Below, piece by piece: positions 1-64,000 of a stretch of 64,000 bases of DNA. The DNA is from Orbilia blumenaviensis (taxonomy: Eukaryota; Ascomycota; Orbiliomycetes; Orbiliales; Orbiliaceae). Position numbers and translations under genes: made by a program. The number at the start of each line of letters is the position of its first letter. The first letter of the stretch is position 1. A model generated the notes under the pieces. It saw only the letters and a program-made list of their open reading frames with translations, was not told where the DNA came from and ran no database searches. The stretch spans positions 620,001 to 684,000 of the forward strand of contig JAVHNS010000015.1 of assembly GCA_036872755.1 (NCBI GenBank), given 5' to 3'.

Positions 1-3000
1 GGCATACGCATGCAATTGTTGTCGGGCTCTGGATGGTTCCTGGGACCGTTCCATCACAGTAGCTACTGCATTTAACTTGGCTCATTCCACAGCAAGCTAT
101 CTACTAGTCAGCCATTCGCAAATCCAAGTACCTAGTCTTATTTATTTCGGATAATCTTACCTGGAAAGGTACTGCAGGTGGATAAGGTGCTAGCACAAGT
201 AGTTGTTGGAGTCGGGCAAGTTGTCGTGGCGCAAGTTATCGTCGTATGTGGAACGGTGCTTGGAGGGGTCTCTCCAATACAATAATTGGCACACGCGGTC
301 CGTGTCCTTTTACAGCAGTCTGGATGACCAGTGTTAATACTTTAGGGTTGTATAAATTTAAGATGTTAAAGCTACCTACCCAGCCATGGTGAGCACGTTG
401 AAGTCGTGGTGCAGGCAGTACTAGTTGGCGAAGTTGTGCATTCGCACGGAGGAAACGTAGGGCGTCCCGGGGTTGTCGTAGCACACGCATTGTGCGTGAC
501 ACAGGCCGTCCGAACTGTTTGGTCACAGCGGCAGCCTATGAGATCCAAATATGTCAGTCATAGTCCCCAAGAGGCCTGTAACACATTAGAAACGAGGACT
601 AACTTGAGGTTGTGCATGATAACATGGGCATGCAATCGCGGATAGTAGTTATGGGAGTAGTGGTCGGTGGAAGGCTCGTAGTCGGTCTATAGTCCGGTAT
701 ACACTGTGCATAATAAGGATTATAAGTTGTGCACATCACTTGCAATAGAACTTCGCCAGTGTACGGGGCACATGTTGTAGGCCCGGTCCAACCAACACCA
801 CCGCACTATCATGATCATTATGTTAGCGGCTATCAATTAATTTTGCATCAACATATTGATTTGATCGTACCTGACCCCAAAGTGTTTGTGACGGAGCTGG
901 TGTAACCATCTGAGCGGCGACCACCTGGAGCGTGGCTCCAATGATAACTACCAACTTAATTGCCATGTTGTATGATTTTAAGACAAATGCAATGCTTAGC
1001 GTTAGCTAATCGTAAAATCTACAAAGTTTTCAATATCCTATGTGATTAAGATCTCGTAAGAGCCAAAGGAGACTTTAAACTTTAGGCTTGGTGTCTGAGA
1101 CGAAGCTAAGGGAGTCAAGCTGTAATATATACCTAATTATGTATGTACCTAAGCAATTCCAACTCAAATAATGCAGAATCGGTATGTCCATATAATATAT
1201 GGTCCAGTCATCAGGTCATCGAACTCGCTTAACATTCATTCGATCGGATTGTGGGCCTGTGTAACCCGTATCGGCTAATTAACTTTAAGCAACGACGGGG
1301 ATTTAAGCCTCCATCATTCGCCCAACGGATCGTATATCACCCGCTCCGATTTAAGGTCACTAGTTGCATAATATGATACCTCTATCTCGCCCATAGAAGA
1401 CACCTAGAAACTTGGTTACATAAAGAAAACAGGGGTGTCGAAGCAGCGATAAAGAATGTAATCAGGGCACACGTGGTTCCTAAGGCCACCCGGTTACACA
1501 AATGGGCATTGTGCGTATGTTCATGTTTTTTAAATTTTGCTGGGTAGCTGGGGTGCGCATCGGTAGGATAAAATCAAATCTGCGCATCCTGGGTCGAATT
1601 TTGCTCTTTGGGTTGCCTCAAAAAATCCCTTCACTATCGCACGGAAGTCTCCGCGTCATTAATGACTTGAACGGGTAAATATCCAAAATATAGAATTAGG
1701 CTTAGGCCGGTGAAATTTTGTTAGCATAATCGATCGGGGACTCTCTCTGGAGAAATTTCCGTCTTGGCTCAATGTGCGTCGAAAAGTTTGACCAATATAC
1801 ATATTACTACTAGCTATACTTCGAAGAGCTATATACATGTCTGCATAGGAGTTTGATCCGAAGGTACGGCAATACATCGATAGAAAAGGATATGCGGTGA
1901 GATTATAAGGTTCTCTCAAATTTTATCAGATCAAATTCGAGTTAGGTCGAGCTATCATTTTGGTATTATAAGGGAATTTTTGCATTCAATCATAGTAATC
2001 CAGGTAGGTGTTAGTTAGTTTTCAGCGACTCCTTTGATTAAATCACAACCCTTTAGCGTTTAACTGCTGTTATAGATGGCCGACCATTATCTTACCCCAT
2101 ATGCACAGATACTAGAAATTTACTATGGAGGAATTAACTCGGACGCTGAAAAAGTTCCCCCGGCTTCCGACTCCATAGTGCTAATTAATATAAAGAACAT
2201 GCATACATATGGCAGGGTGGGGACCCTTGCGTATCCCGCATCTATTGCTTACCCTCAGCCTCAATTCTCTAATCCAGATCAAACATAAAATCTTTAAATT
2301 ATAGCCGAATTAAATTTATTACTAAGAGGTTACATGACATCCACCTAGGAAGGTTACTAGGACTCTTTGGAATTGGCACATGACTGTTTATGCATAGCGC
2401 TATAGCGGGAACCGACACAGCACATAAAACCATACCTCTGCTCTTGTAGCCCGCTCAACATTCCAGCTTACTACGTCATAAAACTAGGTTTTTAAGTCCC
2501 CTTTATAGCTAGGGTACGTTTTAAGAAGCGTATTGAAAATCTTGGCTAGAAACCGTATTCTGCTTTTATTGTCATGTGGGATTACTACTGGTAGCTAACA
2601 TAAGCATACGAAGATTTTGAGCCCCTCGAAGCTATCAGCTACACCCCAGTCGCCGAGTTTATTCAATAGTACTTTGTGTTCGATAGAAACAATGCAGCAT
2701 TCCCCTAGCACCATCTGACCGCGCTCCATGCAACGTCGTATGCATGGAGGACTCTATACTATCTCATACATATATGTGACAATATTTTCGGAGAATTAGC
2801 CCGTAGAACTTTGAGACGCAGCTGCACAGCCATAGAGAGCGTTTAGCACTATGCAGTGTCTATATCTATATTAACGTGATTTTGATACCAACGTCTAGAT
2901 ATCGATTCGTGAAAATGCATATTTTCCCAAGAGGAATCCCTGCCATAACTGACGTCCCTGTAAGCACCCTGCGATAAGAACTAGCTATACTTTCAATATA

Positions 3001-5340
3001 ATTTAGGTAGCGGCATACTAACATATTTTGATTTCAAGGCATTGTGGAGGGCGCAGCCTATTTGGCTAAGAGGCATATGCGGAACTTATAGACTCTTGGC
3101 AGTTATACATGTATAGTTTATCGGCCGAATCGGTTGTTGTCCAGGGGAACCTTGGGATGAACCCCAGCGAGCACTGAGCCAGTAGGAGGCGAATATAACC
3201 GGAGTTGCATACAGAATGCATACAGTATTTCATTATTGGGCTTTGTATGAGAATTCAATTACCCATTGTGGTCTTAGATATGATGTACATATAAATGGGC
3301 GTCGCTGGATCCATGGATTGTTGTGACATGGAATACATATCCGACACTGCGCCCCACAGACGGCGCAGACCGGGCCGTTGGCGACACCGACGACCACACC
3401 CGTGGGGCCGGATGTAGCTCATGGTATGATTTGCATATCTTTGTATACTAATGTTAGGCTAATTGATGGGTTTGCCCCAATCGAAACTCCATAGGATACC
3501 CCCCCTGAGACTTTTACACAGCCGACAATCTCACCATGGCCACTTGACAGAAGGAATATATGGATGGGTTTGACTCGCACTTGGTCGATTTATATTCGTT
3601 TAATACCCATGTGTATAAATGCCTTTGGTCGCACACTTCATGGATTTCAACCTCCCATACGGTAGATTTATTTTATGAGATTAAATAAGTTCATGGGGGG
3701 CTTGGTATTTGCGGGTAAGCTATCTTCAACTATCGGCTGTAAAGCTATGTTGAAATGCCGGCGTGTCAATTTATAGTGGTGCGCGTTTCAAAAGTTTTTC
3801 AAAAAATATTTGTCTCTATGGAAGGGGAATAGTTTTTATGGTAGCACAAACTATACTCGAATGAGGTGCTACCGCCCGCCTAAGACCTTCTTCGCACTCA
3901 ATACCATCTTGTAGTATTCAATTGCCTGATAACTAATGTATCAATCGTTTTCTATTATTTAATTATGAACGGAATAGCTGGTTCGGTTATGAAAGGGCAG
4001 TCCTCTTTTACGGGGTTGACTCAGCATCGACATTGCCAGATGGGTCCTAATTATCAGAAAATCACCAGTTACGAGATTCTAGGATTTGTGAACTAAGGAA
4101 TTATTGCGATGGTTGTAAGACCACCAAATCTCACAGGAGTCTATGGGGACTCGGGATGATGGCCATATTATGACAGGCATACACGGTGGATAAGATATCG
4201 GAGTTGCTATATATGATGCATTGAAAGAATAGGAGAACATACATTCTACTGAGACTCGCGTCCCGGGGTGTATTTGGGAAGAAGTCGTGATAGTCATGGC
4301 AGGAATATTATCCCTTGTTCTTAGCGCCCCATCGCGGAGAGGTTTGGCGACTGTTATTACTACCCGCCAATATACAGAATGATGAGGAGGGAGTGATATG
4401 GAAAGAAGATGGAGGTTAGAGCACCGAAACAAGGTGTTGGTTCCTTAAATAATTGTCGAACACCTACCTCGATCCTGCCTGGGAGACAAACAATAAATAA
4501 AGATAATAGTTCATGATCAACGAACTCTGGGCTCAGCGAACTCAGGTTTGCAAGACTAGATAATTTCATGGACAATCGACGGGAAACTATCGACGGTGGC
4601 AGTTGATTAGCTAAAAGTCTAGTCTGATAATTAGCTGGCTGATGCATGGGTTGACAATGTGGTAATTCGAAGACTCCCATTGCCTTTCTCCCACAATAAG
4701 CTTGCAATGAAATGCAGTGTAAATATTAAACCCTATATCTTCAAATCTAAGTAAACCCATGCGTGTGAAACGAAATTCAGTAGCTACTATGGTGTGTGTG
4801 TATTTCTAAATGGAATGGTAAATTTCGTGTAACACGGTCCGTAGTCTCGTAAACCGAATCACCCTCCACGAAATAGTCTGTAACACTAATACTAACAAGC
4901 ACAACTACAAGCCCCCGAGTAACACTAAAACGTTAAAACAGTTATAGCCACAAGACTACCCGGTATGAGATTACAGGAAAATAAAGGACCAGCCTTCCTG
5001 TTCTTTTTATCAAAGCTAGTAAATTAAGTAATGATCAATTCATTCTAGCTTAACTATTAAGCCTTCAACAGCTCTGGTAGCTGAACTTCAACAACACAAA
5101 TATGTATACATGTATGGAGTTTGCAGATATCGATATCGGCTCTGGGTGAGTCTTTGGGCATAGACCCGTACAATCTTGTCGCCAAGCTCATAGACAGGTG
5201 AGCTGTGCTACAGCTGAATACAGATTTAGCCGAATCTTCTCTCAGACTTGAGTTCGCTGACTTCGGAAATACTATCTCAATCTCTCGAGTGCGCACTAAA
5301 GTACTCGGAAAATATTTTGGAGCCTATATGATCTCTCTTT
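1..5340. other. Gene-free 5.3 kb, moderately AT-rich
   Basis: No open frame here looks like protein. All are short, lack splice partners and carry no recognisable motif. The composition is TA-rich with many short A/T runs, as in decayed repeat DNA of filamentous fungi. Between about 180 and 800 the plus strand is full of GTNGTNG-like triplets that would read as valine-rich stretches, possibly a worn low-complexity coding repeat. I found no intact transposase, reverse transcriptase or terminal repeat. Confidence 0.6.
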
Positions 5341-5382
5341 TTGTCTGGAAAAATTAGCTTAGCCGCGCGTATTCACCTTAGG

Positions 5383-7280
5383 ATGCCTCACACCCTTTCC
5401 ACAATCCCATTCGAGATACTCGGCGAGATCCTCTTCTACCTCGATGCCGAAACGCTCAAGACCCTTCGACAAGCGATAGCGTGTCGCAGAATGCTCGCCT
5501 TTACTGCACAGCTTTTATTCCAGAAGTTCACGATCCGTCTAGGCGCCAGGTTTCACCCTATTGAGAAAATAGAAGCACTCCTGTCCAAGCCCCCACTATC
5601 GGAACCAACAGAGAGTGAGAATGGGTATGGCGGAATTCTTGCCTATGTCAGGCTGTTCGTACTGGACACTCGATACGCGATAATGTTGGACGGCTATAGT
5701 CGCGATCTCGAAGCTTTGACACTTGGTCGGAATTTTTTGAGACAAGAATTACCTGTTCTTCCCAGTCACGTTGTCCGCCGACAAGTGGAAGCGATGGGGA
5801 CTTTGGTAAAAGTAGTAGAAAAGATGGTCACAATATGCTACCAGCTCGTCGAAGTAAGGTATGAATAGTTTTACATAATGCGATGCAGTAGCGGATGTCA
5901 TACATAATAGAGCTAATTATGCTACCCCGTAGGTGGTTAACGAGCGGCTCTTTCAACCTTGAGGCACATGAAAAGATAGCTTCAGCCCTATCTTCTGCTG
6001 TACTGCACAAAAGATATCGGTTCAATGTGACTTTGATTCTGAATAGTGTATCCAAGCTACAGGATTATTGCCCCTCATTATCAAACCTGCATCGTGTGGC
6101 CGTCCGAATTATCCAAGGCGACGAAACCCCATTGGATGGGAGCCACGGACAACTGCTTGCTCATATCGTCCTCAACTCGAAAGATAACCTCCAGCATTTC
6201 ATGTTAGACCTTCAAGGGCTCCGAACATCGCTTGCTGGAACTCGCCCATTATGCGGTGCTTTGGAGCAAGCCACAGAACTGAAGTCGTTGGAGACATATG
6301 CACTTGGTGGATTCACCCTTGATCTAGATTTTTCAAATCTGACGAAACTAGAGCATATCGCATCTGTACAAGTTCAATCATGGCGTCTGGCTGGAATACA
6401 GGATGACACAGAAGAAGATTTTCTTTGGGAGCCTGATGACGAAAGTTCGTACCAATATAAATTATTCCAGGGAATTACGAAATCAGGTGCTCGGCTGAAG
6501 CGGGTCTGTGTGATGAATTATGGTAGAGCGATACACGGGTTTCTTATGAGGAACGAAAGCAGCATTACCCAAATAGATTTGTTCGGCTTCGTTCAACGTG
6601 ATGATGAATTTATGCGCCTTTTTTGGGAGGATGTGGTCCCCAAGTACTCTTCGTCATTGAAAAGAATTGGTGTTACGTATGGAGACGACAAAGGACCATC
6701 AAAGTGGGCAAGTGATCCACGGTATCCTGCGAAGTTAGCACTTTCCCAGTGCAAAAACTTGGAAACATTAAAGATATGCTGTCTTGACGCGAACTTGGAG
6801 CCGGAGCGATCCCACATAAGGCCAATGATCGAGAGCCTGCTTGTTGCCTGTCCAAAACTCACAGCGATATATATTGACTTTTCTGGGCGCGCAACAAGCC
6901 GACATGCCCGGTGGACCCGACGGGTACTAGGGCTGCCATGGGAATGCAGATGGCCGGAGGCAGAGGCAAGGGCTCTCCAAGGTAGGAGCCTAGACGTCAT
7001 CTTCGAAGCCCGATCAGGGCCATGCGTCAGACCAGGATGCTGGATGACAAAGCTGAACCTTATAAGGTCAAGATTACTACCATCCCACGAAACAGATTAT
7101 TTCGATGAACACTATGGGATGGATTTGGCCTATGATGTCCACTTAATTATATGGCAGCTTTCAAAGGCTCACGTGCAAGGACCTAAAATGTTTAAGTTCG
7201 ATCAGACTCAAATTTATCAGCGTGACGACGGTTCTGAGAAGATATGGGGTGCCTATGAAGGGTTTTATTCTTACCTCTGA
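5383..7280 (+). CDS. F-box domain protein (607 aa, 2 exons)
   Basis: Exons are 5383-5858 and 5933-7280. The 74-bp intron has a GTATGA donor, a CTAAT branch-like site and a CGTAG acceptor, and splicing joins the two frames in phase (an AGG codon is split). The start is the ATG at 5383; the longer open frame upstream begins with TTG and was not used. Residues 4-35 form an F-box (SxIPFEILGEILFYLDxETL, then an ACR motif). The rest is leucine-rich without clear repeats, as in many fungal F-box/LRR-like proteins. By family knowledge it would recruit substrates to an SCF ubiquitin ligase through Skp1; the substrate cannot be guessed. It stands alone after a gene-free region. F-box genes of this kind are numerous and fast evolving in Pezizomycotina. 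The domain call is firm, the function is not. Confidence 0.8.
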
Positions 7281-7683
7281 CAAATTAGTCAAAATTCATT
7301 TGCTGTGTCAATTTTTTTTAATTCATCGAGCGACTAAGTATATTAATATAAGTCTCGTTTCTACGATAATCAAGTATCTACGTAGGTAATTACCTAAGTA
7401 CCTAGGTAGCTTTAACATGGACACTAGTTGCCGGGAGCATCGTTCGGGGTCCGAAGAGTATTCACAAACTTGTTTGCAACCAGGCTAACTGGGGGGGAGG
7501 AGGCTGTAAGTAAATATGAATTGAACCTGTAGCAAAATGTGTTGGTGTGGAAGTTACCACAAACTGACCTGCAGCTACGTAGCATGCGACGAGCCTCATC
7601 TGTGTAGCCTTGACCATCCTATGACAAACATCTCTTCAGCGGTCTCGAGGCACTCTTGTTATTAGAGCCAAATATCTATAAAG
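7281..7683. other. Intergenic spacer with CCTAGG-type palindromes
   Basis: Spacer between the F-box gene and the next plus-strand gene. At 7381-7410 it contains TACCTAAGTACCTAGGTAGC, one of several such motifs in the intergenic DNA of this window. Nothing else is visible. Confidence 0.5.
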
Positions 7684-8245
7684 ATGCATGATCATAACGG
7701 TAACATCATCGTGTTTATATTTTTAGGTTCCTTATTCTAATCCTTATTGTACAGCTCATAAGTTACTCGCCCAGATTCCCCTCACAGTATCGCCGTTCGC
7801 AGGGCTCCCCACCTCCATAACCCTCCCATACGATTATGTCTCCCTCCCAGCCTCTCTACCCCCCCCATCATCCTGTCAGATAGTATCGCCCTCGGGTCAA
7901 TCCAGCATCTCACCAGACCAACTAATTGCCGACTGCGGAAATCTAGCCGCGCACTTGACAAACGAATCCAAGGCCGCGAAAGAGGAGATCGAGAAATGGG
8001 TGAAGAGCATCGAGGAACGTGAACTTATGGAGAAGAGGAGAGTGGCGCCAGGCTGGCTAGATACGGGAGTTGTGATGTTAGAGCCTACGAAGAAGGCCGT
8101 GGTGCCCGCTGCCAGCGGGTCTACAGCACAACTTTCGATGCCGGAGCCTAAGGTACTCGGTGTCCCTGTGCAAGATGGGTATTCGGGGCAGGCTACAAGC
8201 CCTGGCGAAGAACTTGATAGGGCTTTCGGTAAACTGGGGGTCTGA
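7684..8245 (+). CDS. Small coiled-coil protein (168 aa), function unknown
   Basis: Two exons: 7684-7699 (only 16 coding bases, starting at ATG) and 7755-8245. The 55-bp intron has a GTAACA donor, a CTAAT branch-like site and a TACAG acceptor, and splicing keeps the phase. The second exon is open throughout. It begins LLAQIPLTVSPFAGLP, then after a Ser/Pro-rich stretch carries a charged helix (SPDQLIADCGNLAAHLTNES onward, about residues 70-110) ending in EKRRVAPGWLD. This stretch looks conserved to me among ascomycete hypothetical proteins, but I cannot attach a function. The tail is acidic and disordered. The gene lies about 560 bp upstream of COG5 on the same strand. The mini-exon start is inferred. 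An alternative is a start within exon 2, but no ATG lies in frame before the helix. Confidence 0.6.
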
Positions 8246-8801
8246 GATGCCGACTTGAGTACGAGACTAGGAGGTAAATGGGGGACACTTACGCGCTTCA
8301 GGCGACACGAGACCGTCTTGGGGCCGTTGGAAGGAGCCAAAAAGTACACCCTATGATGGCTCTAGCGAGGACTACGTATCTATCCTAGAAAGAGAATTCT
8401 AGGACTGGTTGGAGTTATGGTGTCTTGTACCGGCAACATTGCATTGTATTTTGGAGTGCACATATATTTAGATACCCAAGGGATTTTGATTTTGAAGCAC
8501 AGATCAAAGTGCAAGCTGTCCCATAGCATATCTTCTATACTATTTGCAGTATTAGGCCATTCGACAAGATCGAGACGTCGGAAACTTCATAGAAGGCGGT
8601 TGTGGTGCTTGGGCCTTTGTGCATCCACACATAAGGTAGGCGGCTGCCCGCTTAAACCCGGCCCACAAGACAATCTCCGACCCCAACCTGTCCTCCTCCA
8701 ACCACCACTCCACCACTCTCAAACTCCACCATCTCGAGCTCCAAACAGCTCCGCCCAGCCCAAGTTGCTGGCGACTGGCTGCCAATGCCCAAATAGTCAC
8801 G
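8246..8801. promoter_or_regulatory. Spacer and probable COG5 promoter/leader
   Basis: 556 bp between two plus-strand genes. The last 150 bp are rich in C and A (CCACCACTCC-like), typical of a fungal leader ahead of the COG5 start codon. No discrete promoter motif was identified. Confidence 0.35.
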
Positions 8802-10367
8802 ATGAATGACCCCACCGTGGAGGTCACGGCCCCAGATGATGGTGAAGATGCCCTCAACAAGGTTGCGCCGTCCTACATCGACTTCGACATCTTCCTCGAC
8901 TCCGAATTCTCACCCTATTCGTTCGCGAATACCCTAATACACGCTACGAATAATCTTTCAGATACGACGCTCGACCTGAGTACCCCTCTATCTCGGGTGC
9001 TCTTCGACCTCCAGGAAATTGATACCCACATCCACACCTTAACGACGTCGTCCGCCGAACCTCTCCTAACACACGCCAAAGTCTCACGCGATAACTCCAA
9101 GCTTTTGGTCGAGAGCATTCGCGAGCAGCTAACTCAGCTTTCCGCGTCATATGCACGTCTTTCGCGGGAAGTCCTAGACCGTCACGATGCTGCAAAGCCC
9201 CTGAATACCGTTGTTGAGAACTTGGCACGAACAACACGTTTGCTAAGAGGTTGTACGCGATGTCTCCTGCTCGGACGACAATTGGAGGTTCAATTATCAG
9301 AGGCTATCTCCACAGGAGCGGCGGATGATTCGCGAGGCCCTCGCCGGCCGCGAAAGGAGGACCCAAAAGCGCTGATACGTGCAGCATACACAATCGTCGA
9401 ACTACGACGAATGTATTCCAATGCTACCGGCGAAGCTCCCGGCCTAGAGACTCTGGATGTCATGAAAACGCTCTTAAATACAGTTATAACACCAGCGGAT
9501 CGAACCATCAAATCAAGGGCTCAGCAGACAATCAAAGAGTTCAGCTTTGCCTCATCCTCCTCAGCTTCGGCTCTCTCGTCGAGCGCAGACAAAGAACCTA
9601 CAACCTCGGAAACTCGTTCTCGGGCAACAGCTGCAATTTTAGTCCTCCATATCCTGTCTCCAACATCTTATACTCCAGCAGCGGGTGTAACCTCATCGTC
9701 AAACGCCAAAGCCCCGGCCAGTCTTCTAACATCAACTATAACCTCATACCTTCAGTCTCAACTGACAACCTCTCTCGCCTCGTTAAGCAGAAGCTTAACG
9801 ACTTTATCAACCCTCGACAGGACACTGACCGAAGTGTCTACTAGAGCAGCAAATATCGTGGCTCTCGAGAAGATCCTACAATCAATACCAGCCAATATTT
9901 CAACCAATCCATCACAACTAACATTTTCGACCCCTGCATTCGATCCAACTTCCGGATTAACGGATAATTCCAATACTGTAGACTCTTCAGACGAAGAGTC
10001 TGAGGATGGAACAGAAGGAGACAGACCCTCGGGAAACAAAAAGGAAGCCCAAGAGACCCTCTTAACTCCACTCCTCTCCTCCTTAGACACCCCATCCCTC
10101 ACAACCCACTTCTTTAGAACCCTAGCGTCAAATTTAGACCCCAGGGTTAGGGAAATCATGTCTAAGGGAGGGCTGGTGGCGAAGAATCTAAGGGATAGTA
10201 GGGATAAAGTTAGAAATGGACTGAGGGATTGCGTTATCCGTGGAGTCAACGCTGGCAATGCTGCTGGAAGTCCATCAAGTAGGTCAGGCGGTACCCATCA
10301 AGATGGAAAGGGGCTTGAGGGACTCGTAGGAATGATGTTTGGCGCTGTAGCAAGCTTGGGGAGATGA
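8802..10367 (+). CDS. COG5: Conserved oligomeric Golgi complex subunit 5 (521 aa)
   Basis: Single uninterrupted frame from ATG 8802. The N-terminal region matches the COG5 family: YIDFDIFLDSEFSP, then a stretch around residues 40-60 reading FANTLIHATNN and LDLSTPLSRVLFDLQEID, followed by long amphipathic helices (residues 60-180) typical of CATCHR tethering proteins. COG5 is a lobe B subunit of the octameric COG complex, which tethers retrograde vesicles at the Golgi and keeps glycosyltransferases in place. Length fits fungal orthologues. A Ser/Thr-rich low-complexity patch lies near residues 250-300, and an acidic patch (DSSDEESEDGTEGD) lies near 392-405. The C-terminus is Gly/Ser-rich, with a helix before it (DPRVREIMSKGG). 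No odd splice or break was seen. Confidence 0.85.
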   Translation: MNDPTVEVTAPDDGEDALNKVAPSYIDFDIFLDSEFSPYSFANTLIHATNNLSDTTLDLSTPLSRVLFDLQEIDTHIHTLTTSSAEPLLTHAKVSRDNSKLLVESIREQLTQLSASYARLSREVLDRHDAAKPLNTVVENLARTTRLLRGCTRCLLLGRQLEVQLSEAISTGAADDSRGPRRPRKEDPKALIRAAYTIVELRRMYSNATGEAPGLETLDVMKTLLNTVITPADRTIKSRAQQTIKEFSFASSSSASALSSSADKEPTTSETRSRATAAILVLHILSPTSYTPAAGVTSSSNAKAPASLLTSTITSYLQSQLTTSLASLSRSLTTLSTLDRTLTEVSTRAANIVALEKILQSIPANISTNPSQLTFSTPAFDPTSGLTDNSNTVDSSDEESEDGTEGDRPSGNKKEAQETLLTPLLSSLDTPSLTTHFFRTLASNLDPRVREIMSKGGLVAKNLRDSRDKVRNGLRDCVIRGVNAGNAAGSPSSRSGGTHQDGKGLEGLVGMMFGAVASLGR

Positions 10368-10658
10368 TACCCACTATATGTTATCATTGTCATTGAAATT
10401 TATCAAATATAGGACAGACGTATATATTACAATCTTACAGCATCAGAACTATAAAAGAACTCACTGGATCAACTAATCAGGAATTGCCCCAAAAGATATC
10501 CATTGCAAACAAAAACACTAACCCCGATGGAACTTAATTATAAAACCAGAGCCCCGGGACGGCATCAAACCATCGATACTTCCTAAACGGCTCCTTTAAT
10601 CCCATATATATACCCGGGACCAGCGTCGTTAAAACCCAAAAAACAAAGGAACCCATAC

Positions 10659-12764
10659 TCATATAGCCACACCCACAGGCTCAGGTTCCGCTTCCGCTTC
10701 CGTAACTCCTTGCTTAGGTCTCATCCTCCTACCATTCCATTTCCCCCAATTCCCATAAACCTCCCCTTCAATAACTTCGGCCTCCTTCCTCGCAGTCTCA
10801 ACTACCCCAAGTGCCGCTAGAGTTTGAATAACTATGCATGCACCCAGAAAAGCCCAGAAAGCTTGCATCCATGGAATGTTCAGTCCAGGTTTTTTCATCA
10901 GCGGTATGGCCCTATCACTCGCCACGCGACGAAGAAAGAACTCTGTGGATATCACTCCAGCTATAGCCCCAAGATAGCCGATCAAATCCGCAACCATGAC
11001 CCCCCACACTTTATATCCCCTCGGGAATACCTCGCCCGTGTAAATGTACATACAGCCCATAGGCCCGGCGCTCAGGGCCATGAGCACCACGGTTATCACT
11101 AGCATCCGCCCAATCATAGGTATACGAGCCCAAAGCACCGCAAGACTAACCAGGCAGGACATTAAAATGCAATATGATGCGAACAGAAGCGTTTTACGTC
11201 CCAGGCGATCAACTAGTAGGCAAAGTAGGATGTACCCAGATCCAATTCCGGCCCCCACTAGGATTGCCATACCACCAATATATTCGCGCATGAAGTAGTC
11301 CAAGGTCCCATTGGCTATATTGCGCGGTATATACCCGGCTTCCCAAAGAATCGTGGGCATGTGGAATAGAATACCGTAAAAGATAAACCAAGTGAGAAAC
11401 TGAATGATACCGATAAAAACCAACGGATAATAGTATTTGGCATTGCGATAGGTTTTGGCGAAACGTTCGAATGACGGGGTGAATGCGAGAATTGGTCGGG
11501 GAGTTTTTCTATGTATATCCTGGGGAATCACAAAGAGGATTGCCAGAAAGGTGGACAGCAGAAGACCACCAGCTATTAGACGCCTATATTATAAGGTATC
11601 AGACTTAAACTAAACGTATTATTACCTAGTCCCCTAAAGGGCTCCGCCACGACAATTACTCACCAAGACTGGTCTAAAGCAGGGACATTGCACCCACCAT
11701 TGCAATTCCAGACCATTTTCTGTAATTGTGATCTGTAAATTGCAACACTACCGAAGCTGGTGAGCAATACAGAGCAGTATCCAATGGCACCGCTTAAAGC
11801 AAAATATCCCATGCGAGCGCCTCGCCATTGTGGATTGGTAACTCTACACTTCCGTCAATCGAGTGAAGAAAGATCGGTTCCAGAGTTAAGGGCAGCCTTA
11901 CCGAGACACCGGCAATGTACTTACGCTACGGATGCCCCCAATACCGACGCCTACAAGAATGCGCCAAAAAACAATCACGGGGTAAAATCCAATCCCTTGA
12001 GCCCGTCCAGACAGCACCATTGCTAAATGTGCAATAAATACCAGAGTAAGGGAGGAGAGTGCCAGATCGTTCTCGCGGTACCTCCGAGATAGAAAAGCGG
12101 CCAATATGCTACCAACCGCCATGCCAAAGAATATGGAGACCTCAAAAATAGGGATGGACCAGGTACGGAGCTGGAGAGCTTCGAATTCGTAGGCCGCATT
12201 AGCCTTAGCTGAATCCCACTTTGACAGTGTGAAAACTATTCTCATCACTAAGGGTAAAAATATCGCCTAAATAATATCCCTGTTAGCCGTGCCTTAGTAC
12301 GCCACAGTAAAAGGAATTGGGTTTCATACATATCCTTCGATGGAAGCACCCAGCGAAGCTACCGTCAAGGCAAGACTCTGATATATTTTATGCTTGTAGC
12401 CCTCAAACAGCCGGTTGGAATCTCCAATAACAGGACTCGCCATGCTAGTACTCGGATCCTCCTGCCCAAACAGCCCGGGAGGCCCAGAGTTGCTCCCGTA
12501 TTCCTCCTGGTTACCATCACCGGTAAAGCGTGTACGACGGCCGGCAAGGAATGCGGAAACTACCGCTTCGTTAATCTCATCCGTCGATTGCGACCTCGTG
12601 GTGAGCAAATTGCCAAGGAATGACCGGACAGGTTCCAGTTCAATTGAGTTTCCGCGCTGAGGCGAGGTAGTACTGGATTTTGGACGAATCGAGCCGGATG
12701 TTCCAGATATTGATTCCTCCCTGACGGGAGTCAATGGTTTTCGACGATAGTCCCGAGTCCACAT
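10659..12764 (-). CDS. MFS transporter, sugar-porter-like (628 aa, 4 exons)
   Basis: Exons on the minus strand: 12764-12330, 12266-11925, 11848-11664, 11583-10659. Introns are 63, 76, 80 bp with GTATGA, GTAAGT, GTGAGT donors, and all phases join. The first 140 residues are a Ser/Pro-rich cytosolic tail. Transmembrane segments begin at SLALTVASLGASIEGY, and about twelve can be seen. Family marks include RILVGVGIGG in the first half, WRGARMGYFALSG after the short second/third-exon junction, VDRLGRK between helices 8 and 9, and a GEVFPRGYKVWGV stretch matching the sugar/phosphate-porter signature. The substrate is unknown; sugars, phosphate or organic acids are all possible. The helix 2-3 loop reads SRRYREND and lacks the usual DRxGRR form of motif A, which is odd. 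It runs opposite to COG5; the two genes converge with 291 bp between stops. Confidence 0.8.
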
Positions 12765-13678
12765 TGTCTTTATTAAATATATATATATATAATCAGACTG
12801 ATTATGAAGTTAAGTATCGATCAAGGAAGTAATAAAGGAAGGGGGCGTTTGAAGTTGACGATCTATAGCTAGACCCAGGGACAATAGGACGGATAGATAT
12901 ATATTCAACAATGGTAGCGGACTTATCCATAACATATTCAGACTGATTACCTATTTATTCTAGAATTTTATATATGTTCGAAATGTTTTTCTCTAGTCGC
13001 TCTGATCGATCAACCGAGTTTCGTCAATTGATCAAATATAGAAGAATATTATATAATTCTTAGTTACGATCCAGACATGGTAACCCCCCTAACGCCCGCA
13101 ACACACAAAATTGTTGCATTTTTAGGCCGTTCAGTACATAGAGCGAGATGTCAATATCTATCGTAGGGGGTTTGGGTACCATTCTGGGACCGCTTCCGAA
13201 TAGTAGAGCATTTTAAAAGGGAAACAAGCCGTCTTATTCCCTTTCAAATTGTTATTTATACTGTTTTAAGTCCCCTTTTTTCTATAAACCGTCTTGAGAA
13301 ACCGGCCAAAACCCCAGACGGTAGTCTCGGCACTATCGATACGTATCGGGGCCAATATTGCAGTGATATTAACCGACAAAAAGGGAGCCTATCGAAATAT
13401 TTATAAGCGCCTATGAACTAGATATCTTATGGTCTTATACATGGCGTGCGGCAGCCAGCTTTCTGCCGAAGTTACCTACAAAGGTATAAAGGCAGCCTTG
13501 AGACCTTATGGCAATTCTGGGAGTAATATTGGCGCTGTAGATAAGATTGAAGAAGAATACGTTCAAGACATTTGGCTTTGGTAATGACATCGAAATGCCC
13601 TGTAGCCAAGTGCTACTACTCCAACCATCTCCGATCCCCTCCTATAAATACTCCATGAATATTACAAAAGAATTATCA
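12765..13678. other. AT-rich intergenic spacer
   Basis: No gene seen. It starts with a short TATATATATATATA run at 12779-12791, upstream of the minus-strand transporter, which could contain its core promoter. The remainder is AT-rich with no repeat I could define. Confidence 0.4.
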
Positions 13679-13826
13679 GGTCTTGTAGTTTAATTGGTAA
13701 AACACTGGGATGCTCGCTGGTTGATCACCAGTTGAGCGCTAGAAGCTATATTACTGGTATCCTATACTAGGAGCAATTATACTACTAACGTACCCAGAGA
13801 TGACTGTTCGAACCAGCCCTTGACCA
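13679..13826 (+). tRNA. tRNA-like gene or pseudogene with ~76-nt intron
   Basis: The locus folds as a tRNA. Acceptor GGTCTTG pairs with CTTGACC (5 of 7). The D stem is GTTT/AAAC around AATTGGTA. The anticodon stem CTGGG/CCCAG is perfect but separated by 83 nt, so an intron of about 76 nt would sit in the loop. The T arm is GACTG-TTCGAAC-CAGCC (4 of 5). Box A (TAGTTTAATTGG) and box B (GTTCGAACC) fit the Pol III consensus. If the intron follows position 37 the anticodon would be GCT, but position 37 is then C and the variable loop is too short for tRNA-Ser, so isotype is left open. The intron contains the hairpin CTGGT-TGATC-ACCAG. Two acceptor mismatches suggest a decaying copy. A mitochondrial-derived origin is possible from the D-arm style, yet the T-rich stop downstream argues for a nuclear Pol III unit. 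Confidence 0.4.
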
Positions 13827-13835
13827 TACTATTGA

Positions 13836-13853
13836 TTTTTTTTGATTTTTTTT
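13836..13853 (+). terminator. Probable Pol III terminator (two T8 runs)
   Basis: Two runs of eight T separated by GA start 10 bases after the last base of the tRNA-like locus, in the position and form expected of an RNA polymerase III terminator. Confidence 0.45.
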
Positions 13854-14536
13854 GGCGAATTTTCTACTCATAAAAAGAGGGACATTATACGACGTTGATA
13901 TTATTGTGATGAATGCATTAGTGATGGGTGCAATTGGTCTCGTAGTATGTGCAATATGAAGCTGAGATGAACTTGTGTAGTCTACGAAACTATATATGTG
14001 CCCAGAGTGTAGGCGGGCTGGCTATAAAAAGATTTCAACTTTATCTTCAATGCCCCCCTATTCAAATCTATCTTTGTGGAACTGCGCTGGAAAGGAGAAT
14101 CTTGGTAATTTGGTAACAATGCCCATGGTATCTCGAATTTAGCACTGGCCAGTGCATTAGGAAGCACGTAACCCAGCCAATTGTAACCATGGTTCAAGTT
14201 CTACATCGAGCCCAATCCATCACTAGCCTAGGGGTGAGCTGGGAATTCTTGCGAGTCACAGTCATTGCATGAGTTGCGTGGTAGGTTTTGCGTTGTTTCT
14301 TGGGCGCCATCAATCAACAATCAAATGAAACTGACCTCACCGCGACTGGTCTCGTGTTGACCTGACCCAAGAATCCAATATCACCATCCTCACCACCTCA
14401 TCGCATCTCGGCACCCACTGTTTCGCTTGTATCAAGTTATCATCACGTAATAATCCGTGCACTCTTTGGAGGCCCTTGCTTCTCATTAGCTCGCTTCCTG
14501 GCACCAACTTCCATTGCCCTGTCGATAGACGAGAAT

Positions 14537-14914
14537 ATGCCTCCAAAAAAGGCAACAGACAAAAAGGAGGCCCCAAAAGCCAAGGGGGACGAAGGTGTGT
14601 ACAATCTCCAACGGCTCTCTCCTATTTCACTTTGACGGTTTTTCGATCTCTAATTGAATCGGAGACTCCCTTTGCACGCAATCAATATGATTTCCCCCTA
14701 AGTTAACGTTAATGCTGTTGACTTTTTTTCTCTCAACTCGACTCGCCTCGATGAATGCCTGAACTCGCTTGCTTGCCACCATGCATCCATCCACTATCGG
14801 TCCACCCCCTGTCTCTTTTGGTGCGGGGTTGTTGGCTGCAAAGCATCTATAGATGCGTCTTAACATCTGATTCGTCCGTCAGCGAGCCACTTTTGTGAGC
14901 GGTTCGCCCTTTCT

Positions 14915-14948
<34 letters not shown>

Positions 14949-17730
14949 GAAGCTTGGTCGTTCTCAGTTTCGCCTCCACCCATGGCCTGGCTGCCCATAT
15001 GATCCTTATTCCCTGCAAGCTCGAACATCGGGCCAGTAAGTATCTCCTCATTATCATGTATAGGAAAAAAAATAATGTTGGATCTCGTTTGCGGGACACA
15101 GCAAAAAGACAACTCTCCCTCGATCAATTAGCTTTAGTTGAAGCTGCATATGCACTGCACGTTCCTTTTTTTGGTTACCTTCTATCTGCAAAGCATTACA
15201 TGGGTGTGCTTGCATGCCAAATGACACACAAGAGCAAGCACAGCAACAAATGTTGTTGTCGTCGATATATCATATTTTCTCTTTGCCTGGGGATGTTTTT
15301 CTTTTTGGTGTGAGGGATGCATGGGCAAGGTGGGAGATGCATCGGCAGGAATAATCTCCGAGCGTTGGAGACGAAGCTGGGGCAGCCTGCCGCCCGAGGT
15401 GAACCAGCTGAGGTTGGGAAGAGGGGAAAATCCCAGAGGGCTGAAATTTTTCCAGGAAATCTGGCCTTCTTTTTAAATTTTCTTTTATTATCGGTTTGCT
15501 TTTATTGAATAGCCGGACGACAGACGTGGATATACTACTAACGCATTGTATTTCAGCCGTTGAAATGATTCTAGATTACCTACAAAAGCAGAACCGCCCA
15601 TATTCGGCAACGGACATTAGTGCCAATTTACATAACGCGGTTACGAAGGCGAATGCGGCAAAGCTACTCAAGGAGTTGAGTGATAGTGGAGATCTAGTGG
15701 TTTGCGTCTCTGGTAAGTAAAGGGCTTAACACTCCCTAAACACTCCGTGTCCGATCGACGAATATACGGTCGATGAAGACAAAGGGGTGGTTCTGGGCTG
15801 CCCGGACCAGCCGAATACGAGCAAATGACTACAATCCATGGCGCCTTTGTGGACTTGGCTGACTCGCTGAATGGTGTGAACAATTCAATAGGGAAACAAA
15901 TGGTCTATCATACTCCTCAGGTAAGAATATCGGAAGGGCAGTATAGTGAAGATGATGACAGAGCTCTCGTCTGGTCTGTGCATGTTGCAGATGTTGCAGG
16001 TGTGCGTAGCCCAATTCGAGGTCTTGGACCACCAGGGCTTCCCATGGTTTAGAGAAGATCAGGGATAGTGGGAGATCCCTCGCCGAGGGGGCAATACTTT
16101 AGCCAAAGTACCTCTATCAGGAAGGGAACCTGTCGAGATGTACCCCTTACACAGAGCCCTTCTCTCCAGATATTGGCTTGCGTCTCCACTACCAGCTCCA
16201 CATCTATCCCGGAGGAACATATCGGAATCCGGCTCTGACCCGACCTATTTCGCATGAAGCCCAACCCTCGGATAAGCACACTATCGACGAAATCACGAAC
16301 AAGGCTCCTTGGTGTTTATTACTTTAGTCAGCAGGTTCGGTTAACGGATGATATTCCTGATCTACTCTTCTAGGACCCTGATGACCTTGCTTCACCGGAA
16401 GAAATCGCGGATATGAAAGCATCGGTCGAGGCTATGAAGGAACGCACGTCGACACTAAAGGTTGAACTAAAATCCCTCCAGGTGACACTTCAAAACTTTC
16501 GTTCCATGCCAACCGCAGATGATCTCGAGTCCAAAGTGGACACCCTACAGCAAGAAGTCACAGACCTACGCAGCCGTCTCAAGTCTTTACGCAGCGGCGA
16601 TGTGAAACCGGTATCAGCTGAGGACAAGCAAAGGTTGCAGATGGAGGTAAAGAGGATGCAAGGGTTGTGGATCGCTAGGAAGAAGTGGTCGAAGGAGTTC
16701 TTCGAAGCTGTTGCAGATGGTATGGGCAGTGATGTCAATCTCAAGGATCTGAAGGTGAGCTATACCCACCCTTCTCATAACATGACCACTTTAGCGATAG
16801 CCACCCTCGCACTTTGGGCCTTCGATTGCGATTCCTTGCAAGGGGGCTTCCTATTTGTCTCGGCGTGGGATGTACCTTGGTGTCGGACGAGGGAGTCTAC
16901 TAGGCATAATTTGCCCAGAGGATGCATCAAGTATAGTGTGTACAACCCGAAACATTTCGACTATCGAGGTTTCACCGCATTTGATACATACGTACAATCC
17001 ACTTCATTCGCCCACGGCCCGCCACCACCTTTCCTTCGTTATCGTTTCCATCAACTCGAAAGTCAATCCCGTGGAGCTTTCCGGTGAGCTGGTTATTTTG
17101 TGCCACCCGAACCACACCACCATCCCTTGTCCCGGATTTACGATTATCCAACCAGTTTTCGACATCACCAATCATACTTCTCTCTACCTCATCACTCACT
17201 ACCACTCATCTCATCTCTCCCCCCTCCATTCTTCGTTTATCCTACCAGATGCGTCAGCCCTTTCCTAAATCCCGCATTCCCTTACAAACGAAATTAGCAA
17301 GCCCTGGGTAACACACTTTTGTGGAATGCCTAAAAACAAAATATCTGCAGCCTTCCGTCGGTTGTGTTCCCCCAGATTTTCGGGAGATATCTTATTCGTG
17401 TACATGTACCTTGGTTGTGTTAAGGAGAACGACCGCAGTCCTTTCTTCCCACAGTGTCTTCAACGAGACAGCCAAGGGTCACGAAGGCTGTAGACGGTTT
17501 CCATGCCGTTTAACCGTAACGTTGTACAAGACAACTCACCTACACATTCCTCTTTTGAATGCTGCTTCCACTGAACCTCAAAATCACACATTCTACTTTG
17601 AGTTGCCTTCGGATCAGAAACTGATAAATATCAAAACTTTTCGCCATCACCATAGGAACTCATGGGTATCGAAGAACCGGCCGAAGCCGAGCAGAGGATC
17701 AGTTTATTGAAGAAGGCTGCTAGAATTTGA
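14537..17730 (+). CDS. HOP2: Homologous-pairing protein 2 (Hop2/TBPIP), 232 aa
   Basis: Five exons: 14537-14594, 15557-15712, 15892-15920, 16374-16754, 17656-17730. All phases join. After MPPKKATDKKEAPKAKGDE comes the winged-helix DNA-binding domain (VEMILDYLQKQNRPYSATDI, then SANLHNAVTKANAAKLLKEL, then GKQMVYHTPQ), a long leucine-zipper coiled coil (about residues 100-150), and a basic/aromatic helix (RMQGLWIARKKWSKEFFEAV) that packs on Mnd1 in known structures. Hop2-Mnd1 stimulates Dmc1/Rad51 strand exchange in meiosis, in the nucleus. Length compares with 217 aa in human PSMC3IP. The introns are odd: 962, 179, 453 and 901 bp against 52-98 bp in neighbours. Exon 3 codes for only about ten residues. 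The last exon (ELMGIEEPAEAEQR) is chosen by phase and motif and is less certain than the rest. Confidence 0.8.
14916..14947 (+). repeat. T32 homopolymer inside HOP2 intron 1
   Basis: A run of 32 T within the 962-bp first intron. It could be the tail of a retroposed insertion in minus orientation (a poly-A tail on the other strand), which might explain the intron length. I saw no clear target-site duplication. Confidence 0.6.
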
Positions 17731-20700
17731 ACTATATCCGCATTATACCGGAATCTCGTCGACAGAATGTGGTTGAAGTATCCTACTTGGTACTTACTGC
17801 AGGCAGCCTAACCGAGTGGATAGCTGCAGGTCTTCGTATTGATGCTTACTCCCGTCTACCTACACTGTTAATACTCCTTGGTCACTTCTGCATTACCCCA
17901 ATAGCTTCAACGCGTATCGAGGGTAGTAGATATGTCTCTTTTCTTTCTAGTTTCTTTTTGCTCAAGCCATGGATCGACTTGTAACGAGCCTACTGCTAGA
18001 GCCCGGCTTGGTTTAACACCTATGTCTAGACTAGACTAGATTGCTTGATACCAAGTGTAGCCGTCCTCACGAGGTGATCCAGTTATTCTGCCCTGGCCTT
18101 TCCCGTTTATGTTTCACATGGAATTTTCCTCTAGAAAAACATTGGCTTCTGCAGAATTCAAGCATGATATTATATCGAACTATTGCATGATACTCTCTAG
18201 ATATCCACCAATAGATATCATATCCTACATAGGCGCACATCCTCGATCTCTGTGGATCTCAAGTAAAACCTTTAGAGTCTACGTATGCCACCGATGATAT
18301 CCGGCTGTAAGCTGCGATGCAGTTCAGCCCTAAAAAAACCATTCAATCCAATGGCATTCAATCTCGCAAAGTACACATTTGTTTTCTCGTGACACGACCG
18401 TTAAACTTAATCCACGAGCCAGTAGAAAAATAGGGAACAAATGTAAGACACACCACTCATGAGAGAAAATATGATAGATCGATTAAGAAAAAAAAAAAAA
18501 CCTCAATCGACGTGTGCCAATGCTATATTTTCTCCAAAAATCGCTTTGAAATATTTTCGCATGTGACAAGGATTGACAACTGGTCCCTCGCATGTCACCC
18601 ATTATGCACAGAAAGCCATGGATATAGCAGTTAAACTCAATTTGGAGGGGCATTATCCTCGAATTCTTATCGATATGAATTCATAGTGGGGAATATAAGT
18701 CATATGATCCCGCCTGAATACCCGACGTTCGACGGTGCTTTTAGAATGAGCAGATACGAGGACACTAGCACGGGAAGCTTGAAAGCCCACGCGGCCAGTT
18801 CCTCAACACTAGTATATACTAGCTGGGGTTGTCTACTCGATCCGATCCACGATTCCCAGAGTTTAGCTGAAGTTTAAGAGATCATAGGTGGAGTGTACCA
18901 AGCGGTACTTCCTGCCAGCAGTACCAGTCGGAGAGCTTCAGCTTAAAGTTTTTAGGCCCAATGCACCTTGAAGAGCTCGATCAGATGAAAATTAAGAAGC
19001 TAGAGCAGAGCTAAAAGTCGAGCTCTCGACCTTGAGATGAAACATAACAAGCTGGAAAAAGCGTCGTCTCGAGAAGCGTCTTTCGTCAATGATCATTAGA
19101 ATGCCAACATTTTGCGAAGACCCGGTACATACCTTAAATTGACCAAATTCAGCCGAAAAAGTGCAGCGATCAGCCGTCTTTGGGGTTCGTTAACGCCAAA
19201 TGTCTAACGACAGCTGCATATTGAACCGGAGTTAACGAGAACATTGCATTAACTAGCCTAATACTTTCGCAATGCAATTCCCTTATCGATTCGCGGTCCA
19301 TGCATGCCAATGCAGGAATATCGAGTGTCAAGACCAGGTTCGGTTCTGGCTTCTCCCTTCTCGTCCCACAAGTGCGACAAGCGCCTTTTTCACAAGGTGC
19401 GCTGAGAAGCGCCACCAACCTCCACAATCGGATTTAGAGCATTGAATCTCAGCTTCCATTGCAGATCGAGATCTGATTGGTCAGTGGGGTTTATCAATTG
19501 TTTGGGAAAGAATGTGGGCTACATCGTGCATGATTGTGAAAAAAGATTTTGTGCTTTGAGGAATTTCCACGGTTGGCGTTCCTTACGAGCACGGGCTCTC
19601 AATTCCACGAGTCAAGGTCCAAAGTTTTCCTTGATTTTTTTGGAATTTTTCGGTTGAGGGGAAGGGTCAAGCGCAAGCGGCTGTGTGATTCGGCTAGACC
19701 GTGTACCATAAAAATACCACCATGGTCCAGAAAAACCAATGGTTGAAATTCCAGTAGAATTATCAAACTTGGCTGCAGGAAAGGAGGAGACCCAGATACT
19801 ACAATGAGATGAGGATGTAGCGCTTGCATAAATTTACTACATCTTAATGATTCGATGGCTATGATAAATATTTTCACCGGAAAAAAAGTATCAAGCCTCA
19901 TCACCCCGGAGAGACTACATGGGAGAAATTCAAATACCATTTAGAAACATCATGGGATTCTGGCAAATTATCAATATCAGGCGCGGTATCCTTCGATATC
20001 CGACGAATGAGTACTAGTCGCCATTGGCATTTTCTGTACCGGCAGTTACTTCACCTGCATTTCAAAGCACTTGAGCCGCGTTTTTAGTGCAGATATGTAA
20101 GCACATGTGCCCATGCACCAACCCTTGTAAAATATTTTGTTTCCTTAGATTTTGCAGATTAGATTTCAAAGGAGCCTCACTCGTGATATCTTTGTAACAA
20201 GGATTTTTAAATAGATATTCTTCAGGAGGCGTGTTTGATATGTGTTAGTGTAAACTTTAGGGGTTTTCGGATCGTGACCTGGTGTAGCAACAAATTGAAC
20301 GGCGCTATTAATACACACTCTTGATGATATTTCTGTGAAGGTGGTCGTCAGCGATGAGGCTTGATAGTAGACTATACCTATTTGACATGTAGATGTCATG
20401 TATATATCTCAGAGCACCGGAGAAATCCGCTTCTCACACCTCTTTACCCGTGCCCAAAAAGTTTTTTATATGACAAAGGGTGAACTAGACGTCCAGAGAC
20501 TTGATTCGATCGAAAGAACTTCCAAGCGATATGCAAGATTGTGTTGAAACCCCTGTCTGCTCCCAAATACCACGAGCGAAAGCAAAGGCGATTGGGCCTT
20601 AAATCGACGATATACCCCGCCTTACGAGATTGCCAGCAGGGTGCCGGTAAGCTACAGCATTTGAGTGAGCGCGCGCAGATGGTCACCAAGATCGGTAGGG

Positions 20701-23700
20701 ATAAACCCAAACTTTTGGTGGACGGACAGGGTTAGTGCATACAAGAGGCCCTTGCTTACACGAGTGATACTTCCCACCGTCCAGTCGATTTTTGCAGATT
20801 CGAATATGAATGTCGATGTCGAAATGTGCAGCGTTTCCGCGTTTTCACGTCGTACATGTATTTTTTTTTGATATTTCGCTGTTATATTGTGATAGATGGG
20901 GTGTGGGGGGCCTGGAGAGGCGGGAGTAATCAAGTTTTTTTAGCCTAGAGAGAGCTCTGTCCAAAATTGAGGCGAGTAGATGAAGGGTTATGAGAAATAT
21001 GCAGGTAAGATTTTCGAACCCGTTATTCTCATGACAATTGGCCCTTAGTATCAATAGATTTCGCCACCGTTTTAGTTGGAGAAATGGGACGACCGTCTGC
21101 GCCTGTGCCAAAAAAAACGGTCGGCTCGCAAATTGATATCGAATAACGGTTATGATCTTCGATATCCGTGACAAAGCGAACATGGGGTAATAAGCCATCC
21201 CATAATTGATGGGGGCATATTACGGCCTTTCCGCAGTGAGACTGTTTCTGTAAGTACTGACTAAGTATTCTCGACACGGTCCATACCACTGGATTTGTGA
21301 TCGAACTGGCAATCGGTTCGTAAACTCGGTGTGCACGGTCTATCAGATCGGGCCGTCTGTTCAAAATTACGAACTATGAACCCAGTTTTTTTGGGCTATG
21401 AACACTTCGGCTAGAGAGACTCGAATCTCCATGAATTCTTGTTTTCAAAAGCCGTACCGTCCCTCGTACGACAAAAAGGAAAGCCGGCGGCCTCCGCAAT
21501 GCGATACCCATCGTCCTCAGAATCCCAAGAATGCGGTCTTGAGGATTTGTGGAGCCAGTGTGGCACACCAACTCGTGAAACAAGCCCGCTGCTACGAGAC
21601 TCGCCAACCTCGAGTATTTTCAGGAGACAGAATTAGACAAGACGGGTTAAAAAAAAAAAAAAAAAAAAACGTGGATGGCATAGTAATCGAGGAGGTCGAT
21701 GATCAGCCCTGGCTGGGCTGTGTGATCCACAGGGTGCTGCAAGTGCAAGCAAGCTCTTGAGCTCAGATGCATGTTCAAATTAAACGGTGGTGCGTTGTGT
21801 GGAGGTTGCAGTTGCAGTTCTGGGATTATATGGATCATGATAATCCTTTGGATTGATTCTGGGGTTGCAATACTTCAAGGTCTGTCTAGTATCTCGACGA
21901 ATAACGTTACTCGATTCACGAATTCACAACTTGGTATCAGCCTAATAGAATTTCTCAAATAGCCAAGTATTTTCAAAAGGAAGGCACCTGCGCCACCAAG
22001 TACGTGTGGCCGATTCCTTTGAAGATACCTTGTTTCTCGAAGTTTGTCGTCGATGGTGGGCCACTAGGTGCGTGAATCGCGTCATGTGGAACACTAGCTT
22101 GCCAGTGAAGGTCCACTGGTCATGGTGAGGGCGATGCCGTCCGTCCCCATTGTCGGGTTAACATGAATCAAAATTCGAAGGAGATTTCCTTCCGGAACAC
22201 GGAACGCGGCTTTTTGTCATTTCATGCTGTCGTCCTTTTAGCTCTTATTTCTATTCACACGATTCCTTAAATTCCCTTTACCCTCGCTAATGCCTCCCGG
22301 GTTTCTATCGAGGAAACGTTGTCAACAAGAACTGGGGAACCTGGTAGGCCTGGGCGCTAGGAGGGTGTGCGAAGCATTCATGTGACTTGGAAGCGGAAGC
22401 ATGCGGGATTATGAAAGAATGCACTCATAGTATTGCATAATTTAAATATTCGATTGCCCGTGGCTCTGTCGACGTCGGTAAAAAGTTCGAGGCTGGGGGC
22501 CGTTCGCGCATCAAACGAGTCTTTTTTGGTCCCCTCTCGACCATGATCTTACCGCCAATCATCGGAACTTAACTCCTAGGAGAATTGAAAAGTTGGGATG
22601 AAAAAACAGGCTGTAGACTACCTTCGTCGAATTCTCATTGTATAAGAAGAACCGCAATGCGGAGGTCCTTGTGATAGTAGCGAAGACTGGGTTTTGTATG
22701 CATAATAGCGGTTCTAATATAGCGAACTGGAAGTATGACCTCTAGCTCAACTGCACCCCTGCTCATAAGCTTTAGCAGTAGCTGGCTGGCACGGGAGATG
22801 TGCTCTGTCCTGAGAACAGGGCGGCAAATAGAATGCCTTGAAGAAGCCTGTCGACACGAAGAGCGATGGGGAGCTACATGCATCAATGGCATGGCAAGTG
22901 CATTGCGCCGCCGCGTAGTCCGGGCACTTGCTGTGGGCCCCTACCTATAGGCACGTATGTACTGCGGTTTGTAAGCGAAACAAAACAAGCTTAATATAAT
23001 TTATCTTGCAGATGATGATGAAGATGATGCGGAAACTGGAGAACCAGGACTCTGTGCATTTGATACGTACATACATACTCACATACCTTAGTATTATACT
23101 TATCATGAATCTGGACCGAATGAAAGGGAGGGCAAATGCGAATCAGCTTACCGTTGCATCATCCTCCGCCTCAGGAGATATGCTAAGCTGAGCACGGAAA
23201 GTTGTTAGTCTTGGGCTCCGTAGTTTGGTAGATGCCTTGCCGGAGAGGTATTCGGGGTACGTACAGAGCCTGTATATAATTATAGTAGACACCGTCAGAT
23301 CTGTGGGGTTCGTGATCATAAACCCTGGGAGTGTGAAGCCGGTCGAGACAGGGGACAAGCGGCAATTGTACATGTATTAAAAGGGAAATGAAACCCGTCT
23401 CCAATAGCTAACGAAGCTCACATATAGCCGTTATCGAGGGTCTTGTTAGTTCCGAACTTTCCTTGCATCTACTATACACCGTGGAGCGGTGGTTGGAGAT
23501 ACATTAATTTGAGAGCTCGGTCCAAAAGTAGAGTCGTCTATACCAACCCACAAAAGTTGATATATCAAAAAGAGTAGCTGGCCCTCCCACCACTACCACC
23601 ACCACCATCAAAACGAGGAAGCCGCAACCCTCCCAAGGAATTCGAAGTGCCCAAATCTGCACGATGATCTAACCAGTCACGAAGACGAAGACGAAGTGGT

Positions 23701-26107
23701 TTTTTAGCCTCGAATTTTTAGAAACAAGTAAAACCGGGCTGAGGCAGAAGGGAAAGGAAAAGGAATAGACCCCGATTTGGGAGTACCTTAACTACCTCTG
23801 TCAACAAGAAATTAAGGCTTGCCCGAAGGCTCCAGCACCGTCGACTATCGAGCAGCTGGTTCTGGTAATCCAACGGCAGCTGTCACAGGTAGCAAAAGCA
23901 AAGTGCCTCCTCGCTGCAGGAAAACAAACTAACGAACTAATAGGAGCTTTTCGTTCTGTTGGACATTTGATCGGACCACTTTTACGTATTGTCGCATACA
24001 TACTTACATACGTCCGCTGGAAAGGACCCGCTGCACCGTCCGTTCGTCAACAGGGCAAGATTGCACGGAAATCTGGGGTCGCAAAAAGGAACGATTCGAT
24101 CGAGTGCCTGCCCGTTCATTGCACTGCACCATCCCCCTTAGCTTAGGCTGGACGTCACATACGGGTGGGTGTGTGTGTGTGGACGGCCCTGTGAATTCGA
24201 AAACTGTGGGAAAAGAAAGGCAAACCGTGCATGAATCGCCCAACCTCAGAATTCTAGCTGCAGCTATTCCGCAGCATCGTGACCGGAACAGCAGGTGCAC
24301 CTTCGTCGGTCTGCCAGGCCAGATCAGCGATCTAACATATCAAAACACGGCCGGCTCCTTCACACCGAGTAGATCGAAGAAGGAGAAGAAGGGAGACAAC
24401 ATTGCCTAAAGATCCGTTAACGTTTCAGGCGCGAAGCTCAGGGTTAGTGGTATAATATAATATAAAATCGGGATACCGCGTCGTATCCTTCAAATCTCGC
24501 CTCGACTTCCTGGGTTTCCCTCGTCCTCATTGCGGTAATTATTGAACCGAGATTTCCAGAGAGAAAGAGCTAGGCTATTCCGCTGTCTGCTCCAACTAGT
24601 GTGCCGTACACTGTTTCCAGAATACTATAATTTTACATTTTTCGGTGAGTGAGAGAAAGGGCCCCCCACTCATGCTTAGCATCCAAAACCAAATGCTTGG
24701 GATTATTTCGTTATACGAAAATACTTTATAGCAGCACCAGCAATGCCCTCTTCGTCGGCAAGGTTAACGTGCTATTGATGAACAAGCAGGGCCCGCTGCA
24801 TACAGCTGCCGGGATACAGCTGCACGATCTACGCAACGCAGGACACACGAGACCAGGTCCGGCAAGAGCCCTCCTAATTGTAGCGGCTAACGAAGTTGAG
24901 AACAAAATCGTCATTGCGTCGACCCAACTCGACTCGGTCTCGGTCTGGCAGAGGAGAGAGAGCGAGACTTGTCTCAAAAAGAAAACTTAACTCAACCTTT
25001 TAACTTAACTGGAGCTTGCTATCATCCATCCCTTCACTGGAGTGAGCAACCAGTTGATAAAACGCCGGGCCGAGCCTTCACAGACCTTTAACCAAGTCCG
25101 TTGATATACCAGCCCCTTTGGATGGCCCTTTCATCCGTTATTGAAAATCCAATTCGACATCTTGACTTAGCCAACGGAACGGGATCCCTCGTCCACCGCA
25201 CCGCTCTTGTACCGGAATTTCGCGTATCACCCACCACCTTGCGCAACATTCGCGAAATAGCTGCAAGTACGACTGAGAGCCTTGCAGAACCCCATCTTGG
25301 CGACTGTCACTAGCAGCTTCCCTCCTCTTTCTTGTCGGACGACAGCAAGCCACTGGCTGGAGCTCGAGGAAGAAGAAAATAGGTTGAAAATCCACCCCGA
25401 ATAGAGGAACGAAAAGCTACAGGGAATGCTAAAGGTGGTTGCATCGAGAGGTGGAAAATATACCCCGCTAGCACCCAGCTACCACTCACTTACTCCTGCA
25501 AGTATCCATTTTGCTTGCTCATCCTCTCGCTCGCGTTCTGCAGTTTCCCCTCTCACGAACCGTGGAATAAGAAGGTTGCCTGCAAGACACAAGCAGGAGC
25601 GGAAGCTAGAATTTCTGTCCTTCTTAAATCTGTAGCCCCTTCGTTTCCCGTTCCCGTTCTCGACCAACCAGCTCGTTTCCTCCCCCAATTTGCAGTCCCG
25701 AATCTTGGGCCGGCCTGCTGTCGTACAGCGCAGCTCGAAGTCCTCCACCAATCCGCTCGTTATATATATACAAATCCAAACCTGGGTTCGAATTAAACCA
25801 TCTGAAAGCTTAAGGCAGATACTTATATACCCTGATATGAAAGTATATCGCGGCAGTATCTTTTAACCTGTGAAACCCTTTTTCAAAGGAGGCCAAAAAC
25901 AAACAAACAAAAAAAAGCGATACGATCTCGCAAAGAGATCCCTCGCATTATTAATTTAATTCTCTTGGGTTTGGGAAGCATTTAAGATTTCGGTAACAGG
26001 AAATCTCTCGCTCAGGTCAGGCTGCCGGATAACCCAAGGCCCTTTTCGTCCTGCCCAAAGAGAACAATCCAGTCGAGCCAGTTTAGTCCAATCAAATCTT
26101 CCGAAGA
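17731..26107. other. Gene-poor 8.4 kb region
   Basis: No convincing gene between HOP2 and the CCCH gene. Open frames are short and overlap on both strands. A(n) runs occur at 18488-18500 and 21649-21669, and a short GT run at about 24166-24181. A good splice acceptor before an Asp/Glu-rich frame at 23011-23050 (DDDEDDAETGEPG) may be the relic of a spliced gene, but I could not extend it. Sequence near 18690-19080 also reads like degraded coding DNA. The last 600 bp (25.5-26.1 kb) become CT/CA-rich and probably include the promoter and leader of the CCCH gene. Confidence 0.5.
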
Positions 26108-28210
26108 ATGGCTCACCTCCAACACCACCACCACCTCATTCACCACCACTCCTCCCACGAGCTCATACATTCTCCTCCTTCCTCGGTTTCGTCGTCAGCA
26201 ATGGCGTCGACTGCAACTTTGCCACAACAGCAAGCGTCCCATGCGCATCAATTGCACCAACAGGCTTCAAATCCCCACCTTCAAAGACAGGAATCCACAT
26301 CTTCACTCCAGCAGTTAACAATGCCAATCGGTTCCCCTCCCGATCACCTGCAATATTCCGCTCAACAGAACGGCCGGCCAGTCGACCACAGACGCCTTTC
26401 CAGCGGAAACCAGCATACACTTAGTGGACTATCTGCACTTCAGAATGGAGAAACAAATGGACTCCAGATAAATGGGGCAAATGGCCAAAACCAACAATTT
26501 GGTGGTCAAGTGCCACTCTTCGATCCTGCTCGAAGCCCACCGAACAAGAGTACGATATCCCACTCACATCTGCGTTGCTTGTATCTTTTTTTACACTGTA
26601 AACACTGGGGAGACTTCCCCAGCTTCCAAGGATATTATTCCGATCTGGCAGGACCGTTGGTTAATTTGCAAACTGCGTTGATTCGTAGATCTCGCCCACG
26701 TCCCTTGTAAGTTCTTTCGGCAAAATCAATGTCAAGCCGGCAGATCCTGTCCATTCTCCCATTCTATGGACCCGACGACGGAATCAGCTCCGTGCAAGTA
26801 TTTCCAAAAGGTAAAGTGCATCCGGAGCGCTATTTTCGCCGCCAAAGCGCTGGCATGTTAGTTTTCAACGTCTAACAAGTCAAACGGGGTGGATAGGGCA
26901 ACTGCAAGTTCGGAGCGAAATGCGCAAACGCCCACATCCTGCCTGATGGTCGACGGATAAACCGATCTAGCTTCAACAATGGCAATCAAATACCGCTTGG
27001 CGGGAGGATTGCGCCGGAATACAATAACCACGGCCCTCGTTCCTCAGCGCTGTCGATGAGTATCGTCCAGCATCCATTCGCTGTTGGTCAAGGTTTCGGC
27101 CAGTATGACGGCTCGGTGGAACAGCCGAACGGGTACGACATTGGTTACGGCTCCGGTGTAACCTACGACTCAACGTTTGGCTCGCCGCGAGAAGAAAATG
27201 GGCTACCATTGTCACCGCTGGCGACTTCTCACCGCACGTTGGGGCCATTAGATGCAGGACTACCAGCTTCTCTAGACAGTAATGGAATATCGTATTTTGC
27301 AAAATACGGCCCGATTGCGGCATCCGTTCCATCGAAGTTTGGTATGGAGTCCCCACCAGCGTCACTGCCCCAAAACTCGGTGCTGCAATCGTTGCGCCGA
27401 TCGGCATTTGCCGATGATGCCGATGGCAACGAGCCTTCACGTTCAAGACGCTCGCCACCTTTGCAACCAGACGAGACCTCGTTCAGCCAGCGAATTCTTC
27501 AAAGGAATCTCGGGCGCAATAAATTCCCGATGTCTTCCAGCCTTCCAAGGCCTATCGGTCACATGATTTCAGATGACAGCGTATTTGATAACTCTGAGGG
27601 TGAGGATCTTGTGCCAGCATCCTTGCTCGCCGATGTATTGGGTGAGCGTGGCAAAGAAATCAAGAACCGCAGGATGTCAAGGCCTGATCATGATGATGCT
27701 ATCGTGGGATCGTGGCACCGAAGGAACAACACGGCGCCAAATACCCCTGGAGAGCCAACTAGCGTTGTGGGCTCGCCTGGATCTAGATTCGGACCCTTAT
27801 TTTCACGAAGAGGGAGGGACGAAGATTCACCTATCTCTGCGATTGGTCATGTTGGTTCCCCTCTCCGCAACTCATACGCCCAAAAGCCAAGCCCTCCATT
27901 CGGGCCCATCGGCCGCCCTCAGGAACCGATGGATGGCGGATCCTTCATTGCTTCACCGACTAGGTCCGGACTGAGCTTACCCCATCGGAGTCTACTTTCG
28001 GCTACCACGCCTCGAACACCATCGACTCAGATCCCTGACCGACGTGGGCCTCCGAGTTCATCTATAACCGAAGAAGATCTCTTCCAAATTGACGACGTTG
28101 TTGAAGCATCGTCCAAAAAAACAGGTCAGAACAATAGCAAGCTCAGCGGTCTCGGCCTGGACCTACCGCCCCATGGCAATAGTTTGCATGGTCAATTTTT
28201 GCATTTCTAA
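26108..28210 (+). CDS. CCCH zinc-finger protein, two fingers (625 aa)
   Basis: Exons 26108-26549, 26689-26810, 26897-28210. Introns are 139 and 86 bp, the second with a CTAAC branch site; phases join. The N-terminus (1-147) is His-, Gln- and Ser-rich (LQHHHHLIHHHSSHEL). Finger 1 is C153-x7-C161-x5-C167-x3-H171 (CKFFRQNQCQAGRSCPFSH). Finger 2 is C182-x7-C190-x5-C196-x3-H200 (CKYFQKGNCKFGAKCANAH), split by intron 2. Closely spaced fingers of this type usually bind RNA or act in mRNA processing; yeast Lee1 is the nearest relative I can name, and its function is obscure. The long C-terminal half is disordered, rich in Ser/Pro with SPxR and RTPS sites likely to be phosphorylated. The final residues before the stop (NSLHGQFLHF) are less certain and could be intron read-through. 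Confidence 0.8.
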
Positions 28211-30030
28211 ATATATTAACGGTTGATATAGAGGACCAATATCTGATTCGCACCTGATGAAGGGGATGACAGAACATCTATCCTCCAATCTGTGCCTTCG
28301 AAAGGATGGGTTGTGCAAAACGATCTCGGAATATACCGCGGGTTCAGCCTATCAAATTTACGTCCATGCGTACGATTTTCCTTGGAGCCTTCTTTCCCAG
28401 CCTGCAAGTTGATGACGATTCAGCCCTGAATTTCGAGCATCTGAGCACCTGATTCAGTTTCACTATCTACTATTTCTATTTTACGAATATTCATGAATAA
28501 GGAAAGACAAAAGTTTTATTTGGCTTCTCTTTTTCAAGGTTTTTCTGATATCTCATTTTTTATTTTATTTTTTCTATTTTTTCGGAATCTCCCCAAAAAA
28601 CGAAAATCTTTACCGGTCCTGGTGTTCTTGCGGATGTCCCTTCTTCGGAGAAGGACGGTTGCCTTGATACTTTCTTCCTTATTTCGTCCTGCACCATACC
28701 CCCTTTACAAAAGAATAAATGCGCATTTTCGACAATTTTCTTTTCAATCTCAAAAATTGCACATTGAGGAGCGATATCGTTTTTGTCGGTTGTTGTAGTT
28801 GCCTGCATCCTGTTGCGGAGGTGTTCCCTTGTTTTCCCGTCAGCCCACTTCATTTTTCCCCATTCAAATTTGCTGAATATAGATTTTACTTTTGTATGCT
28901 TTGTCCGTCGCTTGTATGATTGATAGGAGATGATTTCCTTTTGTCTTTCCTAGTCACCTGCCCCTGGGGATGTATAATGATGTTCATGTGATTTAGAAGC
29001 ACCCTATTCCTCTTCCATGTATTCGTCCCTTCTCCATTTCCCCGCTATTTTCTACATCCTGCCATCCTTGACTCGGTTCGAACTTTCAAACAAAAAATCA
29101 ACTATCTGCTTTTGTCATCGCTTTTCGTCATCTCATTTGTGCTGTCTGGCCTTTATTTTACTACTATATTACTAAAAAAAAGCTACCTAATCCGTTAATG
29201 TATTACGAATCCTCCCCTTCCCCCTTGATCTCTAGCTTGCGCAACTAACCCCTCCACTCAATCAAACCCCCTCTTTTGCGTATACACATTTTGTTTTCAG
29301 GTTATCCAAGGTCTGCCAAGTGCCTACGTTCTTTTTTCCCAATTATTTTCGTATTTTAAACCCGGAAATTAGTTTTTGCTTGATTTCCTGTATATTGCGG
29401 TAGTTGATTTTTCTTCTATCTTATCAACCCGAAGCTCAGGCGTATTTTTGTTTGATACCATGCATATGTATGTGTGTAGAACCCTCTTTTTTTATTTTTG
29501 GAGAGAAAGGGCGCGAAGGAGGGGTCTACTTAGTTTTACAAGCTTCCTTTCAGCTAGCTAGCTCCGATATCGTAAAAAAACTAACAAATAAGTAATGAGA
29601 TAATGATCACCTCGGTCGAGGTACTTGTCGTTTTCCCGAAGGCTCTCTAAAGCTCTTGGTTAAGCCTGTAAGGGTGTTAATTGCGGTAGGTTGATTCTTA
29701 ACACTAAAATTTAATTAACGGCTGTTAGCACTGTGTATGGATTAGACACTTGAAAAAGACAATGGTCTTGCTAGCTAGCTTCTCCAGTATGGTAAGCTGG
29801 GTTATTTTAGTTCAAGACCGTCGGTTCGTATGCCGAGTTATGGTTTCATTTCCTTTTTTATTTTAATTTGAAATACCTATTAAGGTATTAATGCCTAGCC
29901 AGTAAGTAGCATTCGTATATATACATTGACGCTTTTCGATAAAAAAGAAAGCACGTGGTGTAGAAACAAAATGATATCATAAGAAAATCTTCAACGAATC
30001 GTTCGCCAATTATGACACCTTGCCTACCCT
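28211..30030. other. T-rich 3' flanks and spacer
   Basis: About 1.8 kb between the converging CCCH and UGGT genes. It is strongly T-rich on the plus strand (28.5-29.6 kb), consistent with a long 3' UTR of the CCCH gene followed by spacer. No gene or clear repeat was seen. Confidence 0.45.
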
Positions 30031-33000
30031 TTACAACTCATCCTTTGGCTTCTCAGACTCAGCTGCTTTATCCTCCTTCTTCTCTTCCTTGGTTGCCTTT
30101 TCTTGTTCTCCCAAAGCCTCCTTTTGTACTAACGCCTCTCTCATATTCTCAACACCCTTAGCCTGTACCTTCTTAGCCAACGCAGCAACTTCGTCGTCAT
30201 ACTCAGTCCACTCAGGAATCTGTCTCCTGGCTCTATCAAGCTTAGGCTCCTTTGTCATGGGGTTATTGCATAAATCGATCGTCTTAGCGGTCTTGAAGCT
30301 TTCATCGCTGCACCAGGTCTCACACCATAACCAGTCTTGAGGAAGCGAGAAGATTGGAAGCTGGCGTTGCATGTTGTTTGGTAAGTCCTGATCGAGGTTG
30401 GAGAGACTGTTAGGGTCGGCGGAGAGTTGGTGGTATTGTTGACGGAGACGATCTCCAGCGGCGAGCTGACGGAAGATCTTGAGGTCGACGACAAAGAGGG
30501 CGCTTTGCAAAGTAATTATGGTTAGCTTTTTGTGAACTGCCGGTGGTATTTGCCGGAGGCGTTCTTATGCATACCTGATATGATACTTCAAATCTCCCAA
30601 CATCTGCTTCCAGTATCCTTGCTTCCAGAATCTGTATCCCTCAATCTCGGTTCTAGAGTCACACATTGGTGTGAATCCATAGACGGCTCCTCCCAAGTCA
30701 AGATCAACGAGCTCCTTCAAATCAGTTCGTACGATCTGGTCTGCATCGACGAAGATGATCTTGTCAAGGTTAAGAGGGAACAAAACATCTAAGAAGAGGA
30801 TCTTGTAACCCCAGATCTCTCTTTGCTTCTCCTTTTGATCACGAAGCCAATGGGGCCATTTGTATGTTACAAGTTCGTAATCGAAGTTGTATTCCTTAGC
30901 CATGACGGGCAAGAAATCCTAATGGGGTTGTTAGTTGAAGTATCTTAAATGGAGCATAAAGTGAGGTCGTACCTTGAACGCCGGAGACAAGAAGTTCTCG
31001 ATGAACCAGAACTTGACGGTGTGTTTTGTGTGTCTCATGACGCTAACCATCATAATATTCAAGAATCGCTCATACAAATGTCCACTGGCAACTGAGAAGA
31101 TATTGATCTCTGCAGGAGCCTTTGTAACACCATTTTCCTTTTTCTTTCCAAATCCAAACTTAGAAAGAAGCCCCTCTGCAAACCCAGCGGCTTTATCAGC
31201 GGCATTGTCAGCCGAATCCAACGGCGCAAGGACATTGACGCTGTTATAGCCCTTGTTGCGCTTAAGCCTTGGGAACAAGGTAACGCCGTTCAAGCTCATA
31301 AGTGTAATATCCTGAACATCATCCTCAGCGTTGTTGATTGCGGTAAATCCGGTGGTTCCAAGGCTTTGGATGGAGAAAACATCAGATGAACGACCGGGTT
31401 TAAGGCGGATTTGCCAGTGGCCGGGGTTGGATTTTAATTGGAAGTATCCAAGATTGGACATGACAATAGTATCCTGCATGACTGGGTTCTGGGGAGTTCC
31501 AAGTTCAAGCTGGGCGCCAGAGGAGGGTTCATTGCGAGTGGTATCACGGGAGTGGCCCTCGATAAGAATGTTCTTCAAAACATATGTAGCGTTGAGATCA
31601 GATGTCCCAAAACGCTCCTTGAAGGTCTGAAGTTTGATGTTGTCGAGATCATGAATGGTTTCGGAAGGAGTAACTAGCCACGATGGAGGGACATCCATGC
31701 TGAGGGAGTACAGAGTTTTATCTGGAAGACCGATAAATTGGGCCTTGGGGTCCAAAATATCTCCGTTCTGGTCGAACTTGGGCTGGGAAGAGAGGACATG
31801 GCGGTAATACCTTTTGATGGGGACTTCACGAAGGTTATCGGAAGGGTTCAAGAAGGTGTAGATACCAACTCCGTCCATAGACATGAGGACACGAAGAATT
31901 GGTGCCCACTTTTGTCCGACTTCACTCACAGGGTCAAGGGAGACGAAGAATCTGAAGGTTGACCACATTGGATCTCCCGCGGTGAGAACAGTCTTGCCTC
32001 TCTTCCATTCCATATATTTGTTGGTCCTGACGGGCATGTTACCATTCGCAAGACTGGTATTTTCGCCTTCAAGCAAAGAGGTGACCGTAGAGGTAAGTCG
32101 TGCCTTATAGTTTGCAGCCCTAAGTCTCGGAAGTACCTTCAAGTTCTTCGCAGCGTTTAGTATGGGCGTAATTCTGGTCTTCAATTCAACCTGAACAAGA
32201 GTATCCATGTCTTCCACGGTCCAAACAGCATCTTTATCGAATGGACCAAGAAATCTACCATTCACAAGAATAGCTCTTTCGCCAGGCTTCAACTTGAATT
32301 TCCTTTCTATAACGGGAGAAGCGTCACTCCAGAACTTCTCAGCAGCAACCTTGTCTGGGAGAGCCCAACCAGAGGTCTTTGCATCTTCACCGAAAACCTT
32401 TTGGCCATCGATCTTAAGATCGACAAAATCTTTCTCTGGCTTGATTTCCTCGATGATCTTCTGGAGAATACCAGGGTTCCCGAGAACCTCGGGTCTTCCA
32501 GCCAAGGAATGGAGCAGTGCAGAGAGGGTTGGAAGCCCGGTCTTATCGCCTGGGTTAGAAATAGCCGTGATGGAAATTCCGGGTGTGGAGTCTTGAAACT
32601 TGGAAGCTGCTGCTAAAAGGTTGTACCCACTCTCAGTATCAAAGTCTCCAATAACCCAAACATCAGCCGATAAGGTCTCTTTTTCCTCAACAAGCTTTCC
32701 GGGGAAATGTGGGAGTTTGTCAAAGATCTCGGGGTTCGAGTCGAAGAGATCGGCTATATTGATAAGAGCGACCTTTTCATCCGCAGGGAAAATAGCGATG
32801 TTCCTCTTGGGGAGAGGGCTGTCGAGTATGAAGTCTTGGATATCAGCGTTGTCGTTGAGTATACCCTTTTCAACGGCATCTTGCATTCGTTTTACGTCCT
32901 TCGGGAAGGCGCTGGATAGAGTCCGAATCCAATCATCGCCGAAAAAGTCAACAATACCGTTGACGAGAAAGGGATATGGTCGGTCAATAACGCCAAACCT

Positions 33001-34990
33001 GGCCTCCCAATGTCCGGCTGCTTGGGCTCTGCGTTGAAATTCCTTCGATTCCATGACAGCGGAGAGGGAAACTTCGGGGCTACCATCGCGGCGAGTTCTT
33101 CCCTTGGTAGCGTGTTGCACGTACTCTGGAGCAGGGTACCTGACGCCGTGCTTGTCTGCCTGAAGACCATCTCGGATATAGCTTACAGCGGTTTCCAAAT
33201 CGTAGGATTCCAAAAGAGCGCGGAAAATCCTGGAGTTCGCGGAACCGAGGTTATTCCGTACGACTGGGACGATACCGATGGTTAGAGCAAGCTCTCGAAC
33301 AATCATCAGATGTAGCTTCTCGGTGATCAATTTCAAGTCGTCACGATTAGAGAAGTCGAGCGGTATGACAACGGTGTGGATCTTCTTGCTAATAGCTGCA
33401 AGTTGACCGCCGTATTGAGGAGTCATAACCTCTTCGATCGAGTCAGGCCAGGTACTATATCTTTCATCTTTTTCTAGATCGTTGAGCCAGATGATGGCGC
33501 CACTTTCGCCTTCCTGTTCGCGGTAATCAAAGCGAGGTGGGTTTGGTGCGAGCCTAGCATCGGTGATATTTTCATGAATGATAAGGTCAAGGGTTTCCTG
33601 CTGATTCAATCCAAGCTGGCGAATTTGGAGTCCATGATGACGTTCACGTCGCATTATACCAATAAGATTTGACGCTGTGACTTCAGAGGGGTCTAATGCC
33701 ATCCCGTTGAGGAACATGATGTTGTAACCGGCAGGGACAAAGATTTCTCGGTTGTCACTATGTTCTTCTACCCATTCGTTCAGAACGCCACCCATTGTGC
33801 CGATGGTATGTGCATACTTCGGAAAGTCGGATAGGATCTTCATAAGCATGTCTGGGGGGAAGATGCCGCTCTTGGTAACGAAATTTGCCGTCTTGAAACC
33901 GATATCTCCAACATTCGCATGGGATAGAGGGAGGAGGTCCCTAAGATCCCTAACAGGATCATCGACATCTACCAGGTCCCATAGAGGGAACCGCTTCTCA
34001 CCCGGTTTTAGGTTTTCCGGAGCTCTGAACTTATAAGTTGGTGATGGTTTGGCTGACGATTCAGTGGAGGAGGAAGCATCAGAAACAGCTGAGCCTCCTT
34101 CCTTTGCGTCCCTGTCGTCTATAACTAGGTAGTCGGTTTTCTTCAAAGATAGACCGACACCATACCCACTCAGCCCAACAGGTTTGGGGTTTTTTAGAGA
34201 TGGGGATGGCTTGTATCGGATTCTATAGGCGATTCCAGCTTCGTCGGCCGCTTTTGTCATTTCTGTATATGCCTTTGGAAACTCCTTCTCGATGATATCG
34301 ATGTAGAGTGTGACCAGTCCTTTCCTGGTATCCTCTGTATTGAATCTGTCGAAAGCAATCGTCTTGACTGCAGCTCCGGACTCAGGCTTGACCTTTGAAA
34401 GGTCTTGGGGGTTGCAGCTTTTAGTTTCGCCATCGTCGAACCATACTGGACAGCTCTTTCCTTTGGGAAAATCGACGCTATTGGAGTAGTATTGATATTG
34501 CGCTTCAACCCGAGGCGCCGTTTCTCTGAGGGATATGCAAAATTTCCAGGTGGGTAGAAAACGGTGGTCTAACAGTTCGTTTTTTTCGACATGTGCCACC
34601 ACGCTCTCATACATCTCTTTATCCGAATCTACAATCTTGATTGTCCCGGACTTGATGAGGTCTAGGAGTGTGAAATAGAATGCTGGCTTTTCCAGTCCTG
34701 CGCATTCTCTATTTAAATGTTAGACACAATTGAATATCCAAGATAATTCATTATTCAAAAATCGTAATCAAGTCAATTGAAACTCACAAGATTTCCAGTA
34801 TGTAGGGACCTGCATTCCATGCTGTCTTTAGACTCAGATTGAGGCCTTCCCACTGCTTCACCGTCCCAGGTTCCTCGATATCCTGAGGTTGGCTGCGGGC
34901 GTATACTTGCTGGAAAGACGCCAATGCCAGGACACTGCTAAGCAGTGCCCTCCGGCTAGATTTCTGGGTCTGGAGTGTGGAGAACCACAT
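30031..34990 (-). CDS. UDP-glucose:glycoprotein glucosyltransferase (1584 aa)
   Basis: Exons on the minus strand: 34990-34788, 34708-30973, 30918-30575, 30502-30031. Introns are 79, 54, 72 bp; all phases join. A signal peptide is clear (residues 1-31, ending QVYA). Residues about 40-1230 are the thioredoxin-like and beta-sandwich folding-sensor region of UGGT. The GT24 catalytic domain starts near residue 1268 ([16 protein letters not shown]) and includes [20 protein letters not shown] and the metal-binding DAD at about 1371-1373 ([11 protein letters not shown]). The protein ends in KDEL, an ER retrieval signal. It reglucosylates misfolded N-glycoproteins so that calnexin retains them. The intact DxD and catalytic motifs indicate an active UGGT, not the divergent Kre5 type of budding yeast. 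Fission yeast calls this gene gpt1. It is divergent from coatomer alpha over about 1.1 kb. Confidence 0.92.
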
Positions 34991-36072
34991 TCTGCCCGCT
35001 TAATATCTTGAGCTTTACAGCACAGACGCGGTTTTGGTGGTGAATTGGTGTAAGCGAGAAGTGGCCTTCTGATGATAGCTAGCTGTAGTTGCAATTGAAG
35101 TCGCCTGCCACCATGTTAGCTTGGGATATGCCAACAGGTTAATTGGAGCATAGATGAAGATGGATTCGGCGGGCTGAACATACTTATCTACAGCTGGAGC
35201 CTTCCATTGACGTCAATTGGAGGCCACCGTGGTCGCGTTTCGACAATCTGGCAACTTTAGCTTAGGATCACAGACAGAAGCCTGGTCTGTGTGTAATGTG
35301 TCTACCCCAGATGCGGGCAGATGTGGTAATTCCTTTTTCAACCGGAGCCAATCAGCACCAATTTTCCGCTGTGGGCAGTCAGAGGAACCCCCACCAAGCA
35401 AATACTAGCATTAGACCATGGTGCGATAAAGCCCTTACGGCGGACGGCGGGCAGACAGGTCGTCCAGGTGCCAGGCATCAAACGGACTAGATTTCACCGC
35501 CAGTCGGGTTTGGTCCGGTTATAACTGCTCGCTCTTCTGGGCACTGACGGCTTGAAAAAGACTAGTGCTGAGAATTGCGCAGATTTGAGAAAGTCCAAGC
35601 ATATCTGGTACCGAGGCATCTTGGCGGGCTTGGCTATCTAATCAGATCTCACGTGATATTAGTAACAACACCCAACACATTGTGGTATGAGCTCGATGCC
35701 AAGCAAAGGCCAGCCGAAGCTCGCGGCCACCAGACTGGCCGTTTTGTGTGGGAAAGCTGCAAAGTGTCCTCCTGAGCCCTGGACGCACGTCAAAGCAAGC
35801 TATTACCGACTACAGCGACGCCGACGACGACGACCGGATCCAGCTGGCCACAACTGCATCCACTCGCATCATCTCCGATACCAATCACTCGACCCCGAGA
35901 CGCCATCTCCTTTGCTGGTTTCCCGTCTTCGAATTGGGCTCGATTCGCTTCACTGTGTTGTGGGGACAGTTAGGAGGAGGATAGAGCTACCAATAGCGAC
36001 AAGTCTCCCGAGGGAGGGAGCTGTACCATATATCAACTTCATTTCGATCCGCTACTTTCTGATTCTACAACA
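34991..36072. promoter_or_regulatory. Divergent promoter region, UGGT / coatomer alpha
   Basis: 1.08 kb between two divergently transcribed secretory-pathway genes, so it should contain both promoters. Composition is balanced. I saw no TATA box or clear unfolded-protein-response element. Confidence 0.4.
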
Positions 36073-39000
36073 ATGCAGAGGTTAACTAAGGTCAGTCGGG
36101 GAATCAATTGCTATGAGATGGATATACATCATATGGCGGCGGCATGCTGACCATCTGTCGTGACGTGTTTGGTTGGTATATAGTTCGAGTCCAAGTCTTC
36201 AAGGGCGAAGGGTATCGCCTTCCATCCTAAGCGGTTAGTGGCTATCTTTGATATCGTATATAAATCTCATAGAAGTGGATGCTGATGGTATATATGTTGC
36301 AGACCATGGATCCTTGTCTCTCTCCATTCCTCGACCATCCAGCTTTGGGATTACCGAATGGGAACCCTTATCGACCGCTTCGAGGAACACGATGGACCTG
36401 TCCGAGGTGTCGATTTCCATAAAACCCAACCATTGTTCGTGTCAGGTGGTGACGACTATAAAATCAAGGTCTGGAGCTATCAAACGAGAAGGTGCCTGTT
36501 CACCTTGAACGGACATCTCGATTACGTCCGCACTGTCTTTTTCCATCACGAATTACCCTGGATTGTCAGCAGCAGTGACGATCAGACTATCAGAATATGG
36601 AACTGGCAAAACCGTAGCTTGAGTATGTCGGATTTCGGACTGAATGGCGCGTTATTAGATCGAAGCGCTGACTGTTGTTAGTTTGCACTATGACTGGACA
36701 TAACCATTATACCATGTGCGCCCAGTTCCACCCGAAAGAAGACTTAATTGTCTCCGCATCTCTCGACCAGTCAGTTCGAGTCTGGGATATCTCAGGGCTT
36801 CGTAAGAAGCACTCGGCCCCGACTTCCATGAGCTTCGAGGACCAAATGTCTCGGAACCAACAACAACAGGCCGACATGTTCGGTAATACCGATGCAGTGG
36901 TCAAGTTTGTTCTCGAAGGTCATGATAGGGGAGTTAATTGGGTCGCTTTCCACCCTACTCTGCCACTGATCGTTAGCGCAGGTGACGATAGGCTCGTCAA
37001 ACTGTGGAGGATGAGTGGTATGTTGCTTGTATTCTGCGCGCTGGCGGTATATCGCTAATTTTAGTATAGACACAAAGGCGTGGGAAGTCGATACATGTAG
37101 AGGGCACTTCCAGAACGCATCTGCCTGTCTGTTTCACCCACACCAGGACCTCATTCTTTCCGTGGGCGAGGACAAGACGATTAGAGTCTGGGACTTAAAC
37201 AAGAGATCATTGGTGCAAACTTTCAAGCGCGAGAACGACAGATACTGGGTTATCGCTGCACATCCGGAAATCAATTTGTTTGCTGCAGGTCACGACAATG
37301 GCGTTATGGTTTTCAAACTCGAGCGTGAACGACCAGCATATAATCTGCATCAAAACAACTTGTTCTTCATTAACAAGGAGAAGCATGTCCGAAGTTTCGA
37401 TTTCGCAAAGAATACGGAAAGTCTGTCTATGGTCAGCCTGAAGAAGCTTGGAAGCCCGTGGATTCCACCTAGGACGTTGAGCTATAATCCTGCAGAACGT
37501 GCGGTCCTCGTTACGTCCGCTGCTGATGGCGGTACCTACGAATTAATCCCTCTGCCAAAGGACGCCACTGGTGCCGTTGAGCCTACCGATTCAAAGCGTG
37601 GTACTGGAAATAGTGCCGTCTTCGTTGCTAGGAACAGATTCGCCGTTTTCAGCTCCCAAAATCAACAGATCGATATCAAGGATCTTTCTAATAGCACAAC
37701 AAAAACCATCAAACCGCCAGTTTCAATCAACGACATTTATTTCGGTGGTACTGGTTGCTTGCTTCTCTGTGCAGCTTCCTCTGTTATTCTATATGATATC
37801 CAACAGAAGAAGACCCTGGCAGAGCTACCTGTTAGTGGTGTTAAGTATGTTGTTTGGACTGCAGATGGAACACAAGCCGCTCTCCTTAGCAAACACAACA
37901 TTGTCATTGTCAACAAAAACCTTGAGCAGTTGAGCTCGCTGCATGAAACTATTAGAATCAAGAGTGCTGCTTGGGACGACTCAGGAGTTCTTCTCTACTC
38001 TACCCTTAATCACATCAAATACACACTTCCTAATGGGTAAGATATCTTCTAACCTCAAGTTGAAGATTGGGATTCTAACCAGTTTATAGTGACAATGGTA
38101 TTATTAAAACCCTCGATCAAACCGTTTACCTCGTCAAGGTTAAGGGCAAATCCGTATACTGCTTAGACAGGGCTGCTAAGCCGAGACAAATTCCGATTGA
38201 CCCGACTGAATATCGATTTAAGCTCGCCCTCGTAAAGAGGAACTACGAAGAGATGCTGCATATCATTCGAAACTCTAACCTTGTCGGCCAGGCCATCATT
38301 TCGTATCTTCAGAAGAAGGGATACCCTGAAATCGCTCTTCAATTCGTTCAAGATCCAGCCACCAAATTTGAACTGGCGCTTGAGTGTGGAAACCTTGAGG
38401 TAGCTGTTGAGATGTGCAAGGAACTCGATCGACCACAGCTCTGGCAAAGATTGGGAACCGAAGCCCTCAACCAAGGAAACCACCAAGTTGTTGAAATGAC
38501 ATACCAGAAGCTTCGAAACTTTGACAAGTTGAGTTTCTTGTATTTGATCACTGGAGACTCTGAAAAGCTCAAGCGTATGGGCAAGATCGCGGCACACCGA
38601 GGAGACTATATGTCCCGCTTCCAGAACTCCCTGTATCTTGGTGATGTAGCCGAGCGGATAGAACTCTTCAAGGAGATTGACCTTTATCCATTGGCCTATG
38701 TCACTGCCAAGGCTGCCGGTCTCCACGACGAAGCTCAAGAAATTCTTGACGCTACCGGGTTGACAGAGGATCAGGTCAAACTTCCCTCGCCTGGAACTGC
38801 TCTTTCTCCTCTCCGTGCCGTTACTGAAACCTACAAAGCGAACTGGCCCCTCAAGGCTACCTCTCTCTCATTCTTCGAGAAAGCGCTTCTTGGCCAACTT
38901 GAGGATCTCAAGATCGAAGATGAGCCGACCCCGGCCACCAACGGATTTGGCCTTGAGGATGAAGACGTAGATGGCGATTCCAAGAGACCGAATGGCAACC

Positions 39001-40179
39001 TCATGGAAATTGACGAGGAGGAAGTTGACGCTGCTGGCTGGGATATAGGGGACGATGATCTCAACATTGAGGATGCTCCAGAAAGTTTCGTCGACGTCCA
39101 AGGTGGCGATGCTAGCGGTGCCGGCGCCTCGGAAGCTGACAGCTGGGTCCGAAACAGTGGGATCGCTGCCGATCATGTTGCTGCTGGTTCTTTCGAAACA
39201 GCTATGCAACTTCTCAACCGTCAAGTTGGTGCCGTTAACTTTGCTCCCCTCAAGCCCAGATTTATGGAAATCTATCAAGCCAGCAGAACGTACTTGCCGG
39301 CCACTGAAGGTCTCGAGCCATTGGTTAACTACATTAGGAGAAATCCTGATGTTACTGATGGAAGGAAGGTATTGCCCTTCATTCCAAAGGACATCGAGAC
39401 CATCCGTGCTGGCGACCTACAGAAGGGCTATGCTTCGATGAAGGCCAATAACCTAGCTGAAGGTGTTATTGCCTTTAGAGATGTTCTGCATTCCATCTTG
39501 GTTACTGCTGTTACAAATAAGGATGAAGTTGAAGATGTAAGTACCTCATCCGGTCTGCCTCATAAACGCCATTTCCCGCTAACTATCTGGACTAAAGGCC
39601 AAGCAAATGATCCAATCCGCGACAGAGTATATCACCGGCATGTCGATAGAGCTAGAACGAAGAGAACTGCCAGACACCCCAGAAAATATCAAACGTAATT
39701 TGGAACTGGCCGCCTACTTCACAAAGCCGCAGCTGGAGGGCACGCACAGGACTCTGGCACTGTTGGCTGCTATGAAGGCAGCTTACACCAAGAAGAACGT
39801 CTTATTGGCGGGACACTTCGCGAATAAGGTGCTCGAGATTGGAGGATCTGGCAAAATGCTTGAACAGGTATGTTATCACAGCGATGTTATGGAATTTCGA
39901 GGATATTTACTAATAGCGTCATCAAACAAATAGGCTCGCAAAATAAAGACTGCTAGCGAACGCAACGCCAGCGACGCCATTGAAATTGAGTATGACCAGT
40001 ATGCCGAGTTCGATGTCTGCGCTGGCACCCACACCCCAATCTACTCTGGTTCGCCTCTGGAACAATGTCCTTTCGATGGTAGCAAGTATCACAGTTCGTG
40101 GAAGGGTAAAGTTTGCGCGGTTTGTGAAGTTTGCCAGATCGGTGCACCGGCTAGTGGGCTACGGCTTTTGGCTGCTTAA
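36073..40179 (+). CDS. COP1: Coatomer subunit alpha (alpha-COP), 1217 aa
   Basis: Eight exons: 36073-36090, 36184-36233, 36303-36622, 36682-37017, 37070-38036, 38090-39536, 39598-39867, 39934-40179. Introns are 52-93 bp and every phase joins. The first exon codes only for MQRLTK. The N-terminal beta-propeller is near-identical to fungal alpha-COP ([75 protein letters not shown]). A second propeller and alpha-solenoid follow ([19 protein letters not shown]). The C-terminal domain with zinc-like cysteines ([20 protein letters not shown]) binds epsilon-COP. Alpha-COP is part of the COPI cage that returns proteins, including K/HDEL-receptor cargo, from Golgi to ER, and binds dilysine signals. Length compares with 1201 aa of yeast Ret1. 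An acidic linker (about residues 870-930) is variable. The gene is called RET1 in yeast. Confidence 0.95.
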
Positions 40180-40932
40180 TTGTTGAGTAGCACGCCTGTC
40201 AAGCTCCTCAGAAGCTAGTTTTAGTCGGGTAGTAGTGAACCTATTTAGCAAGTATCCCTTTTTTTTTCGAGTGTAATATTCTTTTTTCACTCTTATTACT
40301 CTATTCAAAACTTTTTTTCCTTTTTTTTTGTGAAATCTTCCTACTATAATCCATCGACCCTTTTTTGGTGGGTGTTTATAAGTTTTTTTGTTGGGTGGCG
40401 ATACCGTTGCCGTTACTGTCTGGTAGGGGATGAAGCGGAGAGGATCTATGTTGCTGTGCAGGTCCTTTTAGGATTCTGGAAAAGTAGGGGCAAATAAAAG
40501 GAATACATCTATTTTTAAAACTAGGGGTATTGAAAAGTCAGGCAAATACCTTCTTAGGAATATCAGAAATTAGTCTCGTAGTAAAATCATAACCGGGGAT
40601 TTGTAGAACTTTAGAGCTCCATATCACTCTAAGGTTTCAGGATGCCAGCGTCACTTGACCGCTTGTGATAGGACTAGGCTGGAAGTACTGAATGACCGTG
40701 AGGAGGGCTGAGGGAAATATCTCTCTAAGTAGAATTGATTCCATCTATGTACAAAAGTGAGAGTTTCTAGATGTTCTAGCTATATGCAAAAGGTTGTGAG
40801 GGATCTGTGAGGCCCTTAAATAAAATACTGTCGCTCACAAAGGTGTGGAGATACTAAGTAGCTCAAGCTGCAATTTTCTGGATCGCAGCTTACTGTATTT
40901 CTCTCATAAACCCCCCAGGGAAAATGAGAGCT
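40180..40932. other. Spacer between convergent genes
   Basis: Spacer of 753 bp holding the 3' UTRs of coatomer alpha and ERV1. The first 200 bp on the plus strand are T-rich, as expected of a polyadenylation region. No gene seen. Confidence 0.5.
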
Positions 40933-41609
40933 TCAATCGCACCGTCCATCCTTCCAGCCGTCCTTCCATCTCTCCCTCCAAAGATTACAATCAAACTCCT
41001 GTTTCCCCAACTTTCTATTTACTTCATTATGCGCTTTACACATCCACCGTCCAAAATCCTCCTGAGTATCCAACTTCGGCGAATTCTCGGGCTGCTTCAT
41101 CCACGTTGTAAAATCACCTGCGCAGAACCAACAGGGATATACACGTCCCAATATCGATAAAAACTGTTGCATATCAGACTTTTGAGATTGGGTTGGGGTT
41201 TCGGGATATGTGGCTGTTATTGAGTGGAGGAGTGTCCATGTGGAACGACCGAGTTGCTCTACATCTGGAGGACAATCGGATGGGTATGCTGGGGGTGGGG
41301 CAATTGCTGCTGCTAAAGCAGAGGGTTTTCCCTTGCCACCGCCAGTGAGCATGCGAGATAGATTTGTCATGTCACGGGCTGAATTGCAGGTACGGCATCT
41401 GGAAATTATATAGGAAGGAATGGGTTAGAATTCATGCGACCTTGATTTTGGTATTCGTGTGTTATTTTGTGTGTTGGATAAACCTACGGTTTTCCATCCG
41501 GACCTAGAACAATACCGGATTTTGTGACTGATCCCTTGTGCGCCGGGGCTTGTGGGAGATGTGAGCTCTCTGACGGCGGCTGGTCATTGTCGGGGTCTGC
41601 AGCTGTCAT
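40933..41609 (-). CDS. ERV1: FAD-linked sulfhydryl oxidase Erv1 (195 aa)
   Basis: Exons on the minus strand: 41609-41488 and 41398-40933, with an 89-bp intron. The start is the first real ATG; the longer frame upstream opens with TTG. The N-terminal shuttle disulfide is the CRTC at 42-45 (DGKPCRTCNSARDMT), created by splicing. The Erv/ALR fold follows: LGRSTWTLLHSITATYP, the redox-active YPCWFCAGDF (Cys130-Cys133), the FAD-binding HNEVNRKLGK, and the structural pair Cys161/Cys178. Erv1 sits in the mitochondrial intermembrane space, where it reoxidises Mia40 and passes electrons to cytochrome c. All key cysteines are present, so it should be active. The C-terminus is short and basic (RWKDGWKDGRCD). 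The gene converges on coatomer alpha. An ER Erv2 homologue is excluded by the lack of a signal peptide and the presence of the CRTC shuttle. Confidence 0.9.
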
Positions 41610-43596
41610 CTTTGCCAATTTTGCGTAGCAGATAGTCTTTCTTTTACGTGTAATTCTTAGGGAAAAGAAATTAAAGAGCGGAAGGGCTTCCGTCGTTTTT
41701 TTTAGACTCAAGACCTTCCAGGTTTTGCGACAGAATTTTGTAGGCTTAGAAATCAGAGGTTTTTTATGTCAGCGGGAAGGCGGGATTTTGCAACAGAAGG
41801 TTTTGTGTTGCTGGTGGGTTGTGCGGCATAGCTGATGTATCGACGTGTGCATCCGAGTTTGACCGTAGGTGCTTAGGTCAGAACCAAATTTCGGTAGAGA
41901 ACAGAAAGACGTAAGCTCAGATAGCCTGCTTGGATGAAAATAAACTATCTCCAACATATAAATACTTTACGCCCTCAGACCAAATTATAAACACTTTTCT
42001 GCTCTCGCCGTAATAACATACGGCTTTAAATATGGGATCCAATCTTGCAGTTTATAACCTCGATATTTTTGCAACATGTTTTCGTCTTTCTTCGGCTCTA
42101 GGATACTACTGCGGGTTATATGTTTTAAGATTCCGTTAGCAATATTATAGATTTGTAATTTGCGGTTTACGAATAATTCAAATATGTCTTGCGCTAAATG
42201 GTGGAGAATTTATGATTGAAGTTTTTTTTAAAAAAAGTGGTTATGAAAACGCAACGACGACCTAAGAAAAACTGTATCCCAAACTGGCAGTATTTTAATC
42301 TACACAGCCTGTATAATGGCATGCAAATAAACAAGTCCGAATAATAATTTGTTAATAAAGTTTAAACTTGTATGATTACTTGAGGGGAAAAACAGTCGAA
42401 CTAATTGTATTTACGGACCGCCGCTCCCCTCTCCATTCATCCGTTTTGTCATTCCGCAGATGTCGAATTCCAATGCAAAACCCTCAAAAGAAAATGGGTT
42501 ATTGAGTGATCAGAGTTCTCTAGCATTTAGAGGTGAAAATCGTACATCTCTCGAGTGTGTCTGGCTATTTTGGAGAGCAGGCAGTTGTTGCTCTCCGTTG
42601 AACTATCCAAGTTTACGATCTAGTCGTTGAAAGCTCTGTATTACGTAAAATAAGGGGGAATATGACGGTGATGATGATGTTGACAGGAAGACGGAATGTT
42701 GCAGCTGAATACCTAATCTACCCGAGACCAACATAAATACAAACAATCTTTTTTATACGAAGCCGAGTCGCCTCGTGAATTCTGAGGAGAGGCTCTCATA
42801 ACGGCGACATATTTGAAAAATATTTCCTCCACATAGTCTCTTCCGAATTCCATGACTTCATATGAAGCCTTTATAGGCAAGAAGCCATACATCGGTCATC
42901 TAAATTTTTTTGGGTGTACTACATATCTATAGGCCCATAAACTCGGCATTGATGATAAGTTGATTGGTTTTCTCAAGTCTCTCCTCATCCAGTCTGCCAG
43001 AATAATGTATTATACATGCTCTTGTTGTTCCTTTATAGCCTTACCTAGGTACCTAGTTACTGGCTATTTATGACCCTTTGTTAACAATAACTGTACTATG
43101 CGAACGAGGTACTACCGAGCCCTTGGCTGTACCCCGGCACCATCACCATATCTGTTTGGTGGTTGTCTATTTCTCGTGCTTCTTCGTGCCGTTTTGTGTA
43201 GGCTCAACAATACAGTACAGTATGCGTAGGCTCAACAGTACTATTAGAAGTTCTGTTTATCGTATGTTGATTGAGATCTTTTCAAACTGTGTCCCCCAGA
43301 CACCAAATCTTGGGAGCTTGTCGTTACCAGTACGTCCACAGCTTTGGCTTCCCCGAGTCCCGCCCGCAGGATTGGGTTCCGCCATCGCTGCTGGCTTCGG
43401 GTGAAGCACCAAACTATAACATTTACTATGCAGAATGAGTTTAAGAAGTTCGATGGTTTTATTAAAATCCTCTCTTCGAGGAAACTATTTATATTATGGA
43501 ATTCTTTATTTATTCCATATTTTATAATGGTTTCATAAAACGGTGTAACTTGCTCATATGCTCTCACACCTTCTCATGACAGACACTTACATCTAG
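41610..43596. other. Intergenic AT-rich spacer
   Basis: About 2 kb with no gene that I can support. It includes the ERV1 promoter at its left end and a CCTAGG-type palindromic motif at 43041-43060. Short open frames have no supporting splice sites or motifs. Confidence 0.5.
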
Positions 43597-43872
43597 TTAA
43601 TAATTGGCCCGTAAATATGTTACAAATAACAAACACAAATAGCGTGTAAATATTATTATAGCAAAAAAGAAGATACCTGTATTCTAGAACTCAATCAACT
43701 CATCAGCGGAAATGAAAATTTTAAGTGTCCCGGGCTCATAACCTATAAGCTGTATAGCTCGGAAGATTGATGAGTTGAGTTCTAGAATACAGGTATCTTC
43801 TTCTCTGCTATAATAATATTTACACGCTATTTGTGTTTGTTATTCGTAACGTATTTACGGGCCAATTATTAA
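43597..43872. repeat. 276-bp inverted repeat (MITE-like or hairpin)
   Basis: Two arms, 43597-43705 and 43768-43872, are reverse complements over about 105 bp and enclose a 62-bp loop. They differ by a 4-bp gap and four single-base changes, all transitions. Both outer ends read TTAATAATTGG / CCAATTATTAA, so a TTAA target site of piggyBac type is possible but not proven. There is no coding capacity. It may be a non-autonomous DNA element, or its transcript could form a long hairpin. Confidence 0.85.
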
Positions 43873-45434
43873 CACATTATCCCTCAACAGTCTTGGCAAA
43901 CTCCACCCTCACCGCACCATTGTTCGTCCATTTGAACTTTAAATAAGTTGTCTTGTGCCGACTAGTAATAGATGGTGTTAGCGAGCTGAGAATTCAACTC
44001 TACCTTCAGAAATTAGAATAGTGCCATGAACATTACCATATCTAATGTCTTGGTGTTTGTTTTGTATTCTAGTGTCCAAACTATGGACCTTAGAAGTGGA
44101 AGACCCAGTTGCCAATTCCAACGATGGCGGCCTGCTACTAGCTAGGCTAACCATGATGCCGGCTAGGGAGGTATAACTGCAGGAGTGGGATTCTTGTCTC
44201 GTAGACCAGACGCGTGGCGTGGAGTTCTTCTGGTATAAACAGCTTTGGCTATTTGCTTGTTTGTTTGTGTGAATGTCAGGGGAGGGTCTGTTCTATCCGT
44301 TGGCTCGTGATAGATCTTGTGAGAGGCGAGGACGCTTGAAGTTTTGATTATCTTATACGTAAGCTTTGTTCTTGGGTGAAGGAAAGGAAAGGAAAGAAGG
44401 AAGGAAGGGAAATTTTAGGGGGAAAAGGGTGGGTTTATAGGTAGGTCAAAAAGGCTGCCACCGTTATGCAATTGCACAACGATTTGTGAATATTTTTTTT
44501 ATCGATCACTGGTACTGAAAACACGATAAAAAAGGTGGCAATTAATCGCTCCAGGCAACCGGAATACAAACTTGGCAGATGATGAATTCGAAGGCCTGTC
44601 TCGTCCCTGTCTAGGAGTAATGCTACCTAGGACCGGTAGTACCTATGGGCTGTAGTCCAGATAATAATCGATAAAAATTTTACTGTGACTGACGTGCAGA
44701 AACCCAAACGTAATCTTTTACAAATGTGTATAGGATCAAAATTATATTTTTCAAGGTTTCGGTATTACAATTCAAGGGTTCTTGGATTCGAAAGCTGCTA
44801 ACTACCACATATGTATATACGAACGCTCAAACTATCTTAAGCTGAGATATCTGCATCTTATCTAACCCAATCAATCAACCGATATCACGTGGTACAAAGC
44901 TTTCTAGTCGCAAATGCCGCTGATTTACAGGGGTCCCGTGGGGTAGCACAAAGCTTAGAACTGCGGCACGTGGGGCATTTCCTTTTTATCCTGTGCTACG
45001 GACAACTATAATTAAAAAATGCCAAGTGCGTGGTATCCCGATATCATGCAGAATTTACCTCCCAAATAGGTTCTAGATAGCTACCTAGGTAGTTTACAGC
45101 TAACCAGTTTTCGCACGGCTCTTCACGGCTGGCTAGGCATTAACTAGATACTGCAACCTGCTTACAGCTTTGTCTAGCTAAATTTAGTGTTGTCGGTTAG
45201 ACTTCGAGCATGGATATGCACGAACCGGGGCTGGGATATGAATATAAATTGCATTTGATCTAGTTCTGTTGCAATCTTGGGATACCTTTTATTTTGCATT
45301 CTTAGTTTACAGCCTTGCCTAATTTTTTCGCCAATTGATACCGTGGGGAAAAGCATTTGTGTAATAACCCGGTGTAGTCAGCGCCGCAGTTCTAGCTTTA
45401 CCTCGACATTAGGTATTTAGATAACAACTGGAAA
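43873..45434. other. Intergenic spacer with GGAA run
   Basis: No gene found. A purine run of GGAAA/GGAAGG units lies near 44380-44410. CTACCTAGG occurs near 44622, and the perfect palindrome CTACCTAGGTAG lies at 45081-45092. The right end includes the promoter of the methyltransferase gene. Confidence 0.45.
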
Positions 45435-46635
45435 ATGGCGACAGCAGCAACTTTAACCCCCTCTGCTGTCGACACGGCAGCCGACAGTGGCGCGTGGGCC
45501 GCCCTCAAAGGGAAGATAAAGACACACTATGATCTGCTATCCGAGTACTATTATTCTCTGTGGTAAGTGCTCCAGAACCCAATGCCGTCGACACCGAGTT
45601 TGCATACCCCAGGAGAATTTTTTGCTAAATGACATCATTGCCAAAGGGGTGAACACATCCACCACGGGTACTTTCTTGATGACCCGTCGGATACCAAAGA
45701 AGCTGCCCAACGTCGTCTCATTTCTCTATTGCTCGAGCGCTCGAATGTATCGACTGGTTCTAGAGTTCTAGACGTTGGGTGCGGCGTCGGGGGTACTTCC
45801 CGCCAACTGGCGCGCGAGCACTCGTGCACCGTCACGGGTGTTACTATCAGCGGCAAGCAAGTTGAGATCGCAAAGCGATTGTCTAACGACGAGGCTGCAA
45901 AATTATCGCCGGAAACTACTGGCTCGGAAGGTCCTGAACTGGGAGAGTGGATTTCACTTCCGCCGGGGAAAGTCCGGTTTATCGAGTTGGACGCCGAGAA
46001 GATGGGAGATTATTTCGACGGGACGGCGGGTAAGGAGGGCGATTATGATGCTGTTTGGATTTCTGAGGCGATGAGCCATCTTCCGCATAAACAGCTGTTC
46101 TTCGATAATGCTTTTAAGTTGCTGAAGAGTGGTGGGAAGCTGGTAGTCGCGGATTGGTTTAAGGCCGAAGATTTGACGGACAAGCAGATGGAAGATGACA
46201 TTAAGCCTATCGAAGGTAAACAAAAGAATCAGTTAGCTTGGGTTCAAACAAAGAAGCGACTAATGGATGTTCGATTGTCATATAGCGGGCATGTTATTGC
46301 CTCCATTGTGTACGATGTCCGAGTATGTCGAGCATGCCAAAACGGCAGGCTTCAAGGTGTATTCGGAGCCTCTTGATATCAGTGAGAATGTAAAAAAGAC
46401 TTGGTTAGTTGATCGCTTTCCTCGTCCGTTAGAATGTCTGGATGTGCTAACCTTGCTCATATGATGGCTTGACAGGGACATTTCATTATCTCTGATCCAG
46501 AACCCATCTCTCTGGATGTTAGCGATCGCTGCAGGAAGGGAAATAATTTCTTTCCTAAGAGCTTTCCAGGCGATGAGGCGTGGATATGGCAACAAAACCT
46601 TCAAATATGCTGTTATAGCGTTTGACAAGGCTTGA
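45435..46635 (+). CDS. SAM-dependent methyltransferase, tocopherol/sterol-MT-like (324 aa)
   Basis: Exons 45435-45562, 45647-46215, 46286-46403, 46476-46635. Introns are 84, 70, 72 bp, with two tryptophan codons and one alanine codon split; all phases join. Order: KIKTHYDLLSEYYYSLWGEH then IHHGYFLDD, the entry motif shared by gamma-tocopherol and related methyltransferases; motif I VLDVGCGVGGTSRQLA (SAM binding); a motif near VRFIELDAEKM; then AVWISEAMSHLPHK and GGKLVVADWFK (post-I motifs). The C-terminus (YGNKTFKYAVIAFDKA) fits the class. It differs from Erg6, which lacks the GEHIHHGYF form. The substrate could be a sterol, quinone, alkaloid or other secondary metabolite; nothing nearby decides it. 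No biosynthetic cluster partners are visible. Confidence 0.82.
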
Positions 46636-47110
46636 TATGGCGCCTGAGAGGCAGATGTGGTGACAAGTTATTTAGAATTTTTGAATGATTAGTTGTCGAA
46701 GGAAAATAAAATAGAATGATAACTATGAATATGATAGTATTGTAATACACCTGGAAACAGGTTCTTAAAGCAACCCGGAAAACTTTCTGTGATATATAGA
46801 GTCTGTGATATTTTACTCAATTAATATCACCATAACATTCGGGGGCCGTCGTCATTCAGTGCTGTAGTACCGACGAGGAATGGGCTGTTGGCTATCCTGG
46901 TGAAGTATTCCCACCTGATCCATGGATTGGAGGCTGTATAATACGTTTACCAGTAAGTACAAGTACTTAAGCAGGTAGTTAGACGACATTTCCCTAATGA
47001 CCCTGGCAATGAATGGCTGGCCCTTTTATATGCGGCTAAGGATCTTTGTTTACCTAGGTATGTGGCAACGTCTTTGTGGTAACGTCTACCCTCAGCCACA
47101 GCAACCTAAG

Positions 47111-47260
47111 TATATAAACTAATTCACACCCCCCAAATACCTTTTTCTTCTTTCCTTCTCATCTTCACACCCCTAAAAAGTTTATTCATCAACTTCACCC
47201 TCCACCCCTAGCATCATCAGTCCCCTCTCCCCTCTTTTTAATCTTTATTACATAAATCGT
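47111..47260 (+). promoter_or_regulatory. TATA box and CT-rich leader of an unidentified transcript
   Basis: A perfect TATATAAA lies at 47111-47118, followed after about 20 bp by roughly 130 bp of C/T-rich sequence (CTTTTTCTTCTTTCC, CCCTCTCCCCTC). In filamentous fungi this pairing marks a strong Pol II promoter and start region. No long ORF follows; only short spliced ORFs and then the hairpin island lie downstream. Confidence 0.55.
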
Positions 47261-47776
47261 GACAAGGTATCACTCCATAATCTAAGATCCTTCTAGTCTC
47301 TCAGGTCCATCCTTGGAAATGAGGGAGCAACGGGATTTGGAAGGAGACGTGGATGTCCGGTGAGGTGATAAATACAATGATCTTGTAATCATCACTATCA
47401 TCATACCACACATCTATCACACAAGGCTATGTATATCCTCTTTCATTTACCATCATCACCAACCATCCCGTTCTTAATCTCAACTGCTACGGGCTATATG
47501 CTCCAAGCATTAGAGAGATACCGAGTGGACTGCGGCGAAGAATATTCTTCAGACGCGTAGTCCTTCGTGACAATTACCCTTCTGGGGACGCGTAACTGCT
47601 ACCTCCAATGCTGGGATTTCCCCTCCTCCCTCCCCGACTTTCATCAATTGGGTTCACACACGCACATATGTGTGCCACGGTCAGCCCCTATCCTCATCAT
47701 CATCATCATCCTCCATCCTGGAAACCATCTTTCGTGATGATTTCAGACTTCATCTTGTGTACTTTCGAGTGTACAG

Positions 47777-47973
47777 ATGATTTCTGGCGGCAACGGAAAA
47801 TCTACCCAGGAATCCAGTTTTGTGCTGGTAAGGGCCTTTCTTGGCTATAAGGATTCTCCTCTCATAGGTAAGTTTCCCAAATTTATATTCACTTCCGTAA
47901 TCTGGATGGGATATGACTCAAACGAAGCTAACCCTTCTTGTCATTTAAATAGTTCGTGCTACAGTCCTTTGAT
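47777..47973 (+). CDS. Possible 36-aa spliced micro-protein
   Basis: From ATG 47777 the frame MISGGNGKSTQESSFVLV then RAFLGYKDSPLI runs to a near-perfect donor (TAG|GTAAGT at 47868). An 85-bp intron with a GCTAAC branch and AATAG acceptor (47952) leads to VRATVL and a stop. The splice signals are good, and the reading frame is short. If the intron is retained, the same frame stays open to 48034 (85 aa, ending AFAPSVVSQRML). An overlapping frame (47608-47850) is also open, so the coding assignment is weak. I do not recognise the product. It could equally be the 5' part of a non-coding RNA running into the island. Confidence 0.25.
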
Positions 47974-50506
47974 ACATAGCTTTATAGCTGTGTTGGCATT
48001 CGCACCCTCGGTCGTGTCGCAAAGGATGTTATGAATTTTACGGGACCCTGGGTTCATATCCATGGGATAAGGTACGCGTGTAACATCAAGAGCGTGTAAC
48101 ATAGATATAACCTTGCTAATAACTGCTTTAATTTAGGAGAACGTCCACGCAACGCCTCAAAAGATTAACTACACCCCCCGCGGGGTAGTAGTATATGCCC
48201 TGCCAGAGGCATGATCGAGGTCATAGTTAGAGGTAGAGATAAGCCAGTCGCAAGGCGACTCGGCACTACCTATATGAGTGTCAAAATGCAAGGACCTCAC
48301 CTAGTGGCCCGGGGAAGAGCCCCGAGGCACTGACTATATGGAAACCCTACAGTGTAGGGGAGGAACCCATTTTTCCAGATGTCAATTCGCTCGCGACAAG
48401 CCACAAAACAACAGCACCAAAGCAATGACTGTTTGAGAGGCTCATACTCCATGTCCTCGAGCAATTTGCTCTTGAGTTGACTGGAGGAAGATGTCGATGC
48501 CCCTTCAGATCTCTTTTGAGGTATGAAGTAGGAAGCGTCACTCTTCAGATGACCCCTTCGGTCTTGGGAATTACCGCAGCTACTCGTCGAAATGGTTGGC
48601 GATAGATACCCCGTGTGCGAGAAACACCGAAAATACGGCGATGATGGGTTCGGCTGTAACAGCCGACCCATACCCCCCAACCACCACCAGAGACAATATG
48701 GACATGGGGCATTGGTACCTGCCCCTGTCCACGGCCCTAGCAATGTTGGACTGGAGTCCACATTGATCACGCAAGATGGGCCGGTTGAACTCTACGAATC
48801 CCCTTGTACAGAAGGGGAGGCGTAGGGCCACCGAAGAGCAAACTGCCCCCAAGAAAACCATTTGCGGGGGGGTTGCGGGATGGGCATTCATACGGAAAAA
48901 ACGGTATCACCAAGATACCAAACCTGGTCGGCCTATATGGCCACCAGGGGCCCGAGAAATGGGCCAACCTTTTGCGTCGGGGCCGTCTTCAAAGAAATGG
49001 CCACAATGACCTACCACTATCCCAGGACGAGAGGAGGTACAGAGATAATGTGGCCTGGCAATATCAAAAGCTAGCAGAGACAATCCTCAATGGTTATGAG
49101 CCCCCATAGCGAGGGCATTTAGCCCCGCTATGTCAAACCGGCGTTGGCCTCATGTCTGCGGGGCGCTGATAAGAAAAATGATACAATGGCATTGGGGGAT
49201 GGGGGGCATAAGTTCGAGACATGTGTGCGGGGAGGACCAAGATAGCAGTTCCTTCGAGGACGCATCTTAGGACCACCCGCGCCTGTCGAAGAACTCACCC
49301 CCCTCCCCCGGATGTGGTTTCTTCGGGCCGGCTTGGTGGTAGCCCCCGAAGCCAGCCCCCCTCCTTATCTCCCAAGCCTCTCAGGCTACCTCGGTCTCCA
49401 AACTCCTCAAGCCAATGAGGGTGGCCGGGTATCAGGGCAGGTCGTGTTGACGGGCTCGAAGGGGGGCCTGTCAGAGGCCTAGGGGGGAGCATCCCTTTTC
49501 GGAGGGTGCTCCCCAGCCATCAAATGGTCAGGGGATTGTCTCGCTGACCTCCCCCCGGGTGAGGGGGTCAGAGCCATATGCCAGGACGTCGCAGGGCAAT
49601 TGCCCGAGACATAGGCTGCCTAAACCCACGAGGGGAGGCGTCCTATGACCACCATGTGCGCCGGGTGCCAAATTATCGATACGACGCGGCATAGTGGGTC
49701 GTCCTGACAGGAAAACGCTGGTCTTGTCAAAAGTTTTTTGTGGTGGTACAGGCACCATGAGTGCCGCAGACAGGTTGGCTACGGCCACCTGTTACATCAA
49801 AAATCGATCTGCCAATTGGCAGTTGATGAAATGTGTACAGACGTCTGGAGAAGAGGTATTTACAAAACGCATGTCATTATTTTGATAAACATAACAGCTA
49901 ACGGTTTATTGGTTTTATATAGGCGGCATGTGCGTGAACCCAAACCGCTTTTTATGACCGTGGGACATAGATTGCGCAGTTCATGTTCGTTGGGGGGGTG
50001 CGAAGCCAAGTGGTCATCAGGTACATGTGCCCCTGCGCTTGCTCGATATATCTGTACCCAGCCCGGAAGAAATCCATTCGAATGACCATCTCGAATGAAA
50101 CATATCTCGGCTTGATATTGTGTGTATCCGGACTAGAAACCGAGGCCAGACAACCCTCCGGCGAAGCGACAATATCTTAGTATGCAAAGAAGGGTACTGT
50201 GTGCGGGATCAACCAACTCGCGAGTACATGGATCCTACAGTACGAATACTACATATGCGAACACGAATAACGGCGAGATTCGAATGGATCACGATCTCCC
50301 TTGATTGGGGAGTGGTGATACGCTACTACGATATCTGGTCCTCTGGGGGGTGGGATCCCCAGGACATGAGTTTACACCCTTTTCATCGGCCTCAAAGATG
50401 TGGTAGAATTTTTCCGTTATCAGATGACTGGTTCTGGCGCCCTTTTTTATACTACGGAATGATAGTGGCCTAGTTGGCAAACTATTATTATACTACATAC
50501 ATATAC

Positions 50507-50545
50507 ACTCCAACCAGCTGGGTAAAACCAGCTGGGACTAGGAGT
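50507..50545 (+). repeat. Hairpin element H, copy 1
   Basis: Outer stem ACTCC/GGAGT (5 bp), asymmetric internal loop AA versus GACTA, inner stem CCAGCTGG/CCAGCTGG (8 bp), terminal loop GTAAAA. It is preceded by TACTACATACATATAC and followed by AGG, features shared with copy 2. Confidence 0.75.
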
Positions 50546-50669
50546 AGGGGGACAGGAGCATCTTTGCAGACTACTGTTGAATGTGGGGGGGTTGTGGCCC
50601 AGCGCACTTTTCGACTGTGAGGATGCGGCATCGGCATCCGGTTCAACCCATGTGGTACTACATACTTAC

Positions 50670-50708
50670 ACTCCAACCAGCTGGTTTTGTCCGGCTGGGA
50701 TTAGGAGT
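50670..50708 (+). repeat. Hairpin element H, copy 2
   Basis: Same architecture as copy 1. Outer stem ACTCC/GGAGT, internal loop AA versus GATTA, inner stem CCAGCTGG/CCGGCTGG with one T-G pair (U.G in RNA), loop TTTTGT. Preceded by TACTACATACTTAC and followed by AGG. Confidence 0.75.
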
Positions 50709-50861
50709 AGGATGGAGGGGGGTAGCGGAGGGGTTGAACACTACCGCGGTAGTTAATTATGTATACCACTATCAACCCGAGTTCTTCATTATTATGAGGG
50801 AGGGCAGACAGAAGAGAAGATGTTCAATGCTCAGCCGCGGGGCGCAGAGAACCCTTTCCAG

Positions 50862-50942
50862 CCTTCGGACTGATGATCCGGGGCGTCATATGCCCAGCAA
50901 GACAAGCTCCCCTTCACGCCCTCGGGCTGACGACCCGGGGCG
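50862..50942 (+). repeat. Pair of CTGAYGA hairpins
   Basis: Two copies, at 50862-50885 and 50919-50942. Each is a 4-bp stem around a 7-base loop: CGGA-CTGATGA-TCCG and CGGG-CTGACGA-CCCG, both followed by GGGCG. The A-T pair closing the loop in the first is a G-C pair in the second. Confidence 0.65.
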
Positions 50943-51075
50943 TAACCCCCCTTTGAACATCTGTTCTCATGCGAAATCGATGGGGGGGTGGTCTGGGCGG
51001 CCGTGTACGGCCATCCCAGGGTCCCTACTGCAATGCATTTTTCATGTGCGTGCTGTGGGGTGATTACGTATAGAC

Positions 51076-51116
51076 ACCCCGACCAGTCGCTTTTTATAGC
51101 GGCTGGGATCAGGGGT
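51076..51116 (+). repeat. Hairpin element H, copy 3
   Basis: Same architecture with changed stems. The outer stem is now ACCCC/GGGGT (T-A became C-G), internal loop GA versus GATCA, inner stem CCAGTCGC/GCGGCTGG (four positions changed on each side, still 8 bp with one U.G), loop TTTTTATA. Followed by AGG. Confidence 0.7.
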
Positions 51117-51235
51117 AGGAATGAAAGACGAAATTGCAGTCATCATGTGGTGGTTGTGGTGGGATTGTTGCTACCACGAATCGCTGGAGATTGACTGGGG
51201 GGAGGGGGACAGTAGCAGATCCGGGTTCTCGAATG

Positions 51236-51259
51236 CCCCCCCCCCCCCCCCCCCCCCCC
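51236..51259 (+). repeat. C24 homopolymer
   Basis: Twenty-four consecutive C followed by GGGG. It is the longest G/C run of the window and may be prone to assembly error. Confidence 0.9.
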
Positions 51260-51969
51260 GGGGTTGGCCCAGGGGGTATTATACGCCACAATAATGATTA
51301 CAAGCAAGGCTGCAAGTTCTCCCACGAGCCGCCGTTGTCACATGGCTTTATTGCCACTAAAAAATCCAACAACTACATCTTTTATGAAAGTCAAAAGCGA
51401 GGGGCCACATGGACGGTGCCACCACCGAGCCTGAGCCCATTGTTTGGGGCCAGGCTGTAAAATCCTACGAACGGATCGGTTACCATCGATATCCCACCGG
51501 CATGTGCTGGGGGGTAAGAAGTCTTTAGATTTTTAGCCAGCCAAAGGCGAAGGACTTTCTGAAGAGCCCTCGGTGGATGGTATGATGAACGAAGACGACA
51601 TAATTGATGTCGTGGTGTGGGGGATGGGGGCCTTACGATGTACCAATTGGTATATCGGGGCCCCCTCCCCTGAGGCGGGGCGTAGCTTTTCCCCTTGTGG
51701 GACTAGCATGCCCCAGGGAATCCATTGGGGTCCGCAAATTCGTCGACCTCATGAGGCCGTCGCGGGGCGAGAGTACAGTCACAGCTACAACTGCGGCCGA
51801 GAATACCGCCAACCGTTAAAGTGGGGGCGGTAACTACTATCCACAATACCACCGGTCAGGATGTGGGTGCGGCAGACGAATATATCGTCATGTACGATGT
51901 TTGCCCTGCGCTACCTCCTGCTGCTGTTGAATATCTTTGTTGGCGGCATACATCGAGGATATCGCTCCG

Positions 51970-52355
51970 ACAGCCCCCTTATGTAGTCGCAATTGCGGTT
52001 TACATAAGGCTGTGGGGCTGGGGGATGGGATGGGTAAGACGAACAGAGGATGGATTCGATATGGGGTGGGGTAGGGCGCGCGGAGGAAATAATTTAGCAA
52101 GGTCGCCCCTACGGCCTTGTAGTAACCGCAATTGCGGTTTGCCCGGGCCGAGGGGCCGAGGGGCTGGGAGGGGGGTAATATGGCCGAGCAGGAAAACAGA
52201 CGGCCTGTGGGGGGGGTGGGGCTGGAGCCCTGAACGATGAGATTCAGGGTGAGGGTGTGGGAAGGAAGGGAATCTTGATGGAGTTGCCCCTACGGCTCTT
52301 TGGTGACCGCAATTGCGGTTTGCCTGGGCCGGGGGGCTTGGGGGGGTGGAGGATG
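51970..52355 (+). repeat. Three diverged repeats with a CGCAATTGCG core
   Basis: Copies centre on 51988-51997, 52125-52138 and 52306-52319. The first has 13-bp arms (TTATGTA/TACATAA plus ACAGCC/GGCTGT). The second and third share the core ACCGCAATTGCGGT, flanking stems CCCCT-A-CGGCY pairing with GGCCG-RGGGG, and downstream ATGGCCGAGCAGGAAAA, and are about 180 bp apart. Arms differ between copies but remain paired, with U.G wobbles in copy 3. Confidence 0.7.
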
Positions 52356-52450
52356 GCCGAGCAGGAAAATAAACCACCTATGGGGGTGGGGGGCTTGAAC
52401 GAAGAAATTCAAAATGAGGGTTGTGGGGTGTGGGTTATATTGATTTTTTT

Positions 52451-54030
52451 GTTTGTTTATGATATTGAGATGGTGGAGAGAACTGGGGGTTTAGTTAGTT
52501 GGGTAGGTACGTAGGTAGATAAGGCGAATTGAATAGATATAATTATTTCGAATACGTATGTACGCACACGTAGGCGTGTTCATGTATAAAATGTAGGATA
52601 TTGTATATGTAGATATAGAAGTATCGGGTCCCTGGGTTCGAGGCTGGTAAGTAACAAACCCCATGGCGAATGCTTGATTTTATTCATTAAGCAAAGTACA
52701 CAATTGATATATATTCATAAATGGGTGCACTATGGGCCTGGAAAGCAATATTTGAAACCGCATGCTCCCTAGGTGGGTATATATTGTACATATATATATT
52801 GGAGAAGTAGAGAGGATTATATAATATCAACGTAGTAGTGCAGTCTACCAGACCGGCATTACTGAAGCTGCTGCAATGCAATATATCGCAAGAGATTCTT
52901 AAACTAAAGGTTTTTGAATTGGAATGATATGTTCCACGAAAAAAGGTATACCCTGCGCTAGATCTTCTAACACAATATGGGTAGAAGCTATAGTCTTTAT
53001 AATAGCATACTGTGATAGCTCTCATACTACATGAATAAAAGATATCATACCGAATTATCTCCAATGCGTGACATTAAATTTGATAGTGCCAAATTATTTT
53101 ACTGGTCTTGTCGATGCTTTTTTGTCGCTTATAGTTATAGTCTTGTGGTATTTTGCTGGTGCAGCTATTATAGTGTTGTTGACGCTATCAATATGGTAAA
53201 GTCTATGGGATTTTTTCTGGGTCAAAAAGGTAAAAAGAAAGGCGCTTCAGTGCCCTTAAGTCTTAAAAGCGGTAGATCATCCAGACCTAGCACTTGGTTA
53301 ATCAAGGCAGCATTTTCTGGGTAATATATTATAAGTGCATATACTCACGGTGCAAACGTAGACGTGGGCGTTGGTATCTCCTAAGTTTACCGATTCATTC
53401 CTGGCTTGGATCAAAATTAGAATTAGTTCGAATTAGGATTAGAATTGGGCAGCAGTAGGTCAGCAGGTCCTAACTATGGGCTCCGGATAGTTGTATCAGT
53501 TGCTTTATAAGCTTTATCAATAGGAATATAGATTGATAGCAGATTAGGTTCTATGGACTGCTAAAAGGGATGGCTGTTACATGTTTATAGCTACATCTAT
53601 CCAACAGCGCAGCAGCATAGCTACCCTGCAGTGTGGAGCTTTCTCATGCTGAGATTCCCCCCCCTGCTAGTTAGATATTATTTATATATTTATTATCTTT
53701 CGGGTTTAATTATTAATTAAGTAGTTAATCTATGTCGCGTGCGTGAGAGTATGCTGGGCACGAAGGATTGGGTATCAAACAAAGAGCAATTATGCCGTAA
53801 CTAGCTAACTGATTACTAGCTCTGACTAAACTGATTTGTACTTCATGGATTGATTCCGAAAACAGCTACCTAAGTAATAGTACAGTAAAAGTAAAGACGC
53901 GACCTAATCGTGACAATAGCGTGAGACTGTCGGAAAGGAATTTGAAGAGAGGGAGTGAGTGAGTGAGTGGCTGGTCTGTTGTGTTGTTTGTTTATATATT
54001 ATATATTTCCCCAGGTTTAACTAAAGTGGA
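52451..54030. other. AT-rich spacer and promoter of AT-hook gene
   Basis: AT-rich DNA right of the island with no supported gene. TTTATATATTATATATTT at about 53991-54008 is TATA-like and stands ahead of the CT/CA-rich leader of the AT-hook gene. Confidence 0.45.
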
Positions 54031-54460
54031 CTCTGTTCACGTCATTCCAGCGCCAACCAACCTCATCTCTCTTCCTCTCTCCTTCACCCAACAACCATTC
54101 CCTCAATTCGACCCATCGCCATCATCACAACCACCACCACACCATCATCTCCATCTTCATCACGACAAGGTCAGCATCAAGTCTGCCATCTTACGATCCA
54201 ATTCCGACTCTTTATTTCGCTGTGCGACAAGTCACTTCTCCAGAATCCCTCTCTTCTCTCTTCTCGCTTCTCGCTTCTCAGCAACGGTTTTTTTCTTCGA
54301 TATCTCTCCTTCTAACAGACGCGACATCACTGCCAACCATCCCTCAATCATTTTCCCCCTTCTGATTTCCTAGACTAGCTATCCCACCTGGTCTATCATC
54401 CAATCCTTCCATCCAACCTTTTATTTTTCTTTCCTGGTTATCACCATCACACACACAAAA
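54031..54460 (+). promoter_or_regulatory. CT/CA-rich leader of the AT-hook gene
   Basis: About 430 bp rich in C, T and A (CATCTCTCTTCCTCTC, CACCACCACACCATCATC) directly before the ATG at 54461. This is the usual look of a 5' leader and start region of a well-expressed fungal gene. Confidence 0.45.
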
Positions 54461-56863
54461 ATGGCCAGTACACGAACATCAGCTCGTGGCGCCAAGCGAG
54501 GTGCTTCGACCACAAACACCACCACCACAGCCGCAGCAATTCGAAAGCGCAAGACCACCGAAGGGTCTGGAGATGGCGTCTCCAAATCAAAGCCGAAGCC
54601 AAAGACACCCACCAAGCCTGCCGCCGCCGCAGCTGGACCGGGTCGTCGCGGCCGTCCTCCCAAGGGCGCCGTTGACGCAGCACCTGTCGCAGCACCCGCA
54701 GCAGCAGCAAAAAAGACAACAAGGCCAGCACCAGCTACCAAGGCATCGACCAGAGCAACCGGCGCAACTGTAGCATCTGCGGCAAAGAAGCGTGGGAGGC
54801 CTCCCAAGGTCACCCAGAGTGATATCATCGCTAACGCGGTGAAAGCGGCCGAAGAATCTGCAGCCACTCAGGGCGGGCCGGCGACCTCGGCTAGTAAACG
54901 AGGTCCGAAGCCGAAGAAGATCTTTGAGGAGGCACCAGCACCACCAAAGCGTGGCAGGCAGGCTAAGCCTGCAGAGGAGGTTCCCGCTCCCGTTTCCGCT
55001 CCCGCTCCTGCTCCCGCCCCCAAGAGAGGAAGACAGGCAAAGAAGACCGAGGAGCCGCCAGCTGCCCCGGCACCGAGGAAAGGACGGCCTCCAAAGGCAG
55101 TTGAGGAAGCTCCGGCTCCTCCTGCCAAAAGGGGCCGCCAATCCAAGGTGGTCGAGGCGGCGCCGGCTCCTGCTGGTCGAGGGAGGGGGGCAAAGAAGGC
55201 CGAGGAGAAGAAGGAAGAGGAGGAGGCGCCGGCGGAGCAGCCGAAGAAAACACGAAAGAGAAAGGCTGCCGAGCAGGAGGAGGACGAGGAGGAGGGGTCC
55301 GCGGTCGCGGCCTTCGAGAAGACGCCTCGCAAGCGTCAATCGAGGGCTGCGGCCAAGGACGAGGAGGAGGAGGATGAGGAGGAACAGCCAGAGCCGGCCA
55401 AAACCCCAGCGAAGACACCAGCCAAGGCTCCGGCGAAGACCCCCGCCAAAACCCCGGCCAGGAGCGCCGCAAAGACTCCAGCAAAGTCGGCGGCCAAGAC
55501 ACCAGCGAAGACCCCGGCCAAGTCGACCGCAAAGACCCCGGCGAAGACTCCGGCGAAGGCAGCTGCGAAGACACCTGCCAGGGCGGCAAAGACGCCCGCC
55601 AAACCCTCCCAGGCCGCCGAAACTGCCACTATCAGTGGCAAGCGCAAGGCCGCAGATCTAGAGTTAGATCTTGCGGCCGAGGGGCCGGAGCCAAAGGTCG
55701 AGCCGGAGCCGACCCCCATCACATCCCGCCCACCTCCACCTGCCACCCCTCCACCAAAGCCGCAGACCCCAAAGCAGACCCCAAGGTCTGCCAAGCGCCC
55801 TGCCACAGCTCCAAAGCAGGCCACGCCAAAGCAAAAGATCACACCATCGAAGCGTGCTAGAACCGAAGAACGTGATCTCTCGGCCAAAGGGCCAACCCCA
55901 TCTAAGCGTGCCAAAACTGAGGAGCGACAGCTCGAGGCGGGTCCGTCGGCGACTGCTTCTGACTCGACACCAATTCTTGAAAAGGGACTGGCCTGGTTTT
56001 TCACCCGTCCAAAGGTCACACTCGATGGTCCAGCTGAATCCATCGATGACATGCAGCGTAGTTACATGGTCTTGAAGCCCATCTCATCTCATCTTACGAA
56101 TGGCTCGTCGTCGTCGTCGGCTCCTATCGCCAAAGATGGAAATCTCCGCGTCATCGACATCCCCAAGAAGAAGTTTCTAGGAAAGGGCGGCAGACTGCTG
56201 ACATTCGTCAAATCGTCCAATGCTTCTCTCTCATCTGTCAAGGATATTCTTTCGTCCGAGACATACAGCACCAAGACCATGGGAGAACGCACCAATCCTA
56301 CAGCTCAACCCATCGCATCCGCTGTTTATGCTATCAGCCAGAGCAAGGGAAATACACCAAGCCAGGACACAACCCATTTCAGCTACATCACTATCAAGGC
56401 CAAGGGAGATGAAGAGTTGACAGAAGTTCAGAAGGAGTTTGGATTGGCTGATAAGGGCGGATTCGTCGTCAATGTCCGAAATCCCAAGTTTAAGGGACCA
56501 GCCGGCGCTAGTATTGGCAGTGAGCCGGAGTTTAGTGATGAGTAAGTTCTAAATCAGTCGAAAAACAAAAAAATAAGGATTGTGGGAGCTCAGTTTGCTA
56601 ATATGAAATATAGAATCACATCGTCGTTCGGAGATTATCGTTGGTTGGCTATGGATCCTAAGCATTTGGAATACGCCGGTGCGGAGCTATTATTTGTTGG
56701 AGAGAAGGGTGATGCTACTCCAGAAGAGCTGGTTGAGCTCGCAGAGGAAGACGAGACTCGTATTAATGAGATCAGTGGTGGCAAGCACGATGATGGTGTA
56801 TTTGCGGATTTGGAGCTGCGCAAGGGAGAGTGGGGAGACGAGATGCTCGTTAGCTGGGATTAA
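54461..56863 (+). CDS. AT-hook / histone-H1-like chromatin protein (776 aa)
   Basis: Exons 54461-56541 and 56614-56863, with a 72-bp intron; the phase joins. The N-terminal two thirds are disordered and very basic, rich in Ala, Pro and Lys. They carry at least seven AT-hook-like cores (GRRGRPPKG, KRGRPPKV, KRGRQAK twice, RKGRPPK, KRGRQSK, GRGRGAK). Residues about 310-385 are a tandem array of TPAK units (AKTPAKTPAKAPAK) like histone H1 tails, each a potential Cdk site. The globular C-terminal part (VYAISQSKG... FSYITIKAKGDEEL, RWLAMDPKHLEYAGAELLFV) matches a conserved ascomycete domain often annotated loosely as a BTB-type transcription factor; I saw no BTB fold signature. A nuclear DNA-binding role is likely, but the precise function is unknown. 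Strong codon bias makes shadow frames open on both strands. Confidence 0.8.
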
Positions 56864-57763
56864 GGTATCCTCATTATCATTAATTACATCGGAGGCGCAT
56901 GATATTTACGGGAGGTGAAAAGGCAGCATTCTTGTGAGAGGACATGATTACATTACATAGCATTCATGGGAAGAGGTTTATCATCGAGGAGATACGAACG
57001 AGGAGGTTTGCATTATAGGGGGATTTCATGGACTGTTTTTTTTCTTAACTGCGACTGCGACAAAAACTCTCTGCTTTCTTTTTGTCTGCATTATCACGCC
57101 TGCGAACCAAAAAAATCCATCTGCATTTTTTCCTTTTCTTTTTATTATCAATTGCTTGCTTTATCTTACTCAGCGACTTTGCTTTCTGGTTTACATACCT
57201 TTTTTTTATTATTATTGCATACACCCGTTTCTGCTTTTTTTTATACTGTGCTTTGTACTTTATACCTGTGCATATTTCGGACAAAGAGGGGGGGGGATGG
57301 ATATATGCGGGCACCGTACATATACATGGCTTTCGATAGCTGCAGGGTGGATTATTATTATTATTATTGTATTGCATTTCGTGGTGGTTTAGGTTAGCTT
57401 TTACAATATTATGGTGTTCTCTCTCTTTTTTTCCCTCATAACTATATTGAAGGGGGTCGTGATGATTGTGCTTGTTTGTGCAACTAAAATTTAGCATTTG
57501 TTTATATTCCGCTAGCACCAACGATATAAAATAACCCGCGAAGCTGACTAAAATACAGCATACCATCATCACCGCCATCATCATCTTCTTATACTTGGAA
57601 AAAGGGCTATAGCATCATCATCGCCCTCCAGTCTCGTAGTATATCACCCTCTACTTCTACTTCTACTTCTAGTTTTAAAAAAAGGGCTATATAGTAGATA
57701 GTAGATAGTAGATAGATAGATAATATGTAGATTTTTTTGATAATTTGTCTGTCCTTTATCTAT
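56864..57763. other. 3' flanks with microsatellites
   Basis: Spacer between the convergent AT-hook and RPN12 genes. It contains T-rich 3' sequence, a (TTA)n run at about 57352-57369, CTACTTCTACTTCTACTTCT at about 57650-57672 and TAGATAGTAGATAG units at about 57692-57722. No gene seen. Confidence 0.5.
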
Positions 57764-59350
57764 CTAAACGATCTGCTCGAGCTCATTCGCATACCCGATC
57801 GTATTCTCGATGATAGCACCGGAATGGATCGCACTCTTTGCGGCGGCCACGGATGCCGTATCCGGGATGTCTCCTGCGTCGTATTCTTCGTCTGGGGGGA
57901 AGTATATTCTGCCGTCGCGGATTTCCCAGTCTCTCTGTTTTTTTTTTAAAAAAAAAAGTTTATTAGTGGTTTTGTTGAATTTTTTTTTGGGGGGGGCGCT
58001 ATTTTCTTACCTCGCGCGCGAATTGAAGAACTTCCTTTTCGGTGTCTAGGAACAGCAGGTTCTTTGCGTTTGAGATCGGAAGGGATGGATATGCTCTCTG
58101 CGCTGAGGTTGCGATTTCGGAGCGGAGGGTTTGGACTAGAATCTATATATATTCCCAAAGACAACTCCATTAGCATATTCAACCCTGCGCAAAAATATAT
58201 ACACATATGTATGTATATATATTTGGGGAGAGTGCTTTACCTTAGTAAAAACATCAAACTCCTCCGCCGGCGTCTTCCCCTTCCTCGTAGCCTCCCACAC
58301 CTTATCATAACTCCCCTCCATCAACCACCTCTCCAGCGTAACCGGATACCTCACAAAATCCCCCCACTGCCACCCTTTCTCCGCATCCCCCGTTCCCTCA
58401 GAATTCAAAACTTCCAAAGCGGTATGAAATCCCGCTGCATCACCTTGGGAAAGTAGTAATAAAAGATATAAACCTAGGATTTTTGGTTCGTTCGCACTGG
58501 TTGTTGGTATGGTTGTTGCGGGGAGACGGTAGAATGGGGTTAGGTATGCGTGGTAGCGGGAGAAGGATTCGGTGTCGGAGAGGTAGATGGAGGTTAAGGC
58601 GCCGATTTCGAGGATGTCGCGGGCTTGGGAGAGGAGTTGGGGGTTTTGGGATGTATTGCTGGTGGTGGATTGGGTGGGTACTAGGACTGAGGATTTTAGG
58701 AGAGAGAGTTTGGCGGCGGAGAGGAGGGGGAGGGAGGCGGTGTGGTTGCGGGAGGTGAAGGAGGAGATTAGTTTTGTGTGGAGGGTTGGGATGTCGGACA
58801 TTTTGGGCGGTGGTGGGAGGGGGGGGAGATGGCGGAGGTAGGGTTGGGGGTTTGGGATTTTGGGTGGTGGTGTGGGTGGTGGGGTTGGGAGTTGGAGCGG
58901 TGCTGGTTGAGGTGCTGTTGCTGATAGTGGTATTGGGATTGAGGGTGGAGCTGTGGGAGGTGGTGGTGCAGCTGGAGCTGTGGTTGGAGGTTGAGGTGGG
59001 ATGGAAGCTTGAGCTTCTGTTGTGGATGTGGATGTGGTATTATCGTCTTCGGGAGCTGATGACGACGAAGCTGAAGCTTGGGTCTGGACCTCAGCTGGCT
59101 TAGCTGCTGGTATTGGTGGTGGCGGTGGTAGAGGACGGTAGTAGGTGAATCTGAACAGTCGTCCGAACCAGTACGGCGATTTGGTAGTAGTAGGAGTAAG
59201 AGGAGACGGCGATGATGTCGTTGGAGGTTGTGATGATGATGATGAAGATGATGTTGGAGGTTGAGGAGGAGGAGGAGAGGTTGAGAAGGACGAGAAGACG
59301 CGTTTGGCCAGCCACCGCCACTTCAACACTTTCCACAGCGCCTCCGCCAT
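57764..59350 (-). CDS. RPN12: 26S proteasome regulatory subunit Rpn12, N-terminally extended frame
   Basis: Exons on the minus strand: up to 58241, 58142-58011, 57934-57764. Introns are 98 and 76 bp; the second has long T/A runs. The canonical start is probably ATG 58801 (MSDIPTLHTKLISSFTSRN), giving 287 aa, close to yeast Rpn12 (274 aa). The PCI-type core follows: LSQARDILEIGALTSIYLSD, RYPVTLERWLMEGSYDKVWE, LRSEIATSAQRAYPSLP, ISNAKNLLFLD, ending RDWEIRDGRIYFPPDEEYD. Rpn12 is a lid subunit of the 19S particle. The frame stays open without a stop up to ATG 59350, adding 183 residues (470 aa in all). These start MAEALWKVLKWRWLAKRVFS and continue as Pro/Ser/Thr-rich sequence. Human PSMD8 also has a long N-terminal extension, so this may be real. 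Divergent from DPH7. Confidence 0.85.
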
Positions 59351-59578
59351 AGTTTATATTATGTGTAGGTAGTTACTCCTCGAAATTTAAGCTTCTTCTT
59401 CTGCTTCTTATCTTCAAGGTTCAAATTTAAAATAAAAAAGAATGGAATAGAATAAAGAGGTGATGTTACAGCATTATACAAGTGTCTAGATGTTTTACAA
59501 CCATACTGATGATGATAGAATAGATAGAAAGGAAAAAAACTTGAATCTAAGGTCTACAAAAAAAAAAAGTATTAGAAG
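59351..59578. promoter_or_regulatory. Compact divergent promoter, RPN12 / DPH7
   Basis: Only 228 bp separate the start of the extended RPN12 frame from the DPH7 ATG. The region is AT-rich with A runs; no named element was recognised. If RPN12 starts at 58801 the effective promoter is larger. Confidence 0.4.
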
Positions 59579-61065
59579 ATGGCCGCCCGCAGCAGTCTAT
59601 ATACATCGATCCTGGCCGCCCCGCCCGCCGCATGCGTTTCCGTGCCCTTCCACAGTCCATCTGATGAGGCTACCAATAACGGGAGTGGTAATAGTGGTAG
59701 CCGTGCTGGTGGTGGTGGTGGTGGTGAGGATGAAGTAAGAGATGGTGGTGGAGGAGGATCAGGCGGAAGCCTCCTCGTGACAGGCACATACACCCTCGAT
59801 AAAGAGACACAGCTGCGCACCGGCTCGTTAGTTCTTCACGAGGTTGAGATGGACGGCAAATTGGATGGGATCGGGCTGTTCGTATGACCTCTTCCTCTTT
59901 TTTTTTTTCTTTCTACTACTTTATTTTATTTTTCTTTTGTCCTTTTCCTATTATATTATATTTTATCATAGTATGATATCATACAGGAAGGCTGATATCG
60001 TGCCTGTATTATTATAGAAGAGACATCGAGACGGTCGCTCTAGCATCAGGCTCCGTCCTTGATATAAGACTGCTCAAAACCTCTGCCACTCGATCCTTTC
60101 CAAGCGGTCGCAATCTACTGGTAGCAACATCAACCGGGCAGATATTAACCTACTCGATCTCCTCAACAAGCCTAACCCTCCTCTCAACCCACCAAATCAC
60201 AGACTCTACAATACTAATCCTAAGTCTGGCGGTATCCCCGGACGAAAAGTTCGTTTCAGCGACCACTAGCGATAGTAAAATAATTATTTTGAGAATTGTG
60301 AAGTCTGGTGGTAGTAGTGCTGGTTTTGAACTTAAACAGGTGGCTGAGGTTGAGAATGCGCATAATGGGTTGGAGGCTTGGACGTCGGTGTTTAGCGCTG
60401 ATGGGGGGAGGTTATACTCTGGTGGCGATGATGGCAGTTTCGCTGTCTGGGATTTAACTTCTCTCTATAATACTGATACTGATACTCAAAATGCAGAAGA
60501 AGAAGAAGGAAAAGAGGAAGAGGAAAAAGTCATCGAACAAACATACAGAAACAGAAAAATCCACAGCGCAGGCGTAACCTCCATCCTACCCATCACAATC
60601 TTACAAAAGGAATATATAATAACAGGTTCTTACGACCAACTCATCCGCATATTCTGCGCTTCTACAAACCGCAGGCTCGATACGACGATAGATCTGGACG
60701 GCGGGGTGTGGCGGTTAGAACTCCTCCCTTCTTCTTCTTCTTTTAATACTATGGATCACTGTTTAAGCCAAGAAAAAGAAGAAGAAGAGGAGGAGGAGGA
60801 GGAAAAAAGTTCAGATGAAAATTCTACGACAACGAGGTTATATATCCTGGCGAGCTGCATGCATGCCGGATGCTGTGTTTTGGGCGTGCAGTTTAAAGTT
60901 GCAGAGGAGGAAGACGGCGAGGCCGCAGTGGTGTTAACGCCGGTTGGGAGGATGAAAGAGCACGAGAGTATGAACTATGCGTCGGCTTGGGTCGGCGGGG
61001 ATCGCCCGGTGGTTGTTAGTACCAGTTTTTATGATCGGAGAGTTTGCTGCTGGTCGGTCGTATGA
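59579..61065 (+). CDS. DPH7: Diphthine methyltransferase Dph7 (WD40), about 445 aa
   Basis: Exon 1 starts at ATG 59579. Exon 2 runs to 61065, beginning at about 60018 or 60031. Family marks: LLVTGTYTLDKETQLRTGSL (start of propeller), TVALASGSVLDIRLL, ISPDEKF-type blades, YSGGDDGSFAVWDL, HSAGVTSILP then IITGSYDQLIRIF, GGVWRLELLP, LASCMHAGCCVLG, and the closing EHESMNYASAW ... VSTSFYDRRVCCWSV. Dph7 hydrolyses the methyl ester of methylated diphthine on translation elongation factor 2, allowing the final amidation to diphthamide; cytosolic. The intron junction is not clean. The best donor (GTATGA at 59882) is phase 0 but the best acceptor (TATTATAG, 60017) needs phase 2; either a GAG acceptor at 60030 or a weak donor at 59878 restores the frame. 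Acidic Glu runs are inserted in blade loops, and a Gly-rich loop lies near residue 40. Confidence 0.82.
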
Positions 61066-62560
61066 TTGGGCATATGTATACTATACGAATTTATTTTTTT
61101 ATTTATTTTTTTGGTAGATTTTATATTTTTATATGGAATACGGAATGCCTGCAGGGGAATGGAGAGCGCAGCGGCGACGGGTTAGCTTGGGTCTTTTTCT
61201 CTCGCTCTTGCGGCCCGCGCCAGGATGTCGGACTCGGTAAGACCAGCTGGATTCGACTTTCAGGTCGCCGTTCAGAGAAAGGAAGATGGGAAAGAGAGAA
61301 AAAAAACTAGCCACCACCCGGTACTTTGGAAAACCCCATTTCCCCCGCGCGTGAATCGGCCGGTTCCTTTGCGATCCAGCTTCAACGGAAAAAAAAAATT
61401 TAAAGAATTTTACAATACGGGGATACGCCGAATCCTCCCTGCCAGCTAGCAATTGTTTTGAACCCCCATCCACGTTCGCGGTTACCGCCTGCTCTTCCTA
61501 TACTACTACTTAGTATGAATACCAAAAAAAGAATTCAATTGATAGCAGAAGTGATAAAATAGTAGTAATTCAATCGTGTCCACAAAATCTCCGACGAATA
61601 GGATCCCCCGCCTTGCGGGCTGCATAACCTTCTTTCCCTTTTAACAGAGAAGAGGGGGTGGGAAGAAGAAGAAAAAAAGGCCCGTGACCCGAGCTAAGAG
61701 GGTATGTTAACCCACATCAGTCGTCACGGGATAGCTGACTAGAAGTACTTACTTACTTAGCTGCTGAGCTCTAAACTGCCTAGTTAACTAGTTATTGTTT
61801 CTTTTGCGAAGAGGCAAAAGAGCTTACTACTAGTTAGAGAAGGGGGGGAAAGCACAACGTGCATGAGCTGTACTCCGCAATTCGAGGTTTTAACTAAACG
61901 TTCCTTAAGAATGGTATGTATGGACACACACCAACCCCCGGGGCCAGGGCTAATATAAGATAGGTCGCCAAGGCCGATCAATGATGACAATTGCGGAGAA
62001 GCCTGTTAAGTTTAGTTTTTTTTTTCTTTTCTAAAGTGTAGGTATACGCATAGGATCTTGGACAAGTATTTACTTTTTTAACTAGAGCTAGGGGGAGTTC
62101 TTTTAGGATGAATTACAGCGCCGCTGATGTATTAATTTGTCTGCTTTTCGCATACTACTCGGCTTAGGATGTAGTACTATTGGTTTGCTTTCGCCTTGAT
62201 GCCGTAACTATGCTGTATGGCGATTTTGTGAAAACAGGGTGTGTGGGGGAACATTCCGCACCGCCGGAAGGGTGATATAAAGCTTGCATCTGTACCTATA
62301 CTGTCCCTCTTTCCTTTCCCGCTCTTCAAGGAATTATAACTGCCGCCGTTCCTCTTCTTTTTTTTTTTCTTGGGCTGCAGCTTACCATCCTACCATCATC
62401 TTATTCTTCTTCTTCTCTTTATTACTCTGAAATCTTTTACCGGAATTTTGTGGCCCCCTCTTTCTTTCCAGGCTGCCTCGGAATCGTCAAGCTCTTGGTT
62501 TCTCAGTTGGAGTTAGTACTAGCGCCAGGTTTTTTTAGCGACTGCGACACCACCACAACT
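61066..62560 (+). promoter_or_regulatory. Intergenic region and CT-rich leader
   Basis: No gene was identified in about 1.5 kb. From about 62290 the plus strand becomes CT-rich (CCCTCTTTCCTTTCCC, TCTTCTTTTTTTTTT, CTTATTCTTCTTCTTCTC), the usual leader and start region before a fungal gene. Confidence 0.45.
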
Positions 62561-63778
62561 ATGTCATCAATCAACCCATCCGAATACGTCCTCCTGGACA
62601 CCAACGCAGAAAATGCAACACTTACCCCCCTCCAAACAACCCCGTCTCTCACTCCCTCAGACTCCCCAAGTCCCGCGCTACCCCCCGTTCGCCCCACTAC
62701 TTCTACTGCTACCACAAGTGCCACTACAACCATCATAAATAACACCAACTCAACAATCCACATGCAAGGCCAGCAATTGCCTACTATAAGCGGAATTCAA
62801 TCATACGAATCATTCGCTCGAGAACTAGAGCTCAAACGGGCGGAATGGTATCTCGAAGCCGCTGCTGTTTCAAAATGCACGGATGATGAAGTCTCCGAGG
62901 CTACTAATTCCGAGAAGGCGAGTGCGTTATTAGCGCAGTTGTACCCTTCCCCAGAACAACAAGAAGAAAACACTTCAGTGATCTTCTCGATCCGTATTTC
63001 GAGATACTTTCTAAAATACTCGAAGCCGGAATGGGCGCTCTCCTTATTATCTATTATCCCTGTATCTACGGATACAAATACACGATCACTGCCATCATCC
63101 CTTCTTCTTGAAAAGGAAGATAGGATAACATACTGGTACTACAAATCCCTCGCGACGTTGGAACTACAACACCAACAATCATCATCACCACAATCGATAA
63201 CAGCAACAAATGGTACAGAAGACCTGATCAAAAACGGAATGATCGAAGCCGTCGGCTGTATCAATGAGGATACTCGTAAGAAGTGGATTAACGTCGGGTA
63301 CTTCCTTATGGCTGTTTATTCGCTATTAAGGGGTGATGAGATCGATGCTAGGTTTTGGAAGGGACAGTTACCGGCTGGGTATACACTCCCTGAAGGGGTT
63401 TATTGCACGCATGAGGGTTTGGTCGAGGGGTTGGGAGGGCTGCAGATGCCGGTTATGAGAGGGGGAGCCCGGGGGGAGATGGGTACACCGCGACCAGCGC
63501 CAGCGCAATCTACTTCCTCTTCGGAGGGAAACAGGGATGTTATAAGTCAGCTTCAAGGGTTGACGACGGCAGATATTGCGATGAGGGATGTGGCGCGGTT
63601 GAAGAGGGATGTTAGTGATATTTATGATAGTGTGAATATGAATTATAGGGAGATGCATGAGAGGATTAAAGCCATTCATACGATTTTGGATGGTGGGAAG
63701 GGTGGGGTCTCGAGGGAGGAGGTGGATGAGTTGAAGAAGCGGTTGGGGTACTTGGAGGGGGTTGCTTTGAGGGGGTGA
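62561..63778 (+). CDS. Unrecognised 405-aa protein
   Basis: Single frame from ATG 62561 (MSSINPSEYVLL). The frame is open further upstream but only with a GTG. Residues 1-65 are Thr/Ser/Pro-rich and disordered. A helical, tryptophan-containing middle region (about 80-290) reads like TPR or other alpha-solenoid sequence: SFARELELKRAEWYLEAAAV, SIRISRYFLKYSKPEWALSL, RITYWYYKSLATLEL, KKWINVGYFLMAVYSLLRGD, ARFWKGQLPAGYTLPEGVY. The last 75 residues form a probable coiled coil (AMRDVARLKRDVSDIYDSV, EVDELKKRLGYLEGVAL). I do not recognise the family and found no catalytic motif. No transmembrane segment. The codon usage and length favour a real gene. It is the last gene in the window and on the same strand as DPH7. 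Confidence 0.7.
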   Translation: MSSINPSEYVLLDTNAENATLTPLQTTPSLTPSDSPSPALPPVRPTTSTATTSATTTIINNTNSTIHMQGQQLPTISGIQSYESFARELELKRAEWYLEAAAVSKCTDDEVSEATNSEKASALLAQLYPSPEQQEENTSVIFSIRISRYFLKYSKPEWALSLLSIIPVSTDTNTRSLPSSLLLEKEDRITYWYYKSLATLELQHQQSSSPQSITATNGTEDLIKNGMIEAVGCINEDTRKKWINVGYFLMAVYSLLRGDEIDARFWKGQLPAGYTLPEGVYCTHEGLVEGLGGLQMPVMRGGARGEMGTPRPAPAQSTSSSEGNRDVISQLQGLTTADIAMRDVARLKRDVSDIYDSVNMNYREMHERIKAIHTILDGGKGGVSREEVDELKKRLGYLEGVALRG

Positions 63779-63980
63779 TTTCCTTTTTACGGTTCATTTT
63801 TTCATTTTTTCTCTTCTTCTGGGACTTTTTTGTGTGATAAGGGTTGTTTTTGGTAGCTATATGAGGATAATGCTGGCGTCTTTCCGTTTAACATTTCAAA
63901 ATTTCTTTGGTTTGAGAACAAAACACAAAAATTCGGTTTGCTTTCGAATGGGGTCTATTTCTTTTTTTTTTCTTTTTGAC

Positions 63981-64000
63981 ATCTTCACACACACACACAC
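63981..64000 (+). repeat. (CA)n microsatellite at the window edge
   Basis: An ACACACAC run of at least eight units reaches the right end of the window, so its full length is unknown. Confidence 0.8.

What the first reader, a model, noticed from the sequence alone, without database searches (positions are those of the whole stretch)
50507..51116. Three copies of one hairpin with compensatory stem changes
Copies at 50507-50545, 50670-50708 and 51076-51116 share outer stem, 2-by-5 internal loop (AA/GA against GANYA), 8-bp inner stem, loop, and trailing AGG. The outer stem changes T-A to C-G on both sides (ACTCC/GGAGT to ACCCC/GGGGT). The inner stem changes four bases on each side (CCAGCTGG/CCAGCTGG to CCAGTCGC/GCGGCTGG) and still pairs, using U.G wobbles that exist only in plus-strand RNA. 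This is the pattern expected when structure, not sequence, is selected. The conserved asymmetric internal loop may be a binding site.
Basis: partly seen in the sequence, partly recalled or inferred. Interest (0 to 1): 0.85.

Follow-up and report, generated by a model that had tools for sequence, protein, structure and literature searches.

The report
Repeated hairpin in fungal structured RNA
Three copies of one RNA hairpin lie inside an unusually hairpin-rich, non-protein-coding stretch of a fungus related to nematode-trapping Arthrobotrys, probably a long non-coding RNA gene of unknown job, though part of its neat pairing may come from a copying error and not from selection.

Summary
The three hairpins are real and at the stated places; all 13 stem pairs form in each copy. 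Two more duplicated hairpin families lie in it (50.86-50.94, 51.97-52.34 kb). A TATA box, a pyrimidine tract and one strict intron suggest a plus-strand Pol II transcript; the five wobbles in the stems compared exist only in plus-strand RNA. Best reading: a lineage-specific structured lncRNA with repeated protein-binding hairpins. Against: covariation of three copies is not significant (114 of 500 shuffles reach it); the loop of copy 1 is inverted relative to copies 2 and 3, a footprint of template switching, which can make compensatory changes without selection; locus-wide strand evidence is weak; one of 42 control blocks is as hairpin-rich; no relative of the locus could be examined. Transcription, protein binding and function are inferred.

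The parts
50507..50545 (+). hairpin A copy 1 (apical loop inverted relative to copies 2 and 3)
50670..50708 (+). hairpin A copy 2
51076..51116 (+). hairpin A copy 3 (one extra inner pair)
50491..50506 (+). 5' leader TACTACATAC.. of copy 1, shared with copy 2 (50656-50669)
50861..50884 (+). hairpin B copy 1: GCCU-U-CGGA / UCCG-GGGC with bulged U and loop CUGAUGA
   Evidence: not stable on its own (z -0.46)
50918..50941 (+). hairpin B copy 2: GCCC-U-CGGG / CCCG-GGGC, same bulge, loop CUGACGA
   Evidence: z -2.65 on plus, minus strand folds better
51970..52020 (+). hairpin D copy 1, apex CGCAATTGCGGTTT
52102..52160 (+). hairpin D copy 2
52283..52342 (+). hairpin D copy 3
47111..47250 (+). TATATAAA at 47111-47118 and a pyrimidine-rich tract (64-82% C+T per 50 nt over 47125-47249): inferred core promoter and start region
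   Evidence: inference
47868..47952 (+). predicted intron GTAAGT..CTAAC..TAG, 85 nt; the only strict match in the window on either strand
   Evidence: 6 of 400 shuffles of the locus hold one
47100..52440 (+). whole inferred non-coding transcription unit, hairpin-dense; AATAAA at 52368; ends approximate

Best explanation
The three hairpins are a repeated module of a single-copy, plus-strand, Pol II-type long non-coding RNA gene (about 47.1-52.4 kb) in a fungus of the Arthrobotrys/Orbilia group. The RNA is built of many local hairpins, several of them duplicated within the gene. In module A the part held fixed is the lower half: outer stem, 2-by-5 asymmetric internal loop, proximal inner stem and 3' AGG. 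The distal inner stem and the apical loop change freely, even by inversion. The likeliest mechanism is that the internal loop with its two flanking helices is a recognition site for one RNA-binding protein, and that the RNA offers it in three copies, working as a multivalent scaffold. Shown: sequences, pairing, single-locus confinement within the mismatch limits searched, hairpin density, lack of coding signal. Inferred: transcription, strand, protein binding, scaffold role. Stem upkeep probably used both template-switch mutation and selection on plus-strand RNA.
For: 13 of 13 pairs in 3 of 3 copies and the random-placement test; folding z -3.6 to -5.4. Plus-strand wobbles in the stems compared: A two, B one, D two (copies 2 and 3 of D only), with every pair in those stems standard on the plus strand. 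Changes in the internal loop of A are transitions only, while the apical loop turned over. Locus mean folding z on the plus strand -1.26 (64 windows) against -0.15 (735 windows elsewhere in the window; p 2e-9) and -0.18 (870 windows, 131 kb elsewhere in the genome). Single copy. Best codon score in the locus 7.6, like a control stretch (8.6) and below the methyltransferase gene (29.2) and the gene at 54-57 kb (171.7), neither of which was used for training. One strict intron, TATA, pyrimidine tract, AATAAA. No Pfam family above its cut-off in the 6 locus ORFs tried, no protein relative at E 0.1 for 2 ORFs.
Against: No expression data; no orthologous DNA. Strand evidence over the whole locus is weak: paired z difference -0.25 (p 0.008), the minus strand also folds well (z -1.01), a symmetric stem scan gives GU 93 against AC 85, and local folds with z of -4 or below number 12 on each strand. 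TATAAA and AATAAA also occur on the minus strand of the locus (6 and 4 times), and one loose intron lies on the minus strand. Covariation of three copies is not significant. Of 42 control blocks of about 3 kb, two are hairpin-rich (-1.25 and -0.91; the best locus block is -1.25): one is by eye a coding gene with internal repeats, the other an intergenic stretch. Hairpin B copy 1 is not stable alone and B copy 2 folds better on the minus strand. No member of family A outside this locus was found.
Confidence: 0.45

Rival explanations
1. Mutational origin: the hairpins are made and kept paired by template switching during replication in a neutral or weakly constrained intergenic stretch; compensatory changes and loop inversions come from the mutation process and no RNA function is needed.
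For: The apical loop of copy 1 is inverted relative to copies 2 and 3 (the model also matches the inner hairpin of copy 1 on the minus strand, 19.4 bits). [quoted passage not shown] Hairpin richness is on both strands; one control intergenic stretch is also rich.
Against: Template switching yields perfect Watson-Crick arms; copies 2 and 3 carry plus-strand wobbles. It does not explain why the asymmetric internal loop, outer stem and AGG are kept in three copies while the sequence around them is unalike. 5 plus-strand wobbles and no unpaired cell in the stems compared (small numbers).
Confidence: 0.3
2. Small-RNA source: the hairpins are Dicer substrates of a hairpin/milRNA locus.
For: One long near-perfect hairpin at 51615-51677 (z -7.2) and many stable hairpins.
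Against: Hairpin A (39-41 nt, 13-14 pairs with an internal loop) is short for a Dicer precursor (general knowledge); Rfam miRNA matches are far below their gathering scores.
Confidence: 0.08
3. DNA-level element: palindromes that act as protein-binding or replication elements in double-stranded DNA.
For: CCAGCTGG and CCGCAATTGCGG are themselves palindromic; both strands fold.
Against: Motifs confined to one locus within the mismatch limits searched; plus-strand-only wobbles; the asymmetric internal loop has no obvious meaning in duplex DNA.
Confidence: 0.09
4. Remnant of an integrated RNA virus or viroid-like element with a compact structured genome.
For: About 5 kb, structured, G-rich, different in composition from the adjoining blocks.
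Against: No Pfam or protein relative in the ORFs tried, no Rfam ribozyme, single copy, host-type promoter and intron signals.
Confidence: 0.04

Closest known systems
Drosophila roX lncRNAs (stem-loops bound by the helicase MLE)
   Same: Long non-coding RNA in which a stem-loop is bound by double-stranded-RNA-binding domains with shape and sequence specificity (PMC6451107, abstract read); the repeated roX box is recalled.
   Different: No shared sequence tested; partner protein, expression and chromatin role unknown here; different kingdom.
HAX1 lncRNA of Trichoderma reesei
   Same: A filamentous-ascomycete lncRNA that acts on a protein, the transactivator Xyr1 (PMC6948969: start of abstract, passages).
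   Different: Its longest version is named HAX1-428 (taken here as 428 nt), far shorter; the words hairpin and stem do not occur in the main text.
Conserved fungal intergenic structural RNAs (17 found in 2021)
   Same: Intergenic and untranslated structured RNAs, many in Pezizomycotina (PMC8216456, passages).
   Different: Their average lengths are 48-343 nt and they are found across tens to hundreds of genomes; this is a multi-kilobase locus with one species in hand; Orbilia and Arthrobotrys do not occur in that main text.
Template-switch-maintained hairpins in rRNA and microRNA genes
   Same: Loop inversion and multiple compensatory changes in one stem (PMC8794818, start of abstract and passages).
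   Different: Here seen between paralogous modules in one locus, not along a species tree.

Membership tests
Any Rfam family | score at or above the gathering threshold | tested here: not met
   No family in the locus; 9 weak matches up to E 5, all far below gathering scores
H/ACA snoRNA | H box ANANNA and ACA box at fixed distance after guide hairpins | tested here: not met
   By eye: after the hairpins come AGGGGGACAGGA, AGGATGGAGGGG, AGGAATGAAAGA; an ACA follows copy 1 only, no H box; no Rfam match. Box rules recalled.
Kink-turn | 3-nt bulge followed by tandem sheared G-A/A-G pairs | tested here: not met
   By eye: the 5-nt strand reads GAYYA, so its last two bases are not GA; the 2-nt strand is AA, AA, GA. 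Rule recalled.
Telomerase RNA | template complementary to about 1.5 telomere repeats; Rfam telomerase models | tested here: not met
   Only one CTAACCC on the plus strand, at 47928, inside the predicted intron at its branch site; no Rfam match
roX-like lncRNA with repeated protein-binding stem-loops | several copies of one stem-loop in one RNA | tested here: met
   3 copies of A, 2 of B, 3 of D within 1.9 kb of DNA; that they share one RNA is inferred
roX-like lncRNA with repeated protein-binding stem-loops | transcribed RNA bound by a specific protein | not testable with these tools
   no expression or binding data
lncRNA gene | no coding potential | tested here: met
   best codon score 7.6, like a control stretch (8.6) and below two untrained genes (29.2, 171.7); no Pfam in the 6 ORFs tried
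lncRNA gene | Pol II transcript, spliced or polyadenylated | tested here: inconclusive
   signals only: TATA, pyrimidine tract, one strict intron, AATAAA; the short hexamers occur on the minus strand too
template-switch-shaped hairpin | loop inversion with conserved arms | tested here: met
   copy 1 loop: reverse complement matches 4/6 and 5/6, forward 1/6 and 2/6

The most novel reading that the evidence does not exclude
A lineage-specific, spliced, about 5-kb architectural RNA of nematode-trapping fungi, assembled from several families of internally duplicated hairpin modules that grow and are repaired by template switching and are then held by selection at their internal-loop protein sites: a fungal counterpart of roX or Xist repeat RNAs, with the birth process of the modules readable in one gene.
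Probability: 0.25. Interest if true: 0.72.

Novelty: new member of a known kind. Interest (0 to 1): 0.42.

Why it matters
A 2025 review of fungal lncRNAs does not use the words hairpin or stem-loop in its main text (PMC12566771, word counts and two passages), and three searches for non-coding RNA work in Arthrobotrys/Orbilia gave no description of a structured lncRNA (open-access library only, listings seen). The A. oligospora genome paper predicted its other non-coding RNAs by Rfam search (PMC3164635, passages), which would miss this locus. If the locus is expressed and conserved, it gives a defined repeated hairpin to use as bait for a binding protein. Its copies also show a loop inversion beside wobble-type change, so they could separate mutational from selective causes of compensatory change once orthologues are aligned.

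Tried and rejected
Rfam at gathering and relaxed thresholds: nothing in the locus. Pfam on 6 ORFs of the locus out of several dozen stop-to-stop frames of 70 aa or more: one match at E 0.14, below its cut-off, otherwise none. Protein relatives of two locus ORFs: none at E 0.1. Hairpin pattern in viral contigs: 1 hit, inside a GGGACCAGGGCTGGGAC-like repeat without the 5' outer arm by eye, judged chance; in prokaryote genome contigs: none. Symmetric GU/AC stem scan over the whole locus: no strand bias. G-run pattern genome-wide: 771 matches, those listed mostly homopolymers, uninformative. Leader pattern: 71 matches against 81 for the control, so no genome-wide family. Pattern for hairpin B: 5 matches within 3 mismatches, 2 of them the locus copies (0 and 1 mismatches), 3 elsewhere at 3 mismatches; control 2. 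Pattern for hairpin D: my GT was set one base off, so the three copies show as 2 mismatches; of 26 places (control 22) only these three hold CGCAATTGCGGTTT exactly. Hammerhead ribozyme for the CUGAUGA loop of B: no GAAA partner by eye. Sigma-type promoter scan: not meaningful for a fungus. Literature searches: no description of this locus seen in the listings; only the held open-access library was searched.

Full report
What was checked. The window is G000:C15:620001-684000 of a 42.5-Mb, 23-contig genome. The COG5 protein encoded at 8802-10367 is 91% identical to that of Arthrobotrys conoides, 88-90% to five other Arthrobotrys/Orbilia species and 77-85% to further Orbiliaceae, so the host is an orbiliaceous, probably nematode-trapping, ascomycete. 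The three hairpins lie exactly where stated. Each has 5 outer pairs, a 2-by-5 internal loop, an inner stem, and AGG after the outer stem; 13 of 13 pairs form in each copy. Isolated folding gives -22.9, -21.3 and -25.4 kcal/mol with z -4.9, -3.6 and -5.4.

How the copies differ. Copies 1 and 2 differ at one stem base, giving a U-G wobble in copy 2. Copies 1 and 3 differ at 7 stem bases: the outer T-A becomes C-G (two), and the inner stem differs at 3 bases in the 5' arm and 2 in the 3' arm; the fold of copy 3 has one extra inner pair, so that all three loops are 6 nt. If as many changes, with the same numbers of transitions and transversions, are placed at random, all 13 pairs survive in 943 of 400000 trials (copies 1-3) and 1579 of 400000 (copies 2-3); for copies 1-2, with one change, in 200088 of 400000. 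This speaks against independent neutral change, but not against correlated mutation. The formal covariation measure on three sequences is not significant (114 of 500 shuffles reach it; 12 of 13 pairs counted, 2 with a change on both sides). The two wobbles are mismatches on the minus strand.

A footprint of template switching. The loop of copy 1, GTAAAA, matches copies 2 and 3 (TTTTGT, TTTTAT) at 1 and 2 of 6 places as written, but at 4 and 5 of 6 as its reverse complement. The covariance model also matches the inner hairpin of copy 1 on the minus strand (19.4 bits). Inverted loops and multiple compensatory changes are marks of template-switch mutation in PMC8794818 (start of abstract and passages). 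Part of the perfect pairing can therefore be mutational. The wobbles, the conserved asymmetric internal loop and the conserved 3' AGG are not explained by it.

The larger object. Dinucleotide-shuffle folding scores show one multi-kilobase outlier in the window, at 47-52 kb; a single further 1-kb bin at 55 kb, in the repeat-rich coding gene, is as low on the plus strand. The locus mean z is -1.26 (plus) and -1.01 (minus) in 64 windows, against -0.15 and -0.10 in the other 735, and -0.18 and -0.17 in 870 windows from 131 kb elsewhere in the genome. Two of 42 control blocks of about 3 kb reach -1.25 and -0.91, while the best 3-kb block of the locus is -1.25: the first looks by eye like a coding gene with internal repeats, the second like an intergenic stretch. 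Hairpin density alone is therefore not unique. The locus is richer in G+C than the adjoining 2-kb blocks (0.53 against 0.43) and in runs of five or more G (5.0 per kb, against 0.4 to its left and 1.7 to its right). It has no coding signal (best codon score 7.6), no Pfam above cut-off in the 6 ORFs tried, no Rfam and no second copy.

Other modules. Hairpin B (two copies, bulged U, loop CUGAYGA) has one A-U to G-C double change and one U-G against C-G. Hairpin D (three copies, apex CGCAATTGCGGTTT) has two plus-strand wobbles in the lower stem of its third copy and a different lower stem in its first. Neither was found elsewhere within the limits searched. Over the three families the compared stems hold five plus-strand wobbles and no unpaired cell. 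Against this, a scan of all stems shows no clear GU excess (93 GU, 85 AC), local folds with z of -4 or below number 12 on each strand, hairpin B copy 1 is not stable alone (z -0.46) and B copy 2 folds better on the minus strand (-22.7 against -18.8 kcal/mol).

Signals of a gene. On the plus strand there is TATATAAA at 47111, a pyrimidine-rich tract at 47125-47249, one strict intron at 47868-47952 (the only such match in the whole window on either strand; 6 of 400 shuffles of the locus hold one on this strand), a weaker intron at 48072-48136, and AATAAA at 52368. TATAAA and AATAAA also occur on the minus strand of the locus, with one loose intron there. Together these make an independent plus-strand Pol II unit likely, not certain.

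Mechanism. In module A the lower half is fixed and the apex free, even to inversion. A protein that reads the asymmetric internal loop and its two flanking helices fits this; three copies in 0.6 kb suggest multivalent binding. This is inference. The nearest things it works like are the roX stem-loops bound by MLE (PMC6451107, abstract) and, among fungi, HAX1, which acts on Xyr1 (PMC6948969, start of abstract and passages). It is not shown to be a member of either. The known conserved fungal structural RNAs (PMC8216456, passages) are much shorter and widely conserved.

Verdict. A real repeated module in a probable lncRNA gene; function open; interest moderate because transcription, conservation and binding could not be tested.

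Noticed in passing
window 51615-51677: Near-perfect long hairpin in the locus (z -7.2 on plus, -7.0 for the overlapping minus fold), looks like a small-RNA precursor.
   Followed up: no
window 51236-51259: Run of 24 C in the locus; homopolymer G/C tracts are frequent among the genome matches listed.
   Followed up: no
window 13679-13826: Rfam tRNA match spanning 148 nt, presumably intron-containing; ARAGORN as run found no tRNA.
   Followed up: no
window 48170-48192: UACACCCC..GGGGUAGUAGU hairpin resembling only the outer stem of module A (14.3 bits, E 0.0085 without filters).
   Followed up: partly
L035 3300-6600: Intergenic-looking control stretch that is also hairpin-rich (mean z -0.91); such loci may be a class in this genome.
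   Followed up: partly
L034 7900-8300: Apparent coding gene with repeated GCGAGCAATTGGCACCCCCTGCTCGC-like units that fold well.
   Followed up: no
window 54461-56545: Alanine/lysine/proline-rich ORF of 694 aa with AT-hook-like RGRPPK repeats and no Pfam family.
   Followed up: no
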